Below are positions 1-64,000 of a DNA stretch of 64,000 nt, piece after piece; positions within the stretch are counted from its first letter, which is position 1; each line of letters begins with the position of its first letter. Where the stretch lies: positions 1 to 64,000 of the forward strand of contig JADLBL010000018.1 of NCBI GenBank assembly GCA_020847735.1, given 5' to 3'. Source of the DNA: Candidatus Eisenbacteria bacterium. Its GTDB lineage: Bacteria; Eisenbacteria; RBG-16-71-46. The translations under genes were made by a program, and so were the position numbers. The notes under the pieces were generated by a model. The model was not told the origin of the DNA. It searched no databases and worked only from the letters and a program-made list of their open reading frames with translations.

Positions 1-656
1 CCCCATACTGGAACCGGCGCATCGGACACCACCTTCGGGGGCGGGTCCATTCGCGGGGCGCGAGGGATTGAAGCACGCGCGATTTCGCGCCCCAGGGATC
101 GCGCCTCGCGGGCCAACGGGCGGGCGGACCTGAATTTCCGCTTCGCAGCCGCGTCGTGCGGGCCTGGGCGGGCGGTGTTCGCCAGCGCGCATGCTGTGAA
201 GGAGCTGACCGCAGGGCGGCGCGCCCTCGCGCAAACACGTCAAGCGGAAACTTCGCGATGCCTTCGCGCGCCGGCCGCCGCGCCCCGCTCGCGCCAGCGC
301 CTCGAGCAGAAACTTCGCGCCCGCCTCGCGCGCCGACCGCAGCACCCCGCCCAGGCGCCAGCGCTTCAGGCACAAGCTTCGCGCTGCCGAACGAGAGGGC
401 GTGGGACTTCGCCGGGGGCCGCGGGTCCGATTTCTCGTGGGAAAGCATCCGTGCCCCAGCCGAGCGGGCCTGAAATCGAGACAAGCGGGCCGAAGCGGGC
501 AAGGGACGTCGCGAGAAGCGAATACGATGCGCCTCAGCGAGTTGTTGACGCTGGGGCGCCTCGTGTCCATGGTGCCCGGTGGTCAGCGCAGGACGTGAGT
601 GGACGGGCAGACCGTAGCCGACCGTAGCCACGATAGGCGAAGCGAGGTGCCTGTAC
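1..656. other. Region without a supported gene
   Basis: Several open frames cross this stretch on both strands, but all are Arg/Ala/Pro-rich, have no recognisable domain and overlap each other in different frames, as expected by chance at this GC content. The only structure seen is the imperfect tandem repeat at 257-383 and a small direct repeat (GACCGTAGCC twice, near 610-629) just before the first credible gene. The upstream gene, if any, lies outside the window. Confidence 0.6.
257..383. repeat. Imperfect 62-64 bp tandem repeat
   Basis: Two adjacent units (about 257-319 and 320-383) align along their length. Both carry a CTCGCGCGCCG-like start, a run of C-rich triplets, a GCGCCAGCGC-like core and an (A)AAACTTCGCGC-like end. 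A weaker third end (AAACTTCGCG at 248-257) precedes them, so the CTTCGCG element recurs at 251, 313 and 377. No reading frame gives a convincing protein repeat. It may be decayed tandem DNA. Confidence 0.5.
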
Positions 657-1232
657 ATGGAGAAACTCAACTTGTCCCAGTTCGTCCGATTGGTCTTCGC
701 TGCAGGCGTTGGGGTACTTGTACTCGCCCTGAGCTACCCTGCGAAGGTCGGAACCTGGCTCGTAGCACTTACCGCACCGGCCGCGACCTCGCTCGGGCTT
801 GCTTCGGTCATTGCTGGCTTGGCGACATATGGGCTTCATCGCGGGATTCTGCATCCCTCGATCTTGAGAGTCATCCTCTGGGCCCTGGCTCGCGTGCACC
901 GAGACATGAGCCGTTCAGGGATATGGAATCCGCTGTTTCCAACTGGAGTCGAGTTGGAGCTGATTCGCCGTCGATGGCGACACCCCGCTCCACCTGGGGC
1001 GGAGCGTTGGGCGTCTCAAACTCACGGGCTGTATTGCTCGGCATGGGCAATCGGTGTGGTGCTGCTGTTCTCCCCCCGCTACATGGGGCGTTTCGAGGTC
1101 GGGGGCTGGCAGCCTTGGGCCTTCGGGGCGATGTTGGTCGCAGCTGTGCTCGAAGACCTGCGGCTCTCGTACGCCGTCATTGCAGTTGAGTTGCAGCTGC
1201 CGGAAGTTGCCGACGGCTGCGGTCAGAGATAG
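657..1232 (+). CDS. Hypothetical multi-pass membrane protein
   Basis: 191 aa, not matched to a known family. Hydrophobic stretches near residues 10-28, 34-58, 127-145 and 150-168 predict four membrane passes, with a basic, tryptophan- and arginine-containing stretch between the second and third (about 70-120). The ATG is chosen because GAGGTG lies 8 nt upstream. The sequence is visibly less GC-rich than the metabolic genes further on, as is the next gene, so the pair may have been acquired. It is followed on the same strand by a small secreted protein after 59 nt and could be co-transcribed with it. No function can be assigned. Confidence 0.55.
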   Translation: MEKLNLSQFVRLVFAAGVGVLVLALSYPAKVGTWLVALTAPAATSLGLASVIAGLATYGLHRGILHPSILRVILWALARVHRDMSRSGIWNPLFPTGVELELIRRRWRHPAPPGAERWASQTHGLYCSAWAIGVVLLFSPRYMGRFEVGGWQPWAFGAMLVAAVLEDLRLSYAVIAVELQLPEVADGCGQR

Positions 1233-1291
1233 TCGGGTACTTCTCTCGTCCATCGGCGGACGGTCGGGGTGATTGGGAGACGCGATTTCTG

Positions 1292-1768
1292 ATGAAGACC
1301 ACAGTTGCAGGAATGGCGACGATTGGAACGCTTGTCATGGGTCTACTCGTGAGCGCTGCATGCGACAGCAAGCAGGATGAAAGGTTGTCGGGCGATGCCG
1401 AACGCGAGCTTCGACTGAAGGCGACGTGCGCGGAAGCTGGCAAGAAGGCTCGAGCGGAGTGGATTGCTCAGTACCCAAGCGAGAGATTCTTAGACAGCCC
1501 AGAGTACGGGTATAGCAGAGCCCTCAAGACATGTCTTTACGCGGACGAGTACATCGACTTCGCGCCAGGCGAGAAGGTCCCATTGCTTGGCGCCATCGGC
1601 TCACGGCGCGACCGCTTCGTCCTGGACGTGTACTCGGGGAAGGTGGTCTTGGAGTACACAGAACATGATGGGAAGTCAATCCAGGAGAAGCCTGACGCGG
1701 TCCAGTGCCGGACCGAGAAGGAATTCGAGGAACGAAAGGCACGCTTGTTTGGGTCGGCAGGTCGTTAG
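1292..1768 (+). CDS. Hypothetical small secreted protein, possible lipoprotein
   Basis: 158 aa. The N terminus has a basic start, a hydrophobic core (about residues 8-24) and then ...LVSAAC, which resembles a lipobox but has Ser rather than Leu/Val at -3, so lipidation is uncertain. The mature part is charged, with two further cysteines (near residues 46 and 65) and no recognised domain. A GGGAG sequence lies somewhat far (about 12 nt) upstream of the ATG. Lower GC content than most of the window, shared with the preceding membrane protein. It might be an envelope protein; function unknown. Confidence 0.5.
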   Translation: MKTTVAGMATIGTLVMGLLVSAACDSKQDERLSGDAERELRLKATCAEAGKKARAEWIAQYPSERFLDSPEYGYSRALKTCLYADEYIDFAPGEKVPLLGAIGSRRDRFVLDVYSGKVVLEYTEHDGKSIQEKPDAVQCRTEKEFEERKARLFGSAGR

Positions 1769-1797
1769 CCCGCCCATGAAGACGGGTTGTCAAGCGT

Positions 1798-1811
1798 GAC
1801 TTGTACAAGTC
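1798..1811. promoter_or_regulatory. Perfect 14-bp palindrome, candidate operator
   Basis: GACTTGTACAAGTC reads identically on both strands and lies 30 nt after the stop of the small secreted protein and about 200 nt before the next start codon. A palindrome of this length is typical of a dimeric repressor site, but no regulator gene is adjacent and no second copy was found by eye. Confidence 0.35.
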
Positions 1812-1885
1812 GAGACTTCATCTGACAGCGTCGGATGGGTTCGGTGCCCGCCGAGTCGTGGGAAACGCGATCAGAGCATCCGCTT

Positions 1886-1921
1886 CCCACCCCCCTGCCC
1901 CCCAGCACCCTCACCCCACCC
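1886..1921 (-). other. Potential G-quadruplex in a C-rich leader
   Basis: On the minus strand this stretch has six runs of three or more G separated by 1-4 nt, meeting the usual G-quadruplex pattern; the plus strand is nearly purine-free. It lies about 95 nt before the ATG of the secreted protein at 2014, in the template strand of its likely leader. Confidence 0.4.
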
Positions 1922-2013
1922 GAAAGTCCCCCGGGAATACCCCCTCCAGCCCGGCGTACTCCCCTGCGAAGCCCCTTGCGAGAACGCACAACGCAACCCC
2001 AAGGAGAGACGCC

Positions 2014-2994
2014 ATGAACGCCCGGCACACGCTGATCCCGAACCTGCGCGCCGCGCTCGAGATGTCCGCCGCGCGCGTCGCCTCCCTCCTCGTCGCCCTG
2101 GCGGCCGTCGCCTCGCTGGCCGGCGCCGCCGGCGCCACGTCGCGCTGGCAGCCGCAGGCGCGCCCCGACTTCTGGGCGGACGGAAACCTGGTGGACGTGC
2201 AGCTGCGCGTCGAAGGCGACGCGGCGCCGCTCTACCTGTCGCCGAAGGGAGACCGGCGGCTCTACTTCGAGGCGTTCGCCGGCCGCAACTATTCGGTCGT
2301 GCTCCGCAACAACACCGGCCGGCGCGTCGGTGTGCTGCTGACGGTGGACGGCCTGAACGTCGTGAACGGCGCGATCACGAAACTGTCGCCGTACGAGCCC
2401 ATGTACGTGCTCGGTCCCTGGGAGTCGGCCACGATCCGCGGCTGGCGGACGTCGCTGAACGAGGTGCGTCGGTTCGTGTTCGTGAACGAGCAGCGTTCGT
2501 ACGCCGAGCGGACGGGGCAGGCGAACAGCGACATGGGCTGGATCCGCGTTCTGGCCTTCCGCGAACAGCGGCCGGTCGCGATCTTCCGCTGGAACAGCGA
2601 ACGCGGGCAGGAGTCCGAGCGTCCCTGGACGGGCGACGCGGACCGTCGCGACGAGCGCATGAAGGACGCGCCCGGGGCGGCTCCGCAGCCCAGCGCCGAG
2701 GCGCCTCGCGCCACGCTGCAGCGTCCCGAGGAAGGCTCGGCGCAGAAGCAGATGGCCGGGCTCGAGTCGCAGGAAGGCGGCAGCTCGTTCCCGGGAACGG
2801 GCTGGGGAGACCGCCGCACCGACCGCGTGCGCACGGTGGACTTCACGCCCGAGCGCTCGGCGACCGACCAGCTCGTGTTCCGCTACGAGTACGCCCGCGG
2901 CCTCGTCGCGCTGGGCATCTTCCCGGACCGCGACCGGCTGCGCGATCGCGACGGCGGCGGCATGATCGGCTTCGCGAAGCCGCCGCGCTGGTGA
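2014..2994 (+). CDS. Secreted hypothetical protein
   Basis: 326 aa. The start is set by AAGGAGAG just upstream and by the signal peptide that follows (hydrophobic core about residues 20-43, ending ...GAAGATS). The mature N-terminal half (about 45-190) is rich in short hydrophobic strands and aromatic residues (YLSPKGDRRLYFEAFAGRNY region), suggesting a beta-sandwich. The centre (about 195-270) is a low-complexity, charged linker rich in Glu, Arg, Pro and Gln. The last 50 residues form another predicted ordered segment. No family recognised with confidence. The leader contains a G-quadruplex-prone tract, and a strong terminator hairpin follows 32 nt after the stop, so it looks monocistronic. 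Confidence 0.65.
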   Translation: MNARHTLIPNLRAALEMSAARVASLLVALAAVASLAGAAGATSRWQPQARPDFWADGNLVDVQLRVEGDAAPLYLSPKGDRRLYFEAFAGRNYSVVLRNNTGRRVGVLLTVDGLNVVNGAITKLSPYEPMYVLGPWESATIRGWRTSLNEVRRFVFVNEQRSYAERTGQANSDMGWIRVLAFREQRPVAIFRWNSERGQESERPWTGDADRRDERMKDAPGAAPQPSAEAPRATLQRPEEGSAQKQMAGLESQEGGSSFPGTGWGDRRTDRVRTVDFTPERSATDQLVFRYEYARGLVALGIFPDRDRLRDRDGGGMIGFAKPPRW

Positions 2995-3025
2995 CGACTC
3001 GCGGGTCCGCGAGTCCGAGTGATGC

Positions 3026-3060
3026 GGCCGCCCCGGCCCGAAGCCGGGGCGGCCGTTTTC
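3026..3060 (+). terminator. Intrinsic terminator
   Basis: A perfect 12-bp GC stem (GGCCGCCCCGGC paired with GCCGGGGCGGCC) with the 5-nt loop CCGAA is followed directly by GTTTTC. It sits 32 nt after the stop at 2994 and before the next gene. Confidence 0.85.
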
Positions 3061-3100
3061 TTGGCTTTCCCCGGGCGGGCCGCTCGGCTATTGCTTCGTC

Positions 3101-4432
<1,332 letters not shown>

Positions 4433-4562
4433 GGCGTCCGCGGACCGCGGTTCCGGCCAGCGGCCCGGTCCGCAACATTGTCTGTCGCGCCGGGGCGTAG
4501 AGCCGCTACTGTCCCCCGCGCCGAAGCCCACCGATTCCAACCTCCAGGAAGCGAGGTCCCGC

Positions 4563-5744
4563 ATGACTGCCGCCCGCCTGCTGCTCGCCACCGGCCTGAG
4601 CCTCGCGCTCGCCGGCCCCCTGCCCGCGGCCGAGGAACATTCCGGCTTCATCGTGACGCTCGGGCGCGACACGACCGCGATCGAGCGCGTCGTGCGCTCC
4701 GCGGCCCGCCTCGAGGTCGAGCAGGTCTCGCGCGCCCCGCGCGTGCTCCGGCGGCACTACCTGTACGACCTCGACAAGCAGGGCCGCATCCAGGGCTTCA
4801 CGATCCGCGTCACCTCGCCCGGCGCGGCGCCGGATGCGCAGCCGCTGCAGGAGATCCACGGCACGCGGACGCGCGATTCGGTGCTCACCGAAATCCGCTC
4901 GGGTGGAATCGTCCGGACGATGCGCGCGGCGGTGCCCGCGAGCGGCGTGCTGATCTCGGCCTCGAGCGTCTTTCCGACCTACGAGCAGGCGCTGATGGGC
5001 TTCGCCAGAGCGAAGCGCGACAGCCAGCGGACGATGATGTACTTCATCGGCGCCGGCGAACCCGGATGGATCCTCATGCAGCGCGAAGGCAGGGACTCGA
5101 TGCAGGTTTCGACGTACCACGACGACGTCTTCCGCATGCACACCGATCGCATGGGGCGGCTGCTCGGCGCGAACCCGATCGCCGGAACGGCGAAGTTCGC
5201 GGCGGCGCGCGTCCCGGCGCTCGATCTCGAGGGCATCACCGCCGGCTGGCTCGCCGCGGAGAAGGCCGCGGGTGCGATGGGCCAGCTCTCGACGCGGGAC
5301 ACGGTGAACGCGACCGCCGGCGGCGCGGCGTTGTGGATCGATTACGGGCGGCCCGCAAAGCGCGGCCGCGTCCTGTTCGGCGGGCTCGTGCCCTACGGCG
5401 AGGTCTGGCGCACCGGCGCCAACGCCGCGACGCAGTTCCGCACGGACCGCACCCTCGACTTCGGCGGCCACAGCCTGCAGCCCGGCACCTACACGCTGTG
5501 GACGCTGCCCGGAGCCGACGGCTGGAAGCTGATCCTCAACTCGGAGACGGGCCAGTGGGGCACGGAGCACAAGGCGGCGAACGACCTGTTCTCGGTCCCC
5601 ATGCAGCTGACGGCCCTGCCGGAGAGCGTCGAGCGCTTCACCGTCAGCGTCGAGCCCGGGACGGACGGCGGCGAGCTGCGCCTCGACTGGGGCACGACGC
5701 GCGCCGCGGCGCGCTTCACGGTCCCGGCGGCGACGGGGAACTGA
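4563..5744 (+). CDS. Secreted DUF2911-domain protein
   Basis: 393 aa. A short signal peptide (about residues 1-22, ending LPAAEE) starts at an ATG preceded by AGGAAGCGAGGT. The C-terminal third (about 260-390) is a clear DUF2911 domain: FGGLVPYGEVWRTGANAATQ near 275 and LQPGTYTLWTLPG near 308 are typical. The middle has no recognised domain. DUF2911 proteins are mostly exported proteins of Bacteroidota and relatives with unknown role. A TACTGT hexamer at 4507-4512 is a possible -10 element. A hairpin separates it from the convergent aldo/keto reductase. Confidence 0.8.
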   Translation: MTAARLLLATGLSLALAGPLPAAEEHSGFIVTLGRDTTAIERVVRSAARLEVEQVSRAPRVLRRHYLYDLDKQGRIQGFTIRVTSPGAAPDAQPLQEIHGTRTRDSVLTEIRSGGIVRTMRAAVPASGVLISASSVFPTYEQALMGFARAKRDSQRTMMYFIGAGEPGWILMQREGRDSMQVSTYHDDVFRMHTDRMGRLLGANPIAGTAKFAAARVPALDLEGITAGWLAAEKAAGAMGQLSTRDTVNATAGGAALWIDYGRPAKRGRVLFGGLVPYGEVWRTGANAATQFRTDRTLDFGGHSLQPGTYTLWTLPGADGWKLILNSETGQWGTEHKAANDLFSVPMQLTALPESVERFTVSVEPGTDGGELRLDWGTTRAAARFTVPAATGN

Positions 5745-5758
5745 GCGGCGCGCGTCCC

Positions 5759-5794
5759 GGCCCGCGGCACGCCCACCCGGGCGCGCCGCGGGCC
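5759..5794. terminator. Inverted repeat between convergent genes
   Basis: GGCCCGCGGC pairs perfectly with GCCGCGGGCC over 10 bp around a 16-nt loop, itself able to form GCCC/GGGC. It sits between the stop of the DUF2911 gene and the stop of the convergent reductase. No T-tract follows on either strand, so termination is plausible rather than certain. Confidence 0.45.
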
Positions 5795-5809
5795 CGCCGC
5801 CGTGCCGCG

Positions 5810-6832
5810 CTACCTCCGGGCCCTGGTCTTCCCGCGCGCAGGTCTTGCCCGGCCGCGCGCCTTCGCGGCCGGCCGCGGGCCCGCGATCGCGGCCTCGACT
5901 TCGCGCCACTCGCCGTCGGTCAGCTTCACCTCGAGCGCGCGCAGGTTCTGCTCGAGCTGCGTAGTGCTCGTCGCGCCGGTGATCGCGCTCGCGACCACGT
6001 CGTGCTTGAGCACCCAGGCGATCGCCACCGCCGCCGGCTCGAGGCCGCGCGCGGCGCACCACGCCCCGAGGCGCTCGGCCGCGGCGACGTTCTGGGGCGT
6101 CAGCGCGTTCTCGGACTCCAGGAAGTGCTTGAAGTCGCTGGTCGCGCGGCTGCCTTCGGGACGCGCGCCGCCGGCGTACTTGTTCGTCAGCACGCCCTGC
6201 GCGAGCGGCGAATAGACGATCATGCCGATGCCGTTGCGCCGGCAGTAGGCGACGTGCTCCTTCTCGACGTGGCGGTCCACGAGATTCCAGCGCGGCTGCG
6301 CGGAAATCATCCGCGTCCAGCGCTCGCGCTTCTGGATCGTGGCGACCTCGAGGGCGAGCTTCGGGTGGTGATCGAAGTTCGAGAAGCCGACGTAGCGCAC
6401 CTTGCCCGTGCGCACGAGGTCCTCGAACGCTCGCAGCGACTCCTCGAGCGGAGTGTCCACGTCCGGGGCGTGGAACTGGTAGAGGTCGAGGTAGTCCAGC
6501 CGCAGGCGCCGCAGGCTCTGGTCGCAGGAATCGAAGATGTGCTTGCGCGAGAGGCCGCGACCGAGGGGCCCGTCCCACATCCGGCCCATGCACTTGGTCG
6601 CGACGACGATCTGCTCGCGCGGCAGGTCGCGGATCGCCTCGGCAAGCGCCATCTCGGCCCCACCCTTGACGTACACGTCGGCCGTGTCGAACAAATTGAC
6701 GCCGGAGTCGAAGGCCTGACGCACGATCTGGACGGTGTCGTCGGTGCCCACGGACCCGCCGTAGGTCGTCCACGAACCCAGTGAGATCTCGGAAACCTTG
6801 AGGCCCGACCTGCCGAGGCTGCGGTAGTTCAT
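5810..6832 (-). CDS. Aldo/keto reductase
   Basis: 340 aa cytosolic NADPH-dependent oxidoreductase of the AKR (TIM-barrel) superfamily, voltage-gated-K-channel-beta/YajO-like branch. The catalytic tetrad can be seen: Asp49 and Tyr54 (FDTADVY), Lys80 (VVATK) and His121 (LYQFH). The ATG at 6832 is chosen over upstream in-frame codons because MNYRSLGRSGL is the conserved family start and GGAG lies 8 nt before it. The last 20 residues are a basic Arg/Lys/Ala tail not typical of the family. A TAGTCT hexamer on this strand (6884-6879) is a likely -10 element. The physiological aldehyde or ketone substrate cannot be read from sequence. Confidence 0.92.
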   Translation of the reverse strand: MNYRSLGRSGLKVSEISLGSWTTYGGSVGTDDTVQIVRQAFDSGVNLFDTADVYVKGGAEMALAEAIRDLPREQIVVATKCMGRMWDGPLGRGLSRKHIFDSCDQSLRRLRLDYLDLYQFHAPDVDTPLEESLRAFEDLVRTGKVRYVGFSNFDHHPKLALEVATIQKRERWTRMISAQPRWNLVDRHVEKEHVAYCRRNGIGMIVYSPLAQGVLTNKYAGGARPEGSRATSDFKHFLESENALTPQNVAAAERLGAWCAARGLEPAAVAIAWVLKHDVVASAITGATSTTQLEQNLRALEVKLTDGEWREVEAAIAGPRPAAKARGRARPARGKTRARR

Positions 6833-7038
6833 GGTTGGCTCCGGGTGGTGGACGGCGCTGCCCGAACTTCGAGGGGGCAGACTAATGGACTTTCGGCGAA
6901 TCGGCATCGGTCGCCCGACGGCGGCCCTTCGGCGCCCGAAGGCGCGCCGGGCGTCCGGCGAGGGTTCCGGGCGTCCGGCAAGGCAAAGAAGTCGTCACGT
7001 CGCGCGCGGCCCCCTTCCAACGCGGCGCGCACGCACGG

Positions 7039-7044
7039 TAGAGT
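7039..7044 (+). promoter_or_regulatory. -10-like TAGAGT, leaderless start
   Basis: TAGAGT ends 8 nt before the ATG at 7053. With a normal -10 to start-site distance the transcript would begin at or next to the ATG. No Shine-Dalgarno sequence is present between them. Confidence 0.5.
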
Positions 7045-7052
7045 TTTTCCCC

Positions 7053-7991
7053 ATGCCTGTCCCGACCCCGACCCGCAGGTCCCGTTCGTGCCCGGCCGCG
7101 CTCGCGTTCGCGGCGATCGTGCTGCTCGGCGCCGCACCCGCGCCTGCCCAGACCGCGGGCGACACGGGCTGGCAGGCGCTGCTCGACCGTTACCTGCGCG
7201 CCGAACCGGCCGTGAAGGGTCAGCCCGCCGAAACGCGCTTCGACTACGAGCAGCTCTACGTGGACGAGGGCATCTGGCCGTCGAGGAGTTCCGCGCGCCT
7301 GAGCGCGATTCACCAGCGGATGTTCGCGGTCACTCCCTCGGCGCTCGAGCCGAAGGCGCGGATGGCGTGGGCGCTGAACGCCTACAACTTCCTCGTCGTC
7401 GAACGCGCCACGCTCCTGCTGCTCGTCCCGCGCCACAAGTTCCAGCGCTACGAGAGCGTCGCTCAGATGTCGTCGGGGGACGGCGGATTCTTCGAGGCCC
7501 AGGTGGCGCAGGTCGAGGGCCGCAGCTATTCGATCGGCCAGTTCGAACGCTGGTTCGTGTACGGCGACAGCACGCCGATGTACGAGCCGCGCCGCGTGGC
7601 CGGCGACCCGCGGCTGATGTTCGCGCTCTGCCGCGGCTCGGTCGGCGGGCCCTCGCTGCCCGCGCGCGCGTTCAAGCCCGAGTCGCTGGACGCGCAACTC
7701 GACCGCTGCACGCGGAACGCGCTCGAGTCCTCCCGCTTCGCCTCGCAGGACCCCGCCTCGAAGTCGCTGCTCGTGTCGGACTATCTCGGCGAGCGGCTCC
7801 TCGACTTCGGCGGCTCGCAGTCCGGGCTCGTCGGCTTCCTCGAGAAGCAGGGGCCTTCCGCGCTTCGATCGTTCCTCCGCCGCGAGAAGATCGCGCGCGT
7901 CGCGCGGTTCACGCGCGTGGACCCGGATCTGAACCAGGTGCCGCGGGCCAAACCGGCTCCGCCTGCGCCTCCGCCCGCCGCGAAGTCCTGA
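7053..7991 (+). CDS. Secreted DUF547-family protein
   Basis: 312 aa. A signal peptide (about residues 9-32, ending PAPAQTA) precedes a DUF547 domain: [14 protein letters not shown] near residue 108 and [19 protein letters not shown] near 188 are its hallmarks (helix with NAYN, then a conserved Cys-containing turn). DUF547 has a papain-like fold by some predictions, but a catalytic role is unproven. The tail is Pro/Ala-rich. There is no Shine-Dalgarno sequence; TAGAGT lies 8 nt before the ATG, suggesting a leaderless message. The next gene, a Ser/Thr kinase on the same strand, starts 53 nt later. Confidence 0.75.
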
Positions 7992-8044
7992 AGCGAACTT
8001 TTTCCCTCGACCCGGTTCTTCCCGGCGTGCGAGGATTCGCGCCC

Positions 8045-10546
8045 ATGTCCCTCGCCACAGGTGCACGCCTCGATCGCTACGAAGTAGTCGGCCTGCTCGG
8101 CCAGGGCGCCATGGGAGAGGTCTATCGGGCGCGCGACGCCCGCCTCGGGCGCGACGTGGCGATCAAGGTGCTGCCCGCCGCCTTCGCCTCGGATCCCGAG
8201 AGGCTGCGCCGCTTCGACCAGGAGGCGCGCGCGGCCGGCGCCCTGAACCACCCGAACGTCGTCGCGATCTTCGACGTCGGCACGCACGAGGGCGCGCCGT
8301 TCGTGGTCAGCGAGCTGCTCGAGGGCCACACGATCCGCACCCGCCTCGCCGACGGCCCGCCGCCGCTGCGCAAGGCTCTCGACTACGCGGTGCAGATCGC
8401 GCAGGGTCTTGCCGCCGCGCACGCCAAGGGCATCGTCCACCGCGATCTCAAGCCCGAGAACCTGTTCGTCACCCACGACGGCCACGTCAAGATCCTCGAC
8501 TTCGGGCTCGCCAAGCTGGTGCGCGACGAAAGCGGGTCCCGTGGCGCGCAGGCCGATTCGCTCGTCGCCACCGCCATGACCGAGATGGGCCGCGTGATGG
8601 GCACGGTCGGCTACATGGCGCCGGAGCAGGTGCGGGGCGAGGCCGCCGACCATCGCGCCGACATCTTCGCCCTCGGCTGCGTCCTCTTCGAACTGCTGAC
8701 CGGCCGGCCGCCGTTCCATCGCGACTCCGCGGTCGAGAGCATGGCGGCGATCGTGCGCGACGACCTGCCGGCGCTCGATTCGGCCGTGGACTCGCGCGCG
8801 CCGGCCCTCGGCGTGCTGCTGCGCCGCTGCACCGAAAAGCTTCCGGGCGAGCGCTTCGAGTCCGCGCGCGACCTGGCCTGGGCGCTCGACGCCGTCGCGC
8901 GCGCGACGGGCCGCGGCGTGAAGGGCGGCGGCGCGGAAGACGGCGCCGCGGGCCACGAGGAGGAGATTTCCTACCAGCGGGTCACGTTCCGGCGCGGCGT
9001 CATCTGGTCGGCACGCTTCACGCCCGACGGACACTCGGTCGTCTACAGCGCGAGCTGGGAGGGCAAGCCGCTCGAGCTCTTCTGGGCGCATCTCGGAAAT
9101 CCGGAGGCGCGTTCGCTCGGCTTCCAGGACGGCGACCTGCTGAGCGTTTCGGCGACCAACGAGATGGCCGTCGTCCTGCGCACCGAGTTCTACACCTCGT
9201 TCGACCGGCGCGGCACGCTCGCGCGGGTGCCTTCGATGGGTGGCGCGCCGCGCGAACTGCTGAACGACGTGCACTCCGCCGACTGGGCGCCCGACGGGCA
9301 GCAGCTGGCGATCGTGCGCAGCCGGCAGGGCATGACGCGGCTCGAGTTCCCGACGGGCAACGTGCTTTACCAGACGGTCGGCTGGATCGGGCACATGCGC
9401 CTGTCGCCCGACGGCCAGCTCATCGGCTTCTCCGATCACCCTTCCCGGGGCAACGACTCGGGAGCCATCTCGGTCGTGAACCGCCGCGGCGAACGCCGGG
9501 TTCTCTCGGAAGGCTGGGGCACGGTGCGCGGGCTCGCCTGGTCGCCGGACGGCCGCGAAGTGTGGTTCACGGCCGACCGCCACGGCGCGGCCCGGGGCCT
9601 GTACGCCGTTTCGCTCGACGGCCGGGTCCGCCACATGCTGCAGCTGGCGAGCAACCTGACGCTGCACGACGTCGCGCGCGACGGCCGGCTGCTGGTCGGC
9701 CACGGAACCGAGCGCGCGGGCATCAACATCATGCCGCCCGGCGAGTCGCGGGAGCGCGACCTGTCGTGGCTCGACTGGTCGCTCCTGCAGGACGTCTCGG
9801 CCGACGGCTCGATGATCCTGTTCGACGAGAGCGCCGAAGGCGGCGGCGAGACCGGCTCGGTCTACCTGCGGCCCAGCGACGGTTCGCCCGCGGTGCGGCT
9901 CGGCGAGGGAACCGGACGCTCGATTTCGCCGGACGGACAGTGGGCCGTGTGCGGGCTGCCCATGACCAGCGGGCATGGCGGCATGTACATCCTGCCCACC
10001 GGCGTCGGCGAACCGAGGCAGATTCCGACCGGCTCGCTTTACTGCCACCAGGCCCAGTGGCTGCCCGACAACCGCCAGCTCGTCGTCTCGGGACACGAGC
10101 CGGGCAAGGGCATCCGCCTCTATCGCCTCGACAGCGTCACCGGTGAAGCCCATGCGTTCACGCCCGAGGGAATGGACTACCTCGAAATGCGCCTGCTGCC
10201 GAATGGCCGGGAAGTGTCCGCGCTCGGCGCCGACCAGGACCACTGGATCTACCCGATCGACGGCGGGGACCCGCGCCCGCTGCAGGGACTCGACCGGTCC
10301 GACCGCGTGGTCTGCTGGATGGCGGACCAGTCGGTGATCGTCTACCGCATGAACGAGCTTCCCGCGCGCCTCTATCGCGTGGACCCGGCCTCCGGCGAGC
10401 GCAAGGTCTGGCGCGAGATCGTCCCGCCGGATCCGACCGGCATCTTCCGCATCGGCCGCGTGCGCACCAACGCCGACGCCTCGGCCTACGGCTACGTGTA
10501 CTACATGCACCTCGTGGACCTGCACGTCCTCTCGGGTGTGCGCTAA
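8045..10546 (+). CDS. Ser/Thr protein kinase with PD40/WD40-like beta-propeller
   Basis: 833 aa. Residues 12-270 form a eukaryotic-type kinase: glycine loop GQGAMG (19-24), Lys41 in [12 protein letters not shown] with catalytic Asp134, DFG at 152-154 and GYMAPEQ near 195. A Gly/Glu linker is followed by a TolB/WD40-type propeller (about 295-833) with repeated SPDG and SADG turns. No membrane segment is evident, so it is probably cytosolic, unlike the TPR kinase at 30172. The start has GAGG about 10 nt upstream. The C-terminal end ([11 protein letters not shown]) looks complete for this family, yet its stop codon TAA lies inside the inverted repeat of the adjacent insertion sequence. Confidence 0.9.
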
Positions 10547-11255
10547 CAGGCTGCTGAAAAAGGGTGCACTTCGTCCAGGCGACCCGGCAGGTTGCGGAGC
10601 ATCCAGCAAGGAGACCGCGACCCATGATGGGCACCTCGAACCACCAGAGGGCGATGTTCCACCACACCTCCGTGGACCCGCTGGTGCCGGCCGACGACCC
10701 GCTGCGGGCGATCGAATCGGTGATCGACTGGGAGGTCATCCGCGAGCGGATGGCGCCGTTCTACAGCCGTTGGGGCGGTCGTCGATCCCACCCGAGCAGC
10801 GCTTGAAGGCGATGCTGATCGGCTGCCTGTTCGGGATCACGTCGGAGCAGCGGTTGATACGCGAGATCCAGGTGAACCTGTCGTACCGGCGATTCCTGGG
10901 GCTGGACCTGGAGTCGGAGGTGTGGCACGCGACGACGTTCACGAAGAACCGCAACCAGCGGTTCAAGGAGAGCGAGATCTTCCGCTGGCTGTTTGACCAC
11001 GCCGTGGCCGGGGCGGTGACGAAGGGGTTGGTGACCGGCCACCACATCAGCCAGGACGGCACGCTGGTGCGGGCGAACTGCAGCTTCAAGAGCATCGAGC
11101 CGATCACGGTGACGCGGTCGCCGAAGCAATACCGCAAGCATGTGGCGAAGGAGAACCCGGACACGGCTGAACCCGCGCCGGCGGAAGCACCCGCCGATCG
11201 CACGAGCCCGCCGACTGCGGGTGCGGGTGATGGCGGCCGCAACCCGTCGCAACGT
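10543..11255 (+). mobile_element. Truncated IS1182-like insertion sequence, left copy
   Basis: It begins with CTAACAGGCTGCTGAAAAAG, identical to the terminal inverted repeat of the complete copy at 16693-18114, and shows close nucleotide similarity to that copy up to about 11255. Beyond that the sequence is unrelated and no matching right end is found, so roughly the distal half is lost. It is in direct orientation to the complete copy. The right boundary is approximate, placed where the encoded proteins diverge. Confidence 0.85.
10624..11255 (+). pseudogene. Broken IS1182-like transposase
   Basis: The first frame (from the ATG at 10624) matches residues 1-48 of the intact transposase at 16774. 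Near 10767 one base is missing compared with the intact copy (CCGTTGGGG against CCCGCTAGGG), which shifts the frame and ends it at 10806. The +1 frame continues the match through the DUF772 region and the SQDGTLVRAN motif, then loses it near 11255. The second catalytic Asp and the Glu are missing, so it cannot encode an active transposase. Confidence 0.88.
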
Positions 11256-11720
11256 GAGGCCGGGACGATGAAGCCAGCGCAGCAGAATCGAAACGAGTGC
11301 CACCCTCGCAGAGCCCACCCAGCCGGGGCTGTCCGCCCACGAGCGGACCGCTCTCCACTGCTCTCCACTGCTCGTCACTGAGCATCGATGGCCCTCCCGG
11401 ATCCTGGATCCGAGGGGCACCTTCGACCATCACCTCGCCTGCTGCCATCGCTCCTCCCTCCTGGGCTCGCGCCCCATGAGAGGGGGGATTTTTCATGCCC
11501 GTAAGGGGGGATTCTTCACGCCCGGTGACAGGCTACGCGGGACAGTGTGATTCGGACGACGGCAGGAGGGCCTACGGGAGTGATCCGCTACCCGACACTG
11601 GAGCATTCGGGCTCGCTCAAAGCGAGCTGATCGAGGACCTCGGCTCCTTCGACCTCGGCACGAAACGCGGCCGGGGTTCGCTGCCCAAGTTCCCGTGGGG
11701 ACGGAATCGCTGCCAAGCCT
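11256..11720. other. Mosaic remnant between two insertion sequences
   Basis: No intact gene is supported. On the minus strand a very strong Shine-Dalgarno-like run (GGAGGGAGGAG) precedes an ATG near 11451, opening a frame with LSDEQW, the start motif of many IS5-type transposases, but similarity stops at once. On the plus strand a 75-codon frame (11495-11722) runs into the left end of the IS5-type element and may be the 5' part of an interrupted gene; its product is not recognised. The segment also holds the duplicated 20-mer at 11482-11524. Best read as debris of older insertions. Confidence 0.45.
11482..11524. repeat. Two-unit 20-bp direct repeat
   Basis: GGGGGGATTTTTCATGCCCG (11482-11501) and GGGGGGATTCTTCACGCCCG (11505-11524) match at 18 of 20 positions and are 3 nt apart. 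Repeated subterminal motifs like this are typical of transposase-binding ends of insertion sequences, so this may mark the edge of a lost element. Confidence 0.6.
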
Positions 11721-12578
11721 AGAAGTGGTCTCACAAACACCTGCGCAGAAGGATGACGATTCAGCCGAGCAGCACGAACCCGAGGTAGTTGAGGACGTTG
11801 CGATCATGCCGCGTCAGGATGCGACGGAAGTTCTGCAACCAAGCGAACAGGCGCTCGACCTTCCAGCGTCGCTTGTATCGGCGCAGCGGGTGGCCGTCCT
11901 GGGTTTTGACCTTCCGGTTGCTGCGGTTCGGTGCGATCAACTCGATGCCTTCTTCGGCGAGGTCCTCCGCGAGCGCGTCGCTGTCGTAGGCTTTGTCACC
12001 GATGAGCCAATGCGGCGCGTCGGGGAGGAAGCCGGCATCGAGGATCGACTTCACCAGCGTGACCTCAGCTGGCGAAGCACTGGCCACGTCGATCGCGACA
12101 GGAAGACCAGAGCGGTCTGCCACTGCCATGATCTTCGAACCTTTGCCCCGTTTAGTGGGGCCCACGCAAAGCTCCCTTTTTTCGCCACCACCTAAGGTGG
12201 CGTCGACGAAGCACTCCGTGAGGTCGAGCTTGCCGCGACTTCGCAGATCTTCCGCCAGTGCTGTGAGGATGCGGTTGAAGACGCCCGTGCGCGACCTCTC
12301 CTGGTGCCGTCGGTGGCAAGTCGCGAGGGACGGATACCGGTCGGGCACGTCGCGCCAGCGCGCCCCTGTGCGGAGGATCCAGAGGATCCCGTTCAACACC
12401 TGCCGGACATCGCACCACGGGCGTCCGCGCCCATCGGCGCGAACCTTCGGCTTCGGAATCAACGGTTCGACGAGCGTCCACTGTTCGTCGGTCAGGTCCA
12501 TCGCGTCCTCCCCGGCGCCATCCATGACGCCCTCGAGGAACAGCTTACGCCAACTCAGGCATTTGCGAGACCACTTCT
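11721..12578 (-). mobile_element. IS5-type insertion sequence, complete
   Basis: About 858 bp bounded by inverted repeats: AGAAGTGGTCTCACAAACACC on the left and its near-complement on the right (AGAAGTGGTCTCGCAAATGCC when read on the minus strand), about 20 of 23 matching. One transposase gene reads on the minus strand between them. No clear target duplication is visible (CCT before, CGG after). It lies 53 nt before the helicase-nuclease gene and may have displaced that gene's original upstream region. Confidence 0.85.
11761..12501 (-). CDS. IS5-family transposase
   Basis: 246 aa DDE transposase. The N-terminal LTDEQWTLVEPLIP is the DUF4096-type start of IS5-group enzymes. The catalytic acidic residues lie in FVDATLGGG, GDKAYDSD and RWKVERLFAWLQ, in that order, as expected. 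The ATG at 12501 is preferred over one 24 nt upstream because GGGGAGG lies 8 nt before it. It ends 40 nt from the left inverted repeat. The frame is intact, so the element may still be mobile; unlike several relatives it needs no programmed frameshift. Confidence 0.9.
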   Translation of the reverse strand: MDLTDEQWTLVEPLIPKPKVRADGRGRPWCDVRQVLNGILWILRTGARWRDVPDRYPSLATCHRRHQERSRTGVFNRILTALAEDLRSRGKLDLTECFVDATLGGGEKRELCVGPTKRGKGSKIMAVADRSGLPVAIDVASASPAEVTLVKSILDAGFLPDAPHWLIGDKAYDSDALAEDLAEEGIELIAPNRSNRKVKTQDGHPLRRYKRRWKVERLFAWLQNFRRILTRHDRNVLNYLGFVLLG

Positions 12579-12630
12579 CGGGAAACAAGCGCGCTTGCTT
12601 TGGAGCGTTGGAGAGTGTCAGCCTCATCCC

Positions 12631-15600
12631 ATGGAATCTCCCACAAACGACACGATGGACGGTGAACTGAACCCGCAACGCCGCGCTCGCGTCGACACCG
12701 CGAGGGACGGCTGGATCAACTTGCTCATAGACAAGTCGCGCCGAAACAATCTTCTGTACTACCGCGACCTCAAGGCAGGCACGCTCGACCTCACCGGCGC
12801 CGACCCGAGCGCGATGGAGCGACTCCTCAAGGAAGAGGCGGTGCCGCTGAGCAAGCTGCTGCCCAGGGGCGTCGAGCTTAAGTCCGCCGAAGCCAAGCTC
12901 ACCGACGTGCGTGCCCGCGCTCTCATGAACTCTGAGGAACGAGGCATCGAGACTTTGTTCATGGCCATGGGCATGGCTGCTTGGGAGTCGACGGACGGAG
13001 ATCGCCCACCTGAAGCGGCGATCGTGCTTGTGCCCCTCAAGGTGGAGGCCCGTGGTCGAGGTGGGCAGGGATTCGCTCTCAAGCGGTCTGGCGACATTCA
13101 GGCGAACTTGGTGCTGCTCCACGTGCTCGAAGCCGAGTTCGGAGTTCAAGTCGCACCGGAAGCGGTCCTCTCGGCGCTGCAGGGTGACGACGAAGGCGAG
13201 GTGTTTGACCTCACCCCTGTGAACGACCTGCTGAGCCGGGCAGCTCATGAGGTGAAGGGTTTCACGACCTCCGAGCGCATCGTCATTGGAAACTTCGCCT
13301 TTCAGAAGACGGCGATGGTAAGGGATCTGCGCGATTCCGCCGAACTCATGGCTCAGCACGATTTGATCGCTGCAATCTCTGGTGATCCTGGAGCAGAGAG
13401 ATCCGTGCGAGATCGCCGAGTCACAGCGGATCCCGAAGACATTGATCGGACCCCGCCCGACAACGAGTTTCTTTTTCTCGATGCCGACTCTAGCCAACAG
13501 CAGGTCATTCGCAACGTGCTCGCGCTGCAGGACGGCACGATTCAGGGGCCGCCAGGGACAGGCAAGAGCCAGACGATCGCGAATCTCATCGCGGAGTTCG
13601 CGGCACGTGGTCGGCGGGTGCTCTTCGTGGCCGAAAAGCGGGCTGCGCTTGAGGTAGTGATGGAGCGCTTGAAAGAGAGAGGGCTCGACCACCTGGCTCT
13701 AGACCTCCACGGCTCCGCGATCTCACGCCGCGACGTGATGGTGAAGCTTGAGACTTCGCTCGGCCGAGTTGGTGCAGTTCCCCCTGTGGAGGCTGCCAAG
13801 ATCCACGACCGGTACTTGGAGCGACGGAAGAAGCTAGTGTCACACCTGCGTCGAATGTATTTGGTGTGCATTCCGACCGGACGGACTGTCTTCGACGTTC
13901 AGGGTCGACTGCTTCTCTTAGGTCCCGAGTCCCTGACACGGACCCGATGGCGCGGGGAGGCGCTGAGCCAACTCGATCCGCGCAAGATTGAAGATGCCAG
14001 CAACGCGCTCGCTGAGTTGGGGGAATTCCGCGGGCTATTCCTGCGCTGCGCCGACTCTGCGTGGACCGGCGCAGAGCTCGCCGACGGCCCGGCGGTGCGC
14101 AAGGCCCTAGCACTCGCTCAAGAGCTCGCGATGATCTGGCCGAAGTGGGTGGGCGAGCAGATGGTCATGTTTGCGAAGGCGGGACTGGCCCAACCACATT
14201 CAATCGGGCAGATGCGTGAAACGTTCACTTTGATCCAGCAGTTGCAGCTCGCGTTTGCATTCTATCGACCTGCGCTCTTCACGGAACCTGATCTCGGTGC
14301 ACTCGTGGCCGATCTGGCGCCTGCTGGGCTGCCTGCGCTTCGGCGCATTTGGGCCTTCGTCACGAACGCCAACTACCGCAAGGCTCTCCGAAGTGCCCGG
14401 CTCTACCGCCTGCAGCCGAAGGCCCCGGCGCCCGAAGTCCGCGAGGAGCTGCAGCAAGCACTCGAACTGAGCCGGCGTTGGGTGCCGCTCACGCGGGAGC
14501 GGACGGCCCCTAGGCCAGTGCCTGAGTTTGCTGAGGTTAGCAGCGCGTGGGAATCGGTCGAGCGCGGACTTCACGACCTCATGACGATGCTCCGTCGGGA
14601 AGACCTGGAGCAGTTCGATCTCGGAAGATTGTCGGACTTCGTCGTTCGACTTGCTGGCGACCGTTCAACTCCGCCACTCCTGCCTAGGCTGCACACGCTT
14701 GAATGCGCCCTGAGTGACCTCGGCGTCACCGAACTTGTGAGTGAGTTCCGAGCAAAGCTCCCTTCCGCCGAAGAGCTCATTCCGTGGCTGGAACACGCGT
14801 GGCTGTCATCCGCGCTCGAGAACTCCATGGACAATGACGTCGAGCTTGCTGGGTTTCGAGGGCGGGCTCATGACAAGGTGGTGGACGAGTTCCGGAAGCT
14901 GGACAAGGAACGCATTGACCTCGCTGCAAGCCGGGTAAGGCGCATGCATGCGGAGCATGCCGTGAGGGTGATGAACGACTACCCGAACGAGACGGTCGCC
15001 GTTCGGCGGGAGAGCCGGAAGGTTCGAGGGCTTTCGGTCCGGCGATTGCTCTCTGATGCGCCCAATGTCATGACTGCGCTGCGGCCCTGTTGGATGGCGA
15101 GCCCGCTGTCAGTGAGCCACCTGCTGCCAATCGACCGAAAGCTCTTCGACATCGTTCTCTTCGACGAAGCAAGCCAGGTGCTTCCACAGGATGCGGTGCC
15201 CGCCCTGCTCCGCGCCGAGCGCGCGGTCGTCGCGGGCGATCGCCAGCAGCTTCCCCCAACGAAATTCTTCCTTGCTGAAGAGGAGCTCGACGTTGACCCG
15301 GATGCGGAGACTCCAACAAAGGGCTTCGAGAGCATCCTTGACGTGATGTCTGGTCTCTTCGAGCCCTGGTCGCTCGATTGGCACTATCGCAGCAAGGATG
15401 AAGCTCTCATTGCTTTCTCGAACCGACACATCTACGCGAATCGCCTTGTTACCTTCCCCGGTCCAGGCAAGCATCGAGCGATCGAGCATCACCTCGTCAA
15501 ACAGAGTCAGGGTGACGGGCAGGAGGACAGTGTTTCCGCTGAGGTGATGAAGGTCGTCGAGTTGGTCCTCCAGCACGCTATCGAGCGACCACTTGAAACT

Positions 15601-16653
15601 CTCGGCGTCATCACGCTTGGCATCAAGCACCAGCAGCGAATCGAACGAGCCATAGAAGAGGCCCGGCGCGACAGACCCGAGCTTGATGACTTCTTCGGTG
15701 AAGGGCGGCGAGAGCGGTTCTTCGTGAAGAACCTCGAGCGTGTCCAGGGCGATGAACGTGACACAATCATTCTCTCCGTTGGCTACGGAAAAGACCGATC
15801 AGGCAAGCTCCCGTACCGCTTCGGTCCAATACTTTCGGAAGGGGGCGAACGGCGGCTGAATGTGGCGACGACTCGTGCACGCCATCGAGTCACCGTCGTG
15901 TCCTCATTCAGCCACAGCGATATGGATGCGGCGCGATCGGCAGCCAAGGGCGTCGCATTCTTGCGACTGTACCTGCAGTTCGCGGCCAGTGGCGGAGAGA
16001 ACCTGGGGGATGCGCAGGGACCTGAAGTGCCGCTCAACGATTTCGAGCAGGGCATCCACGACGCGCTGGCCTCGCGCGGGGTTCGCCTGCTGAAGCAATG
16101 GGGTGCATCACGCTACCGTATCGATCTGGTGGCTCAGCATCCCCGGCGAGTCGGAAGACATGTACTTGCGATCGAGTGCGATGGCGCCAGCTACCACTCA
16201 GCGCAAAGCGCCCGAGATCGTGACAGACTTCGCCAGCAGCATCTGGAGGCGTTGGGCTGGAAGTTTCATCGCATCTGGTCGACCGACTGGTTCATGAACC
16301 GTCAGGACGAACTCGACCGCGCCATTGCTGCCTATGAGGAAGCTGTAAGGGCAGCAGACCGTGCCGATTCCGGGGAGTCGCCCGCCTGCCCTAGACCCCG
16401 CTCGGCGAACGCCGAGCGCGAACCAGCAGCTCCCAGGCGGGACCGAAAGCCGTCGATTCCGAAGCGGAATACGATCGATGCATACAGCGAGGACGAGCTG
16501 TTGCGGCTGGTCCGGTGGATCTCCTCCGACGGGTTGCTGCGGACGGACGACCAGATTGCCGACGAGATGATCGAGGCGCTCGGGTTCGTGCGCCGAGGAG
16601 CGAAGATCATGGCGAGGATCGCTGATGCGATCGCGAGGTTTCGAGGTGCTTGA
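12631..16653 (+). CDS. DUF4011 / SF1 helicase / Vsr-like nuclease defence protein (Hhe-type)
   Basis: 1340 aa. An N-terminal DUF4011-type segment (WINLLIDKSRRNNLLYYRD) is followed by a superfamily 1 helicase: Walker A GPPGTGKS (306-313), DEAS box (845-848), GDRQQLPPT (869-877) and RLNVATTRAR (1075-1084). A PD-(D/E)xK domain of the MTES_1575/Vsr type follows, with Asp1165 in YRIDLV, Glu1182 and Asp1184 in IECDG and ARDRDRLR. The end (about 1288-1340; SDGLLRTDDQIADEM, FVRRGAKI) is a winged-helix-like tail common in these proteins. The architecture matches the single-gene anti-phage system called Hhe (DUF4011-helicase-Vsr); a role in cutting or unwinding invading DNA is inferred. Less GC-rich than neighbours and bracketed by insertion sequences, so probably acquired. 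The start is supported by GGAG about 19 nt upstream only; ATG 12658 is an alternative. Confidence 0.88.
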   Translation: MESPTNDTMDGELNPQRRARVDTARDGWINLLIDKSRRNNLLYYRDLKAGTLDLTGADPSAMERLLKEEAVPLSKLLPRGVELKSAEAKLTDVRARALMNSEERGIETLFMAMGMAAWESTDGDRPPEAAIVLVPLKVEARGRGGQGFALKRSGDIQANLVLLHVLEAEFGVQVAPEAVLSALQGDDEGEVFDLTPVNDLLSRAAHEVKGFTTSERIVIGNFAFQKTAMVRDLRDSAELMAQHDLIAAISGDPGAERSVRDRRVTADPEDIDRTPPDNEFLFLDADSSQQQVIRNVLALQDGTIQGPPGTGKSQTIANLIAEFAARGRRVLFVAEKRAALEVVMERLKERGLDHLALDLHGSAISRRDVMVKLETSLGRVGAVPPVEAAKIHDRYLERRKKLVSHLRRMYLVCIPTGRTVFDVQGRLLLLGPESLTRTRWRGEALSQLDPRKIEDASNALAELGEFRGLFLRCADSAWTGAELADGPAVRKALALAQELAMIWPKWVGEQMVMFAKAGLAQPHSIGQMRETFTLIQQLQLAFAFYRPALFTEPDLGALVADLAPAGLPALRRIWAFVTNANYRKALRSARLYRLQPKAPAPEVREELQQALELSRRWVPLTRERTAPRPVPEFAEVSSAWESVERGLHDLMTMLRREDLEQFDLGRLSDFVVRLAGDRSTPPLLPRLHTLECALSDLGVTELVSEFRAKLPSAEELIPWLEHAWLSSALENSMDNDVELAGFRGRAHDKVVDEFRKLDKERIDLAASRVRRMHAEHAVRVMNDYPNETVAVRRESRKVRGLSVRRLLSDAPNVMTALRPCWMASPLSVSHLLPIDRKLFDIVLFDEASQVLPQDAVPALLRAERAVVAGDRQQLPPTKFFLAEEELDVDPDAETPTKGFESILDVMSGLFEPWSLDWHYRSKDEALIAFSNRHIYANRLVTFPGPGKHRAIEHHLVKQSQGDGQEDSVSAEVMKVVELVLQHAIERPLETLGVITLGIKHQQRIERAIEEARRDRPELDDFFGEGRRERFFVKNLERVQGDERDTIILSVGYGKDRSGKLPYRFGPILSEGGERRLNVATTRARHRVTVVSSFSHSDMDAARSAAKGVAFLRLYLQFAASGGENLGDAQGPEVPLNDFEQGIHDALASRGVRLLKQWGASRYRIDLVAQHPRRVGRHVLAIECDGASYHSAQSARDRDRLRQQHLEALGWKFHRIWSTDWFMNRQDELDRAIAAYEEAVRAADRADSGESPACPRPRSANAEREPAAPRRDRKPSIPKRNTIDAYSEDELLRLVRWISSDGLLRTDDQIADEMIEALGFVRRGAKIMARIADAIARFRGA

Positions 16654-16692
16654 GGGAGTGTCGAGTCGAGGGACCAGGTAGGCGCCGGTCAA

Positions 16693-16712
16693 CTAACAGG
16701 CTGCTGAAAAAG
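16693..16712. repeat. Left terminal inverted repeat of the IS1182-like element
   Basis: CTAACAGGCTGCTGAAAAAG; the identical 20-mer also opens the truncated copy at 10543-10562. Confidence 0.92.
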
Positions 16713-16773
16713 GGTGCACTGCGGTGAGGTGACCGGGTAGGTGGCGGAACATCCAGGAAGGAGACCGCGACCC

Positions 16774-17970
16774 ATGATGGGCACCTCGATCACTCTGACC
16801 GCGATGTTCCACTACACGAGCGTGGACCAGCTGGTCCCAGCCGACGATCCGCTGCGCGCGATCGAGTCGGTGATCGACTGGGAAGTCATCCGAGAACGGA
16901 TGGCGCCGTTCTACAGCCCGCTAGGGCGGTCGTCGATCCCGCCGGAGCAACTGCTCAAGGCGATGCTGATCGGCTACCTCTTCGGGATCACGTCGGAGCG
17001 GCGGCTAATGCGGGAGCTCCAGGTGAACCAGTCGTATCGGCGGTTCCTGGACCTGGAGTCGGAGGTGTGGCACCCGACGACGTTCACCAAGAACCGCAAC
17101 CAGCGGTTCAAGGAGCGCGAGATCTTCCGCTGGCTGTTCGACCACGTCGTGGCCGGGTCGGTCGCGAAGGGCCTGGTGACCGGGCACCACGTCAGCCAGG
17201 ACGGCACGCTGGTGCGGGCGAACTGCAGCTTCAAGAGCATCGAGCCGATCGCCGTTACGCAGTCGCCGCAGCAGTACCGCGAGCGGGTGGCGACGGAGAA
17301 CCCGGACGCAGGCGAGGCCGAGCCGACGCCCCCGGTGGACCTCACGCCCCGCGGCGGCGCGCCGGGTGCGGATCGCAACCCGGAGGTGAACTTTCGGGGC
17401 GAGCAACGCCGCAACGCGACGCACCGCTCGAAGACCGATCCGGATGCGCGGCTGGCGCGGCGCAGCGACGGACAAGGCGCCTACCCGGGCTACCATGTGC
17501 ACTACGCGATGGACAACAAGACGCGCTTCACGCTGGACGTGGTCACCACGCGCGCAGACGGACGACCGGAACCGGAAGCGGGACGCACCATGCTGACGCG
17601 GCTCAAGCGACGCCACGGCCTGACCCCGCGGACGCTCGGCGCCGACAAGGGTTACTTCGTCGCCGCGTTTCTCGACAGTCTGCGGCGGCGCGGGATCAAG
17701 CCGCACGTCGCCTGTCCGGCGGTGGCGATCAAGAAGAAGGCAGTGGCCCTGCGCGAGTGGGCGAAACGCAAGACCCGCGGCCAGGGCTATGCCCTCTCGC
17801 AGCGCTTTCGCAAACGCATCGAGGAACTGTTCGGTGAGGCGAAGGACTTCATGGGGTTGAGACGAATGCGGCTGCGAACGCTGCAACGTGTGCACGAGCA
17901 ACCGCTGCTGACGGCGTTGGCGCAGAACCTGAAACGGCTGGTCCGGCTCACCGCGCCGGCGGCAACGTAG
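16774..17970 (+). CDS. IS1182-like DDE transposase
   Basis: 398 aa. The N-terminal part (about 20-120) is a DUF772 domain (VIDWEVIRERMAPFY, IPPEQLLKAMLIGYLFG). The RNase-H-like catalytic domain follows with Asp143 in SQDGTLVRAN, Asp291 in LGADKGYF and a Glu at 350/351 in RIEELFGEAK. AAGGAG lies about 11 nt before the ATG at 16774; an in-frame GTG at 16741 is an alternative. All catalytic residues and both element ends are present, so this copy may be active and could act in trans on the truncated copy. Confidence 0.92.
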   Translation: MMGTSITLTAMFHYTSVDQLVPADDPLRAIESVIDWEVIRERMAPFYSPLGRSSIPPEQLLKAMLIGYLFGITSERRLMRELQVNQSYRRFLDLESEVWHPTTFTKNRNQRFKEREIFRWLFDHVVAGSVAKGLVTGHHVSQDGTLVRANCSFKSIEPIAVTQSPQQYRERVATENPDAGEAEPTPPVDLTPRGGAPGADRNPEVNFRGEQRRNATHRSKTDPDARLARRSDGQGAYPGYHVHYAMDNKTRFTLDVVTTRADGRPEPEAGRTMLTRLKRRHGLTPRTLGADKGYFVAAFLDSLRRRGIKPHVACPAVAIKKKAVALREWAKRKTRGQGYALSQRFRKRIEELFGEAKDFMGLRRMRLRTLQRVHEQPLLTALAQNLKRLVRLTAPAAT

Positions 17971-18094
17971 CCGAGCATAAGGAGCGGACCGCATAAGGAT
18001 CGCCCACAGCGAACGGTGAAGCGGCCACGGCCCCGCGTCCTCGGCCGAACCCATAAGCCCGACATGATCGCCACGGAAGAAGTGCTCATCGATA

Positions 18095-18114
18095 CTTTTT
18101 CAGCAGCCTGTTAG
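18095..18114. repeat. Right terminal inverted repeat of the IS1182-like element
   Basis: Exact complement of the left repeat. Its last three bases (TAG) contribute to a -10-like hexamer that continues into host DNA. Confidence 0.92.
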
Positions 18115-18117
18115 AGT
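18112..18117 (+). promoter_or_regulatory. Hybrid -10-like TAGAGT at the IS/host junction
   Basis: TAG is the last triplet of the IS inverted repeat and AGT is host sequence; together they make TAGAGT, the same hexamer as before the DUF547 gene. It lies 113 nt before the ribA start on the same strand. No convincing -35 element is visible, so activity is uncertain. Confidence 0.35.
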
Positions 18118-18230
18118 AGCCGCGTCGGCATTCGCCCGAATCGCGACGTTCCGCGCTTCATCCACAAGACCGGGCCCTGCCGTCGGTGGGCCGCCGCGTG
18201 AACCCGTCCATTCCGCCGAGAGGTAGCCCC

Positions 18231-18965
18231 TTGTCCTTCAGCCGAGAGCAAATCGACGCCATCCTGGCGCGCGAAGCGGATCACGATTGCGCCGGGATCG
18301 GCGAGAACCATGTCTGCGTGAAGATCGTCGCCATCGCCGAGCTTCCCACCCGCTTCGGCCGCTTCCAGGTGGCCGGTTTCTGGAACAACCGCGACGGCAA
18401 GGATCACATCGCCATCCTCAAGGGCGACCCGACGGGTCGTGAGGACGTGCCCGTCCGCGTCCACTCGGAGTGCCTCACCGGCGACGCGATCGGCTCGCTG
18501 CGCTGCGACTGCCGCGACCAGCTCGAGGCGGGACTGCGGGCCATCGCGGCGCAGGAATGCGGCATGGTGCTCTATCTGCGCCAGGAAGGTCGCGGCATCG
18601 GCCTGACGAACAAGATGCGCGCCTACGCGCTCCAGGACCGCGGCCTCGACACCGTCGAGGCGAACCTGGCGCTCGGTTTTCGCGACGACGAGCGCGAATA
18701 CTCGATCGCGGCGCACATGCTGTTCAGCCTGCGCGTCCGGTCCATCCGGCTGATGACCAACAATCCGCGCAAGGTGGACGACCTCAAGCGGCTCGGCGTC
18801 CAGGTGAGCGGCCGGTTGCCGCACGTGATTCCGCCCAACGATTACAACCGTCACTACCTCGAGACCAAGCGCGACCGCTCCGGCCACCTGCTGGGCGCGC
18901 TCGAATGCGTGCGGCTGGCCGAGCAGGGCGAACCCGTGCAGGTGGAAGGCGCCGCGCTCGACTGA
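18231..18965 (+). CDS. ribA: GTP cyclohydrolase II
   Basis: 244 aa. Catalyses the first committed step of riboflavin synthesis, GTP to 2,5-diamino-6-ribosylamino-4(3H)-pyrimidinone 5'-phosphate. The zinc-binding signature HSECLTGDAIGSLRCDCRDQ (about residues 78-97) holds the three cysteines; LRQEGRGIGL follows near 118, and the E. coli-like DDEREY and TNNPRKV motifs near 150 and 178. The start is TTG 18231: GAGAGG lies 8 nt upstream, and upstream in-frame GTGs (18186, 18198) lack a site. No ribB domain and no other rib gene are nearby. The gene sits just downstream of an insertion sequence that may supply part of its promoter. Confidence 0.9.
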   Translation: MSFSREQIDAILAREADHDCAGIGENHVCVKIVAIAELPTRFGRFQVAGFWNNRDGKDHIAILKGDPTGREDVPVRVHSECLTGDAIGSLRCDCRDQLEAGLRAIAAQECGMVLYLRQEGRGIGLTNKMRAYALQDRGLDTVEANLALGFRDDEREYSIAAHMLFSLRVRSIRLMTNNPRKVDDLKRLGVQVSGRLPHVIPPNDYNRHYLETKRDRSGHLLGALECVRLAEQGEPVQVEGAALD

Positions 18966-19015
18966 CGCAGCGGGACGCGGTCGCGCCCCGGCGACCCGCC
19001 ACGGGCGCGGGGCTC

Positions 19016-19573
19016 TCAGGCCGGCCGCCGCCCCGGCACGCGCGAGACGAGTTCCGCGAGCAGCCGCGCCAGGTGCTCGCGCGTCGGCTCGTCGGTGAGC
19101 CGGCCCTCGGCGTCCACCTTCTGCTCCGCGTGCGAGACGTGCACCTGCGGGTTCTCGACGACGCGCGCATCGAGGCAGGCGAGGATCGGCCGCAGCGCGA
19201 GCTGCGCGCGCACGGTCCCGAAGCCGCCGTTGGACGCACCGGCGATCGCCACCGGCTTGCCCTTCCAGGGCTGGCTCGGCCGGCGGCTCGTCCAGTCAAT
19301 GAAGTTCTTGAGCACGCCCGGGACGCTGTGGTTGTACTCGGGCGTGGCGATGAAGATCGCGTCGGCCTCGGCGATCCGGCGCTTGAACTCCTGCACGATC
19401 TCGGGCGGCCCGGCCGCGTTCACGTCTTCGTCGTACACCGGCACGCCGCGCAGGTCGGCGACCTCGACGCTCGAGCCCGCCGGAGCGAGCTCGGCGGCGG
19501 CGTGCGTGAGGGCGCGGTTGAAGGAAAGCCGGCGCAGGCTGCCGGAAATGGCGAGGATCTTCAGCGGCGTCAT
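19016..19573 (-). CDS. NADPH-dependent FMN reductase (flavodoxin-like)
   Basis: 185 aa, the usual length for the chromate reductase/ArsH/azoreductase group. The phosphate-binding loop GSLRRLSFNRAL (about 11-22) and the PEYNHSVPGVLKNFIDW motif (about 81-97) are diagnostic; the latter contacts the FMN isoalloxazine ring. It is predicted to be a soluble flavoenzyme reducing quinones, flavins or metal oxyanions with NAD(P)H. GGGAG lies 12 nt before the ATG. It converges with ribA, which makes flavin precursors, although the opposite strands argue against a shared operon. Confidence 0.9.
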   Translation of the reverse strand: MTPLKILAISGSLRRLSFNRALTHAAAELAPAGSSVEVADLRGVPVYDEDVNAAGPPEIVQEFKRRIAEADAIFIATPEYNHSVPGVLKNFIDWTSRRPSQPWKGKPVAIAGASNGGFGTVRAQLALRPILACLDARVVENPQVHVSHAEQKVDAEGRLTDEPTREHLARLLAELVSRVPGRRPA

Positions 19574-19724
19574 TGCGCGAGTCTCCCGATCGAAGGAATC
19601 CAGCGAGGTGGCCGGCGGGTTCGATGCCCGGCGCCGGGCCGGGATTCGGTGCGGGCTCCCCGCACCCGGCGGAGAATACCCCGGGCCTGTCGTCGCGGGC
19701 GTCCGGCTGCGCTATCTTGCGGCC

Positions 19725-19901
19725 ATGTGCGTCGTCGGCGGCGGTGAAGTGCGCGGCGCGAGACCACGCCTGATCGTTCGGCGGGCGCGGCCTTGCGCCC
19801 CACGGACGCCGCCGGGTGCGCGGGCCGGCCGGACCGTGATCACGATCCGGCGGGCCGCGGCCGGTCAAGGCAACGCCCCCGAGACGAAAGGCACCCGATG
19901 A
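19725..19901 (+). CDS. Candidate small leaderless ORF coupled to ppa
   Basis: 58 codons, very arginine-rich (MCVVGGGEVRGARPR at the start), no homology recognised. Two features suggest translation. A TATCTT hexamer (19713-19718) ends 6 nt before the ATG with no Shine-Dalgarno sequence, like other leaderless candidates here. Its TGA stop overlaps the ATG of ppa (ATGA), like the coupled pairs downstream. Composition alone looks non-coding, so it may be a leader peptide or chance. Confidence 0.25.
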   Translation: MCVVGGGEVRGARPRLIVRRARPCAPRTPPGARAGRTVITIRRAAAGQGNAPETKGTR

Positions 19902-20599
19902 CGCTCCGCCCGCCCGACGATCCGCTGCGGCTCCTCTCGCTGCTCTTCCAGGCGCACCCCTGGCACGGGCTTTCGCCGGGTCCGAACGCTCCGGGCGTCG
20001 TGACCGTGTACGTCGAGCTCGTGCCCACCGACACGGTGAAGTACGAGATCGACAAGCGCAGCGGCATCCTCAAGCTCGACCGGCCGCAGCGCTACTCGAG
20101 CCTTTCGCCCGAGCCCTACGGATTCATCCCGCGCACGCTGTGCGGTGACACGGTCGCGGCCTTCGCGGCCCGCCACTCGGGCCGCACGGGACTGCGCGGC
20201 GACAACGATCCGCTCGACGTGTGCGTGCTGACCGAACGCTCGATCAACCACGGCGGGCTCATGGTGCGCGCGCGCCCGATCGGCGGCCTGCGCATGTTCG
20301 ACGGCGAGGAGGTGGACGACAAGATCATCGCCGTGCTGGAGAGCGACCCGACCTACGAGGGCTGGACCGAGATCGAGCACTGCCCCCCGGTGCTGGTGGA
20401 CCGGCTGCAGCACTACTTCCTCACCTACAAGAACATGCCGGGCGCCCGCAACGCCCCGGTCGAGCTGGCCGGTGTCTACGGCGCCGAAACCGCGCGCGAG
20501 GTGATCGCGCGCGCGCAGGTGGACTATCGCGCCAGGTATGGCGACCTCGAGCGCATGCTCGACGAGGCCCTGGGCGCCGGCGGGGACGAACGCGGGTGA
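19898..20599 (+). CDS. ppa: Inorganic pyrophosphatase, family I
   Basis: 233 aa. Hydrolyses pyrophosphate to phosphate, pulling biosynthetic reactions forward. The family signature DNDPLDVCVL (about residues 106-115) carries the metal-binding aspartates, and KYEIDKRSGILKLDR (about 47-61) and YGFIPRT (about 74-80) are the other conserved blocks. About 15 extra residues (AAFAARHSGRTGLRG) sit between YGFIPRT and the signature compared with the common bacterial enzyme. The ATG is chosen because the conserved region follows it closely; only a weak GAAAGG sequence precedes it. The stop overlaps the GTG of glpD by 4 nt, so the three genes are probably translated from one message. Confidence 0.92.
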   Translation: MTLRPPDDPLRLLSLLFQAHPWHGLSPGPNAPGVVTVYVELVPTDTVKYEIDKRSGILKLDRPQRYSSLSPEPYGFIPRTLCGDTVAAFAARHSGRTGLRGDNDPLDVCVLTERSINHGGLMVRARPIGGLRMFDGEEVDDKIIAVLESDPTYEGWTEIEHCPPVLVDRLQHYFLTYKNMPGARNAPVELAGVYGAETAREVIARAQVDYRARYGDLERMLDEALGAGGDERG

Positions 20600-22068
20600 C
20601 GCACGACGTCGTCGTGCTGGGCGGCGGCGTCACCGGGCTCGGGGTGGCGCGGCTTGCCGCGCGCGCCGGCTGGCCGGTGGCGCTGATCGAGCGCGACGAC
20701 CTCGCCTGCGGCGCGAGCAGCGCCTCGAGCCACATGCTGCACGGCGGTCTGCGCTACCTGGAGCACGGCCAGTTCGGGCTCGTGCGCGAAGCGCTCGCCG
20801 AGCGGGCCGCCGTCACGCGCATGGCGCCCGCGCTCTCGCACCCGGTGCGCTTCATGGTCCCGCTCGCCCGCGGCGGACGGCTCCGGCCGTGGAAGCTGCG
20901 CGCCGGGCTGTGGCTTTACGACGTGCTCGCGGGGCGGGCGGGCTTCAGCGCGCGCGGCTGGGCGACCCCGCGCGCCGCCCTCGCGCTCGAACCGGACCTC
21001 GAGCCGCGCGGACTGCTCGGCGCGGGGCTTTACTCCGACGGGGTCATGGACGACGCGCGCCTGGCGGTCGCGGTCGCCCGCGACGCGGCGGCACACGGCG
21101 CCGAAATCCTCACGCGCCGCGAACTCATCGTCGCGCGTCCCTGCGCCGAAGCCGCGGGCGAGTTCGTCCTGTCCGTCCGCGACCGCGAGACGCGCGAGGA
21201 GCGCGAGCTTCGCTGCCGCGCGATCGTGAACGCCACCGGGGCCTGGACCGACGCCACGCGCGTCTTTCTCTCGCGGGCGCTCACGCCCGGCGCCCCGGAC
21301 CCGCGGCCGCTGCTGCGGCCCTCGCGCGGCACGCATCTCGTCTACCCGGCGCTCACCCGGGGCCACGGCGTTCTGGTCACCGCGGCCTCCGACGGCCGTG
21401 CGTTCTTCGTCGTGCCCTTCGCCGGCCGCTCGCTCGTCGGCACGACCGAGGTCGAGACCGCGTCGCCGCCATCGCCCGACGACACCGAGCCCACGCCGGA
21501 CGAGATCCGCTACCTCGCCTCCGAGGTCGCGCGCGTGCTGCCGGGCGCTGCCGCGAGCCGGCCCCTCGCCGCCTTCGCGGGTGTGCGGCCGCTGCTCGAT
21601 TCGGGCGGCGCCGTCGGCAGCGCCTCGCGCGAGCATCGGGTCGTCACCGAAGGCCCGGTCGTGACGACCGCCGGCGGCAAGTACACGACCTTCCGCGTCA
21701 TGGCGCGCGACACGCTCGCCGCGGTCGCGCGACTCCTCGGGCGCGAGGACGCGCCGCCGGCGAGGGACGACGTGCCGCTGCCGGCGCCGTTCGCCGCCGC
21801 CGGGGATGCCGGCGCGCTCGGCGCGCACGCCGCCGGCGAGGAGTTCGCGCGTTCGCTCGCGGACACGCTGCGCCGCCGCAGCACGCACTGGCTCGAGGAC
21901 GACCGCGGGCTCGCGGCCGCGCCCGGAGTGGCGGCGGGCATGGCGCGGCGGCTCGGCTGGAGCCCGGAGCGCGAACGCGAGGAGGTGGATCGCTGGGAAG
22001 CCGACGTGCGCGCGGGCGACGAGCGCATCGCGCGCGCGCTCGAAGGACTGCAAGGAGGCCGGCCGTGA
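20596..22068 (+). CDS. glpD: Aerobic glycerol-3-phosphate dehydrogenase
   Basis: 490 aa FAD enzyme that oxidises sn-glycerol 3-phosphate to dihydroxyacetone phosphate, passing electrons to quinone at the membrane. The Rossmann motif VVLGGGVTGLG (about 5-15) and SSHMLHGGLRYLEHG (about 43-57) are typical of the GlpD/GlpA family, as is TTAGGKYTTFR (about 355-365). The start GTG overlaps the ppa stop (GTGA). It is somewhat shorter than E. coli GlpD in the C-terminal helical domain. The product of the next gene, GlpK, makes its substrate. Confidence 0.93.
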   Translation: MTHDVVVLGGGVTGLGVARLAARAGWPVALIERDDLACGASSASSHMLHGGLRYLEHGQFGLVREALAERAAVTRMAPALSHPVRFMVPLARGGRLRPWKLRAGLWLYDVLAGRAGFSARGWATPRAALALEPDLEPRGLLGAGLYSDGVMDDARLAVAVARDAAAHGAEILTRRELIVARPCAEAAGEFVLSVRDRETREERELRCRAIVNATGAWTDATRVFLSRALTPGAPDPRPLLRPSRGTHLVYPALTRGHGVLVTAASDGRAFFVVPFAGRSLVGTTEVETASPPSPDDTEPTPDEIRYLASEVARVLPGAAASRPLAAFAGVRPLLDSGGAVGSASREHRVVTEGPVVTTAGGKYTTFRVMARDTLAAVARLLGREDAPPARDDVPLPAPFAAAGDAGALGAHAAGEEFARSLADTLRRRSTHWLEDDRGLAAAPGVAAGMARRLGWSPEREREEVDRWEADVRAGDERIARALEGLQGGRP

Positions 22069-23549
22069 AGGAAAGGTTCGTGCTCGCGATCGATCAGGGA
22101 ACCACCGGGACCACCGCGCTCGTGCTCGACCGCCGCGGCACCGTGCGCGGCCGCGGCTACGCCGAGCTGCCGCAGCACTTCCCCTCCCCCGGCTGGGTCG
22201 AGCACGACCCCGACGAAATCTGGGCGAGCGTCGAAGCGGCCGTTCCGCGCGCGCTCGCGGCCGCCCGGGTGCCGCGGACGGGCGTCGCCGCGATCGGCGT
22301 CACCAACCAGCGCGAGACCACGATCCTGTGGGACCGCCGCACCGGCGAGCCCGTCGCCCGCGCGATCGTCTGGCAGGACCGCCGTACCGCCGCGCGCTGC
22401 GAGGCGCTCCAGCGCCGCCACGCCGCGGCGATCCGCCGCGCCACGGGCCTCGTCTGCGATCCCTACTTCTCGGCCACCAAGATCGAGTGGCTGCTCGCGC
22501 ACCACGCGCGCGCCCGCTCGCTCGCGCGCGCCGGCCGGCTCGCGTTCGGCAACGTGGACGCCTGGCTCGTCTGGAAGATGACCGGGGGCGCGGTGCACGC
22601 CACCGACCCGACCAACGCCTCACGCACGATGCTGTTCGGACTGCGCTCGCTGCGCTGGGAGAGCGCGCTGCTGCGCCGCTTCGGCGTGCCCTCGGGAGCG
22701 CTGCCCGAGGTGCGGCCGTCCGCGGGCGACTTCGGCGCGACGCGCGGCCTGCGCTTCCTGCCCCGCGGCGTGCCGGTCGCGGGAGTCGCCGGCGACCAGC
22801 AGGCGGCGTTGTTCGGACAGGGGTGTGTGCGGGCCGGCCAGTCGAAGAACACCTACGGCACCGGCTGTTTTCTGCTGCTTCACACGGGGGGCGCGCCGGT
22901 GCGCTCGCGCGCCGGGCTGCTCACGACGGTGGCCTGCGGGCCGCGCGGCGAGGCCGCGTACGCGCTCGAAGGCAGCGTGTTCATCGCCGGCGCCGCCCTC
23001 CAGTGGCTGCGCGACGGCCTCGGCATCCTGCGGAACGCCGCCGAAAGCGAGCCGCTCGCGCGCTCGGTGCCCGACTCGGGCGGGGTCGTGCTGGTGCCGG
23101 CGTTCGCCGGGCTCGGCGCGCCGTGGTGGCGCCCGGACGTGCGCGGGGCGCTCACCGGAATCACGCGCGGCACGACGCGCGCCCACGTGGCCCGCGCCGC
23201 GCTCGAGTCGCTGGCCTTCCAGAGCCTCGATCTGGTCGAGGCCATGGCCCGCGACGCGGGCGCGCGCCTGACCGCCCTGCAGGTGGACGGCGGCGCGACG
23301 CGGAACGCGCTGCTCATGCAGATGCAGGCCGACCTGCTCGGCGTGCCGGTTCGCCGCCCGCGCGTCGTGGAGACGACCGCGCTCGGCGCGGGGCTGCTGG
23401 CCGGGCTCGCGACGGGCTTCTGGCGATCGCCCCGCGAACTCGCCGCTGCGCGGCGACTCGAACGCGAGTTCCGTCCGCGCCAGGGCGCCGCCTGGCGCCG
23501 CCGTGAGGTCGCGCGCTGGCGCGCGGCGCTCTCGATGCTGTTGCGGTGA
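22065..23549 (+). CDS. glpK: Glycerol kinase
   Basis: 494 aa, full length for the FGGY family. ATP-dependent phosphorylation of glycerol to sn-glycerol 3-phosphate. The N-terminal phosphate-binding loop FVLAIDQGTTGTTALV (about 4-19), the WQDRRT glycerol-contact block (about 104-109), KNTYGTGCF (about 262-270) and VDGGATRNALLMQ (about 407-419) are present. GTG overlaps the glpD stop (GTGA) and AAGGAGG lies 8 nt upstream, a strong internal ribosome site. No glycerol facilitator gene (glpF) or GlpR regulator is adjacent. A GC hairpin follows 40 nt after the stop. Confidence 0.95.
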   Translation: MKERFVLAIDQGTTGTTALVLDRRGTVRGRGYAELPQHFPSPGWVEHDPDEIWASVEAAVPRALAAARVPRTGVAAIGVTNQRETTILWDRRTGEPVARAIVWQDRRTAARCEALQRRHAAAIRRATGLVCDPYFSATKIEWLLAHHARARSLARAGRLAFGNVDAWLVWKMTGGAVHATDPTNASRTMLFGLRSLRWESALLRRFGVPSGALPEVRPSAGDFGATRGLRFLPRGVPVAGVAGDQQAALFGQGCVRAGQSKNTYGTGCFLLLHTGGAPVRSRAGLLTTVACGPRGEAAYALEGSVFIAGAALQWLRDGLGILRNAAESEPLARSVPDSGGVVLVPAFAGLGAPWWRPDVRGALTGITRGTTRAHVARAALESLAFQSLDLVEAMARDAGARLTALQVDGGATRNALLMQMQADLLGVPVRRPRVVETTALGAGLLAGLATGFWRSPRELAAARRLEREFRPRQGAAWRRREVARWRAALSMLLR

Positions 23550-23588
23550 GCGCGTACGCGCCGCCGCGCGCCCGGGGACCGCAGGCCG

Positions 23589-23615
23589 CGGCGGCCACCC
23601 AATGGGTGGCCGCCG
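23589..23615. terminator. GC hairpin between convergent glpK and the FG-GAP gene
   Basis: A 12-bp perfect stem, with core GCGGCCACCC/GGGTGGCCGC, closes the 3-nt loop AAT. It sits between two converging genes and can serve either strand. No T-tract follows. The same 10-bp stem sequence recurs at 43534-43557. Confidence 0.6.
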
Positions 23616-23652
23616 GGCAGCCACGATCGCTCCTGCCGCGGGTCGCGCCGAG

Positions 23653-26600
23653 CTAGTCGAGCACGCTGACTCGCGCGATCCGGAACGCCTCCCCGCGCGA
23701 CAGCCGCACGAAGTAGAGCCCCGGCGCGACGGCGTGGCCCTCGCCCAGCCGCGCGACGTGCCGCCCCGCGCCGAGCGCGCCCACCTCGCGCGTGGCGAGG
23801 CGCCGGCCGGCCACGTCGAGCAGCTCGAGCCGCGCGGGCGCCCCGTCGGGCAGCGCGAACGCGATGTCGAGCCGGCCACCGGTCAGCGGGTTCGCCGTCG
23901 GTCCCTCGAGCGCGAAAGCCGGCGCGGCGCCGCCCTCCACTCCCGTGGTGCCCGCGGGCGTGACGAGCGCGTAGCCGCTCTCGTTGCCGTTCACGTCCAC
24001 GGCCGACAACTTGTAGTAGCCGCCCGGCGGACCGGGATCGGCGTACGCGGTGTCGCTGCGGGTCGCCACGAGGTTGCCGGGCCCGGGCGTGAAACCGGAC
24101 GAGCTGCCGCGGTAGAGCCGGTAATACCAGAGGTCGGACTCCGTGTTCGCGCCCCAGTGCAGCGCGGTGACGCCGGCGGAGAACGACGCGGTGAAGGGCG
24201 CCGGCGGCGCGGGCGGAAGGTTGTCCACCGAGTAGCCCGAGTCGGGCGCCGAATCGTAGTAGATGCCCGGCGTCAGGGTCGCCGCGCTGACGAAGAACGC
24301 CGCGCGATGCAGGCCGCCGGCGTTCGAATCGGCCAGGGTCGGCACCACGAGGTTGTACGCCGTGTCGGTGCGGGCCGCGACGCTGCCGATCTGCTCCCAG
24401 CCCGCCGCGGCGAGCTCCGCGAGCCGGGCCGCGGACGCCGAGGCCGCGGCGGCCGCCGCCGGCTTCGCGATCGCCGCCGGCGCGAGCCCGGGCTCGATAC
24501 GCCGGAAGACGTCGTAGCGCGCGATCGGGCGGGCGGAACCGAGATAGTCGAAGCCGCTCGCACGGAAGCGCAGCCGCAGCGCGCGGCCCTGGTCGCCGCC
24601 GACGTCGGAGATGCCCGCGATCGCGGGGGCGGCCGAGGCGACCACGCGGACGGCCGCGGGCGTCGCGAAGCTGCCGAGTACGCGGCCGTCGCCCTTGTAG
24701 CGGGCCGAGAAACTGCGCGGGCCGACGCGCGGCGCGAACAACACCAGCCCCGCGTGGCCCGCGAAGACCGGCGCCGTGCCGAGCAGCGTCGTCCCGTCGA
24801 AGAACCGCACCGAGTCGGCGGGCGTACCCGAGCCGGGGGCCACGACCGAGACCGCCGCGTCGAGCGTCATCGGCGCTCCGAGCACGCACGGGCTGGGGCT
24901 CACGGTGAGCGCGGTGGTGGTGAACGGCGCGCCGAGGAAGACCGCGACGTTGTTCGTGAACTGCTTCGTCGAAACCACATCGGGCCGGCCGTCGCCGTTC
25001 AGGTCGCCGATCGCCAGATCCTGCCCGTTGCTTCCCGAGACGATGTCCGTCTTCGGACCGAACGTGCCCGTGCCCGTCCCGAGCAGGATCGAAACGGTGC
25101 TCGAATTGCCGTTCGCGACCGCGAGGTCCAGCCGGCCGTCGCCGTTCAGGTCCGCGGCGCGAACGCACTGGGGTGACAATCCCGTCGGGTAGTCCACCTT
25201 GCCGGCGAACGTGCCACTCCCGGCGTTGAGCAGGATGGACACGTTGTGACCGTCGAAGTTCGCGACCGCCAGGTCGGGCCGGCCGTCGCCGTTGAAGTCG
25301 GCGATCGCCACCGAGTAGGGCCGTCCGTTCACCGCGTACTCGACATGAGTCGGGAAGGTGTTCGAGGCATCGGCGAGCAGGACCGAGACCGAGTTGGCGA
25401 AGATGTTCGTCGTCACGATGTCCGGCCGGCCGTCGGCGTTCAGGTCGGCGATCGCGAGCGAGGTCAACTGCCCTCCGGTCGGATAATCGATCTTCGGCCC
25501 GAACGTGCCGGCGCCGGTTCCGAGAAAGACCGAAACAGTGCTCGCTCCGATGTTCGCGACCTCCATGTCGGACCTGCCGTCGCCGTTGATGTCCCGAAGC
25601 GCGACGAAGTTCGGCGTGGCGGTCGCGGCGTAGTCCGTTCGGGGACCGAAGCCGCCCGCGCCGTTGCCGAGCATCACCGACATCGTGTTGGCGGTGTAGT
25701 TGCTCGTGGCGAGATCCAACGCACCGTCGCCGTTGAGGTCCGCCGACGCCACCGACCGCGGCCCAACACCGGTCGCGAAATCGGTCTTCGGCGCAAGACC
25801 TCCCGCGCCGTCCCCCAGCAGCACCGAGAGCGTGGCGGCGCCGCTGTTCGCGACCGCGACGTCCGGCCGGCCGTCGCCGTTCAGGTCTCCGATCGCGACC
25901 GCCTGCGGGCCCACCCCGGTCGTGACGTCGGTCCGTGGCGCGAAACCTCCCGTCCCGCTGCCGAACAGCGCCGTCACCGTCGAGGCGAACAGATTGGCGA
26001 CCAGGATGTCGGCGCGGCCGTCCCCGTTGGCGTCGGTGACGGTGGAACAGTAGCCGCCACTGCCGGTCGAGTAGTCCGTCCGGAACCCGAAGTTGCCGGC
26101 GCCGTCTCCCGGACGCACGGACGTGAGATTCGCGCCGCCGGACGACGAGACGAGATCGGCGCGGCCGTCGCCGTCCACGTCGGCGAACAGCACCGTGAAC
26201 ACCCCGGAGGGGCTGAGGTAGAGCGTCGGCGATCCGAAACCGCCGGCGCCATCGCCGAGCATGACCGCGACGCTCGAGTTGCCCCCTGTCGCGACGCCCA
26301 GGTCCGCGACACCGTCGCCGTTCACGTCTTCGACCGCGACCGATCCGGGATTTCCGCCGGTCGGATAGTCCGTCCGCGGCCCGAAGCCGCCCGCCCCGTC
26401 GCCGAGGAACAGCGAGACCGAGTTGCCGTAGAAGTTGGCCGACAGCAGGTCGAGCCGGCCGTCGCCGTCGGCGTCCGCGATCGTCACCCCGATCGGGTTG
26501 GAGGCGGTCGTGTAGTCGGTCCGGATCCAGCCACCCGCGCCGTTCGCCAGCAGGACCGAGACGCTGTTCGAGTTGCCGTTCGCGCACGAGAGGTCCGGTC

Positions 26601-27123
26601 GCCCATCGCCGTTCAGGTCGGCGATGACGATCGCCTGCGGCGCGAGCCCGACCGGGATGTCGGTCTTCGCGCCGAAACCGCCGGCGCCGTTGCCGAGCAG
26701 CACCGAGACGGTGGCCGCGCCGTAGTTGGCCGTCGCGAGGTCGGGCTTGCCGTCGCCGTTCAGATCGCCGATCGCCACCATGTTCACGGTCGCGCCCGAG
26801 ACGAAGTCCGATTTGGCCGCGAAGGCGCCGCCCCCCAGTCCGAGCAGAACCGAGACGGTGTTGGAGCTGTAGTTCGCGGTGACGAGGTCGAGCTTTCCGT
26901 CGCCGTTCAGATCGCCGGTCGCGACCCAGCGCGGCCCGGGACCGGTCTGCAGGTCCACGCGCGCCGCGACGCCAAAGGCCTGCGCGGAGGCGGCGAGCGG
27001 CGCGAGGGCGAGGGCCGCGAGAGCGAGAGGGATCGCGCGCACGATGCCGGCCGGCGATCTCCGGGGGGCGCCCGGCGTCGGCTGGCGGTCCACAAGATCG
27101 TGTGACGGATGAACAGGTTTCAT
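23653..27123 (-). CDS. Secreted FG-GAP/VCBS double-propeller protein with sorting domain
   Basis: 1156 aa. A signal peptide (about 26-48, ending ASAQA) precedes 14 FG-GAP/VCBS-type repeats, each with a calcium-binding-like loop (DLNGDGKLDLVTAN and variants) and an ANxxxxTVSVLLG strand; 14 equals two seven-bladed propellers. An Ig-like segment (about 745-840), an Ala-rich helix, a fibronectin-III-like segment (about 965-1060) and a C-terminal FlgD/type-IX-like module (LLDVAGRRL...APGLYFVRL) follow. It is probably cell-surface or released; adhesion or carbohydrate binding is a guess. GGAGG lies just before the ATG at 27123, and TAGAAT (27161-27156, minus strand) is a likely -10 element. Confidence 0.9.
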   Translation of the reverse strand: MKPVHPSHDLVDRQPTPGAPRRSPAGIVRAIPLALAALALAPLAASAQAFGVAARVDLQTGPGPRWVATGDLNGDGKLDLVTANYSSNTVSVLLGLGGGAFAAKSDFVSGATVNMVAIGDLNGDGKPDLATANYGAATVSVLLGNGAGGFGAKTDIPVGLAPQAIVIADLNGDGRPDLSCANGNSNSVSVLLANGAGGWIRTDYTTASNPIGVTIADADGDGRLDLLSANFYGNSVSLFLGDGAGGFGPRTDYPTGGNPGSVAVEDVNGDGVADLGVATGGNSSVAVMLGDGAGGFGSPTLYLSPSGVFTVLFADVDGDGRADLVSSSGGANLTSVRPGDGAGNFGFRTDYSTGSGGYCSTVTDANGDGRADILVANLFASTVTALFGSGTGGFAPRTDVTTGVGPQAVAIGDLNGDGRPDVAVANSGAATLSVLLGDGAGGLAPKTDFATGVGPRSVASADLNGDGALDLATSNYTANTMSVMLGNGAGGFGPRTDYAATATPNFVALRDINGDGRSDMEVANIGASTVSVFLGTGAGTFGPKIDYPTGGQLTSLAIADLNADGRPDIVTTNIFANSVSVLLADASNTFPTHVEYAVNGRPYSVAIADFNGDGRPDLAVANFDGHNVSILLNAGSGTFAGKVDYPTGLSPQCVRAADLNGDGRLDLAVANGNSSTVSILLGTGTGTFGPKTDIVSGSNGQDLAIGDLNGDGRPDVVSTKQFTNNVAVFLGAPFTTTALTVSPSPCVLGAPMTLDAAVSVVAPGSGTPADSVRFFDGTTLLGTAPVFAGHAGLVLFAPRVGPRSFSARYKGDGRVLGSFATPAAVRVVASAAPAIAGISDVGGDQGRALRLRFRASGFDYLGSARPIARYDVFRRIEPGLAPAAIAKPAAAAAASASAARLAELAAAGWEQIGSVAARTDTAYNLVVPTLADSNAGGLHRAAFFVSAATLTPGIYYDSAPDSGYSVDNLPPAPPAPFTASFSAGVTALHWGANTESDLWYYRLYRGSSSGFTPGPGNLVATRSDTAYADPGPPGGYYKLSAVDVNGNESGYALVTPAGTTGVEGGAAPAFALEGPTANPLTGGRLDIAFALPDGAPARLELLDVAGRRLATREVGALGAGRHVARLGEGHAVAPGLYFVRLSRGEAFRIARVSVLD

Positions 27124-27155
27124 GGGGCCTCCGGAAGGTCGTCGCAAGGTCGTGA

Positions 27156-27161
27156 ATTCTA
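27156..27161 (-). promoter_or_regulatory. -10-like TAGAAT of the FG-GAP gene
   Basis: On the minus strand TAGAAT ends 32 nt before the ATG at 27123, which has its own GGAGG site. It is the closest match to the consensus TATAAT among the hexamers listed here. Confidence 0.5.
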
Positions 27162-27212
27162 TCGCCCGGGCCAGCCCGCGAAAACGGCAAACTTCGAGTC
27201 CTACCGGATTCG

Positions 27213-30032
27213 TCACCGGATCACGACGAGCGACGCGGACGCCTGCTCCGAGCCCGCGTCGAGCCGTGCGAAGTAGACACCCGCGGCAACGGAGCGTCCC
27301 TGGTCGTCGGTGCCGTCCCAGAGGCGCTGGTGCGCTCCCGCGACAAGCTCCCCATCCTGAAGCAACCGCACCCGGCGCCCGGACACGTCGTGAATCGCCA
27401 GCCGCACCGTCCGGGTTTGGGGCAACTCGAAGCTGATCGTCGAACGGCCGATGAGCGGATTGGGGTACGGCGCCGCCATCCGGAGGGTGGCGGCGATCGG
27501 CATGGGCTCGTCCACGGAGACCGTCGCGTTGAGCGTCGTCTCGAACTTGCTCACGATCATGTTGTTGTCGCCCTGAAAGCCGTGCGACCCTGCGAGCACG
27601 ACACGGTTCGCGCCGGCGAAGCGCACGGCGGTCCCGTTGGTCGCGAGGCCGGGGAACGTCGCGAAGCCGGCGACCACCGGCGCCGTGCTGCCTGGGGTGA
27701 ACTGCGCCCAGTGAGCATTGGACCCTGCGGTGCCCCCCACGACGAAATTGCCGTCGCCTCTGAAGTCGATCGCTTCGGCCCAGCCCGAAGTGGCGCCGAA
27801 GTCCCGGAACGCGGTCGTCCAAGGACAGGTCGGGTTGCACGGGACGAGGCCGGCATTCGCCGTCCACCGGGCGATCGCCCAGTCGCCGTTCCCGCCGATG
27901 AAGCGCGATCCCACCCCGTAGATCCAACCATTCGGCGCGATCGCCAGCGCCTCGAGGTAGTCGTCCCCACCGAGGTTTCGGATCGTCCTGCCGAAGGTGC
28001 CGAAGTTCGAATCCACGCCGCCCGCCGGGGTGAATGCCACGAGGGCGAAATCGCCGCCGACGTGCCCGCCCACGACGATCCGCCCACTCGCCTGCACGAC
28101 CATCGCGGACGCCCAGTGGGTGGGTCCGACCGAGAACTCGTAGAACTGCTTGCCATCGAGGTCGAAGGAGCGGTCGAGCGTGCCGTCGCTGCCGAAGCGG
28201 GCCACGCCGAAGACGTTGCGCACTCCGTTGAAGACCGTTCCCGCCACCAGGATCCTGCCGTCCGGCTGCAACGCGATCGCCCAGCCGTAGTCGGCTCCGC
28301 CGGCGAAGTCCAGCGCGTTGAATCCGCCGAAACCGAATGAATTGTCGAGGCTGCCGTTGGAGTGGAAGCGGGCGATCATGAAGTTCACGGCGCTGCCGGT
28401 TCCGGTGTAACCGGCGACGACGATCCTGCCGTCGGGCTGGACCGCCATCGCGCGGGCGTAGTCGAAGTCGCCGAGTGAGAGTGCGACCCGCCCGTGGACC
28501 CCGAAAGAGTTGTCGAGGATGCCGTTCGAGCGGAAACGTGTCAGCGCGAAGTCGGACTCCGTGAACTGGGGGGTCGAAACGGTCCCGGCAAGGACGATCT
28601 TTCCATCGGACAGGACCGCGGCGTCGAGCGCGACTTCATGGGAGCCGCGCGGAAACGTCACGTCGTCGAACGCCGCAACCTGCGTGCCGCCACTTTCGAG
28701 CACCCCGTTCGCCCACCATTGCCGAAGCCGGCAATCGCCCTCCTTCGGCACGACCGTGAGGACGCGGCCGTCGGCAAGCAGCGACAACGAAGGAGGCTCG
28801 AAGATATCCTCGTCGACGAAGACGTCTCCGTCTTCCTGCCACTCCGGGTCGGGAGTGCCGTTGTTATTCAAGCGCAGAGCGCGCGCATCCTTGCCGGGGT
28901 CGATCCCGATGATTGCAATCTTTCCCGCCGTGTTGATGTCCACGTCGTGGGCGATCAGCGGCAGGTTCATCTTGCCGTCACCGTCGAAAGACCCGTCGAG
29001 TGAGCCATCCGAGCTGTAGTACCGCGCGGCACGTCCTGCTTCGCCCAGGGAACTCCCCTGGCCCACGACGACGATGCGCTGATCCGACGGTTGAATCGCC
29101 ACGGCAAGAGCCCGGTCGTAGAAGTCGCCGAAGCCCGTCTTCAACCTGCCGTCGCCGTCGAAACTGCCGTCGAGCGAGCCGTCCATATTGAGCCGAGCCA
29201 GAGCGAAGTCCTCATCGAGCAGCGAGTAGCCGACCGAGCCGCCCACCATGACCAGCTTGCCGTCGGCCTGAAGAACCGCGTCGTAGCACTCATCGTTCCC
29301 ACCGAACGCCTGGAATCCGCCGACGCTCGTCTTTCCGTCGCCGCTGAAGCTCGCGTCGGGCGTTCCATCGTAATTGAACCTCGCCGCCGCGAAATCGTAG
29401 TCGCCCTGGACAAGGGCCGAACCGGCGACGACGATCTTGCCATCGGGCTGGATCAACACCTTTCGGGCGTAGTTCGCGGCCTGCGATATCCACGCGGAAG
29501 CAAAGCCGTTCCCGCTGAAGCCAGGGTCGAGCGCTCCGAAGCTCAGAAGCCGAACCACCAGGAAGTCCCTGTAGCCGTCATAGTTGCCCTGTCCAGCCAC
29601 GACGATCTTGCCGTCGCTTTGAACCGCGACGCTGCGAGCGGATACCGGCCCGTCCGGATGCGTGACACTGACCGTGCCATCGCCCCCGAAGCTGACGTCC
29701 GGTTCACCATTGGGCAGGCGGCGACAAACCACGATCGAGCTGCCGGAGGTTCCCGCCAGGACGATCTTCCCGTCCGGTGCCACCGCATGACACATGACGT
29801 TCTGACCGACGGTCGGGTCGAGGATGCCCGCGAATGCCCCGTCGAGATCCCCGGGCGCGGCCAGCCCCGACGTGGGCGTCCCGGTCAGGAGAACGAGGAA
29901 CAGGGCGATGCCGCGGGCCATGCGGGCGACATTGCGATGCGCATGACCGGGGAGGAAGCGGTCGAGTCTCGGGGCGACGGAAGCGCTCCGAGCGCCGTGT
30001 CTGGGCGTGGCGGGCAACGGGCGGCGAGCCAT
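27213..30032 (-). CDS. Secreted delta-60 repeat protein with sorting domain
   Basis: 939 aa from the ATG at 30032, chosen because GAGGTG lies 7 nt upstream; a later ATG (29921, 902 aa) directly begins the hydrophobic signal core MARGIALFLVLLTG but has no ribosome site. About 12-13 delta-60 (DUF5122) repeats follow, each built around QPDGKIVVAG and a preceding FDGDG or FNYDGTPD turn, predicted to fold as beta-propellers. The end is the FlgD/type-IX-like sorting module (IHDVSGRRVRLL, WDGTDDQGRSV, AAGVYFARL). It follows the FG-GAP gene's upstream region on the same strand by 89 nt and diverges from the TPR kinase. Exported; function unknown. Confidence 0.88.
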   Translation of the reverse strand: MARRPLPATPRHGARSASVAPRLDRFLPGHAHRNVARMARGIALFLVLLTGTPTSGLAAPGDLDGAFAGILDPTVGQNVMCHAVAPDGKIVLAGTSGSSIVVCRRLPNGEPDVSFGGDGTVSVTHPDGPVSARSVAVQSDGKIVVAGQGNYDGYRDFLVVRLLSFGALDPGFSGNGFASAWISQAANYARKVLIQPDGKIVVAGSALVQGDYDFAAARFNYDGTPDASFSGDGKTSVGGFQAFGGNDECYDAVLQADGKLVMVGGSVGYSLLDEDFALARLNMDGSLDGSFDGDGRLKTGFGDFYDRALAVAIQPSDQRIVVVGQGSSLGEAGRAARYYSSDGSLDGSFDGDGKMNLPLIAHDVDINTAGKIAIIGIDPGKDARALRLNNNGTPDPEWQEDGDVFVDEDIFEPPSLSLLADGRVLTVVPKEGDCRLRQWWANGVLESGGTQVAAFDDVTFPRGSHEVALDAAVLSDGKIVLAGTVSTPQFTESDFALTRFRSNGILDNSFGVHGRVALSLGDFDYARAMAVQPDGRIVVAGYTGTGSAVNFMIARFHSNGSLDNSFGFGGFNALDFAGGADYGWAIALQPDGRILVAGTVFNGVRNVFGVARFGSDGTLDRSFDLDGKQFYEFSVGPTHWASAMVVQASGRIVVGGHVGGDFALVAFTPAGGVDSNFGTFGRTIRNLGGDDYLEALAIAPNGWIYGVGSRFIGGNGDWAIARWTANAGLVPCNPTCPWTTAFRDFGATSGWAEAIDFRGDGNFVVGGTAGSNAHWAQFTPGSTAPVVAGFATFPGLATNGTAVRFAGANRVVLAGSHGFQGDNNMIVSKFETTLNATVSVDEPMPIAATLRMAAPYPNPLIGRSTISFELPQTRTVRLAIHDVSGRRVRLLQDGELVAGAHQRLWDGTDDQGRSVAAGVYFARLDAGSEQASASLVVIR

Positions 30033-30150
30033 GGGACACCTCGTGGTTGGAGCGTCGGCGAACGGGCTTCGATGCTCATGCGACGGAAATCTCCGGGAGG
30101 TGTCACCCGACCCCGCGGAAATCACCCGCCACGCGCCCATGGCCTTCGGC

Positions 30151-30156
30151 TAGACT
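30151..30156 (+). promoter_or_regulatory. -10-like TAGACT of the TPR kinase
   Basis: TAGACT ends 15 nt before the ATG at 30172, which has no Shine-Dalgarno sequence. The predicted leader is only about 8 nt. Confidence 0.5.
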
Positions 30157-30171
30157 TCCGGCCCACCGCTC

Positions 30172-33072
30172 ATGTCCGATCACGACCGACCGTCCGAGTC
30201 AGGCGACCTCAGCGTTGCGGAGTGGCGCCTCCTGCGCGACCTCTACGGCGAGCTGATCAAGCTGCCGAGGGCCGAGCGCGCCGCATTCGTCGATCGCGCG
30301 CTGGCCGGACAGCCCGGGCTCCGGCGGCGGATGGAAGCACTCCTCGAGAGCGCCGAGTCCATGGGCTCTTTCCTCGCGCCGGCGCGGCCCGAGGGCGCGG
30401 GCGAGGCTCCCGAGCCCGGAAGCCTCGTCGGTCCGTATCGAATCGTCCGCCCGCTGGGTCAGGGCGGATTCGGCATCGTGTACCTGGCCGAGCAGGATCG
30501 TCCGATCCGCCGCCAGGTCGCCCTCAAGCTCATCAAGCCGGGCATGGACACCCGCCTGGTCATCGCGCGTTTCGAGAGCGAGCGCCAGGCGCTCGCCCTC
30601 ATGGACCATCCCGCGATCGCGCGGGTGTACGACGCGGGCGAGGCGAAGTCGGGACGCCCGTACTTCGCGATGGAGTACTTCCCGGGGCTTCCGATCACCG
30701 CCTACTGCGATGCCGAGCGATTGCGGCTGCGGGAGCGGCTCGAGCTGTTCGCCGCGGTCTGCGATGCCGTCCAGCATGCGCACCAGCGCGGCGTCGTCCA
30801 CCGGGATCTCAAGCCCTCGAACCTGCTCGTGGCGCGCGGTGAGCGCGGAACGACGCTCAAGGTGATCGATTTCGGAATCGGAAAGGCGATCGTTGACACG
30901 GCCGACGACCGGAGCCAGATGACGCGTGAGGGCATGGTGCTCGGCACGCTCGGCTACATGAGCCCGGAGCAGGCGGGCGCGATTCGCGCGCACGTGGACA
31001 CGCGCTCGGACATCTACTCGCTGGGTGTCGTCCTGTACGAGCTGCTCGTGGGCGAACTTCCGTTCGATCGAGCGCGCCTGCAGAACGCCGAATGGAGCGA
31101 AGCGATCCGCATCATTCGCGAGGAGGAGCCGCCGGGCCTCGCGGTCCGGTTCGATCGCGGCGCCACCGCGGAGCTGGCCGATCGTCGGGCCTCGGACGAA
31201 CGCACGCTGCGCCGCCAGCTTCGGGGCGAGCTGGAGTGGATCACGCTGCGCGCGCTGGAGAAGGAACCGGACCGGCGCTACGCCTCGGCGTCCGAACTGG
31301 CGGCGGACGTGCGCCGGTACCTCTCCAACGAGCCGGTCCTGGCGCGTGCGCCGAGCGCGGCCTACCGCCTGCGCAAGTTCGCGCGTCGCCACAGGGTGGG
31401 CGTGGCGGCGGCGGCGCTGGTGATGCTCGCGATCGTGGCCGGCGGGATCGCGGCGACCATCGGCCTGACGCGGGCGGTGCGCGCCGAACGCGCCGCCGGG
31501 CGCGAGTCCGCGGCGGCGAGGCAGGTTTCGGATTTCCTCGTCGAGCTGTTCGCGGCGGCGGGTCCCGATCGGGCGCGCGGACAGTCGCTGACCGCGCCCA
31601 TGCTGCTCGACGAGGGCACCCGGCGCATCCGCAGCACGCCACTGGACGACACGGTGGTCCGGGCGAGGCTGCTGACCGCGATGGGCACCGCGCACCTCAA
31701 CATCGCGCTCGACGATCAGGGCCTGACGCTCCTGCGGGAGGCGCTCGCACTGGTGGACTCGGGCCCGGCGCCCGAGACGCGACTCGTGGTCCGTCAGCTC
31801 TACGAACTGGCCCATGGACTCCGCGTGGCGGGCCGCAGGCACGACCCTGAAATCAGCGCGCTGATGGATCGCGCGCTCGGGACGCTCGAGCGGTCGCGCG
31901 ACCCTGACCCGGACCTCGTGGCCCGGTGCCTGCGGGTCAAGGGGCAGTGGCTCAACGACCGGGGCGACTCGAAGCAGGCCGACTCCGTCCTCGCGAAGGC
32001 GATGGCACTCGTGGAGTCCACCGTTCGTCCCGACACGTTCGAGCTGATCAGCCTGAACGCCTCGCGCGGCCACATCGCCCGCAACGATGGTCGTTACGCC
32101 GATCAGGAAAGCTTCTACCGGCGCGCCCTTTCATTGTCCGAGGCGAGCCGTCGCTGGCCGAGTTGGACCGTGAACCTCCACCAGCGAATGGCCGAGTTCT
32201 ACGGTGGGCGCAACGACACGGCGCGGGCCGTCGCTCACGCCGACGCCGGCGTCGCACTCGCGCGTGGGATCTACCCACCGGACCACCCCGGGATCGCCGG
32301 CGCACTCGATGGCAAGGTCGAGGCGCTCATCAGTCTCGGACGCTATCGCGATGCGATCGCGGCCGGAGAGGAGGCGGTGGCGATACTCAGGAAGTCCGGC
32401 CGGGAACCTGATCTGGCGATTCCGCTCAACACGCTCGGCATCCTGCACCTCGCGGTTGGAAATGTCGCCGCCGCCGTCTCGCGCTCGGAGGAGTCCTGGC
32501 GCATCCGAGCGGGACTCTACGGCCTCCACAGTCTGCGCACGGCCGAGGTCCAGATGAACCTGGCACGGGCCCTCGCCAGCGCGGGCCACACGGCCCGTGC
32601 GGAGTCGGCGTTCCGCCAGGTGATCGCGACCTTCGATCGCGAGGATCCGGCCAACGTCCTCAACGCGGAGGCCTGCGGCAGCTACGCGAGCGTGCTGCGC
32701 GACGCGGGCCGCTTCGCGGCGGCCGATCGCATGTACGAAAGGGCCGAGGGCCTGCTGGATTCGTCCGACGCGGGACGCCGGCGCTCGCGAGCCGTGTACG
32801 TCGCCGAACGTGGCTACCTGAGGTCGCTCGAGCAACGGCACGCCGATGCCGAGGCGATGCTGGCGCGTGCGATCCGGCTCTGGCGAGGCGACTCCGGCGA
32901 GACCGGGCCCGACCTTGCGACGATCACCCTGACGTGGGCCGCGGTCCGGGTTCGTGGCGGCAATCTGGCGGGCGCGAGGGAAAAGCTTCGCGAAGCGCGA
33001 CTGTGGGGAGCGACCGGGGACGCGATCTCTCGCTACGAGGAGCTGGCCCCGCTCCTGTCACCTCCGGGATAG
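30172..33072 (+). CDS. Membrane Ser/Thr protein kinase with TPR ectodomain
   Basis: 966 aa. Residues 15-70 are the helical preamble typical of this kinase class (ERAAFVDRALAGQP). The kinase (about 89-385) shows GQGGFG (96-101), Lys119 in VALK, HRDLKPSN with Asp212, DFG with Asp233 and YMSPEQ. A single transmembrane helix (about 410-432, VGVAAAALVMLAIVAGGIAA) follows a basic stop. The remainder (about 440-966) is a long helical array of tetratricopeptide-like repeats predicted outside the membrane, suited to sensing or scaffolding. It has no ribosome site; TAGACT lies 15 nt upstream. An ECF sigma factor of the group usually linked to such kinases converges from the other strand. Confidence 0.93.
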   Translation: MSDHDRPSESGDLSVAEWRLLRDLYGELIKLPRAERAAFVDRALAGQPGLRRRMEALLESAESMGSFLAPARPEGAGEAPEPGSLVGPYRIVRPLGQGGFGIVYLAEQDRPIRRQVALKLIKPGMDTRLVIARFESERQALALMDHPAIARVYDAGEAKSGRPYFAMEYFPGLPITAYCDAERLRLRERLELFAAVCDAVQHAHQRGVVHRDLKPSNLLVARGERGTTLKVIDFGIGKAIVDTADDRSQMTREGMVLGTLGYMSPEQAGAIRAHVDTRSDIYSLGVVLYELLVGELPFDRARLQNAEWSEAIRIIREEEPPGLAVRFDRGATAELADRRASDERTLRRQLRGELEWITLRALEKEPDRRYASASELAADVRRYLSNEPVLARAPSAAYRLRKFARRHRVGVAAAALVMLAIVAGGIAATIGLTRAVRAERAAGRESAAARQVSDFLVELFAAAGPDRARGQSLTAPMLLDEGTRRIRSTPLDDTVVRARLLTAMGTAHLNIALDDQGLTLLREALALVDSGPAPETRLVVRQLYELAHGLRVAGRRHDPEISALMDRALGTLERSRDPDPDLVARCLRVKGQWLNDRGDSKQADSVLAKAMALVESTVRPDTFELISLNASRGHIARNDGRYADQESFYRRALSLSEASRRWPSWTVNLHQRMAEFYGGRNDTARAVAHADAGVALARGIYPPDHPGIAGALDGKVEALISLGRYRDAIAAGEEAVAILRKSGREPDLAIPLNTLGILHLAVGNVAAAVSRSEESWRIRAGLYGLHSLRTAEVQMNLARALASAGHTARAESAFRQVIATFDREDPANVLNAEACGSYASVLRDAGRFAAADRMYERAEGLLDSSDAGRRRSRAVYVAERGYLRSLEQRHADAEAMLARAIRLWRGDSGETGPDLATITLTWAAVRVRGGNLAGAREKLREARLWGATGDAISRYEELAPLLSPPG

Positions 33073-33172
33073 GTTTCGTTCGCGGGCGGCCCCGTGGGGA
33101 ACTCCGCGTGGGAGGCATCGAGGAGGGCCGCTCCCGCCGCGCCGCGGCGGGCGACGTCACGGAACCCGGTGA

Positions 33173-33748
33173 CTACGCTCCCGCCGCCTCGTCCTCCGCT
33201 CGTCCGGATTCCGAGTAGAGCCAGACTCGCGCGAACTCCCAGTCACGGAGGACCGTGCTCTTCGAGGTGTCGAGCACTCCGGCCACCTCCTCCACGCTGA
33301 GCCCCGCGTAGAAGCGCAGCCTGACCACCTGCGCGGCCCGCTCGTCGATCCGCGCGAGACGCTCGATCGCCCGATCCAGCACCAGCACGGCCTCCGGATC
33401 GCGATCGTCGGCCAGTTCGGCGACCTGCGGCAGGTCCAGCGGGACCTTCTTCGGGGGCCGCCCGGCCTCGTCCCCTCCCCGCTTCACGCGCCCGCGCGCC
33501 CGCGCGCGCTCGATGAGAATGCGGCGCATCGCCTCGGCGGCGGCGGCGAAGAAGTGGCCGCGGTTCCGCCACGCCGGATCGCCGTGGGACAGCCGCAAGT
33601 AGGCCTCGTGCACGAGCTCGGTGGATTGCAGCGTCTGCCCCTGCCGTTCCCGCAGCATTCGCGAATGCGCGATCGCCCGCAGCTCGTCGTAGACCTGCGC
33701 GAAGAAGGCGTCCGAACCCCCGGGCTCGTCACGCTCTTTCTCATCCAT
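33173..33748 (-). CDS. ECF RNA polymerase sigma factor, TIGR02999-like
   Basis: 191 aa. Region 2 (about 14-80: FAQVYDELRAIAHSRM, STELVHEAYLRL, FFAAAAEAMRRILIERAR) and region 4 (about 120-178: ERLARIDERAAQVVRLRFYAGLSVEEVA, STVLRDWEFARVWL) match the TIGR02999/ECF-subfamily sigma factors, which in Planctomycetota, Acidobacteriota and Gemmatimonadota are commonly encoded beside Ser/Thr kinases. No anti-sigma gene is adjacent; control by phosphorylation from the kinase ending 100 nt away is an inference. GGGGGAC precedes the ATG. The last residues are acidic. Confidence 0.92.
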   Translation of the reverse strand: MDEKERDEPGGSDAFFAQVYDELRAIAHSRMLRERQGQTLQSTELVHEAYLRLSHGDPAWRNRGHFFAAAAEAMRRILIERARARGRVKRGGDEAGRPPKKVPLDLPQVAELADDRDPEAVLVLDRAIERLARIDERAAQVVRLRFYAGLSVEEVAGVLDTSKSTVLRDWEFARVWLYSESGRAEDEAAGA

Positions 33749-33782
33749 GGTCGTCCCCCGGAGCGGGCGCGAACCGGCGCCG

Positions 33783-34451
33783 TCAGCCCTTGCTCGCCAC
33801 CCCGGTCAGGTGTCCCTGCCACTCGGGCGAGAGATCCGGGCAGCGCGCGATCGCCGCGGCGGCGGCCGGGTCGCGCTCGAGTCCGGCGCGCAGCCGGAAG
33901 ACACGCGCCACGCTCAACGACGGATTCGGCCTCTCGATCAGACGGTACGTGTCGCCGCGGGCCAACGATCCCTCGCGCACGACCCGGTGGTACCAACCGA
34001 TGCGAATGCTTTCGGTCGCGAGCGCGACCATGCGCGGCTCGTTCCACCAGCGCGAGATGCCGGCGCACGGGCCGCGCGGCTGTGAGACCTGAAGCGTCAC
34101 GTCGCCGGCTTCGAAGACGTCGCCGATGCACACACCGGATTCGTCGAAGCCTTCGACGGTGAGGTTCTCGCCCAGGCCGCCCGGGCCCATCGCCTCGAGT
34201 CCCGGGACCTCGCGCCATTTCGGGTAGTGCGCGGCCGCGTAGGCGAGCACCGCCTGTTGCGGGCCCCCGTGCACGGCCAGGTCGGCCTGCTCGTCGCCCT
34301 CGAGACCGAGGGCGGTCACGCGCACGGGACCCTCGCGCTCGTCCTTGCCGTAGGCCGAACGCCAGGTGCGGTCCGCGTGCCGGTCCCAGTCCGGGCGCGC
34401 CCGCTCGCGCGCGCGGCCGGTGCGAACCGAGACGATGGTTCCCGCGCTCAC
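33783..34451 (-). CDS. MOSC-domain protein, YiiM-like
   Basis: 222 aa. MOSC motifs are clear: LGLEGDEQADLAVHGGPQQA (about 49-68), GENLTVEG (about 90-97) and QPRGPC with the conserved cysteine (about 120-125). MOSC proteins move sulfur or bind molybdenum cofactor; YiiM-type members detoxify N-hydroxylated bases with a molybdenum cofactor. A C-terminal 3-alpha-like extension (about 165-215) is present as in YiiM. The start is GTG 34451, whose bases overlap the stop of the upstream hydrolase (GTGA), placing it third in a coupled operon. Confidence 0.88.
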   Translation of the reverse strand: MSAGTIVSVRTGRARERARPDWDRHADRTWRSAYGKDEREGPVRVTALGLEGDEQADLAVHGGPQQAVLAYAAAHYPKWREVPGLEAMGPGGLGENLTVEGFDESGVCIGDVFEAGDVTLQVSQPRGPCAGISRWWNEPRMVALATESIRIGWYHRVVREGSLARGDTYRLIERPNPSLSVARVFRLRAGLERDPAAAAAIARCPDLSPEWQGHLTGVASKG

Positions 34452-35314
34452 ACCACCAGCACCGCGTCGAGCCAGGCGGCGAGGTCGCGGATCACCGCCT
34501 CGCGCCCGGTGTCGTTGAAGGGCTCGTGACGGACGTCCTTGAGCGTCACGAAGCGCATCATGCCGTGCGGGCAGGCGCCCGCGAACTCGAGCGCGCCCTT
34601 CGGGTCCACGATCCGATCGGCCATGCCCTGCAGGATCAGCGTCGGCACCTGCAGCGTGCGCGCCTCCCGCAGGCAGCGCTGGCGCGCCTCGTTGAACGCG
34701 AAGTAAAGGCGCGGGCTGATTCGGTCGTGCACGCGTGGATCCTCGCGATAGGCCTTCACCACCTCGGGATCGCTCGAGAGTCCGTCGGGGTCGAGACCGT
34801 TCGCGAACCCCGTGCTCGGCGCGGTGGCGCGCGCGACGTTCGCGAGCGTGAGCTTCCACCAGGGAGGGGCGGGAATGCGCAGCGCGGGCGCGCTCACCAC
34901 CAGGGCGAGCAGTTCGCGCGGGTGGGCGAGCGCGTAGTCGAGGGCGAGCACCGCCCCCATGCTGTGCCCGAGCAGGATGCGCGGCAGGTCGGCCGGCTGG
35001 TCCGGCAAGCCGCGCGGGGCGGTAAACATGGCCGGCAGCACCTGTTCGCGGACGGCGACCCAGGAGGGCATGTCGCCGCGCGGGCCGGGCGCCTCGCCAT
35101 GGCCGGGCAGGTCGAGCGCGACGACCGTGCAGCGGGCGCGCACCATGTCGGAGGCGAACGCCGCGTAGCGGCCGCTGTGATCTCCCAGCCCGTGCACGAC
35201 GGCGATCACCGCGCGCGGGCGCTCGGCGCACCAGACGCGGCCGGGCAGGACCGTCGCCCGATCCACCCGGACCTCGATGCCGATCGCGGGAACGTCGCCG
35301 TTGGCGGGATTCAT
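34448..35314 (-). CDS. Alpha/beta hydrolase, monoacylglycerol lipase-like
   Basis: 288 aa soluble serine hydrolase. Oxyanion motif VVHGLGDHSGRY (about 39-50), nucleophile elbow GHSMG with Ser118, then an acid in GMADRIVD and a His in DVRHEPFND near the end complete the triad. The pattern fits the lysophospholipase/monoacylglycerol lipase group (Hydrolase_4), implying lipid ester cleavage. The ATG overlaps the stop of the gene upstream (ATGA), and its own stop overlaps the MOSC start, so all three are likely co-translated. Why a lipase-like enzyme, a MOSC protein and a YbjN-like protein are coupled is unclear. Confidence 0.92.
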   Translation of the reverse strand: MNPANGDVPAIGIEVRVDRATVLPGRVWCAERPRAVIAVVHGLGDHSGRYAAFASDMVRARCTVVALDLPGHGEAPGPRGDMPSWVAVREQVLPAMFTAPRGLPDQPADLPRILLGHSMGAVLALDYALAHPRELLALVVSAPALRIPAPPWWKLTLANVARATAPSTGFANGLDPDGLSSDPEVVKAYREDPRVHDRISPRLYFAFNEARQRCLREARTLQVPTLILQGMADRIVDPKGALEFAGACPHGMMRFVTLKDVRHEPFNDTGREAVIRDLAAWLDAVLVV

Positions 35315-35838
35315 CGCGAGCCGGACCCGCCCTTGCCCTGCCCTTCGTCCTCGTCCAGGTCGTCGTCCTCCGGAGAGTCGTCGCCGGCTCCGTCGCCGTC
35401 CTCGTCCTCGTCGTCTTCGTCGTCCTCGGTCTCGATCACGATCTGGTCGGCCGGGAAGGAGCGGAAGACGAGCTCGGTCGAGGCGAAGGTCGAGCCGGTG
35501 TTCTTCACCAGCGTCGTCACCTGGTCGAACATGGCCGGCAGGTCGTCGGTCGCGAGCGTCGCGAGCGGGTGCACGACCATGGACCACAGTTCGTTGTTGC
35601 GCATCGCGTAGCGGGCGTCCAGGGCGCGGTCGTAGTTGGCCTGCAGCAGCACGTGCAGCAGGTCCGGCTCGAGCTCCTCGACCACGCCGATGGGCGACAT
35701 GATGCGCATGCGGTCGTGCTCGTCGTCGCTGAAGACGAAAACGGGCACTTCGTTGCGCACGCCCCGCCAGAAGCCCGGCTGGCCTTCGAGGTCGGTGAGG
35801 TACGAATCGAGGAGCTTGCCCATCGCCTGAGTCGTCAT
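35311..35838 (-). CDS. YbjN/secretion-chaperone-like protein with acidic tail
   Basis: 175 aa. Residues 1-125 have the size and strand/helix pattern of YbjN/CesT-type type III chaperone-like proteins (PVFVFSDDEHDRMRIMSPIG, LLHVLLQANYDRALDARYAM), but the match is by eye and modest. Residues 133-175 form a strongly acidic, disordered tail (EDDEDDEDEDGDGAGDD) ending in Gly/Ser/Arg. The ATG at 35838 is preferred over a TTG 21 nt upstream. No ribosome site is obvious; CAATAT precedes it by 9 nt. First gene of the three-gene coupled operon. Confidence 0.6.
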   Translation of the reverse strand: MTTQAMGKLLDSYLTDLEGQPGFWRGVRNEVPVFVFSDDEHDRMRIMSPIGVVEELEPDLLHVLLQANYDRALDARYAMRNNELWSMVVHPLATLATDDLPAMFDQVTTLVKNTGSTFASTELVFRSFPADQIVIETEDDEDDEDEDGDGAGDDSPEDDDLDEDEGQGKGGSGSR

Positions 35839-36015
35839 GCCGGGCGCATATTGGGGCAAGCGCGCCCAAAACGCACGCGCGATCCCGCGGGCGAGTGGCG
35901 GCGGAAGGTCCGGGACTCGCGCCGCGCGGGGCGGGCGCGCATGCCACGCCCGCGGAGCGCCACGCGAAGCGCCCGGGAACGCGCGACCGCCTCCGCGCCG
36001 GGTCCGCGAATCGGC

Positions 36016-36021
36016 TAGACT
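36016..36021 (+). promoter_or_regulatory. -10-like TAGACT of the MEMO-family gene
   Basis: TAGACT ends 39 nt before the ATG at 36061; AGGAAAG lies in between as a ribosome site, so this gene has a normal short leader. Confidence 0.5.
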
Positions 36022-36060
36022 GCGGCTCCCGCCGCGTTCGACCTTCCTTCAGGAAAGCTC

Positions 36061-37413
36061 ATGCCGCTCACGCCCGACGATCCGCCGACCAAGTCGCGCC
36101 TCATCATTCCCGGCGCCGGGGAGCCCGCCGAGAAGCCCCGCATCATCCTGCCGCCCGGAACCGTGCGCGAGAGCGCCGAGGACCTGCCCGAGTACCCGCG
36201 GCTGCGGCAGCTCATGATCCTGCCCGTGCGCGACGGCGAGCGCGAGCTGCTGGTCGTCAACGACCCGATGGGCATCGTCCCGGGGCAGCCCGTGCTGCCG
36301 CTGGAATCGCTGGCGGTCCTGCAGCTGCTGGACGGCACGGTTTCGCTCACCGACATCAGCGCCGCGGTCATGAGCGAGAGCAAGGACCTGCGCGTGGGCA
36401 ACATGATCCGCGACTTCATCGCGCAGCTCGACGAGCTGCTGATGCTCGAGTCGCCGCGCTTCGAACGCGCGCTCGCCGAGGCACGGGCCCGCTACCACGC
36501 GCTCGAGATCCGCCCGGCCGCGCTCGAAGGCGTTTCGTACCCGGCCGAACGCGAGGCGCTGGAGACGATGCTCGATGAGCACTTTGCCGGGGCGGCGGCC
36601 GCCCGCGACGCCGCGGGTTCCGCCGCGGCGGGCGCGACGGTCCCCCGTGCCGTGCTGGCGCCGCACCTCGATCCGCGCCGCGAGGGCGCGCTCATGGCGA
36701 GGGCCTTCCTCGAGATTCCCGTTCCCCCTCCGGCGCCGCTGCGGGTGGTGATCCTCGGCACGGGGCACAATCTCGTCGGCGAGTTCTTCGCGCTCACGCG
36801 CAAGCATTTCCAGACGCCGCTCGGCAAGGCGATGACCGACACCGCGTTCGTGGACCGCGTCGCCGCGAAGCTCGGCGAGTCCGCGTATCGCGGCGAACTG
36901 GCGCACCGCGACGAGCACTCGATCGAGTTCCAGGTGCTCTACCTGCAGCGCCGCCTCGGCGGCGCCCCGTTCACGATCGTTCCCATTCTGTGCGGCGGCT
37001 TCCACCGCCTGCTGGACGAAGGCCGCACCCCGCGCGAGGACGAGACGGTCGGCGCGCTCGTCGAAGCGCTGCGGGAGGCCGAGTCGGCGCTCGGCGGGAC
37101 GACGGTCTATGTCGCGGGCGTGGATTTCTCCCATGTCGGCCCGCGCTTCGGCGATCCCCGCGTGGTGGACGAGGTCCGGACCGAGGTGCGCCGCGTGGAC
37201 GAGGCCGCGATCGCCGCCGCGGCGTCGGGCGACGCGGACGGCTGGTTCGGCGGCATCGCGGCGCAGGACGACGCGACGCGCATCTGCGGCTTCGCGCCGA
37301 CCTACGTGATGCTGCGCGCCGCCGCTCCCGGAGCGGGCCGTTCGCTCGGCTACGCGCAGAGCGAGGAGCGGGACTCGAGCCTGGTGAGCGTCGCGGCCAT
37401 GGCATGGCCGTGA
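36061..37413 (+). CDS. MEMO family protein (AmmeMemoRadiSam system protein B)
   Basis: 450 aa. The C-terminal part (about 155-445) is a MEMO domain, related to class III extradiol dioxygenases: APHLDPRREG (about 200-209), ILGTGHNLVG (about 231-240), DEHSIEFQVLYLQ (about 285-297) and VDFSHVGPRFGDP (about 355-367) are its blocks, with the histidines expected for metal binding. The first 150 residues hold a small helical domain (LQLLDGTVSLTDISAAVM) reminiscent of PqqD-like folds and Pro-rich linkers. Usual partners, an AMMECR1 protein and a radical SAM enzyme, are not in the window. The reaction of bacterial members is unknown. Confidence 0.88.
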   Translation: MPLTPDDPPTKSRLIIPGAGEPAEKPRIILPPGTVRESAEDLPEYPRLRQLMILPVRDGERELLVVNDPMGIVPGQPVLPLESLAVLQLLDGTVSLTDISAAVMSESKDLRVGNMIRDFIAQLDELLMLESPRFERALAEARARYHALEIRPAALEGVSYPAEREALETMLDEHFAGAAAARDAAGSAAAGATVPRAVLAPHLDPRREGALMARAFLEIPVPPPAPLRVVILGTGHNLVGEFFALTRKHFQTPLGKAMTDTAFVDRVAAKLGESAYRGELAHRDEHSIEFQVLYLQRRLGGAPFTIVPILCGGFHRLLDEGRTPREDETVGALVEALREAESALGGTTVYVAGVDFSHVGPRFGDPRVVDEVRTEVRRVDEAAIAAAASGDADGWFGGIAAQDDATRICGFAPTYVMLRAAAPGAGRSLGYAQSEERDSSLVSVAAMAWP

Positions 37414-37454
37414 GCGGGCCCGCGGCCCGTTTGCGGCCGCGTCGAGCGGGCGAC

Positions 37455-37460
37455 TAACCT
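37455..37460 (+). promoter_or_regulatory. -10-like TAACCT, leaderless start of the EVE-ligA-polX operon
   Basis: TAACCT ends 9 nt before the ATG at 37470 and no Shine-Dalgarno sequence lies between, so transcription would start at or near the ATG. Confidence 0.4.
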
Positions 37461-37469
37461 GCCGGTTCC

Positions 37470-41697
<4,228 letters not shown>

Positions 41698-41740
41698 CGG
41701 CGCGCCGACGCGGAGCCTCGCCGGCGCGCGCTCCGGCGGA

Positions 41741-43342
41741 TCAGCCGAGCTTCTCGGCGATGCTCTTGGCCTGCAGGAACAGCAGCAGGTAGTCGCGGCC
41801 TCCGGCCTTCGAATCGGTGCCGCTCATGTTGAAGCCGCCGAACGGGTGGCAGCCGACCATCGCGCCCGTGCACTTGCGGTTCAGGTAGAGGTTGCCGACG
41901 AAGAACTCCTCGCGGGCGCGCTGCAGCTTCGCCGGGTTCTTCGTGAAGACCGCGCCGGTGAGCCCGTACTCGGTGTTGTTCGCGATCGCCAGCGCGTCGT
42001 CGAAGTCCTTCGCGCGAATGATCGCCAGCACGGGTCCGAAGATCTCCTCGAGCGCGATGCGCGCGGTCGGCGCGACGTCGTCGAACACGGTCGGCTGCAC
42101 GAACCAGCCTTCCGCGCCGCTCACGCGGCCGCCGCCCGTCAGCAGGCGGCCTTCCTGCTTCCCCACCTCGAGGTACTCGAGAATCGTCTTCATCGCGCGG
42201 TCGCTCGCGACCGGGCCCATGTAGGTCCCGTGGACGGCCGGGTCGCCGACCTTCACGAACCGGGCGATCTGCGCCATGAGCTTCTCGACGAACGCGTCGT
42301 GGACCCGGTCCACCACGATCGCGCGCGAGCAGGCCGAGCACTTCTGACCCTGGAAGCCGAAGGCCGACTGCGCCACCCCGAGGGCGGCCGCGTCGAGGTC
42401 GGCCTCGTCGTCCACGATGATGCCGTCCTTGCCGCCCATCTCGGCGACCACGCGCTTGAGCCACCGCTGCCCGGGCACGACGTCGGCGGCCAGCTTGTTG
42501 ATGCCGATGCCGACCGCCTTCGAGCCCGTGAACGACACGAAGCGCGTCAGCGGGTGGCGCACGATCGTGTCGCCCACGACCGCGCCGCCGCCGGTGACGA
42601 AGTTGAGGACGCCGGCCGGCAGGCCCACCTCCTCCATGAGCGCGAAGAACTGCCAGGCGATCCCGGGCGTGTCGCTCGCCGGCTTGAGCACCACCGTGTT
42701 GCCGGTGACGATCGCCGCGGTGCTCATTCCGACGCAGATCGCGAGCGGGAAGTTCCACGGCGGAATCACCGCGCCGACGCCGATCGGCAGGTAGACCAGC
42801 GAATCCTTCTCGCCCGGCATCTGGTGAACCGGTTGCGGCGCGTCGTAGCGCAGCATCTCGCGGGCGTAGAACTCCATGAAGTCGATCGCCTCGGCGGTGT
42901 CGGCGTCGGCCTCCGCCCAGCTCTTGCCGATCTCGAGCACCATCCAGGCCGAGAAATGGTGGCGGCGCTCGCGCATGCGCTTCGCGGCCTCGATCAGGTA
43001 CGCGGCGCGCTCGGCGGCCGGGACGCGCGCCCAGCCCGGGAACGCGCGGTACGCCGCCTCGATCGCCTGCCGCGCCTGCTCGGCGCTCCCCGACTGGAAG
43101 GTGCCGAGCACCTCCGAGGGCTTCGCGGGGTTCGTCGAGGCGAACGTCTTCCCGCCCTGGATCCGCTCCCCGCCGATGACGAGCGGATACTCGCGACCGA
43201 AGCCGGCGCGGACTTCGTCGAGCGCCTTCTCGAACGCCGCGCGATGCTGCGGCTGGCTGAAGTCCACGTAGGTCGTCGGCGAGTATTCGGGCAGGGTGCG
43301 CGCGTCGGCGGGCGCGAGTGCGCCGGTGGTGGCGGGATTCAT
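41741..43342 (-). CDS. pruA: L-glutamate gamma-semialdehyde (P5C) dehydrogenase
   Basis: 533 aa, the length of stand-alone P5C dehydrogenases (RocA/PruA branch). Oxidises glutamate semialdehyde to glutamate with NAD in proline and arginine breakdown. Catalytic Cys335 (GQKCSACSR) and general base Glu301 (AEMGGKDG) are 34 residues apart as in the family; PPWNFPLAICVGMS and SFTGSKAVG form the NAD site; SGTDSKAGGRDYL near the end is typical of P5C dehydrogenases. GGAGGAAG lies just before the ATG. TAGACT on this strand (43418-43413) is a probable -10 element. No proline dehydrogenase gene is adjacent. Confidence 0.93.
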   Translation of the reverse strand: MNPATTGALAPADARTLPEYSPTTYVDFSQPQHRAAFEKALDEVRAGFGREYPLVIGGERIQGGKTFASTNPAKPSEVLGTFQSGSAEQARQAIEAAYRAFPGWARVPAAERAAYLIEAAKRMRERRHHFSAWMVLEIGKSWAEADADTAEAIDFMEFYAREMLRYDAPQPVHQMPGEKDSLVYLPIGVGAVIPPWNFPLAICVGMSTAAIVTGNTVVLKPASDTPGIAWQFFALMEEVGLPAGVLNFVTGGGAVVGDTIVRHPLTRFVSFTGSKAVGIGINKLAADVVPGQRWLKRVVAEMGGKDGIIVDDEADLDAAALGVAQSAFGFQGQKCSACSRAIVVDRVHDAFVEKLMAQIARFVKVGDPAVHGTYMGPVASDRAMKTILEYLEVGKQEGRLLTGGGRVSGAEGWFVQPTVFDDVAPTARIALEEIFGPVLAIIRAKDFDDALAIANNTEYGLTGAVFTKNPAKLQRAREEFFVGNLYLNRKCTGAMVGCHPFGGFNMSGTDSKAGGRDYLLLFLQAKSIAEKLG

Positions 43343-43412
43343 GATCTTCCTCCGTCGGGAACGGCCGTGCGTGCGCGGCCGGTGTCGCTCGTGCGGGCGG
43401 GTTCGCGTGGCG

Positions 43413-43418
43413 AGTCTA
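43413..43418 (-). promoter_or_regulatory. -10-like TAGACT of pruA
   Basis: On the minus strand TAGACT lies 70 nt before the pruA ATG, in a gene-free interval. Confidence 0.45.
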
Positions 43419-43533
43419 GCCCGCGCCGTTCGGGAACCGCCAGCGAAGGGTGGCCGATGCGCGCGGGGCGCGGCCGGCATGTCCGGCCGCGCCCCGGTGC
43501 GTCCGCCTCGTCCGGATCACGGCGCAATGGCCC

Positions 43534-43557
43534 GCGGCCACCCCCGAGGGTGGCCGC
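43534..43557 (-). terminator. GC hairpin after the sugar dehydrogenase gene
   Basis: A 10-bp stem GCGGCCACCC/GGGTGGCCGC with loop CCGA sits 41 nt after the minus-strand stop at 43598. The stem is identical to that of the hairpin at 23589-23615, which also follows the end of a sorting-domain gene. No T-tract is present. Confidence 0.55.
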
Positions 43558-43597
43558 CAGGTGATCGACTCCCGTGCCGACTAGCGTCGCTCCGCGC

Positions 43598-45169
43598 TCA
43601 GCGGGCCAGGACGACCCGGCAGCGTGCCTCGCCGCCGGGAGCGGTCGCGCGCGCGAAATAAACGCCGCTCGGAGCCCTGCGTCCGGCGTCGTCGGCGCCG
43701 TCCCACGAAATCGCGCCCGTCCAGGCGGCGGCGGAGCGGCTGCCCAGGTCGCGCACGAGGCGGCCGCGCATGTCGTAGATGCGCACCGAGACCAGCCCGG
43801 GGCCCGCCGACGTGAGGGCGAGCGTCACGAGGCCGCGCGCCGGCGAGGGATACGCCGACAGGCGCAGCCCGGGACGTGTGCCGGGACCGGGCGGCACGCC
43901 GGTGTTGCTCGTCCAGGCGATGCGCTCGATGCGGCCCGTGTTCCGGAAACCTTCGAAGTACTGGCGGCACAGCCAGAGCGCCCCGTCCGGCCCCACCCGG
44001 AAGTCGGACACGCTCTCGAAACCGGAGGCCCAGATGCCGGCGTCGGCCTGTCCCGAGTCGGGCGTCGCGATCACCCAGGCCGAGCCGTTCCACTCGAGGC
44101 GGTAGACGTTGCCCGAGTAGTACTCGGCGAAGAAGAGGTCGCCCTCGTAGCGGTTCGGAAAGTTCTGCCCGCCCAACTGGGCGTGGTAGGCGCCGCCGCT
44201 GATGATCGCCGCCCCGGAAAGCGCGGTGCGGTCGTAGGCGTAGATCGGTCCGACCGAGGACGGCTCGGAGCCGCCGCAGCCCATGTAGGCCGTCGGGCCT
44301 TCACGCCAGGGCCAGCCGAAGTTGGAACCCGCCGGGGCGATGTCCACGCCGGAGCCGCCCGGCAGCGCGAGCAGGTCCATCTCCTCCCACTCGGACAGCC
44401 CCACGTCGCCGATCACGAGGCAGTGGCGCACCGGGTCCACCTGGAAGCGGAACGGGTTCCGAAGGCCGTAGGCGTAGACGAGACGCGCGTTCGAATCCGG
44501 ATTCGCCACGTACGGGTTGTCCACCGGGGTGATCTGCGCGAAGAAGGCGCTGCCGGGGCCCGGGGGGAGCCGCGAGGTTCGCAATCGCAGCACCTTGCCC
44601 TTGAGCGCCGTGAGCACCTGCGCGGAGCAGTTGTCGGCGTCCTCTCCCAGGCTCACGTAGAGCATTCCGTCGGTGCCGAAGCGCACCGTGCCGCCGTTGT
44701 GGTTCGAGGCGTTGTCGGGAATGTTCGAGAGCAGGTCGTAGCGCGACGCGGGATCGGCCGTCATCTCACCATTGCCCGTGCCGTTCAGGTCGCCGGTCAG
44801 GGTCCAGCGGCTGATGCGGATGACGTTTCCCGTCGAGGTCTGGTGCGTGTAGAGGTAGGGCCTGGCCGGGAACTGCGGGTCCACCGCGACGCCGAGCAGG
44901 CCTTCCTCGCCGCCGATCGTGACGTTCGGCACCGTCATGACCGGACTGGCCGGAACCTGGCCGTTCACGAGCAGGTGGATTTCACCGCTGTACTGCTCGA
45001 CGAACACCAGCCGTCCGTCGGGCAGGAAGTCGAAGGCGACGGGCAGGTCGAGGCCCTGGGACACGACGCTGTCGGTGAATCCCGGTACGAGGACCTGGGC
45101 GCGCGTGGCATGGGGCGCGAGCGCGAACAGCGCGAGCGCGAACGAGGCAAGGCGAGGATGCAGTTTCAT
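43598..45169 (-). CDS. Secreted PQQ-dependent sugar dehydrogenase-like protein with sorting domain
   Basis: 523 aa. A signal peptide (about 1-24, ending ATRAQ) is followed by a six-bladed propeller of the glucose/sorbosone dehydrogenase family (about 28-430): LPVAFDFLPDGRLVFVEQYSGE, GGEEGLLGVAVDPQF, SNHNGGTVRFGTDGMLYVSLGE with the active-site His, YGLRNPFRF and GSNFGWPWREG are its hallmarks. Members oxidise sugars using PQQ in the periplasm or outside the cell; the acceptor is unknown here. The last 75 residues are the FlgD/type-IX-like sorting module (IYDMRGRLVRDL, SGVYFARA). TAGTAT ends 7 nt before the ATG and there is no ribosome site, a strong leaderless candidate. Confidence 0.92.
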   Translation of the reverse strand: MKLHPRLASFALALFALAPHATRAQVLVPGFTDSVVSQGLDLPVAFDFLPDGRLVFVEQYSGEIHLLVNGQVPASPVMTVPNVTIGGEEGLLGVAVDPQFPARPYLYTHQTSTGNVIRISRWTLTGDLNGTGNGEMTADPASRYDLLSNIPDNASNHNGGTVRFGTDGMLYVSLGEDADNCSAQVLTALKGKVLRLRTSRLPPGPGSAFFAQITPVDNPYVANPDSNARLVYAYGLRNPFRFQVDPVRHCLVIGDVGLSEWEEMDLLALPGGSGVDIAPAGSNFGWPWREGPTAYMGCGGSEPSSVGPIYAYDRTALSGAAIISGGAYHAQLGGQNFPNRYEGDLFFAEYYSGNVYRLEWNGSAWVIATPDSGQADAGIWASGFESVSDFRVGPDGALWLCRQYFEGFRNTGRIERIAWTSNTGVPPGPGTRPGLRLSAYPSPARGLVTLALTSAGPGLVSVRIYDMRGRLVRDLGSRSAAAWTGAISWDGADDAGRRAPSGVYFARATAPGGEARCRVVLAR

Positions 45170-45176
45170 GGCGCAA

Positions 45177-45182
45177 ATACTA
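45177..45182 (-). promoter_or_regulatory. -10-like TAGTAT, leaderless start
   Basis: On the minus strand TAGTAT is followed by 7 nt (TTGCGCC) and then the ATG at 45169. The expected transcription start coincides with the start codon. Confidence 0.55.
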
Positions 45183-45288
45183 GCCCAGCGCGCGACCCGG
45201 TGACCAGCGGGCGCCGCGACCCGGCGCCCTCGCTCACGGCCTTTCGGGGTGGAATGCCCCGATTGCGGCGAACGGTCGTGCACGCCGA

Positions 45289-45294
45289 TACTGT
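45289..45294 (+). promoter_or_regulatory. -10-like TACTGT before an 18-codon frame
   Basis: TACTGT ends 5 nt before an ATG (45300) that opens an 18-codon frame, MRKDFRGHARSRTSRGRS, whose TGA (45354-45356) overlaps the CTG proposed as start of the FAD oxidase. This may be the oxidase promoter with a leader peptide, or the true start if a frameshift lies between. Confidence 0.35.
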
Positions 45295-45352
45295 GGCGCA
45301 TGCGTAAAGACTTCCGCGGGCACGCGCGGTCGAGGACATCGCGAGGCCGGAG

Positions 45353-46513
45353 CTGAACCGGCCGGCCGCCTTCGGCGCGCTGGTCGTCGGCGCGGGAGTC
45401 AATGGTCTGGCGACGGCCTGGCACCTGGCCCGCCGGGGCGTTCCGCGCGTGGCGCTCGTGGAACGGTTCCGCCCCGGGCACGATCACGGCAGCTCGCACG
45501 GCCACTCGCGCATCACCCGCAGCACGTACGGCGACCCGCTGTGGGTCCGCCTGATGCAGGTCGCGCACGCCGAGGAATGGCCGCGGCTCGAGGCCGACGC
45601 GGGCGAACGGCTGCTCCACCCGACCCCGGGGCTGTTCTTCGGTCCCCCCGACGGGCCGTTCGAACAGTACGCCGCGGCCGTCGCGGCGGTCGGGGCGGAC
45701 GTCGAGCGGCTCGATGCGGAGCAGGCGCGACGCCGCTTTCCACTCTTTCGCTTCGACGGCGCCGCGGGCGCGCTCGCGGACCGCACCGCGGCGCTCGTCG
45801 CGGCCGATACCACGATTCGCGCGCTCGCGCGCCGCTGCGTGGTCGAGGGCGTGCACGTGCTGGATCGCACGCGGGTCACGGGCATCGGCTGGGATGCGCG
45901 GCCCTTCGCGGTCGAAACCGACCGCGGCTCGCTGCTCGCCGAGCGTCTCGTGATCGCGGCCGGGCCGTGGACGCGGGCGCTCGTGCCCGCCCTCGCGCCA
46001 CGTCTGACGGTCCGGCGGCAGAGCATCGGCTTCTTCGCTCTCGAGGCGCCGGCTGAAGACCTTCGCCCCGGCGCCTTCCCAGTCTGGGTTCACCTCGGGC
46101 CCGGCGCGAACGGAACCCGGTACGGGCTGCCGGAGTTCGGCCGGCAGGGCGTGAAGATCGGCCTGCACGAGGTGGCCGGGGAGTCGCAGGATCCCGACGC
46201 GCCCGCGGCGCCGGACGAGCCGACCCTCGCGCGCCTGCGGGAGGTCGCCGAGGAGCTGTTCGCCGTCCGGGTCCGCGAGCGGCTGCACGCGGAAACCTGC
46301 TTCTACACGAGCACCGAGAGCGAGGACTTCGTGCTCGACGAGATCCCCGGCGCCTCCGGAGCGGTCGTGCTTTCGGCCTGCTCGGGGCACGGCTTCAAGT
46401 TCGCGCCGCTGATGGGCCGGCTGGCGGCCGAGATGGTGTGCGAGGGCCGCACCACGCTCGCGGACTTCGAGCGAGACAGGAACCGGTTCCGGATCCGCTT
46501 CCAGAGCCACTGA
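45353..46513 (+). CDS. FAD-dependent oxidase, monomeric sarcosine oxidase/MTOX type
   Basis: 386 aa from a proposed CTG start. The FAD-binding motif LVVGAGVNGLA (10-20) is in frame but lies upstream of the first ATG/GTG/TTG (GTG 45449), and a TAA at 45305 limits the frame, so a conventional start would delete it. CTG 45353 has GAGG 6 nt upstream and places the covalent-flavin cysteine (ETCFYTSTESEDF) at residue 316, matching Cys315 of monomeric sarcosine oxidase. SGHGFKFAPLMG (about 341-352) is the other hallmark. It oxidises N-methyl amino acids in relatives. Alternative: a frameshift joins it to the ATG at 45300. Confidence 0.82.
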   Translation: MNRPAAFGALVVGAGVNGLATAWHLARRGVPRVALVERFRPGHDHGSSHGHSRITRSTYGDPLWVRLMQVAHAEEWPRLEADAGERLLHPTPGLFFGPPDGPFEQYAAAVAAVGADVERLDAEQARRRFPLFRFDGAAGALADRTAALVAADTTIRALARRCVVEGVHVLDRTRVTGIGWDARPFAVETDRGSLLAERLVIAAGPWTRALVPALAPRLTVRRQSIGFFALEAPAEDLRPGAFPVWVHLGPGANGTRYGLPEFGRQGVKIGLHEVAGESQDPDAPAAPDEPTLARLREVAEELFAVRVRERLHAETCFYTSTESEDFVLDEIPGASGAVVLSACSGHGFKFAPLMGRLAAEMVCEGRTTLADFERDRNRFRIRFQSH

Positions 46514-46748
46514 AACGCAGCGCGCGGCCGTTTTCATTGGCCCCGCCGTCGGTTCATGTCACAACACACGTCACGCGGGTGTCAATCCTCGGAGTCCTTC
46601 CCGAGGCTTGCGGACTCCAATGGACGTGCGTCGCGGAGCCCGGGCCTCGTGCTTCCCCCTGAGGTCGGGGTTCCGCGCCACTCCCGAAGCGCCGTTCTCG
46701 CCGCCGCACCGTCTCCGTCGAACCGACGGAGCGCACCCTGGAGAGTTC

Positions 46749-47369
46749 ATGAAGCAGGTCATCCGCCCCGCTCTCGGCGCCTCGGCGCTGCTCCTGATCG
46801 CCGCGTCGGCCGCCCCCGCCGCACCCATCAAGTACGCCGTGGACCGGAACCACTCCGACGTGGGCTTCAGCGTGCGCCACATCTTCACCAAGGTGCAGGG
46901 CCGCTTCAGCGACTTTCAGGGCACCATCGTCTTCGACGACAAGGACGCTTCGAAGATCGCCGTGGACGCATCGGCGGTCGCTTCGAGCATCACGACGCAG
47001 AACGAGCGCCGGGACGGCCACCTCAAGTCGCCCGACTTCTTCGACGCCGAGAAGTATCCGGCGCTGTCCTTCAAGAGCACCAAGGTCACGGCGAACGGCC
47101 AGAACAAGTACAAGATCGCCGGCGATCTCACGATGCGCGGCGTGACGAAGCCGGTCGTTTTCGACGCCGAGTTCTTCGGAGCCGGCCCCGCCGGCAAGGG
47201 CAACAAGGCGGGCTTCGCCGCGACCGCGGTCGTCAACCGCAAGGACTTCGGTATCAACTGGAACCAGGCGCTCGACAACGGCGGCATGGTGCTCAGCGAC
47301 GACGTCACCATCAACCTGAACATCGAGGCGAACCAGGTGGTCGAGGAAGCCACGAACGTCCAGAAGTAA
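46749..47369 (+). CDS. YceI-family periplasmic protein
   Basis: 206 aa. A signal peptide (about 1-26, ending SAAPAAP) leads to a YceI domain (lipocalin-like barrel): KYAVDRNHSDVGFSVRHIFT (about 28-47), FSDFQGTIVFDD (about 52-63), NERRDGHLKSPDFFDAEKYP (about 82-101) and GDLTMRGVTKPV. Relatives bind polyisoprenoids or quinone-like lipids in the periplasm and often accompany respiratory genes; a transport or stress role is inferred. GGAGAG lies 5 nt before the ATG. A strong hairpin follows 25 nt after the stop, so it is probably monocistronic. Confidence 0.93.
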   Translation: MKQVIRPALGASALLLIAASAAPAAPIKYAVDRNHSDVGFSVRHIFTKVQGRFSDFQGTIVFDDKDASKIAVDASAVASSITTQNERRDGHLKSPDFFDAEKYPALSFKSTKVTANGQNKYKIAGDLTMRGVTKPVVFDAEFFGAGPAGKGNKAGFAATAVVNRKDFGINWNQALDNGGMVLSDDVTINLNIEANQVVEEATNVQK

Positions 47370-47394
47370 CGGCACCTCGCACGACATCGCCACG

Positions 47395-47430
47395 CGGCGG
47401 GGCCCTTCGCGGGCCCCGCCGTTCGCGTTT
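47395..47430 (+). terminator. Intrinsic terminator after the YceI gene
   Basis: An 11-bp perfect GC stem (CGGCGGGGCCC with its complement) closes the 5-nt loop TTCGC and is followed by a mildly T-rich stretch (TTCGCGTTT). Confidence 0.75.
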
Positions 47431-47594
47431 ACGTGCGGACGCGCACCTGCGCCGATCGCACGCCCGGGCCGCGCACCGCCTTGCGACCGTCCGGAGCGGA
47501 GCGCATGCTGCGGACGATTCCGCGAGGCGCTTCCATCGCGCCTCCCACCCGGGCCTCAACCGCGCCGGCAGCGACCGGCGCCTCGAGGAAACGC

Positions 47595-49691
47595 ATGCCC
47601 CGACCGTTCGCCCGACCCGCCCTCGCAGCCGCCTTTGTGATCGTCTGCGCCGCGCTGCCCGCGCTCGCCGACGAGGGCATGTGGACGTTCGACAACCCGC
47701 CGCTTTCGCTGCTCGAAGCCCGCTACGGCTTCACTCCCACGCCGCAATGGCTCGAGCATCTGCAGCGCGCTAGCGTCAGCTTCGGCGGCGGCTCGGGCGC
47801 GTTCGTCTCGCCCGACGGGCTCGTGCTCACCAACCACCACGTCGCGCGTGGACAGCTCTTCAAGATGTCCACGCCCGGGAAGGACTACCTGCGCGACGGC
47901 TTCTTCGCGCGCACGCGCGCAGAGGAGATGCGCTGTCCCGATCTCGAGCTCAAGGTGCTCTGGTCCATGGAGAACGTGACGGCGGCCGTGAACGCGGCGC
48001 TCGACCCGAAGGCACCGGTCGAAGCGCGCAATGCCAGTCGCAAGGCCGTGCTGGCGAAGCTCGAACAGGAATCCACGAAGCGGACCGGGCTCAAGACCGA
48101 GTCGGTCGAGCTCTACGCGGGCGGCGAGTACTGGCTGTACCACTACCGCACGTACCGCGACGTGCGTCTCGTGTGCGCGCCCGAGGCGGCGATCGCGGAC
48201 TTCGGCGGCGACTTCGACAACTTCGGATATCCGCGGCACGACCTCGACTTCGCGTTCTTCCGGATTTACGAGGACGGCAAGCCGCTCCACCCCGCGGACT
48301 GGCTGCGCTGGAGCGCGAAGGGCGCGGGCGAGAACGAGCTCGTCTTCGTTTCGGGGTCGCCGGGCCGCACGAGCCGGCGCCTCACCGTCGCGCAGTACGA
48401 GGCTTCGCGCGACGTCGAACGGCCGCTGCGCATCCGGCTCCAGGAGATGCGCGTCGCGACCTACGAGGCGTGGGCGGCGAAGAGCCCCGAGCAGGCGCGG
48501 CAGGCCGAGCCCGCGCTCCGCGGGCTCCAGAACAACCTGAAACGCGAGCGTGGCTTCCTCGAAATCCTCTCCGACCCGGCGTTCCTCGCGCGCAAGCGCG
48601 CCGGCGAGGCGGCGCTGCGCGCGCGCGTCGCGGCCGACCCGGCGCTCGCCGCCGAGTGCGGCGACGCGTGGGACCGCATCGCCGCCGCGCAGGCGGCGCT
48701 GCGCGAGCGCGGACGGGCGCGGCGCTTTCACGACCTCTCGAGGCTCTCGCGCCTGGTGGACATCGCCAACGGAATCGTCCGGCTGACGGCCGAGATCGAG
48801 AAGCCCAACGGCCAGCGCTTCCGCGAATACCGCGACACGAACCTGCCGTCGCAGCGATTCCAACTCCTCTCGCCCGCCCCAGCCTACCCGGCGATGGAAG
48901 CCTACGTGCTCGCGGCGCACCTGCGGACCTGCCTCGATTCACTCGGCGCCGACGACCCGTTCGTCCGCGCGGCGCTCGGCGGTCGCCCGCCGGCCGAGGT
49001 GGCGGACGCGCTCATGAACGGCACGAAGCTGGGCGACGTCGCGGTGCGCCGGGCGCTGCTCGAGGGCGGGCGCAAGGCGGTCGAAGCCTCGACGGACCCG
49101 CTGATCGTGTGGGCGCGCGGGCTCGACCCGCAGTATCGCGAGGAACGCTCCTGGTTCGAGGACAAGGTCGAGGGCGTCGAGTCGCTCGAAGGCGCGAAGA
49201 TCGCGCGCGCACGATTCGCGCTCGATGGCCACTCGATCTACCCGGACGCGACCGGCACGCTGCGGCTCTCGTACGGGCGGGTCGCGGGCTACGAGCAGCT
49301 CACGACCGAGGTGCCGTGGGCGACCAACTTCTACTCGCTGTTCGGGCGCTCGGCGTCGTTCGGCGGCCGTCCGCCGTTCTCGATTCCGGCCTCCCTCCGT
49401 GCCGCCGGGAAGTCGCTGGAAATGGCGACGCCGCTCGACCTCGCGACCACGAACGACATCATCGGCGGCAACTCCGGCAGCCCGGTCGTGAACCGCGACG
49501 GCGAGTACGTCGGGCTGGTGTTCGACGGCAACATCCAGTCGTTCGCGTGGGAGTTCGGCTACACCGACGCGCAGGCGCGCTGCGTCTCGGTGGACTCGCG
49601 CGGGCTGATCGAGGCGCTGCGCAAGGCATGGCACATGGACGCGCTGGTCGAGGAACTGCTGCCCGCGGGCGGCGGGCGTTCGAACCGCTAG
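47595..49691 (+). CDS. S46-family dipeptidyl peptidase (DPP7-like)
   Basis: 698 aa secreted serine exopeptidase that removes dipeptides from oligopeptides. A signal peptide (about 1-27, ending LPALADEG) precedes a chymotrypsin-fold catalytic domain: LTNHHVARGQL with NHH at 80-82 and TNDIIGGNSGSPVVN with Ser627. The helical insert (about 255-400) is the family's lid. Eighteen residues after the serine is Gly (FDGN), as in DPP7, where DPP11 has Arg; this predicts preference for hydrophobic rather than acidic P1 residues. GAGGAAA precedes the ATG. S46 peptidases are typical of Bacteroidota and relatives. Transcribed separately from the YceI gene because of the terminator between. Confidence 0.94.
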   Translation: MPRPFARPALAAAFVIVCAALPALADEGMWTFDNPPLSLLEARYGFTPTPQWLEHLQRASVSFGGGSGAFVSPDGLVLTNHHVARGQLFKMSTPGKDYLRDGFFARTRAEEMRCPDLELKVLWSMENVTAAVNAALDPKAPVEARNASRKAVLAKLEQESTKRTGLKTESVELYAGGEYWLYHYRTYRDVRLVCAPEAAIADFGGDFDNFGYPRHDLDFAFFRIYEDGKPLHPADWLRWSAKGAGENELVFVSGSPGRTSRRLTVAQYEASRDVERPLRIRLQEMRVATYEAWAAKSPEQARQAEPALRGLQNNLKRERGFLEILSDPAFLARKRAGEAALRARVAADPALAAECGDAWDRIAAAQAALRERGRARRFHDLSRLSRLVDIANGIVRLTAEIEKPNGQRFREYRDTNLPSQRFQLLSPAPAYPAMEAYVLAAHLRTCLDSLGADDPFVRAALGGRPPAEVADALMNGTKLGDVAVRRALLEGGRKAVEASTDPLIVWARGLDPQYREERSWFEDKVEGVESLEGAKIARARFALDGHSIYPDATGTLRLSYGRVAGYEQLTTEVPWATNFYSLFGRSASFGGRPPFSIPASLRAAGKSLEMATPLDLATTNDIIGGNSGSPVVNRDGEYVGLVFDGNIQSFAWEFGYTDAQARCVSVDSRGLIEALRKAWHMDALVEELLPAGGGRSNR

Positions 49692-49825
49692 CCGGACCGG
49701 CGCCGCACCACGAGTGCCCAGCCCTCCGCGACGCGCCCGCGTTCGCGCCCGGGCGTCCGGCGCCCGCCGGACGCCCGGCAAGAATTTCCGGATTCCCGAG
49801 CGGGCGCGCTGGGCTCCCGGCTCCC

Positions 49826-49831
49826 TAGTGT
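49826..49831 (+). promoter_or_regulatory. -10-like TAGTGT of the DinB-like gene
   Basis: TAGTGT lies 53 nt before the GTG at 49885, giving a leader of roughly 45 nt that contains the GGAGAG ribosome site. Confidence 0.4.
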
Positions 49832-49884
49832 TCACCCCGCGTCGCGCATGGTGCGCGAAGCGATCGCACATGGAGAGCCGAACC

Positions 49885-50367
49885 GTGAAGACTCGTGCCC
49901 AGGAACTCGCCTCGACCCTCGAAGCCGGAGCCGCCGCCATCGCCGACTTCGCCAGCACCCTGACCGGCGCGGAGTGGCGAACCCCGCTTCCGAAGGACGG
50001 CCGCAAGGTGGGAGTCGTCGTTCACCACGTGGCCAGCATCTACCCGCTCGAAATCCAGCTGGCCCAGAAGCTCGCGGCCGGCGGGACCCTCTCCGACGTG
50101 ACCTGGGACGACGTGCATGCGCTGAACGCGAAGCACGCCCTGGAGAACGACGGAGCCACGAAGGAGGAGACGCTCGCGCTGCTGCGAACGAACGCCTCGT
50201 CGGCGGCCGACGCGGTCCGGGCGATGAGCGACGCGGAGCTCGACCGGCTCGCACCCAACTCGCTCTACGGCGGCGCGCCGCTCACGTGCCAGTTCATGCT
50301 CGAGGACCATGCCGTGCGCCACAGCTTCCACCACCTCGCCCGCATTCGCTCGGCGCTCAAGCGGTAG
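49885..50367 (+). CDS. DinB/DfsB-like four-helix protein
   Basis: 160 aa. It has the size and pattern of the DinB/YfiT four-helix bundle superfamily (includes mycothiol-dependent isomerases and bacillithiol transferases): a first metal-ligand region VVVHHVASIYP (about 43-53) and the C-terminal HAVRHSFHHLARI (about 144-156) that supplies two more histidines. The GTG at 49885 is preferred over the ATG at 49870 because GGAGAG is 7 nt before it, while the ATG has none. It probably binds a divalent metal and acts on a thiol adduct; the substrate is unknown. It converges with the ankyrin gene. Confidence 0.8.
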   Translation: MKTRAQELASTLEAGAAAIADFASTLTGAEWRTPLPKDGRKVGVVVHHVASIYPLEIQLAQKLAAGGTLSDVTWDDVHALNAKHALENDGATKEETLALLRTNASSAADAVRAMSDAELDRLAPNSLYGGAPLTCQFMLEDHAVRHSFHHLARIRSALKR

Positions 50368-50514
50368 CCGGAAGGCGGAACCGACGGGGCGCGGCGCAGG
50401 TTCGCCGTCGCCCCATCGGGCGCCGCCGCGCGATGGCCGGCGGGCGGACGGCGGCGGGCCGGGCTTCGGTCGGAAATCGCCGCGTCAGCGGCCCGTACGC
50501 GCGGCCGGGCCCGC

Positions 50515-51912
50515 TCAGGACTTCGGAGCGATGCCCCGCTCCCGCAGATGGGCCGCGACCGCGGCGCTGGCCAGGCCCGCCGGCGGTTCGCCCCAGCGGT
50601 TGAGTGACGCGGGCAGCGTCGCGCCCGCCGCGATCAGCGCATCGAGGACGGCCATGTAGTCCGCGTCGGCCGCACGGCAGTTCGACGAACCGTGCGCGGC
50701 CCAGGCGAGCGGCGAACTGCCATAGGTGCGATCGCGAAGCTCGACCGGTGCGCCCGCTTCGAGCAGGGCGCGCACGAACTCCGGGCGGCCGCGCCACGCG
50801 GCCCAGTGCAGGGCGGTGCCGCCGTGCGCGTGCTCGCGGGCGAGGTCGTAGCCGAGCGGGACGAGCACGGGGACCGCCGCCGGACTCCCCCACTCGGCCG
50901 CATGGAGCAGCGCGTCGGGCTCCTCGCGCAGGAGCTGCCCGCGCAGCGCGGAATCGGCGCCGAGCAAGCGACGCGCGCCGGCCTCGTCTCCTACCGCGCA
51001 TGCGGACAGCACCGCATCCACCGGCCGCAACGGATCCACGGCGCCGCCCGCATCGCGCAGCACTCCGCCCACCGCGACGTGGCCGGCGCGCATGGCCAGT
51101 TCGTACGGCGTGCGGCCGTCGGCGCGTCCGCGGCACGGGTCCGCGCCGTGCGCGAGCAGCAGACGCGCGACCTCCGCGGCCCTGCCGCGCGCGGCGACCG
51201 CGTGCAGGGGCGTCGAACGATGGTCGTAGCTCGGCACGTTCGGGTCGGCGCCGTGCTCGAGCAGCCACTGCATGCCTCGCGTCGCCGCCGCCGCGCCCGG
51301 CTGGCCTTCGTCGTAACCGCACAGGAAGTAGAGCACCGTGTTGTTCCACGGCTGGTGCGCGGCCGAGATCTCGGCGCCGTGCGCGAGGAGCAGCTCGAGC
51401 ACCTCGCGATGGTCGCGCTCGGCCGCGTGGTAGGTGGACTCGCCGTCGTTCGGGTTCGCGCCGCGCTCGAGCAGCAGCTTCACGATCCCGGCGTTGCCGC
51501 GCTCGCTGGCGCGGTAGAGCGCCGTCAGCTTCGACGTGCCGTCGTCCGCCAGCGTGAACGCGTGCGGGTCCGCGCCCGCCGCGAGCAGCCGACTGGCGAT
51601 CGCGACCGACGCCGTGCGTCGCGCGTCGTCGAGCACGGCGAGAGGCGAAGCGGCGACGCACTCGATCGGTGTCCAGGCGCCGTCGCGAAAGGGCGCCGTG
51701 GCGGTGGCGGGATCGTTCGCGAGCCGGCGAGCGACCGCGTCCTCGTCGCACGCGATGCACGCCGCGTGCAGGCTCGTGTGCGCGATATCCGGGTGAGCCT
51801 CGAGAAGGTCGCGCATCGCCGCGCCATCGCCGGCGTGGATCGCCTGCATGAAGCGCGCGATCGGCGCGGGCGGCGGTCCGGGCTTATCGGTCGGCGGCGT
51901 GGGATCGGACAA
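50515..51912 (-). CDS. Ankyrin-repeat protein
   Basis: 465 aa, no signal peptide, built of about nine ankyrin repeats. Clear units include STYHAAERDHREVLELLLAH, STPLHAVAARGRAAEVARLL and TALHWAAWRGRPEFVRALL, each with the TPLH-like turn and the GADPN-type loop. Ankyrin arrays bind proteins; the partner is unknown. The start is TTG 51912 (MSDPTPPTDK...), with GAGGG about 8 nt upstream; the first 15 residues are Pro-rich. It lies 11 nt downstream of the lipoprotein gene on the same strand and is probably in one operon with it. Confidence 0.88.
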   Translation of the reverse strand: MSDPTPPTDKPGPPPAPIARFMQAIHAGDGAAMRDLLEAHPDIAHTSLHAACIACDEDAVARRLANDPATATAPFRDGAWTPIECVAASPLAVLDDARRTASVAIASRLLAAGADPHAFTLADDGTSKLTALYRASERGNAGIVKLLLERGANPNDGESTYHAAERDHREVLELLLAHGAEISAAHQPWNNTVLYFLCGYDEGQPGAAAATRGMQWLLEHGADPNVPSYDHRSTPLHAVAARGRAAEVARLLLAHGADPCRGRADGRTPYELAMRAGHVAVGGVLRDAGGAVDPLRPVDAVLSACAVGDEAGARRLLGADSALRGQLLREEPDALLHAAEWGSPAAVPVLVPLGYDLAREHAHGGTALHWAAWRGRPEFVRALLEAGAPVELRDRTYGSSPLAWAAHGSSNCRAADADYMAVLDALIAAGATLPASLNRWGEPPAGLASAAVAAHLRERGIAPKS

Positions 51913-51922
51913 GTCCGGACCC

Positions 51923-52972
51923 TCAGGGCCTGCGGTTCGCCGCGGCCCGGTCCAGCGTGGACACGCCGGTCGAGGTCAGGTCCAGGCGGATGTCGTAGAG
52001 ACCGTGCGTGACCTGCCGGCCGACGTACGCCAGGCGCCGTTCCACGTCCCGCACCGGTCCGACACCCGGCGCCCATGTCACCGTGCCGTAGTCGAAGGCC
52101 CGGTACGAGCCGACGACATTGCCCATGGCGTCGGTCGCGTATCCGACACCATAGTCCAGAAGGTAGAGCACCTCGATCGCGTTACCGACCCGGCCGATGC
52201 CCGGCACCTCGACCGCGAGTCGGCGCTCGACCCGCGCGTTGAGCCACACGTCGCTCGCCAGCGAGGGGACAAGCTGGTGGCGGAACGTATGACCCGGACG
52301 CAGGGTGGCTTCGAGGAACTTCCAGGCGAGCAGCGTGTCAACGTCCCCGTAAGTGCCGATCCACGCCGGACCTTTGATCCACGCGTAGCCGTGAATGAAG
52401 AGTGGGAGCCAGTAGGCCACGCCGCCGTCGGTCGCGGGGGCCGCGGCGGGCGCGAGTGCCGCGATCCGCGCGCGCAGGTCGGGTCGCGCGGCCGCGAGGC
52501 TTGCGAGGAAGCGCGACCCGCTCCGCATGGGTCCGGTCGCGCGCAGGTTTGGTCCGCGCACCGGAACGAGCTCGGTCAGATTCTGCGCCTCGACGCCCGA
52601 TTCGGTCGTGATGCGTCCCTGGAACGCGAGCTGGAACGGATACTCCTGCAGCGCACCGGCCACCGGCGCGACCTCGTCGGCGAGCAGCGCGCGAGCGAGC
52701 CCGAAGGACACCTCGGGAACCGTTGCATTAGCCGCGAGCAACTCGAAAGGCTCCACCTCGAGCGGTTGCAGGGTGGTCTCGAACAGCCACCAGCGTCCGT
52801 CGTCGTTCGGCCAGCAGTTGGACATCGTGAGGCTGTTCGGATCGCCGGGGCCGCCGCCGGGGCCGGTGACGTCCTCCGGGCAGCCCGGGAACCCGAGCGT
52901 CGCCAATGCAGCCAGACAGAGCGCGGCGGGATGGCTCACCGCGCGCACGGAGCGTGGGGCGGACGAAGGCAC
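51923..52972 (-). CDS. Hypothetical lipoprotein
   Basis: 349 aa. The N terminus (hydrophobic core about 16-29) ends in LGFPGC, an acceptable lipobox, followed by an Asp/Gly/Pro linker (PEDVTGPGGGPGDPN) typical of outer-membrane lipoproteins of this group. The mature part has no recognised domain; it is rich in aromatic strands (YWLPLFIHGYAWIKGPAWIG) and suggests a beta-structured envelope protein. The GTG start is supported by GGAGGAA 9 nt upstream. TAGCCT (53017-53012, minus strand) is a possible -10 element, and a run of nine G (C on the transcript's template) lies in the leader. The ankyrin gene follows after 11 nt. Confidence 0.65.
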   Translation of the reverse strand: MPSSAPRSVRAVSHPAALCLAALATLGFPGCPEDVTGPGGGPGDPNSLTMSNCWPNDDGRWWLFETTLQPLEVEPFELLAANATVPEVSFGLARALLADEVAPVAGALQEYPFQLAFQGRITTESGVEAQNLTELVPVRGPNLRATGPMRSGSRFLASLAAARPDLRARIAALAPAAAPATDGGVAYWLPLFIHGYAWIKGPAWIGTYGDVDTLLAWKFLEATLRPGHTFRHQLVPSLASDVWLNARVERRLAVEVPGIGRVGNAIEVLYLLDYGVGYATDAMGNVVGSYRAFDYGTVTWAPGVGPVRDVERRLAYVGRQVTHGLYDIRLDLTSTGVSTLDRAAANRRP

Positions 52973-52995
52973 GAGGGGTTCCTCCTCTGGCTTCC

Positions 52996-53004
52996 GGGGG
53001 GGGG
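52996..53004. repeat. G9 homopolymer in a leader
   Basis: Nine consecutive G on the plus strand (C9 in the minus-strand transcript) between the putative -10 (53017-53012) and the ribosome site of the lipoprotein gene. Such tracts slip during replication and could vary leader length. Confidence 0.6.
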
Positions 53005-53011
53005 TGCCCGC

Positions 53012-53017
53012 AGGCTA
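53012..53017 (-). promoter_or_regulatory. -10-like TAGCCT of the lipoprotein gene
   Basis: On the minus strand TAGCCT lies 39 nt before the GTG at 52972. Confidence 0.35.
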
Positions 53018-53412
53018 CACCCGAACGCGCCCGGCGCAGCGGTGGGAATGGAAACTCGTCCAGCGGGAAGGAATCAGACGCCACGCGGGCCGGATTCGGG
53101 CGGCGTGCCGCTGGAGGTTGAGTAGCGGGGTCGAGTCCTGGGGACGCGCTGAAGCCGGCGCCTGCACGAGACAGCAGCCGGAGGCTCTCGATCGTCGCCG
53201 GACGGCTGCGCAACACCATCCGGAAAGGCGCTTGACGCCCCCCCTCCCCCCGGGGTGTTGGCTAGTCCCGACCCTCGCGCGGGATGCCGCTTTGATCGGG
53301 TTCATGGATCGCCGGCGACGGCGCGGCGAGCAACGGCTGGCAGTCACCCTCGGATCGAATCCGCCGAGCGGGCCGCCCGCCCACTCGCGTGTCCTTCGAT
53401 CGGAGGCCGCCC
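53018..53412. other. Divergent intergenic region
   Basis: No gene supported. It separates the minus-strand lipoprotein gene from the plus-strand secreted protein. A TTGACG (53229-53234) followed by a C-run and TAGTCC (53262-53267) could be a promoter for the plus-strand gene, but the 25-nt or longer spacing is too great for a classical pair. Confidence 0.4.
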
Positions 53413-54072
53413 GTGAGTCCGCATCGCTGGTATCCTCTGCTCCTCATGTTGCTCATCCCCGGCACTTCATCCGCGCTCCAACTTCGCTGGACCACCGGCT
53501 GGCAAAGGGCGGTGTTGTTCAACAACAAGGTCGTGGGCGCGCCACTGACGGATACCCGAGCGGTGAGCTGGGAGGACGAGACGGGGCTGGGCACCTACCT
53601 GGGATTCACGGAGAGTTCGCCGGAGTACGGCGTCCAGGCGTCAGAGATCCTCCAGATTGGTGGGACCTACTACTGGGGTGGCTACAACGGCGAAGAGCTG
53701 GTCTTCCGCAAGCTCAACTGGGGATCGCCTCCGACCACCGACTTCACGCTGGGGGATGTCGACTTCCTCGCGGTGGATCCGCCCCAGCTTCCCGTGCAAG
53801 TGCGGCTGCGGCTGGCGGAGTTGCGGCTCGGCCAGGGCACGGTGCGCTTCCGGATCGAGCTGCCGGCGCCGATGCAGGCCGAGGTCGCCGTCTTCGATGT
53901 GATGGGGCGGCTCGTTCGGCGGGTGACGGACAAGCCGCTCGTGGCCGGCACCAGCGAAGTCGCCTGGGATGGCCGCGACCGCAGCGGCGCGGTGGTGGGC
54001 TCGGGTGTCTACTTCGCGCGATTGCGTGCCGGCAGCGCTTCACAGGTCGTGCGTGTGCCGCTGGTGCGATGA
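53413..54072 (+). CDS. Secreted hypothetical protein with sorting domain
   Basis: 219 aa. The GTG at 53413 is chosen because CGGAGG lies 7 nt upstream and a signal peptide follows at once (WYPLLLMLLIPGTSSA). The mature N-terminal part (about 24-130) is aromatic- and Gly-rich (TTGWQRAVLFNNKVVG, LQIGGTYYWGGYNGEEL) with no recognised domain. The C-terminal 70 residues are the shared FlgD/type-IX-like module (VFDVMGRLVRRV, WDGRDRSGAVVGSGVYFARL). It is followed after 70 nt by another sorting-domain protein on the same strand, probably co-transcribed. Surface or released protein of unknown role. Confidence 0.78.
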   Translation: MSPHRWYPLLLMLLIPGTSSALQLRWTTGWQRAVLFNNKVVGAPLTDTRAVSWEDETGLGTYLGFTESSPEYGVQASEILQIGGTYYWGGYNGEELVFRKLNWGSPPTTDFTLGDVDFLAVDPPQLPVQVRLRLAELRLGQGTVRFRIELPAPMQAEVAVFDVMGRLVRRVTDKPLVAGTSEVAWDGRDRSGAVVGSGVYFARLRAGSASQVVRVPLVR

Positions 54073-54142
54073 ACGCAAGGCCGTCGAAGCGCCGCGTAAC
54101 GCGGAAGCGAGCAGCCGCCCCGATTGCAGACGAGGCTCGTTC

Positions 54143-56644
54143 GTGAACCGGCGTCATTCAGAGGTCGGGCCTGGTCGCTCCCCGGCACGCGTTGCGGCCC
54201 TGGTCGTGCTTTCGGTTCTACTGGGCCGCACTGGCGGCGTGGCAGCACAGTCGGCGGACCCCGACGCCTGGGTCGTGGATCCCACCGGTGCCGTGTCCGC
54301 GATCGAGCGGACGCCGGAGACCATTTATCTGGGCGGCTCGTTCTTCAATGTCGGCCCCCCCACGGGGCAGGGCTTGCCGACTCGAACCACCACCGGGGCG
54401 CCGTTCGAGAAGTATCCCCGTGTCGCGGGCACCGTCTCGGTCGTAGTCGCCGACGGCGAGCGCGGCTGGTTCATCGGCGGCACGTTCGAACGCGTGGGTG
54501 GACTTGCGCGCAAGAACCTCGCTTATGTGCACGCCGATGGCCGCGTCTCGTCGTGGGCTCCCGATCCGTCCGGATCGGTGTGGGCGCTGGCTCTCGATCG
54601 GGGGACGCTCTTCGTGGTCGGCAGCTTCGCAAACATTGCCGGCAAGCCGAGAAGCCGCGCGGCGGCGATCGACGTCGCCTCTCGCCGCGTCCTAGACTGG
54701 GATCCCGACGTCGGAGGTGGACCGGTGCTGGCGGTCGCAGTCGACTGCAACCGCGTCTACCTTGGCGGGTCGTTCAGCAGCATCGGCGGCCAGACTCGCT
54801 ACTCTCTCGCCGCGGTCGACCGTGAGGCAGGAGGTCCCACGTCGTGGGCGCCCGCCGGCAGCGGGGATCTAGTCTTCGCCATCGCAGTCGGGGGCGATGC
54901 GGTGTACGTGGGCGGACGGTTCCCGGTGATGTCGGGGCAGCTGCGCTCGCGTCTGGCGGCCTTCGACCGATCGACGAACGAGCTGCTGCCGTGGCGCTGG
55001 GAGATCGAGACGATTCCGGAGTGCTATGACTGCGGCAGCGGGCCATTCGTCCGCGCCATGGCCGTGGCGGGAGGCCGGTTGTACTTCGGAGGAGCGTTCA
55101 CACATGTGGATAGCACCGCCCGTTCGGGCCTCGCCGCCATTGAGCTCGAAACGCACGCGTTGACGGCCTGGGACCCGCAGGCAACCGGAGCGACGCCCTA
55201 CAATCTCTACGTCTACTCGATGGCGGTGCGCGGGGGCGTGGTGTACGTGGGAGGGAACTTCGACAGCCTGGGCGGCGCCGCCCACGCTTACGCCGGCGCG
55301 GTGGGTACCGCGCTCGGGCGAGCGATGGTCTGGTTCCCGAAGCCCAACGCGGATGTATATGCACTGGCGGCGACCGACCGCGCGGTCTATATCGGGGGCG
55401 ACTTCACCAGTGCCTGGAGCTGGCAACGGCGGAAGAACCTGGCAGCCCTGGACGCGCGCACGGGGGCGCTGACGAACTGGGACCCCGAGGCAGATGGCGG
55501 TGTGACGGCGATGAAGCTGTGTGGCAAGACGCTCTACGTGGCCGGCGCGTTCGACACGGTCGGACATGAGCCGCGCGAGGGGATCGCGGCCCTCGATGCC
55601 ACGACGGGGCTCGCGACGCCCTGGAATCCCGGGGTGGACGCGGCGCTTTCGCAACCGATCTGGTCGATGGCAATGCTCCACGGAACGCTGTTCCTGGGGG
55701 GGAACTTCTTTGGGGTCGGCGGAGAGGCGCGGCGCAACCTCGCGGCGGTCGACTCCGCCAGCGGGCGCGTCACGCGGTGGAACCCCGGCGCCAACAACAT
55801 CGTGACTGGCCTGGCGGTGCAGGGGGACACCTTGATCATCGGCGGAGGCTTCAAGACGCTCGGTGGATTGCCACGAGCCGGCCTCGCTGCCGTCGACACG
55901 GGCGGTACCGTCCTGACATGGCGTCCACGGGTTGACGCCGATGTCACTTCGCTCCTGCTCACGGATGGGAAGCTGATTGCGAGCGGCGTCTTCGCGGAGA
56001 CGCTCGGAGTGTGGAGGGTCCGCTGCGCGGAATTCGATCCGCAATCTGGGACGCACAAGCGGTGGATCGCGGAAGTGGACCGTGTGTTGTTCACACTGGC
56101 CTACGCCAACCACGTCTTGTATGTCGGGGGATTCTTCACGACGATCGGCGGTCAAGTTCGCAATGGCCTGGCCGCGCTGGATCTCGACACGGGCAAGGTA
56201 CTCGACTGGGATCCACAAAAGGACGCGGGTGCGGTCAACGCGCTGCAAGCCACCAACGATGCCATCTATGTTGGCGGAGGAGGGTTCCACCGCATCGGCG
56301 GCGACGGTCGCTCCGGGTTCGCGATCCTGACCCCGGCGGTGCCGCCCCCCGGCGGCGGACCACCCCTCGCGGGTGGTCACGCACTGGCACTCGCGCAGAA
56401 CGCGCCCAACCCCGCGCAGGGCTCGACGCTCGTCCGCTTCGAGATGGCCCGAGCCGGTCCCGTGTCGCTGGGGATCTACGATCTCGCGGGCCGCTGCGTC
56501 GCACGGCCGCTGCGCGGGGAAAGTCGCGCGGCCGGCCCTCACGAAATCGAGCTGCGCACCGACGGTTGGCCACCTGGGGTCTACTACGTTCGGATGGATG
56601 GTCTCGGCGAACACGCCGGCATGAGAATGGTGGTCATCCGATAG
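54143..56644 (+). CDS. Secreted beta-propeller repeat protein with sorting domain
   Basis: 833 aa. The GTG has GAGG 9 nt upstream; a signal peptide (about 16-36, ending GVAAQS) follows. The body is about 14 copies of a roughly 50-residue repeat, consensus VYVGGxFxxIGG...LAAVDxxTG...WxP (for example VYLGGSFSSIGGQTRYSLAA and LYVGGFFTTIGGQVRNGLAA), predicted to form two seven-bladed propellers. A Pro/Gly linker (about 735-748) leads to the FlgD/type-IX-like module (IYDLAGRCVARPL, PPGVYYVRMDG). Propellers of this type are common in FCB-group secretomes; a binding role is a guess. It shares orientation and probably promoter with the small secreted protein upstream. Confidence 0.88.
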   Translation: MNRRHSEVGPGRSPARVAALVVLSVLLGRTGGVAAQSADPDAWVVDPTGAVSAIERTPETIYLGGSFFNVGPPTGQGLPTRTTTGAPFEKYPRVAGTVSVVVADGERGWFIGGTFERVGGLARKNLAYVHADGRVSSWAPDPSGSVWALALDRGTLFVVGSFANIAGKPRSRAAAIDVASRRVLDWDPDVGGGPVLAVAVDCNRVYLGGSFSSIGGQTRYSLAAVDREAGGPTSWAPAGSGDLVFAIAVGGDAVYVGGRFPVMSGQLRSRLAAFDRSTNELLPWRWEIETIPECYDCGSGPFVRAMAVAGGRLYFGGAFTHVDSTARSGLAAIELETHALTAWDPQATGATPYNLYVYSMAVRGGVVYVGGNFDSLGGAAHAYAGAVGTALGRAMVWFPKPNADVYALAATDRAVYIGGDFTSAWSWQRRKNLAALDARTGALTNWDPEADGGVTAMKLCGKTLYVAGAFDTVGHEPREGIAALDATTGLATPWNPGVDAALSQPIWSMAMLHGTLFLGGNFFGVGGEARRNLAAVDSASGRVTRWNPGANNIVTGLAVQGDTLIIGGGFKTLGGLPRAGLAAVDTGGTVLTWRPRVDADVTSLLLTDGKLIASGVFAETLGVWRVRCAEFDPQSGTHKRWIAEVDRVLFTLAYANHVLYVGGFFTTIGGQVRNGLAALDLDTGKVLDWDPQKDAGAVNALQATNDAIYVGGGGFHRIGGDGRSGFAILTPAVPPPGGGPPLAGGHALALAQNAPNPAQGSTLVRFEMARAGPVSLGIYDLAGRCVARPLRGESRAAGPHEIELRTDGWPPGVYYVRMDGLGEHAGMRMVVIR

Positions 56645-56785
56645 GCGCCGCCGGCAAGATCGTGCCGCAGTCGCCCACCTCGACGCCTCGCCCCTGCTGT
56701 GCTCAATTACCGTGAATCGGGGCCTCTCCGGCCCCACGGCATCGCGCACGAACCGAGCGGCACCGCTCCGACCGAGGAACGCCCC

Positions 56786-57997
56786 ATGAAGACGACCGCC
56801 ACGCTGTTCCCGCGTGCCCGGATTCCCTACGGCACCTGGGGCAGCAGCTACTTTCCCGCCTGGCAGACGAGCGGCCTCGCGGAGGTGAACATCGGCCAGT
56901 TCGCCGGCGAGGCCGCCGCGCGCATCTACGGGATGCGCCGCGTGCCTAAGAGCGAGATCGAGTACATGGTCATCGGTTCGACCATTCCCTGGCACTGGAA
57001 GTTCTGGACCGCGCCGATGGTCGCGAGCTGCATGGGCGAGCGCCTCCCGGGCTACCACGTCGAGCAGGCGTGCGCGACCGGCCTGCAGGCGGTGCTGCTG
57101 GGCGGCGCCGAGATCGAGACGGGCGCCAAGGATGTCGTGAGCGTGCTGACGTTCGACCGCACGAGCGATTCGCCGGTGGGCGTCTTCCCCGAGCGCCGCG
57201 CGCACCAGCGCACGCACGCGATCGCCGACGTGTGGGACAACTTCGGGTTCGATCCCGCCACCGGCCGGGCGATGATCTCCGCCGCCGGCATGACCGCCCG
57301 CAAGTACAAGGTGGACCGCCGCGAGTGCGACGACATCGCCTACTGCCGCCACGAGCAGTACTGGAAGGCGAAGGACTCGGGCTTTCTCGACAAGGTGCTG
57401 GTGCCGCTCGATCTGCTCAACGTGGCGGGCAGGCCGCTCGGCCGCGTGGACGAGGACAAGGGCGTCCGCCGAATCTCGCTCGGCTCGCTGCGCGCGCAGC
57501 GCGAGCTGGACACGTGCGTGACGAGCGGCGGGCAGACGCACGCCTCCGACGGCATGGCCACGTTGCTGGTGACGAGCCCCGAGAAGGCGCGCGAGCTGTC
57601 GAAACGGCCCGAGATCGAGATCCGCTTCGTGGGCAAGGCCGAGGCGCGTACCGAGCCGAGCCTGATGCCCGAGGCGCCGGCGCTCGCGGTGCAGAAGCTG
57701 CTCCAGCGCCTCGGCCTGACCATGAAGGACGTGAAGGTGGCGAAGAACCACAACCCGTTCGCCGTCAACGACGCGGTGTTCACGAAGATCACCGGCCACG
57801 ACTGGCGGACGCTCAACCAGACCGGCTGCCCGCTCGTGTGGGGCCATCCGCAGGGCCCGACGCTGACACGCGTGCTGATCGAGGCGCTGGAGGAGACCGT
57901 GGACCTGGGCGGCGGCTACGCGCTGGTGTTCGGTTGCGCGGCCGGCGACGTCGGCATCGCGGCGCTCTTCGAAGTCAGCGAGGGAGGTGCGCGATGA
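56786..57997 (+). CDS. Thiolase family protein (acetyl-CoA acyltransferase-like)
   Basis: 403 aa. Nucleophile Cys96 (EQACATGLQAV), His354 (GHPQGPT) and Cys384 (GCAAGDVG) match the thiolase triad with the usual spacing (about 258 and 30 residues), while NHNPFAVND at 321-329 replaces the NEAFA loop. It should cleave or form the C-C bond of 3-ketoacyl-CoA. The substrate is unknown; the divergent loops (IPWHWKFWTAPM near 70) suggest an unusual acyl group. The ATG has GAGGAAC about 5 nt upstream. Its stop overlaps the ATG of the 3HCDH/ECH fusion (ATGA), so the two enzymes are made together. Confidence 0.9.
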   Translation: MKTTATLFPRARIPYGTWGSSYFPAWQTSGLAEVNIGQFAGEAAARIYGMRRVPKSEIEYMVIGSTIPWHWKFWTAPMVASCMGERLPGYHVEQACATGLQAVLLGGAEIETGAKDVVSVLTFDRTSDSPVGVFPERRAHQRTHAIADVWDNFGFDPATGRAMISAAGMTARKYKVDRRECDDIAYCRHEQYWKAKDSGFLDKVLVPLDLLNVAGRPLGRVDEDKGVRRISLGSLRAQRELDTCVTSGGQTHASDGMATLLVTSPEKARELSKRPEIEIRFVGKAEARTEPSLMPEAPALAVQKLLQRLGLTMKDVKVAKNHNPFAVNDAVFTKITGHDWRTLNQTGCPLVWGHPQGPTLTRVLIEALEETVDLGGGYALVFGCAAGDVGIAALFEVSEGGAR

Positions 57998-60117
57998 GCG
58001 CGACGACGAAGGACCCGGTCGGCGCGAAAGTGACCTCGCTGCGCCGCGACACGCTGGAGACCCTGGGGCTCGGCACGGTGCTCGAGATGTTCCGCAACGG
58101 CCGCGCGCCCGCCGACGCCGAATCGCTGGTCGAGAAGGTCTTCGGCCCGAAACACGACCGCGGCTCGCTCGTCGTCTCGGGCGCGAGCGGCATCGTCGGC
58201 GCCGGCAAGACCATGCAGCTCGGCTCGCGGCTCGAGCCGTTCGGCGTGCGGGTCGTGGCGCTCGACTTCCCCGGCGCGCCGGACGGCATCGGCAGGCAAT
58301 ATCCCGGGCTCGTTGCCGCGTTCGGCCCGGCCGGCGCCGCGCGGATCATGGGCAACATCGTGCGGCTCACGTACGACGGAAAGTCGCTGCCGCCGGAGCT
58401 CAAGGGCCTCAAGCCTCGCTTCCTGCTCGAGGCGATCCCCGAGATCCTCGAGGTCAAGCGCGCCCACTACGCGCTCTTCCGCCAGAGCTTCCCGGGCATC
58501 GAGATCCGCTCCGTCACGTCGGGCTTTCCGGCGAGGGAGCTGGGCGTCGGCGTCGCGCACCCGGCGTTCCCGCACGAGATCAACAAGATGTGGGAGATCG
58601 TCGAGCACGAGCCCTCGGCGGTGACGCAGCTGCTGTGGGCGCTCGGCCTCGTGCCCGTGCCGGTCAGCGACGACTGGTCGTTCGTCCTCGACGTGCTGTT
58701 CTGCGGCGTCACGCACGCGGGGCTGCAGGTCCACCGGCGCACGAACCTGCCGTTCTGGAAACTCGACAAGCTCACGCGCCGCCTGATCGGCCCCAACCCG
58801 TTCCGCGCGCACGACGCGATCGGCAGCAAGGGCGCCGACTTCCTCACCTGGTCGTGCCTGCACCACCTCTCGGAACACTACGGCGCGCTCTTCACGCCCA
58901 CGCCCGAGCTGGTCGAGCGCAAGGAGACCGGCCAGGCGTGGTATCCGCCCGATCACTTCCGGCCGCTCGTGGACTGGAAGCTGTCGGCCACCGAGACGCA
59001 GGAGTTCGAGGCCGCCATGCTCGGACCGATCGTGCAGATGACCGCGCTGATGCTGCATGAGCGGCGCGCCGAGCTGCCGCTGCTGAACGCGATCGGCGAG
59101 TCGTGCGCGCAGTTCCGCCGCGGCGCGGTCGCCATGGTGCGCGAGCTGGGATCCGAGAGGGCGAAAGCCCTGGTCGCCGCCTACCACGAGCAGAACCCCG
59201 CGGCCGCGCAGAGCGCGTGGCACCCGCGGGCACTCGACGACATGAGCGGGCCCGCGTGGCGGCAGCTCTACGTCAACGCCGAGCACGACGGCGCCGTCGG
59301 CGTCGTGACGCTGTCGCGCGAGAGCTACTGCTGGGACGTGGACCGCGAACTGAATCGCGCCCTCGACTGGCTCAAGGCCGCCGGTATCCGGCGAGTGATC
59401 GTGACCGGCGACTTCCACCTGAGCACGCAGATGGTGGGCGCGGACACGAGCGACTTCTTCCCCGCGCTCGAGAATCTCGAGCCTGGCCTCGCGATCACGA
59501 ACGGCTGGTCGAAGACGGCCAGGCGCTTCTGGGACGACTTCGAGACCAGCGTCGCGTTCGTCGGCGGCAAGCGCTGCCTGGGCGGCATGTACGAGCTGCT
59601 CATGCACGCGCACTTCGTGGTCACCGTGGACGACGCGCGCCTGGGCTGGCCCGAGGTGAACCTGCCCGTCGTGCCCGGCATGGAAGGCTGCCACTGGCCG
59701 TTCCGCCGCGCCGCCAAGGAACACTGGCCGAAGCTCGCGCACGCGCTGCTCTCGGGCGAGGCGGTCAAGGCGAAGGACGCCGTCGGCTGGCTGGTGGACG
59801 CCGCCGAGCCGCTGGACCGCGCGCTCGCCACGGCGTGGGCGCTGGCGAGCGGATCGCGCACGGACATCGCCCGCCGCCCGCTCGCGGCCGGACCGCTCGC
59901 CGGCGTGCCGACCTCCCCGCCGGCGCTCGCCGCGCCGGACGACCCGCTCGTCGAAGCAGGCCGCGCCGGGATCGTCGCGTGCATGACCGCCGCGTGCGGG
60001 ACGACCGCCACCGAGGCCCTGGCGCTGCAGGCGAAGCTCGCCGCCGAGTTCCTCGCCTCGAAGGCCTGCCGCGACGGCCGCGTGGGCCAGGAGGCGGCAA
60101 GGGTGATGACGGTGTAG
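57994..60117 (+). CDS. Reverse-order 3-hydroxyacyl-CoA dehydrogenase / enoyl-CoA hydratase fusion
   Basis: 707 aa. The N-terminal half (about 55-400) is a divergent 3-hydroxyacyl-CoA dehydrogenase: the nucleotide loop is GASGIVGAG (63-71), and His189 with Glu201 keep the 12-residue spacing of the catalytic dyad. The C-terminal part (about 425-640) is a crotonase domain with both catalytic glutamates, Glu534 (GGMYELL) and Glu554 (GWPEVNLP), 20 residues apart as in enoyl-CoA hydratase. FadB-type enzymes have the opposite order; dehydrogenase-first fusions are known in archaea such as Metallosphaera. GGGAGG precedes the ATG, which overlaps the thiolase stop. Together they could carry three beta-oxidation steps. 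Confidence 0.85.
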   Translation: MSATTKDPVGAKVTSLRRDTLETLGLGTVLEMFRNGRAPADAESLVEKVFGPKHDRGSLVVSGASGIVGAGKTMQLGSRLEPFGVRVVALDFPGAPDGIGRQYPGLVAAFGPAGAARIMGNIVRLTYDGKSLPPELKGLKPRFLLEAIPEILEVKRAHYALFRQSFPGIEIRSVTSGFPARELGVGVAHPAFPHEINKMWEIVEHEPSAVTQLLWALGLVPVPVSDDWSFVLDVLFCGVTHAGLQVHRRTNLPFWKLDKLTRRLIGPNPFRAHDAIGSKGADFLTWSCLHHLSEHYGALFTPTPELVERKETGQAWYPPDHFRPLVDWKLSATETQEFEAAMLGPIVQMTALMLHERRAELPLLNAIGESCAQFRRGAVAMVRELGSERAKALVAAYHEQNPAAAQSAWHPRALDDMSGPAWRQLYVNAEHDGAVGVVTLSRESYCWDVDRELNRALDWLKAAGIRRVIVTGDFHLSTQMVGADTSDFFPALENLEPGLAITNGWSKTARRFWDDFETSVAFVGGKRCLGGMYELLMHAHFVVTVDDARLGWPEVNLPVVPGMEGCHWPFRRAAKEHWPKLAHALLSGEAVKAKDAVGWLVDAAEPLDRALATAWALASGSRTDIARRPLAAGPLAGVPTSPPALAAPDDPLVEAGRAGIVACMTAACGTTATEALALQAKLAAEFLASKACRDGRVGQEAARVMTV

Positions 60118-60199
60118 GACGGCGGCGAGACCCGACGCTCGGAGGGCGAAGCCGCGCCGCCCGCCGCGCGGCGCATTCGACTCGCCCGAGTGAGGCGAC

Positions 60200-60643
60200 A
60201 TGTACCCACTGATCCTCATGCTGCACGTGCTGGGCGCGACCGTCTGGACCGGCGGGCACCTGGTGCTCGCCCTGACGGTGCTGCCGCGTGCGCTGCGCGA
60301 GCGCTCGCCCGCGGAACTGCTGCGGTTCGAGGCGCCCTACGAGCGGATCGGAATGCCGGCGCTTCTGCTGCAGGTCGTGACCGGCGTCTGGCTCGCGCTG
60401 CACCTGATGCCCGACGTGCGCGCGTGGTTCGACCTCTCGAACCCGCTCGCGCGCGCCATCCTGACCAAGCTGGGCCTGCTGCTGACGCTGGCGCTGATCG
60501 CCGCCGACGCGCGGATCCGGATCCTGCCGCGCCTTTCGGACCGCAACCTCGTCGCCCTCGCCTGGCACGTCGTGCCGGTGACGATTCTCTCGGTGCTGTT
60601 CGTGCTGGTCGGGGTGATGATCCGCTTCGGGGGACTGGGATAG
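60200..60643 (+). CDS. CopD-like four-helix membrane protein
   Basis: 147 aa with four hydrophobic helices (about 3-25, 52-70, 85-102, 120-143). LMLHVLGATVWTGGH at the N terminus, with two histidines, is typical of the CopD/small heme- or copper-associated membrane protein group. GAGG lies 5 nt before the ATG. It follows the beta-oxidation fusion after 82 nt on the same strand and might share its transcript, though functional linkage is not obvious. Role in copper or redox handling is tentative. Confidence 0.75.
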   Translation: MYPLILMLHVLGATVWTGGHLVLALTVLPRALRERSPAELLRFEAPYERIGMPALLLQVVTGVWLALHLMPDVRAWFDLSNPLARAILTKLGLLLTLALIAADARIRILPRLSDRNLVALAWHVVPVTILSVLFVLVGVMIRFGGLG

Positions 60644-60893
60644 CCGCCGACAGGTGACGCCGCGACGGCGCCACTCCTCACGCCGCCCGGCACGACCTTC
60701 GACGCATCCATCGCGCGGGCCCGCCGATTCGCGCCGAAGGAACGCGCCAGGAGACTTTGCATGCGGCAGTCGTGAATTTGCGTGCTTCGCCCGTCATGCG
60801 AGCGTTCAATGGTTCGTACGGGAACGGTTCCACGGTGGGCCCGTGACGCCAGGCACCGCGAGCTCCGCTCCACTTGCGTCCGGAGGCAGTCCA

Positions 60894-63143
60894 GTGTCCC
60901 CAGGCCCGTTCATTCGCTCGTCCGTCGCGCTCGCGGGTGCGATGGCGCTCGGCGCGGCGCTTCTGGTCGCGCCGCTCCATGCCGCCGTCGTCTCATCGTT
61001 CGACGCGTCCGCCGAAGGCTGGCTCATCATCGGCGACAACAGCGCCAACTGGTCGGGCACGGGCGGCAACCCCGGCGGCTGCCTCGCGATCAACGATCTC
61101 GCCACGGGCCAGCTCAACTACGCCTCCGCGCCCGCGCGCTTCCTCGGCGACTGGAGCGCGATGGGCGGAGCCGACTCGCTCGCCGTGGACATCTACTTCG
61201 TCAACAGCTCGGGCGGACCGCTCTACACGAACCCCTGGCTCTTCAGCATCTCCGGCCCCGGCGGTTCGGCGATCGCGCGCGCGCCCTTCCCCGCCCCCGC
61301 TCAGGGCGCGTGGACGACCTACGCGGTGACGCTCGATTCGACCGTCTGGACGATGCAGAGCGGAACGTGGTCGGCGCTGCTCGCGCAGGTGCAGTCCCTG
61401 AAGGTCGCCGCCGAGTACGTGACCGGCGACGAGATCGTGGAACTCGACAACGCGCGCCTCACGCGCTCGCCCGCTCCGCTGTTCGTGCCGTGCGTCTCGT
61501 CCGTGTTCGCCGGCACCGCTCTCGAGGACTGGTCGTTCTCGAACACGAGCGCCTCGAATCCCGGCTCGGGCGGCACGGGGGGCGGATTCCTCAAGCTGAG
61601 CAACAGCGCGGCGCAGGCCGGGCGCGCCCTCGCACCGGCCCGCTATCTCGGCGACTGGCTGCCGCTCGATGGCAGTGGCGCGATCTCGTTCGACCTCCGC
61701 GTCGTCGTGGCGGGCTCCGCGGCGACGGGCAGCGGGGCGTTCGTGCGGATCAGCGGCCCGGGCGGCTCGGCGCACGTGCCGGTTGCGGCGGGCGATCTGC
61801 CGCTCCCCTCGCTCCTGTGGAAACGCTTCACGTTTCCGATCGCGGAATCCGCGTGGACGCTCGACTCGGGCACCTGGACCGGACTGCTGGCCGGGGTCGA
61901 GGAGCTGAGCCTGGACGCGAACCTGTTCACCGGCGCCGAGCAGATCGGCTTCGACAACGTGGGACGGCTGGGCGCCGCGTGCGCCCCGCCCGACGAGACG
62001 GTGACGCTGCACGATCCCGACGTGAGCCTGTGCTCCACGGGCGGACTGGTCGGCGTGGGCGGCCTGGCCCGCGATCCGGCGACGGGTGTGATGCACGCGC
62101 TCGCACGCGGGACCGGGTCCACCGACGGGGTCTATTCCCTGAACGGCCCGAGCGCGGGGCGGAAGCTGCAAACCTACGATCGCCCTGCAGGCCTGATCTT
62201 CACCCCGGACGGCGACGGGTTCGTGAGCGAGGACTACAGCGGGAAGATCTTCCGGTTCGTGGACGCCGAGTCGTCCATGGTCTGGGTGGATGGCATGCAC
62301 CCGGGCGACGACGATCCGTACGGCATGGCCGTTGCGCCGCCCGGCTTCAGCGGCTCCAACATCTCGCCCGGCGACGTGATCGTCGTGGACTGCGGCTACA
62401 GCGGGCCGGACCAGATCTGGTCGTTTCCGCCGGCGGCCGCCGCGTCGGAGCGCCTGCTCGCACCCGATCCGGGCAACGTGGACTGGTTCGACGTCGCCGC
62501 TTCCCAGGACGGCCGCGTGTGGGTGAGCGACGCCCTCGCGGGCGCGTCGCTCACGCGATTGTTCGCGGACGGCACGACGTCGCCGCTCACGCTGGACGCC
62601 ACGCTGGGCGACCCCGTCGGCCTCGCCTGGGACGGGCGCGAGGGCGTGTTGTATGTCGCCAGCCTCGCGCCTCCGGCGCTCTATCGGGTGGATCCAGTCA
62701 CCGGCGGGACCCGGCTGGTCGCGGACGGCTTCGCGAGTCCGGCCTACGCGGGTATCGAGGTGGACGAAAACGCGCGCCGCCTATGGCTCGCCGATGCAGG
62801 GCGGAACCGTGTTTACACGTTCTGCCTGCCCGGGACCGCGACCGAGGTCGAGGACGGCTCCCGGCCGGAGACGTTCACGCTTCACGCGGCACCCAATCCG
62901 CTGCGCTCGATCACGACGCTCACGTTCTCGCTGCCGACGGCGGCGAGGACCAGCGTGGACGTGTTCGACCTCTCGGGGAGGCGCGTCGTCCGCCTGCGCG
63001 ACGGTCCGCTCGCGTCCGGGGAGCATGCGCTGCGCTGGGACGGCCGCGACGCGGCTGGCCGCCCCGTGGCGCCGGGGCTCTACCTCGCGCGCGTCACCGC
63101 AGGCACCCGGTCGGTTTCCCGCCGCGTCGTGGTCTGCCGTTAG
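60894..63143 (+). CDS. Secreted protein: two laminin-B-like domains, propeller, sorting domain
   Basis: 749 aa. The GTG at 60894 is chosen because GGAGG lies 7 nt upstream and a signal peptide follows (about 9-33, ending PLHAAV). Two similar jelly-roll segments (about 35-200 and 205-365), each with FLGDWSAMGG or YLGDWLPLDGSG and a late WTxxSGTW motif, resemble laminin-B-type domains. A six-bladed NHL/SGL-like propeller follows (about 375-650; FTPDGDGFVSEDYSGKIFRF, DVAASQDGRVWVSDALAG). The FlgD/type-IX-like module ends the protein (VFDLSGRRVVRL, WDGRDAAGRPV, PGLYLARV). An ATG-less start and the domain order suggest an exported binding protein. Confidence 0.82.
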   Translation: MSPGPFIRSSVALAGAMALGAALLVAPLHAAVVSSFDASAEGWLIIGDNSANWSGTGGNPGGCLAINDLATGQLNYASAPARFLGDWSAMGGADSLAVDIYFVNSSGGPLYTNPWLFSISGPGGSAIARAPFPAPAQGAWTTYAVTLDSTVWTMQSGTWSALLAQVQSLKVAAEYVTGDEIVELDNARLTRSPAPLFVPCVSSVFAGTALEDWSFSNTSASNPGSGGTGGGFLKLSNSAAQAGRALAPARYLGDWLPLDGSGAISFDLRVVVAGSAATGSGAFVRISGPGGSAHVPVAAGDLPLPSLLWKRFTFPIAESAWTLDSGTWTGLLAGVEELSLDANLFTGAEQIGFDNVGRLGAACAPPDETVTLHDPDVSLCSTGGLVGVGGLARDPATGVMHALARGTGSTDGVYSLNGPSAGRKLQTYDRPAGLIFTPDGDGFVSEDYSGKIFRFVDAESSMVWVDGMHPGDDDPYGMAVAPPGFSGSNISPGDVIVVDCGYSGPDQIWSFPPAAAASERLLAPDPGNVDWFDVAASQDGRVWVSDALAGASLTRLFADGTTSPLTLDATLGDPVGLAWDGREGVLYVASLAPPALYRVDPVTGGTRLVADGFASPAYAGIEVDENARRLWLADAGRNRVYTFCLPGTATEVEDGSRPETFTLHAAPNPLRSITTLTFSLPTAARTSVDVFDLSGRRVVRLRDGPLASGEHALRWDGRDAAGRPVAPGLYLARVTAGTRSVSRRVVVCR

Positions 63144-63228
63144 CGCTCCCCGGAAGCGCCTGGCGTAACGCCTGGGCGCCGGGGAAGCCTGTCAGATCCT
63201 GCGACCCGATCCATTCGAGGAGAGCCTC

Positions 63229-64000
63229 ATGCGCATCCTTGCTGCTGTTGTCGCCTTCCTGCTGTTCGCCTCGAGCGCGACCCCCGTGCACGCCGCCTGG
63301 CCGAACAGCCCGTTCACGAACCTGCCGCTGTGCACCGCGGCGGACAATCAGGAGACCCCGAGGATCATCCCGGATGGCACAGGAGGCGCGATCGTCACCT
63401 GGCAGGACTTCCGCAGCGGCACGAACTACGACATCTTCGCGCAGCACGTGCTGGCGTCGGGTGCGGTGGATCCGGCGTGGCCGGCCGATGGCCGCGCGCT
63501 GTGCACCGCGGCGAACGACCAGAATCTCCCGATGATCGTCCCGGATGACTCTGGTGGCGCGATCGTCACCTGGCAGGACGGCCGCAGCGGTACGAACTGG
63601 GACATCTACGCGCAGCACGTGCTGGCGTCGGGTGCGGTGGATCCGGCGTGGCCGGCCGACGGCCGCGCGCTGTGCACCGCGGCGAACTATCAGATCTACC
63701 CAATGATCGCGCCGGATGGCTCTGGTGGCGCGATCGTCACCTGGCAGGACATCCGCAACGGCGGGTTTTACAACATCTACGTGCAGCATGTGCTGGCCTC
63801 GGGTGCGGTGGATCCGGCGTGGCCGGCCGACGGCCGCGCGCTGATCACCATGGCGAACAACCAGACTGACCCGATGATCGTCCCGGATGGCTCTGGTGGC
63901 GTGATCGTCACCTGGGAGGACTACCGAAGCGGCACGGTCAGCGACATCTATGCCCAGCACCTGCTGGCGTCGGGTGCGGTGGATCCGGCGTGGCCCACGG
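63229..64000 (+). CDS. Secreted tandem-repeat protein, 3' end outside the window
   Basis: The frame is open from the ATG at 63229 to the window end (257 codons). GAGGAGAG precedes the ATG; a signal peptide (about 1-23, ending PVHAAW) follows. From residue 34 the protein is a 57-residue repeat: LCTAANDQ, then MIVPDGSGGAIVTWQD, then RSGTNWDIYAQHVLASG and AVDPAWPADGRA. Three complete units and most of a fourth are visible. Repeats of this type occur in exported proteins of FCB-group genomes that often end in the same sorting module; the C terminus is not visible here. Function unknown. Confidence 0.8.
   Translation, partial: MRILAAVVAFLLFASSATPVHAAWPNSPFTNLPLCTAADNQETPRIIPDGTGGAIVTWQDFRSGTNYDIFAQHVLASGAVDPAWPADGRALCTAANDQNLPMIVPDDSGGAIVTWQDGRSGTNWDIYAQHVLASGAVDPAWPADGRALCTAANYQIYPMIAPDGSGGAIVTWQDIRNGGFYNIYVQHVLASGAVDPAWPADGRALITMANNQTDPMIVPDGSGGVIVTWEDYRSGTVSDIYAQHLLASGAVDPAWPT
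63328..64000 (+). repeat. 171-bp tandem coding repeat
   Basis: The segment beginning CTGGCGTCGG recurs at 63451, 63622, 63793 and 63964, exactly 171 bp apart each time. Long stretches are identical between units (for example CGGTGGATCCGGCGTGGCC), so the duplication is recent or kept uniform by recombination. The array runs out of the window. Confidence 0.92.

Follow-up and report, generated by a model that had tools for sequence, protein, structure and literature searches.

Zheng et al. (2011, PMC3160421) described leaderless genes in 207 of 953 bacterial genomes; their share was about 20% in Actinobacteria and about 40% in Deinococcus-Thermus. In high-GC groups the signal takes the form TAnnnT, located about 10 bp upstream of the start. 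In Deinococcus, a -10 box adjoining ORFs was described as a promoter element, and a rise of transcription after the box was reported (Zhong et al. 2025, PMC12340547), while the leaderless class of GeneMarkS-2 was predicted for 21.6% of bacterial species (Lomsadze et al. 2018, as given in PMC9581028). The leaderless mechanism driven by TANNNT is well known from Actinobacteria and Deinococcus-Thermus.

Similar to the TA-led genes of Zheng et al., the Candidatus Eisenbacteria genome analysed here combines TAnnnT near the start, high GC content and coexisting Shine-Dalgarno (SD)-led genes, and genes of common ancestry may differ in class. The share is lower, at least about 6% by a strict motif compared to 20-40% there. 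As in Deinococcus-Thermus, TANNNT adjoins the ORF and a GGAG class exists beside it; however, the box lies about 6-7 bp before the ORF there and 6-10 nt before it here (11 in some orthologues), and many genes here have a clear -35 element. The GeneMarkS-2 class likewise comprises leaderless and led transcription within one genome, but it concerns NCBI representative genomes, and the accessible text does not name this lineage. In the accessible part of Zheng et al., none of the bacterial groups is an uncultured candidate phylum given by its name; one entry reads "one unclassified". Our literature search, with most subscription papers outside its reach, found no earlier report of leaderless genes in such lineages. 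The present analysis adds a new lineage to those known, together with conservation across its phylum and a gene-by-gene switch of class.

Results

Hexamer-led starts in the window

The window, i.e., the whole 64,000 nt stretch that was analysed (contig JADLBL010000018.1), contains the hexamer TAGAGT 8 nt ahead of the ATG (7053-7055) of a gene whose product matches the DUF547 family (43.2 bits, cut-off 27), and no SD site was found in the sequence upstream of this ATG, exactly as an earlier note on this DNA had described. The -35 element of the gene (TTCCAA) is weak as judged by eye. TANNNT was found at a gap of 8 or 9 nt in 6 of 12 DUF547 loci (5 of 11 related loci); one of the loci without it has GGAGG, and several of their starts could not be placed. 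In several relatives (G003:C749, G008:C66, G004:C45, G001:C3) the DUF547 gene is followed at a distance of 0.05-2.2 kb by a pyrophosphatase gene, and in the source genome about 12 kb with other genes separates the two. The same note had pointed to hexamers ahead of two further genes, now identified as encoding an EVE-domain protein and a glucose/sorbosone dehydrogenase, and both were recovered with exactly the positions and gaps it gave (Table 1). The ATG of the dehydrogenase gene opens an N-terminus that resembles a signal peptide by eye, while a longer ORF reaching 46537, the upstream part of which is arginine-rich by eye, looks spurious.

Table 1 Coordinates of the hexamer-led features in the window.
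Feature	Position	Strand	Remarks
Putative -10 element (TANNNT) TAGAGT	7039..7044	+	8 nt gap to start codon
DUF547 gene, 312 aa, predicted leaderless or with 1-2 nt leader	7053..7991	+	PF04784
-35-like element TTGCGG	37431..37436	+	spacer 18
Putative -10 element TAACCT	37455..37460	+	gap of 9 nt to start; hexamer kept in 19/26 loci
EVE-domain gene, predicted leaderless	37470..37886	+	PF01878, 93.2 bits
Putative -10 element TAGTAT	45177..45182	-	gap of 7 nt to start codon
Glucose/sorbosone dehydrogenase gene with FlgD_ig domain, predicted leaderless	43598..45169	-	

A fourth proposed leaderless start did not hold. TATCTT (19713-19718) does lie 6 nt ahead of ATG 19725, but the frame opened there closes after 58 codons, the inorganic pyrophosphatase gene (19898-20599) starts in another frame, and the hexamer with its short frame was absent by eye from 6 related loci, so that this gene start was rejected; the short frame behind the hexamer is probably due to chance. 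The last letters of the frame (19725-19901) overlap the start of the pyrophosphatase gene as ATGA.

The note had also assigned a GGAGG-like site to five genes whose hexamer lies further away, which stands for four of them, with GGAGG ahead of the start behind the hexamer at 27161-27156, AGGA ahead of start 36061, GGAGG ahead of start 43342 and GAGGAGG ahead of start 52972. For the gene behind the hexamer at 49826 the start is uncertain: GGAG precedes GTG 49885 and no such site precedes ATG 49848. Another hexamer, ahead of ATG 53446, was dismissed as probably a chance match within the coding sequence of a gene whose start lies further upstream and follows GGAGG (by eye).

TANNNT is enriched directly ahead of start codons

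The source genome (3.66 Mb, 27 contigs, 99.6% complete) was sampled by the window plus 60 further stretches, together 1,246,660 of 3,656,978 bases (34%; GC 71%), in which our own codon-score caller, using neither SD sites nor promoters, called 929 genes. The start search was confined to 90 nt around the caller's estimate, and cases such as the start at 45169 were missed. TANNNT preceded in-frame ATGs 9, 13, 14, 15 and 6 times at gaps of 6, 7, 8, 9 and 10 nt, respectively, and 0-3 times at every other gap up to 28 nt; before out-of-frame ATGs of the same sample it was flat, with no peak. GTG starts had it slightly raised at gap 6 (7 matches). Overall, 56 genes carried TANNNT at a gap of 6-10 nt compared to 7, 6, 5 and 7 genes in the four gap blocks from 11 to 30 nt (mean 6.25; Poisson probability 1e-33). 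The count over start codons that the earlier note had suggested, here covering 34% of the genome, thus gave TANNNT near SD-less starts at about nine times the background. The excess corresponds to about 50 ATG genes of the 929, or about 6% of genes when the few GTG genes are included, which is a lower bound because the caller misses cases such as 45169. Among genes heading a unit, 33 of 374 belong to the hexamer class; of its 55 classifiable genes, 33 are first or divergent, and 22 lie within 120 nt of an upstream neighbour on the same strand, so that some of these internal genes may in addition be transcribed as part of a longer mRNA.

The hexamer has the character of a promoter

The final T of the hexamer is needed: TA[CT]NNT was found 4.2 times per gap compared to 0.67 in the background, whereas TA[CT]NN[ACG] was not enriched (3.8 vs 4.8), which shows that the peak does not stem from upstream stop codons. 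Of 75 hexamers, 19 had TTG, as expected of a -35 element, at a spacer of 17-18 nt, compared to a background of 0.27 per position, and the full pattern TTGAC-N15..19-TANNNT-N6..10-ATG had 26 matches in the whole genome, compared to 2 for the reversed pattern and 5 for the version with a gap of 11-15 nt. C was present at -1 in 47 of 57 hexamer starts compared to 217 of 366 SD starts (21/22 at gaps 6-7, 17/21 at gaps 9-10), a preference expected if the A of the ATG is the first transcribed base. Box, spacing and -35 element are also kept ahead of starts anchored by homology (see below), which argues for real promoters, and the sequence data strongly support the reading of the hexamer as a promoter.

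Hexamer starts and SD starts are nearly exclusive

An SD-like (GGAGG-like) site was present in 367 of 967 ATG candidates of the sample. Where the hexamer lay 6-10 nt away, only 1 of 56 starts had one, compared to 56 of 100 where it lay 26-60 nt away (Fisher's test, 2e-13), and by hexamer distance the counts were 1/7 at 11-15, 4/11 at 16-25, 20/39 at 26-40 and 36/61 at 41-60 nt. As the hexamer occupies the room of the SD site, TA[CT]NNT starts were compared to TA[CT]NN[ACG] starts in equal position, and SD sites were found in 0 of 21 and 8 of 19, respectively (Fisher's test, 0.001), by which missing room was rejected as the whole reason for the absent SD site. Further control words in equal position had SD sites in 4/34, 2/25, 77/372 and 25/66 starts. 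The split into a hexamer class and an SD class is real, in agreement with the two translation-initiation classes put forward in the earlier note. A search for the 16S rRNA gene, undertaken for its anti-SD sequence, found none in the source assembly despite its 99.6% completeness, and a match in 1 of 5 genomes of the same genus, restricted to the 5' part (the anti-SD sits at the 3' end); missing 16S rRNA genes are a common gap in assembled genomes.

Enolase and EVE orthologues

The enolase set comprised 30 loci of the phylum (L161-L190), with 13 further matches left out for want of a locus. TANNNT was found 7-11 nt (mostly 9-10 nt) ahead of the homologous start in 19 of the 30, and 18 of these 19 had TTG at a spacer of 17-18 nt; by family, 15 of 16 loci of f1 and 4 of 4 of f5 carried the hexamer. 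One locus (L171) had GAGG within the gap in addition to the hexamer. Among the other 11 loci, 9 had an SD-like site within the interval scanned, which was GGAG or GGAGG in 8 (families f7 to f11); one f2 locus (L178) had GGAGG 12 nt ahead of its ATG, and one f1 locus (L167) had neither hexamer nor SD site. Families f1 and f5 have a hexamer-led enolase gene, and in most of the phylum's other families it is SD-led. The EVE-domain gene had the hexamer in 19 of 26 loci, at gaps of 6 nt (13 loci), 9 nt (5) and 7 nt (1), with TTG at a spacer of 17-18 nt in 15 of the 19. In one orthologue, L209, GGAGG sits in the 9 nt gap that separates TAGCAT from the ATG, and it is possible that this locus is an intermediate between the two initiation classes. 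In the enolase and EVE sets, TTG was conspicuous against variable spacer letters; the choice of loci had predetermined the columns of the hexamer but not those of TTG.

Spread across the phylum and beyond

The promoter pattern with a gap of 6-10 nt had matches in all 47 genomes of the phylum examined. The reversed-pattern control was set aside as too weak, because any promoter-rich genome beats it, and the pattern with a gap of 11-15 nt was used instead. In 46 genomes (G046 left out) the counts were 1022 for gap 6-10 compared to 514 for gap 11-15, with the former higher in 42 of the 46; as gaps of 11-15 nt may hold true short-leader promoters, this excess is conservative. It was clear in families f1 (393:176), f5 (193:65), f9 (68:17) and f2 (30:9), whereas f8 (59:64) and f6 (48:44) showed none. 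The 26 named genomes of other groups gave 1000 compared to 885 matches, and B. subtilis 85 compared to 87. Taken singly, three of the 26 reached a p value < 0.05, namely Zixibacteria (94:60), Acidimicrobiales (11:2) and Latescibacterota (61:43), which is only suggestive given 26 tests. Matches in the three further actinobacterial MAGs and in Bifidobacterium were too scarce for a positive control.

Discussion

We propose that the hexamer would serve an ordinary housekeeping promoter (sigma-70-type) as its -10 box, and that RNA polymerase would start at the first base of the start codon, the A, or 0-4 nt before it. Neither a leader nor an SD site would be present on the mRNA of the DUF547 gene and on those of about 6% or more of the genes in this genome, and the ribosome would start on a 5'-terminal AUG (sometimes GUG), as on leaderless mRNAs elsewhere. 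A larger second class would combine a promoter further upstream with a GGAGG-like SD site. Where the transcript begins and how the ribosome initiates are both inferred here from DNA sequence; on that basis, we consider it very probable that a leaderless class arises from a housekeeping -10 box at the start codon, beside the larger SD-led class.

Two simpler origins of the motif count were weighed. Short TA-rich words are easily found and starts may have been chosen to fit them, as happened at 19713, one of the four examples in the earlier note; however, with 56 genes set against a mean of 6.25 in the neighbouring gap blocks and a flat out-of-frame control, chance has a negligible probability, and it was rejected on the in-frame peak, the need for the final T and the conservation among orthologues. 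The TAG and TAA of the hexamer could also be stop codons of upstream genes, a by-product of tight packing, and TAG/TAA with a sixth base other than T was indeed raised 2-5 fold at gaps of 6-10 nt. As a main cause this artefact is refuted by the TA[CT]NNT counts, since TAC and TAT hexamers peak alike and depend on the final T, and the -35 element, the conserved spacing and the 33 of 55 genes that are first or divergent speak against it as well, so that we regard it as very improbable.

An alternative explanation that accepts the absence of SD sites is that these genes are transcribed from far upstream and started with the help of S1 or a lack of structure; the hexamer would then act as a weak or secondary promoter. 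The internal genes in the class (22/55) would fit, but between families the hexamer and the -35 element stay near the start and the spacer letters change, and we find this account improbable. The -10 box could instead be real and followed by a very short leader of 1-5 nt, read by a short-leader mode of the ribosome. Transcription usually starts 6-8 nt past a -10 box, gaps of 8-10 nt are as common as those of 6-7 nt and the enolase gaps are mostly 9-10 nt, all of which favour such a leader, whereas the C at -1, still present in 17 of 21 starts when the gap is 9-10 nt, fits a start at the A, and the EVE gaps are mostly 6 nt (13/19). As a general account we think it possible though somewhat unlikely, and since a leader of up to about 4 nt would fit into gaps of 9-11 nt, the leaderless reading that we prefer need not be strict for all genes.

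The distance from the -10 box to the ATG drifts between 6 and 11 nt among orthologues, and the C-A step at the ATG is favoured. A more tentative idea, about which we are rather doubtful, is that the start codon helps to set the start of RNA polymerase; transcription and translation start would then be one shared element, and single genes such as enolase may, between families, pass as a unit from this state to the SD-led one or back.

By conserved sequence, and beyond the motif count of one genome, the predicted leaderless class extends this mode of initiation to a group met as assembled genomes. Gene callers that rely on SD sites only may misplace starts in this lineage, and the enolase and EVE series would offer a natural experiment on the passage of a gene between initiation classes.

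Follow-up and report, generated by a model that had tools for sequence, protein, structure and literature searches.

A divergent dehydrogenase-first 3HCDH-crotonase fusion and its partner thiolase, associated with benzoyl-CoA catabolism genes in uncultured bacteria

Here we describe an invariant pair of adjoining genes, one encoding a divergent thiolase (P2) and the other a fusion of a 3-hydroxyacyl-CoA dehydrogenase (3HCDH) with an enoyl-CoA hydratase of the crotonase type (ECH; P1), which is associated with genes of benzoyl-CoA catabolism in uncultured bacteria. From this context we propose, with a probability of roughly 50%, that P1 and P2 form a three-activity beta-oxidation module specialised for the open-chain dicarboxylyl-CoA that follows benzoyl-CoA ring cleavage. 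What is new is the genomic context of the pair, not the order of the domains in the fusion. In the window, the 64,000-nucleotide stretch of Candidatus Eisenbacteria DNA that was analysed, the pair and its parts lie as follows.

56786..57997, + strand: divergent thiolase P2, 403 aa, upstream of P1
57983..57987, + strand: GGAGG in the sequence, ribosome-binding-like, for P1, within the 3' end of P2
57994..57997, + strand: ATGA overlap in the sequence between the P2 stop (TGA, 57995-57997) and the P1 start, a translational-coupling geometry
57994..60117, + strand: 3HCDH-ECH fusion P1, dehydrogenase first, 707 aa (ATG at 57994, stop ends at 60117)
58165..58893, + strand: 3HCDH-like region of P1, residues ~58-300, Rossmann N-domain and first helical domain (profile match, model secondary structure and hhalign residue mapping)
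58180..58209, + strand: dinucleotide loop GASGIVGAGK, residues 63-72, with the spacing GxxGxxG, not GxGxxG
58981..59208, + strand: second 3HCDH C-terminal-like helical region, residues ~330-405 (helices in the model; a PF00725 near-match in relative L009)
59272..59853, + strand: crotonase domain, residues ~427-620, with G482-A483-D484, the G530/G531 oxyanion-hole region, E534 and E554

The ATGA overlap bears out the coupling of the fusion to a thiolase claimed in the initial annotation, and the arrangement is a general one: in 72 of 78 loci P2 and P1 either overlap or are separated by a few nucleotides at most (-38 to +40 nt). Across 79 loci the P1 frame is kept at 49-74% identity, which excludes a chance origin. 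The two products may also associate physically. Counting phyla by record title, the pair occurs in at least 14, and all of its carriers among the genomes scanned are metagenome-assembled genomes (MAGs). A plasmid-borne pair can be rejected, as no plasmid record covers 80% of the query and those that match do so in the crotonase domain only.

Both halves of P1 fall under the Pfam gathering cut-offs (12.4 against 22 bits for 3HCDH_N, PF02737; 17.1 against 27 for the crotonase), and both are recovered by profile search and AlphaFold. Relatives come closer or pass: PF02737 reaches 21.3 against 22 in L088, PF00725 scores 21.0 against 22.1 at residues 347-411 of L009, and the crotonase cut-off is exceeded in L064 (ECH_2, 34.1 against 27.2) and L080 (ECH_1, 34.8 against 27). 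In the profile search, positions 64-270 match the diketoreductase 4dyd, of the 3HCDH family (E 2.5e-5), while positions 418-624 match crotonases (E 2e-15), confirming the order of dehydrogenase then crotonase first read from the sequence. The AlphaFold2 model (pLDDT 90.5, pTM 0.91) recovers both folds; its best Foldseek match is E. coli 3mog (E 2e-11, 16% identity over the match), and it also matches human HCDH 1f0y/1il0 (TMt ~0.7) and the FadB/TFE-alpha structures 1wdk, 6ysv and 6tnm. That the N-terminal half might lack a 3HCDH fold, an objection the initial annotation had raised against itself, is therefore ruled out by the 4dyd profile match, the model and the structure matches. The E. coli protein 3mog, presumably the 3-hydroxyadipyl-CoA dehydrogenase PaaH, shares with P1 the N-domain and two helical C-domains but has no crotonase domain; this match counts in favour of the ring-cleavage role proposed above.

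The two catalytic pairs that had been proposed from one sequence, H189/E201 (12 residues apart) and E534/E554, are found at exactly these positions and are invariant in 79 of 79 family members. Equally invariant are G63, G66, G69, G71 and K72 of the loop, S176, and, in the crotonase half, G482-A483-D484 and G530; D91 and G531 are nearly so. The crotonase half thus carries the catalytic Glu pair and the oxyanion-hole glycines of an enoyl-CoA hydratase. The strong divergence around the catalytic residues, also remarked on at the outset, is a tightly conserved feature of the family and not a quirk of one genome. In the dehydrogenase half it takes specific forms: the loop reads GxxGxxG where 3HCDH proteins have GxGxxG, an invariant Asp (D233 of P1) stands where hhalign mapping places human Asn208, the stretch from S176 to H189 is ~8 residues shorter, and HPxFP replaces HFFNP. 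These changes would suit a dehydrogenase half whose redox role is lost or altered (being structural, for example, or acting on a cyclic substrate), with hydratase and thiolase as the working activities. We consider this very unlikely given the invariance of H189, E201, S176 and the glycines, the near-invariance of D91 and the Rossmann fold predicted at high confidence; furthermore, HPxFP and the Asp also occur in the L019-type fusions, whose loop is canonical. By its position at the end of strand 2, D91 suggests the use of NAD rather than NADP.

Those L019-type fusions also bear on the domain order, which might be taken as exceptional or archaeal. This does not hold: L019 and L020 are bacterial fusions with canonical motifs in the same order, and P1 is collinear with them (P1 77-684 against L019 30-628 by hhalign, E 2.5e-21; 562 columns at 28% identity), so dehydrogenase-first fusions are already known in bacteria. 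The crotonase part of the NCBIfam Staph_FadB model is likewise C-terminal (539-580 of 752). L019 and L020, whose architecture we take to be that of B. subtilis FadN, resemble P1 further in length (~660-700 aa), in HPxFP, in the Asp at the Asn208 position and in having a thiolase neighbour. They differ from it in their canonical GxGxxG loop and strong Pfam matches, and in the position of the thiolase, which is downstream of the fusion in L019/L020 and upstream of P1. In a whole-protein tree, very long branches set the P1 family off from L019/L020, and phyla are intermixed within the family. FadB/FadJ and the mitochondrial TFE alpha subunit, with the FadA/FadI thiolase, offer the precedent of three activities on two adjoining genes that we propose for P1/P2, with matching folds; FadB, however, has its crotonase first.

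In P2, Pfam Thiolase_N and Thiolase_C score 56.0 and 57.6 bits against cut-offs of 26.4 and 27, and the nearest PDB thiolase is 9bwk (E 2e-36); P2 falls under the cut-off of every NCBIfam thiolase model among the matches listed. The catalytic C96 (EQACATG), H354 (GHP) and C384 (GCAAG) are all invariant. Thiolases usually have NEAF, HEAF or HDCF in the active-site loop; P2 has an invariant HNPF (H322-F325) at this position and CAA instead of CxG, so the loop is as unusual as first described.

The dedicated acyl-CoA pathway suggested for the pair is supported and can be narrowed to benzoyl-CoA catabolism by its operon contexts (Oah, Dch, Had and Hcr identities being those assigned by NCBIfam). 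In L042, L060, L064, L071, L088 and L089 the genes share one strand and run either Had-Oah-Dch-(Bcr)-P2-P1 or Bcr-P2-P1-Had-Oah-Dch; P1-Oah occurs in L095, and Oah and Had lie a few kb from the pair in L037 and L099. A strong Oah thus lies within ~10 kb of the pair in nine loci, although not in the window itself. Of 50 carrier genomes, 32 have a true Oah (28 of these pass the cut-off and 4 are strong fragments); among relatives it is present in 4 of 12 carriers against 9 of 87 non-carriers, an association that is weak in Eisenbacteria relatives alone (p 0.05). Carriers of both panels (32/50 and 4/12) compared with the non-carriers (9/87) give a Fisher p of 5e-10, from panels that differ taxonomically. 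Bcr-type HGD-D is found in 44 of the 50. In L076, BoxC and BoxB, both over cut-off, are directly upstream of the pair, in a genome with neither Bcr-type genes nor Oah.

In anaerobic Bcr/Oah hosts, including the window's genome, P1 would act as an enoyl-CoA hydratase and NAD-linked L-3-hydroxyacyl-CoA dehydrogenase, its hydratase half taking 2,3-dehydropimeloyl-CoA or, later, crotonyl-CoA, and its dehydrogenase half oxidising 3-hydroxypimeloyl-CoA to 3-oxopimeloyl-CoA; P2, as a 3-oxoacyl-CoA thiolase, would cleave the latter to glutaryl-CoA and acetyl-CoA. In Box hosts, which are aerobic, the module would act on C6 dehydro/3-hydroxyadipyl-CoA. For anaerobic benzoyl-CoA degradation, the GapMind curators listed the 3-hydroxypimeloyl-CoA dehydrogenase as unknown in 2022 (PMC9007349), and a survey of bcr-bearing Krumholzibacteriota counted pathways only to 3-hydroxypimeloyl-CoA (PMC10936416). 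For Aromatoleum sp. CIB, AabC was proposed in 2022 as the 3-hydroxypimelyl-CoA dehydrogenase, with AabB as hydratase and AabD as 3-oxopimelyl-CoA thiolase after ring cleavage (PMC9795900). The chemistry proposed for AabB/AabC/AabD and P1/P2 is alike, as compared by description only, which also favours our reading; hydratase and dehydrogenase are separate proteins in Aab but fused in P1. Tentatively, then, the pair may be a previously undescribed trifunctional-type complex, common to many uncultured phyla and dedicated to ring-cleavage dicarboxylyl-CoA in both Bcr/Oah and Box pathways, which would supply a 3-hydroxypimeloyl-CoA dehydrogenase where none is known. A two-gene candidate across so many phyla makes this step directly testable, and the pair would serve as a marker of aromatic turnover in MAGs, the more so because Pfam and NCBIfam cut-offs leave the fusion unnamed.

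The same three activities would also be needed upstream of benzoyl-CoA, if the side chain of cinnamoyl- or coumaroyl-CoA, derived from phenylpropanoids or phenylalanine, is beta-oxidised to give acetyl-CoA and either benzoyl- or 4-hydroxybenzoyl-CoA. Benzoyl-CoA is the entry point common to the Bcr and Box contexts, the neighbourhood of the pair also includes genes for Hcr-type proteins, aryl/acyl-CoA ligase, IorAB and ADP-forming ligase, and carriers without Oah would be accounted for. This seems rather unlikely to us, however: P1/P2 is the sole 3HCDH/thiolase pair in the Had-Oah-Dch-Bcr operons, which would leave the lower pathway with none there; the box operon of L076 would lack a 3-hydroxyadipyl-CoA dehydrogenase and thiolase; and L060 has a separate SDR and conventional thiolase near Hcr.

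The link of the pair to the Oah pathway is imperfect. Oah occurs without the pair in G001, G002 and G007, of the same genus or family, and the pair without Oah or HGD-D in G006, G011, G016 and G017; the pair is neither necessary nor sufficient for the pathway, and a strict linkage is ruled out. Nor does Box account for the Oah-negative carriers, since BoxB is found in only a few, and in three of the 50 (G123, G129, G131) Oah, HGD-D and BoxB are all absent. Carriers such as these and G006 would fit an enzyme of general short-chain beta-oxidation, converting for instance crotonyl-CoA to acetyl-CoA, that just happens to be common among aromatic degraders, and C4 steps are needed after glutaryl-CoA too. 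We find this rather unlikely in view of the recurrent operons with Oah, Had and Dch, the four strong canonical 3HCDH_N genes already in the window's genome, and the extreme, uniform divergence of the fusion, with 198 near-invariant positions in the 79 members.

The ring-cleavage role that we prefer is supported by the window's own genome, where a Bcr-Dch-Oah-Had operon on contig C15 (Had and Oah pass the cut-off and are accompanied by Dch, BcrC and BcrB) has no thiolase or 3HCDH among its genes. Against this role, the pair lies on a different contig from that operon, and an SDR dehydrogenase inside it (L112:12736-13485) could do the dehydrogenation. Substitution of P1 by an L019-type fusion in Oah-positive Eisenbacteria that lack P1 was not seen, full-length L019-type fusions being found only in G071 and G052. 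In G071, the canonical fusion L019 and its adjoining thiolase sit between Bcr-type genes, which again favours a role of such modules in this pathway.

The initial annotation described a divergent 3HCDH-ECH fusion (3-hydroxyacyl-CoA dehydrogenase and crotonase/enoyl-CoA hydratase; P1) translationally coupled to a thiolase gene (P2), and we confirm it in the reading frame, in the ATGA shared by the P2 stop and the P1 start, and in the recovery of both folds:

56786-57997, plus strand: P2 thiolase gene, 403 aa, immediately 5' of P1
57983-57987, plus strand: GGAGG, ahead of the P1 start
57994 (ATG) to 60117 (end of stop), plus strand: P1 fusion reading frame, 707 aa

Pfam returned sub-threshold matches of P1 to both ECH_1 and 3HCDH_N, and NCBIfam weak crotonase matches and nothing else. 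In structure searches with a profile of 65 relatives, the N-terminal half (profile 64-270) matched the 3HCDH-family diketoreductase 4dyd (E 2.5e-5) and the C-terminal half crotonases (E 2e-15), bearing out the proposed order of dehydrogenase first, crotonase second. The AlphaFold2 model (mean pLDDT 90.5, pTM 0.91) is closest in the PDB to E. coli 3mog, FadB/TFE-alpha subunits and human HCDH. The catalytic pairs H189/E201 and E534/E554 that had been read from the single sequence are indeed invariant in 79 members, as are S176, G482-A483-D484 and the glycine loop G63-xx-G66-xx-G69-x-G71-K72; D91, where the second strand ends, is nearly so, and almost 200 of 707 positions are at least 97% conserved. 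Compared with canonical 3HCDH by hhalign mapping, P1 has one residue more in the glycine loop, lacks ~8 residues between S176 and H189, carries HPxFP in place of HFFNP, and has an Asp (D233) at the position of the catalytic Asn. P2 keeps the Cys/His/Cys triad, with HNPF at the NEAF position and CAA instead of CxG.

The dehydrogenase-first order is common to P1 and two fusions with strong canonical Pfam matches and an adjoining thiolase:

L019:1168-3213 (genome G071): canonical dehydrogenase-first 3HCDH-ECH fusion, thiolase downstream
L020:933-3005 (genome G052): canonical dehydrogenase-first 3HCDH-ECH fusion, thiolase downstream

P1 aligns with the L019 protein over 562 columns, most of its length, at 28% identity (E 2.5e-21), and very long branches separate the P1 family from both fusions in the tree. 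The simplest reading is a single fusion architecture with the P1 family as an extremely divergent branch. The enzyme architecture is a known one, and the P1 family is a divergent, deeply conserved form of it, unnamed so far as we could find. L019 is flanked by Bcr-type genes and may be an alternative enzyme for the pathway step proposed below for P1.

Scanning bacterial and archaeal genome contigs yielded 79 P1 loci at 49-74% identity; every record is titled as a MAG, and the titles span at least 14 phyla. P2 lies upstream of P1 in 78/78 loci where a thiolase could be found, at most 40 nt away in 72 of the 78, with some genomes represented twice among them; loci without one are, so far as could be seen, contig-edge or frameshifted cases. 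Bacteroidota, Planctomycetota and Eisenbacteria each recur at several places in the P1 tree, which suggests transfer or mis-binning. Some phylum labels are probably mis-binned, since titles disagree with gene relationships at L056/L076, L027/L029 and L063: an 'Acidimicrobiia' MAG has ECH and ALDH genes 92-95% identical to those of a Vicinamibacterales MAG, 'Planctomycetota' falls within Eisenbacteria, and one carrier is titled 'Nealsonbacteria'.

Neighbours of the pair were clustered and then named by NCBIfam. They include anaerobic aromatic genes, with Oah (ring cleavage) over the cut-off and Dch, Had, BcrA/B and Hcr families below it. Co-localisation was judged from gene orders in preference to a probability built on nine loci counted by hand, because two of these, L095 and L099, fall outside the 50-genome panel. 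The gene orders, all same-strand, are:

L042, L064: Bcr...Had-Oah-Dch-P2-P1
L060, L071: Had-Oah-Dch-Bcr-P2-P1
L088, L089: Bcr-P2-P1-Had-Oah-Dch
L067: P2-P1-BcrC-BcrB-BcrA/D
L095: P1-Oah, with Oah over cut-off

At L076, in a genome with no Bcr-type gene and no Oah, P2-P1 comes after BoxC, BoxB, a hydratase and an aldehyde dehydrogenase, the two Box genes scoring over cut-off.

P1/P2 most probably acts in lower benzoyl-CoA catabolism. In Bcr/Oah hosts, P1 would take the 3-hydroxypimeloyl-CoA made by Oah and oxidise it with NAD+ to 3-oxopimeloyl-CoA, from which P2 would release acetyl-CoA and glutaryl-CoA. Dehydropimeloyl-CoA or crotonyl-CoA would be handled by the hydratase half, and in Box hosts C6 analogues would take the place of these substrates. 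The main rival, cinnamoyl-type side-chain oxidation upstream of benzoyl-CoA, is less favoured because Had-Oah-Dch operons hold no 3HCDH/thiolase pair besides P1/P2, and an SDR and a conventional thiolase lie near Hcr in L060. The 3-hydroxypimeloyl-CoA dehydrogenase of the anaerobic route, the step proposed here for P1, was listed as unknown by GapMind (PMC9007349), AabB/C/D were proposed in Aromatoleum in the same year (PMC9795900), and a study of Krumholzibacteriota counted pathways only as far as 3-hydroxypimeloyl-CoA (PMC10936416). In a benzene-degrading Desulfobacterota, this step was attributed to a thiolase and an HCDH whose accession numbers are consecutive (PMC13101534).

Several loci also carry a single HGD-D (PF06050) gene of ~415-430 aa which, with one CoA-activase, adjoins the pair and Oah/Dch/Had:

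L042:558-1820
L043:10125-11369
L050:3690-4934
L060:4663-5913
L064:670-1872
L071:4713-5948

In some carriers (e.g. G124, with L060) this is the lone HGD-D gene of the genome, whereas classical Bcr has two adjacent ones; it may encode a benzoyl-CoA reductase that works as a homomer, or else a protein of the double-cubane type. A 2-dehydropantoate-reductase-like (KPR/ApbA) gene, with no obvious aromatic-pathway role, is kept near Had and Bcr genes at 12 loci (including L035, L042, L043, L050, L060, L064, L066 and L071; e.g. L066:15824-16774). In a Longimicrobiales MAG (L037:10100-12507), an SDR, an SCP-x-type thiolase (a distant BbsB match) and a DUF35-like gene follow P2-P1.

Of 50 carriers spread over many phyla, 32 have Oah (28 over cut-off, 4 as strong fragments); among relatives, it is present in 4/12 carriers versus 9/87 non-carriers. 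Between panels that are not taxonomically matched, carriers (50+12) differ from the 87 non-carrier relatives in Oah (Fisher p 5e-10) and in HGD-D (44/50 and 8/12 versus 33/87; p 2e-8); when the comparison is restricted to relatives, the Oah difference is borderline (p 0.05). The pair is absent from the close relatives G001, G002 and G007, which do have Oah, and present in G006, G011, G016 and G017, which have neither Oah nor HGD-D. The pathway therefore does not strictly require the pair, much as Aromatoleum aabC mutants still grow, with a longer lag (PMC9795900).

The window's own genome carries, on contig C15, Had and Oah over cut-off together with Dch, BcrC, BcrB and two activases:

L112:7817-15692: Bcr-Dch-SDR-Oah-Had operon

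This operon makes the Eisenbacteria-like MAG a probable benzoyl-CoA degrader. The pair lies on C18, so the link in this genome is one of co-occurrence only, and the operon's SDR (L112:12736-13485) is another enzyme that might carry out the dehydrogenation here.

Judged by eye, the frames flanking the pair look non-metabolic, with secreted repeat proteins 5' and a small membrane protein 3'. Secreted-looking proteins at 53389-54072, 53969-56644 and 60654-63143 share a similar FlgD/T9SS-like C-terminal segment (VFDxxGRxVxxL...GxxxxxWDGRD). Close to the window end lies a 171-bp tandem repeat (63326-63995; 3.9 copies, 84% matches), and a long minus-strand ORF overlapping it (63094-63960) may lie antisense to a gene for a repeat protein.
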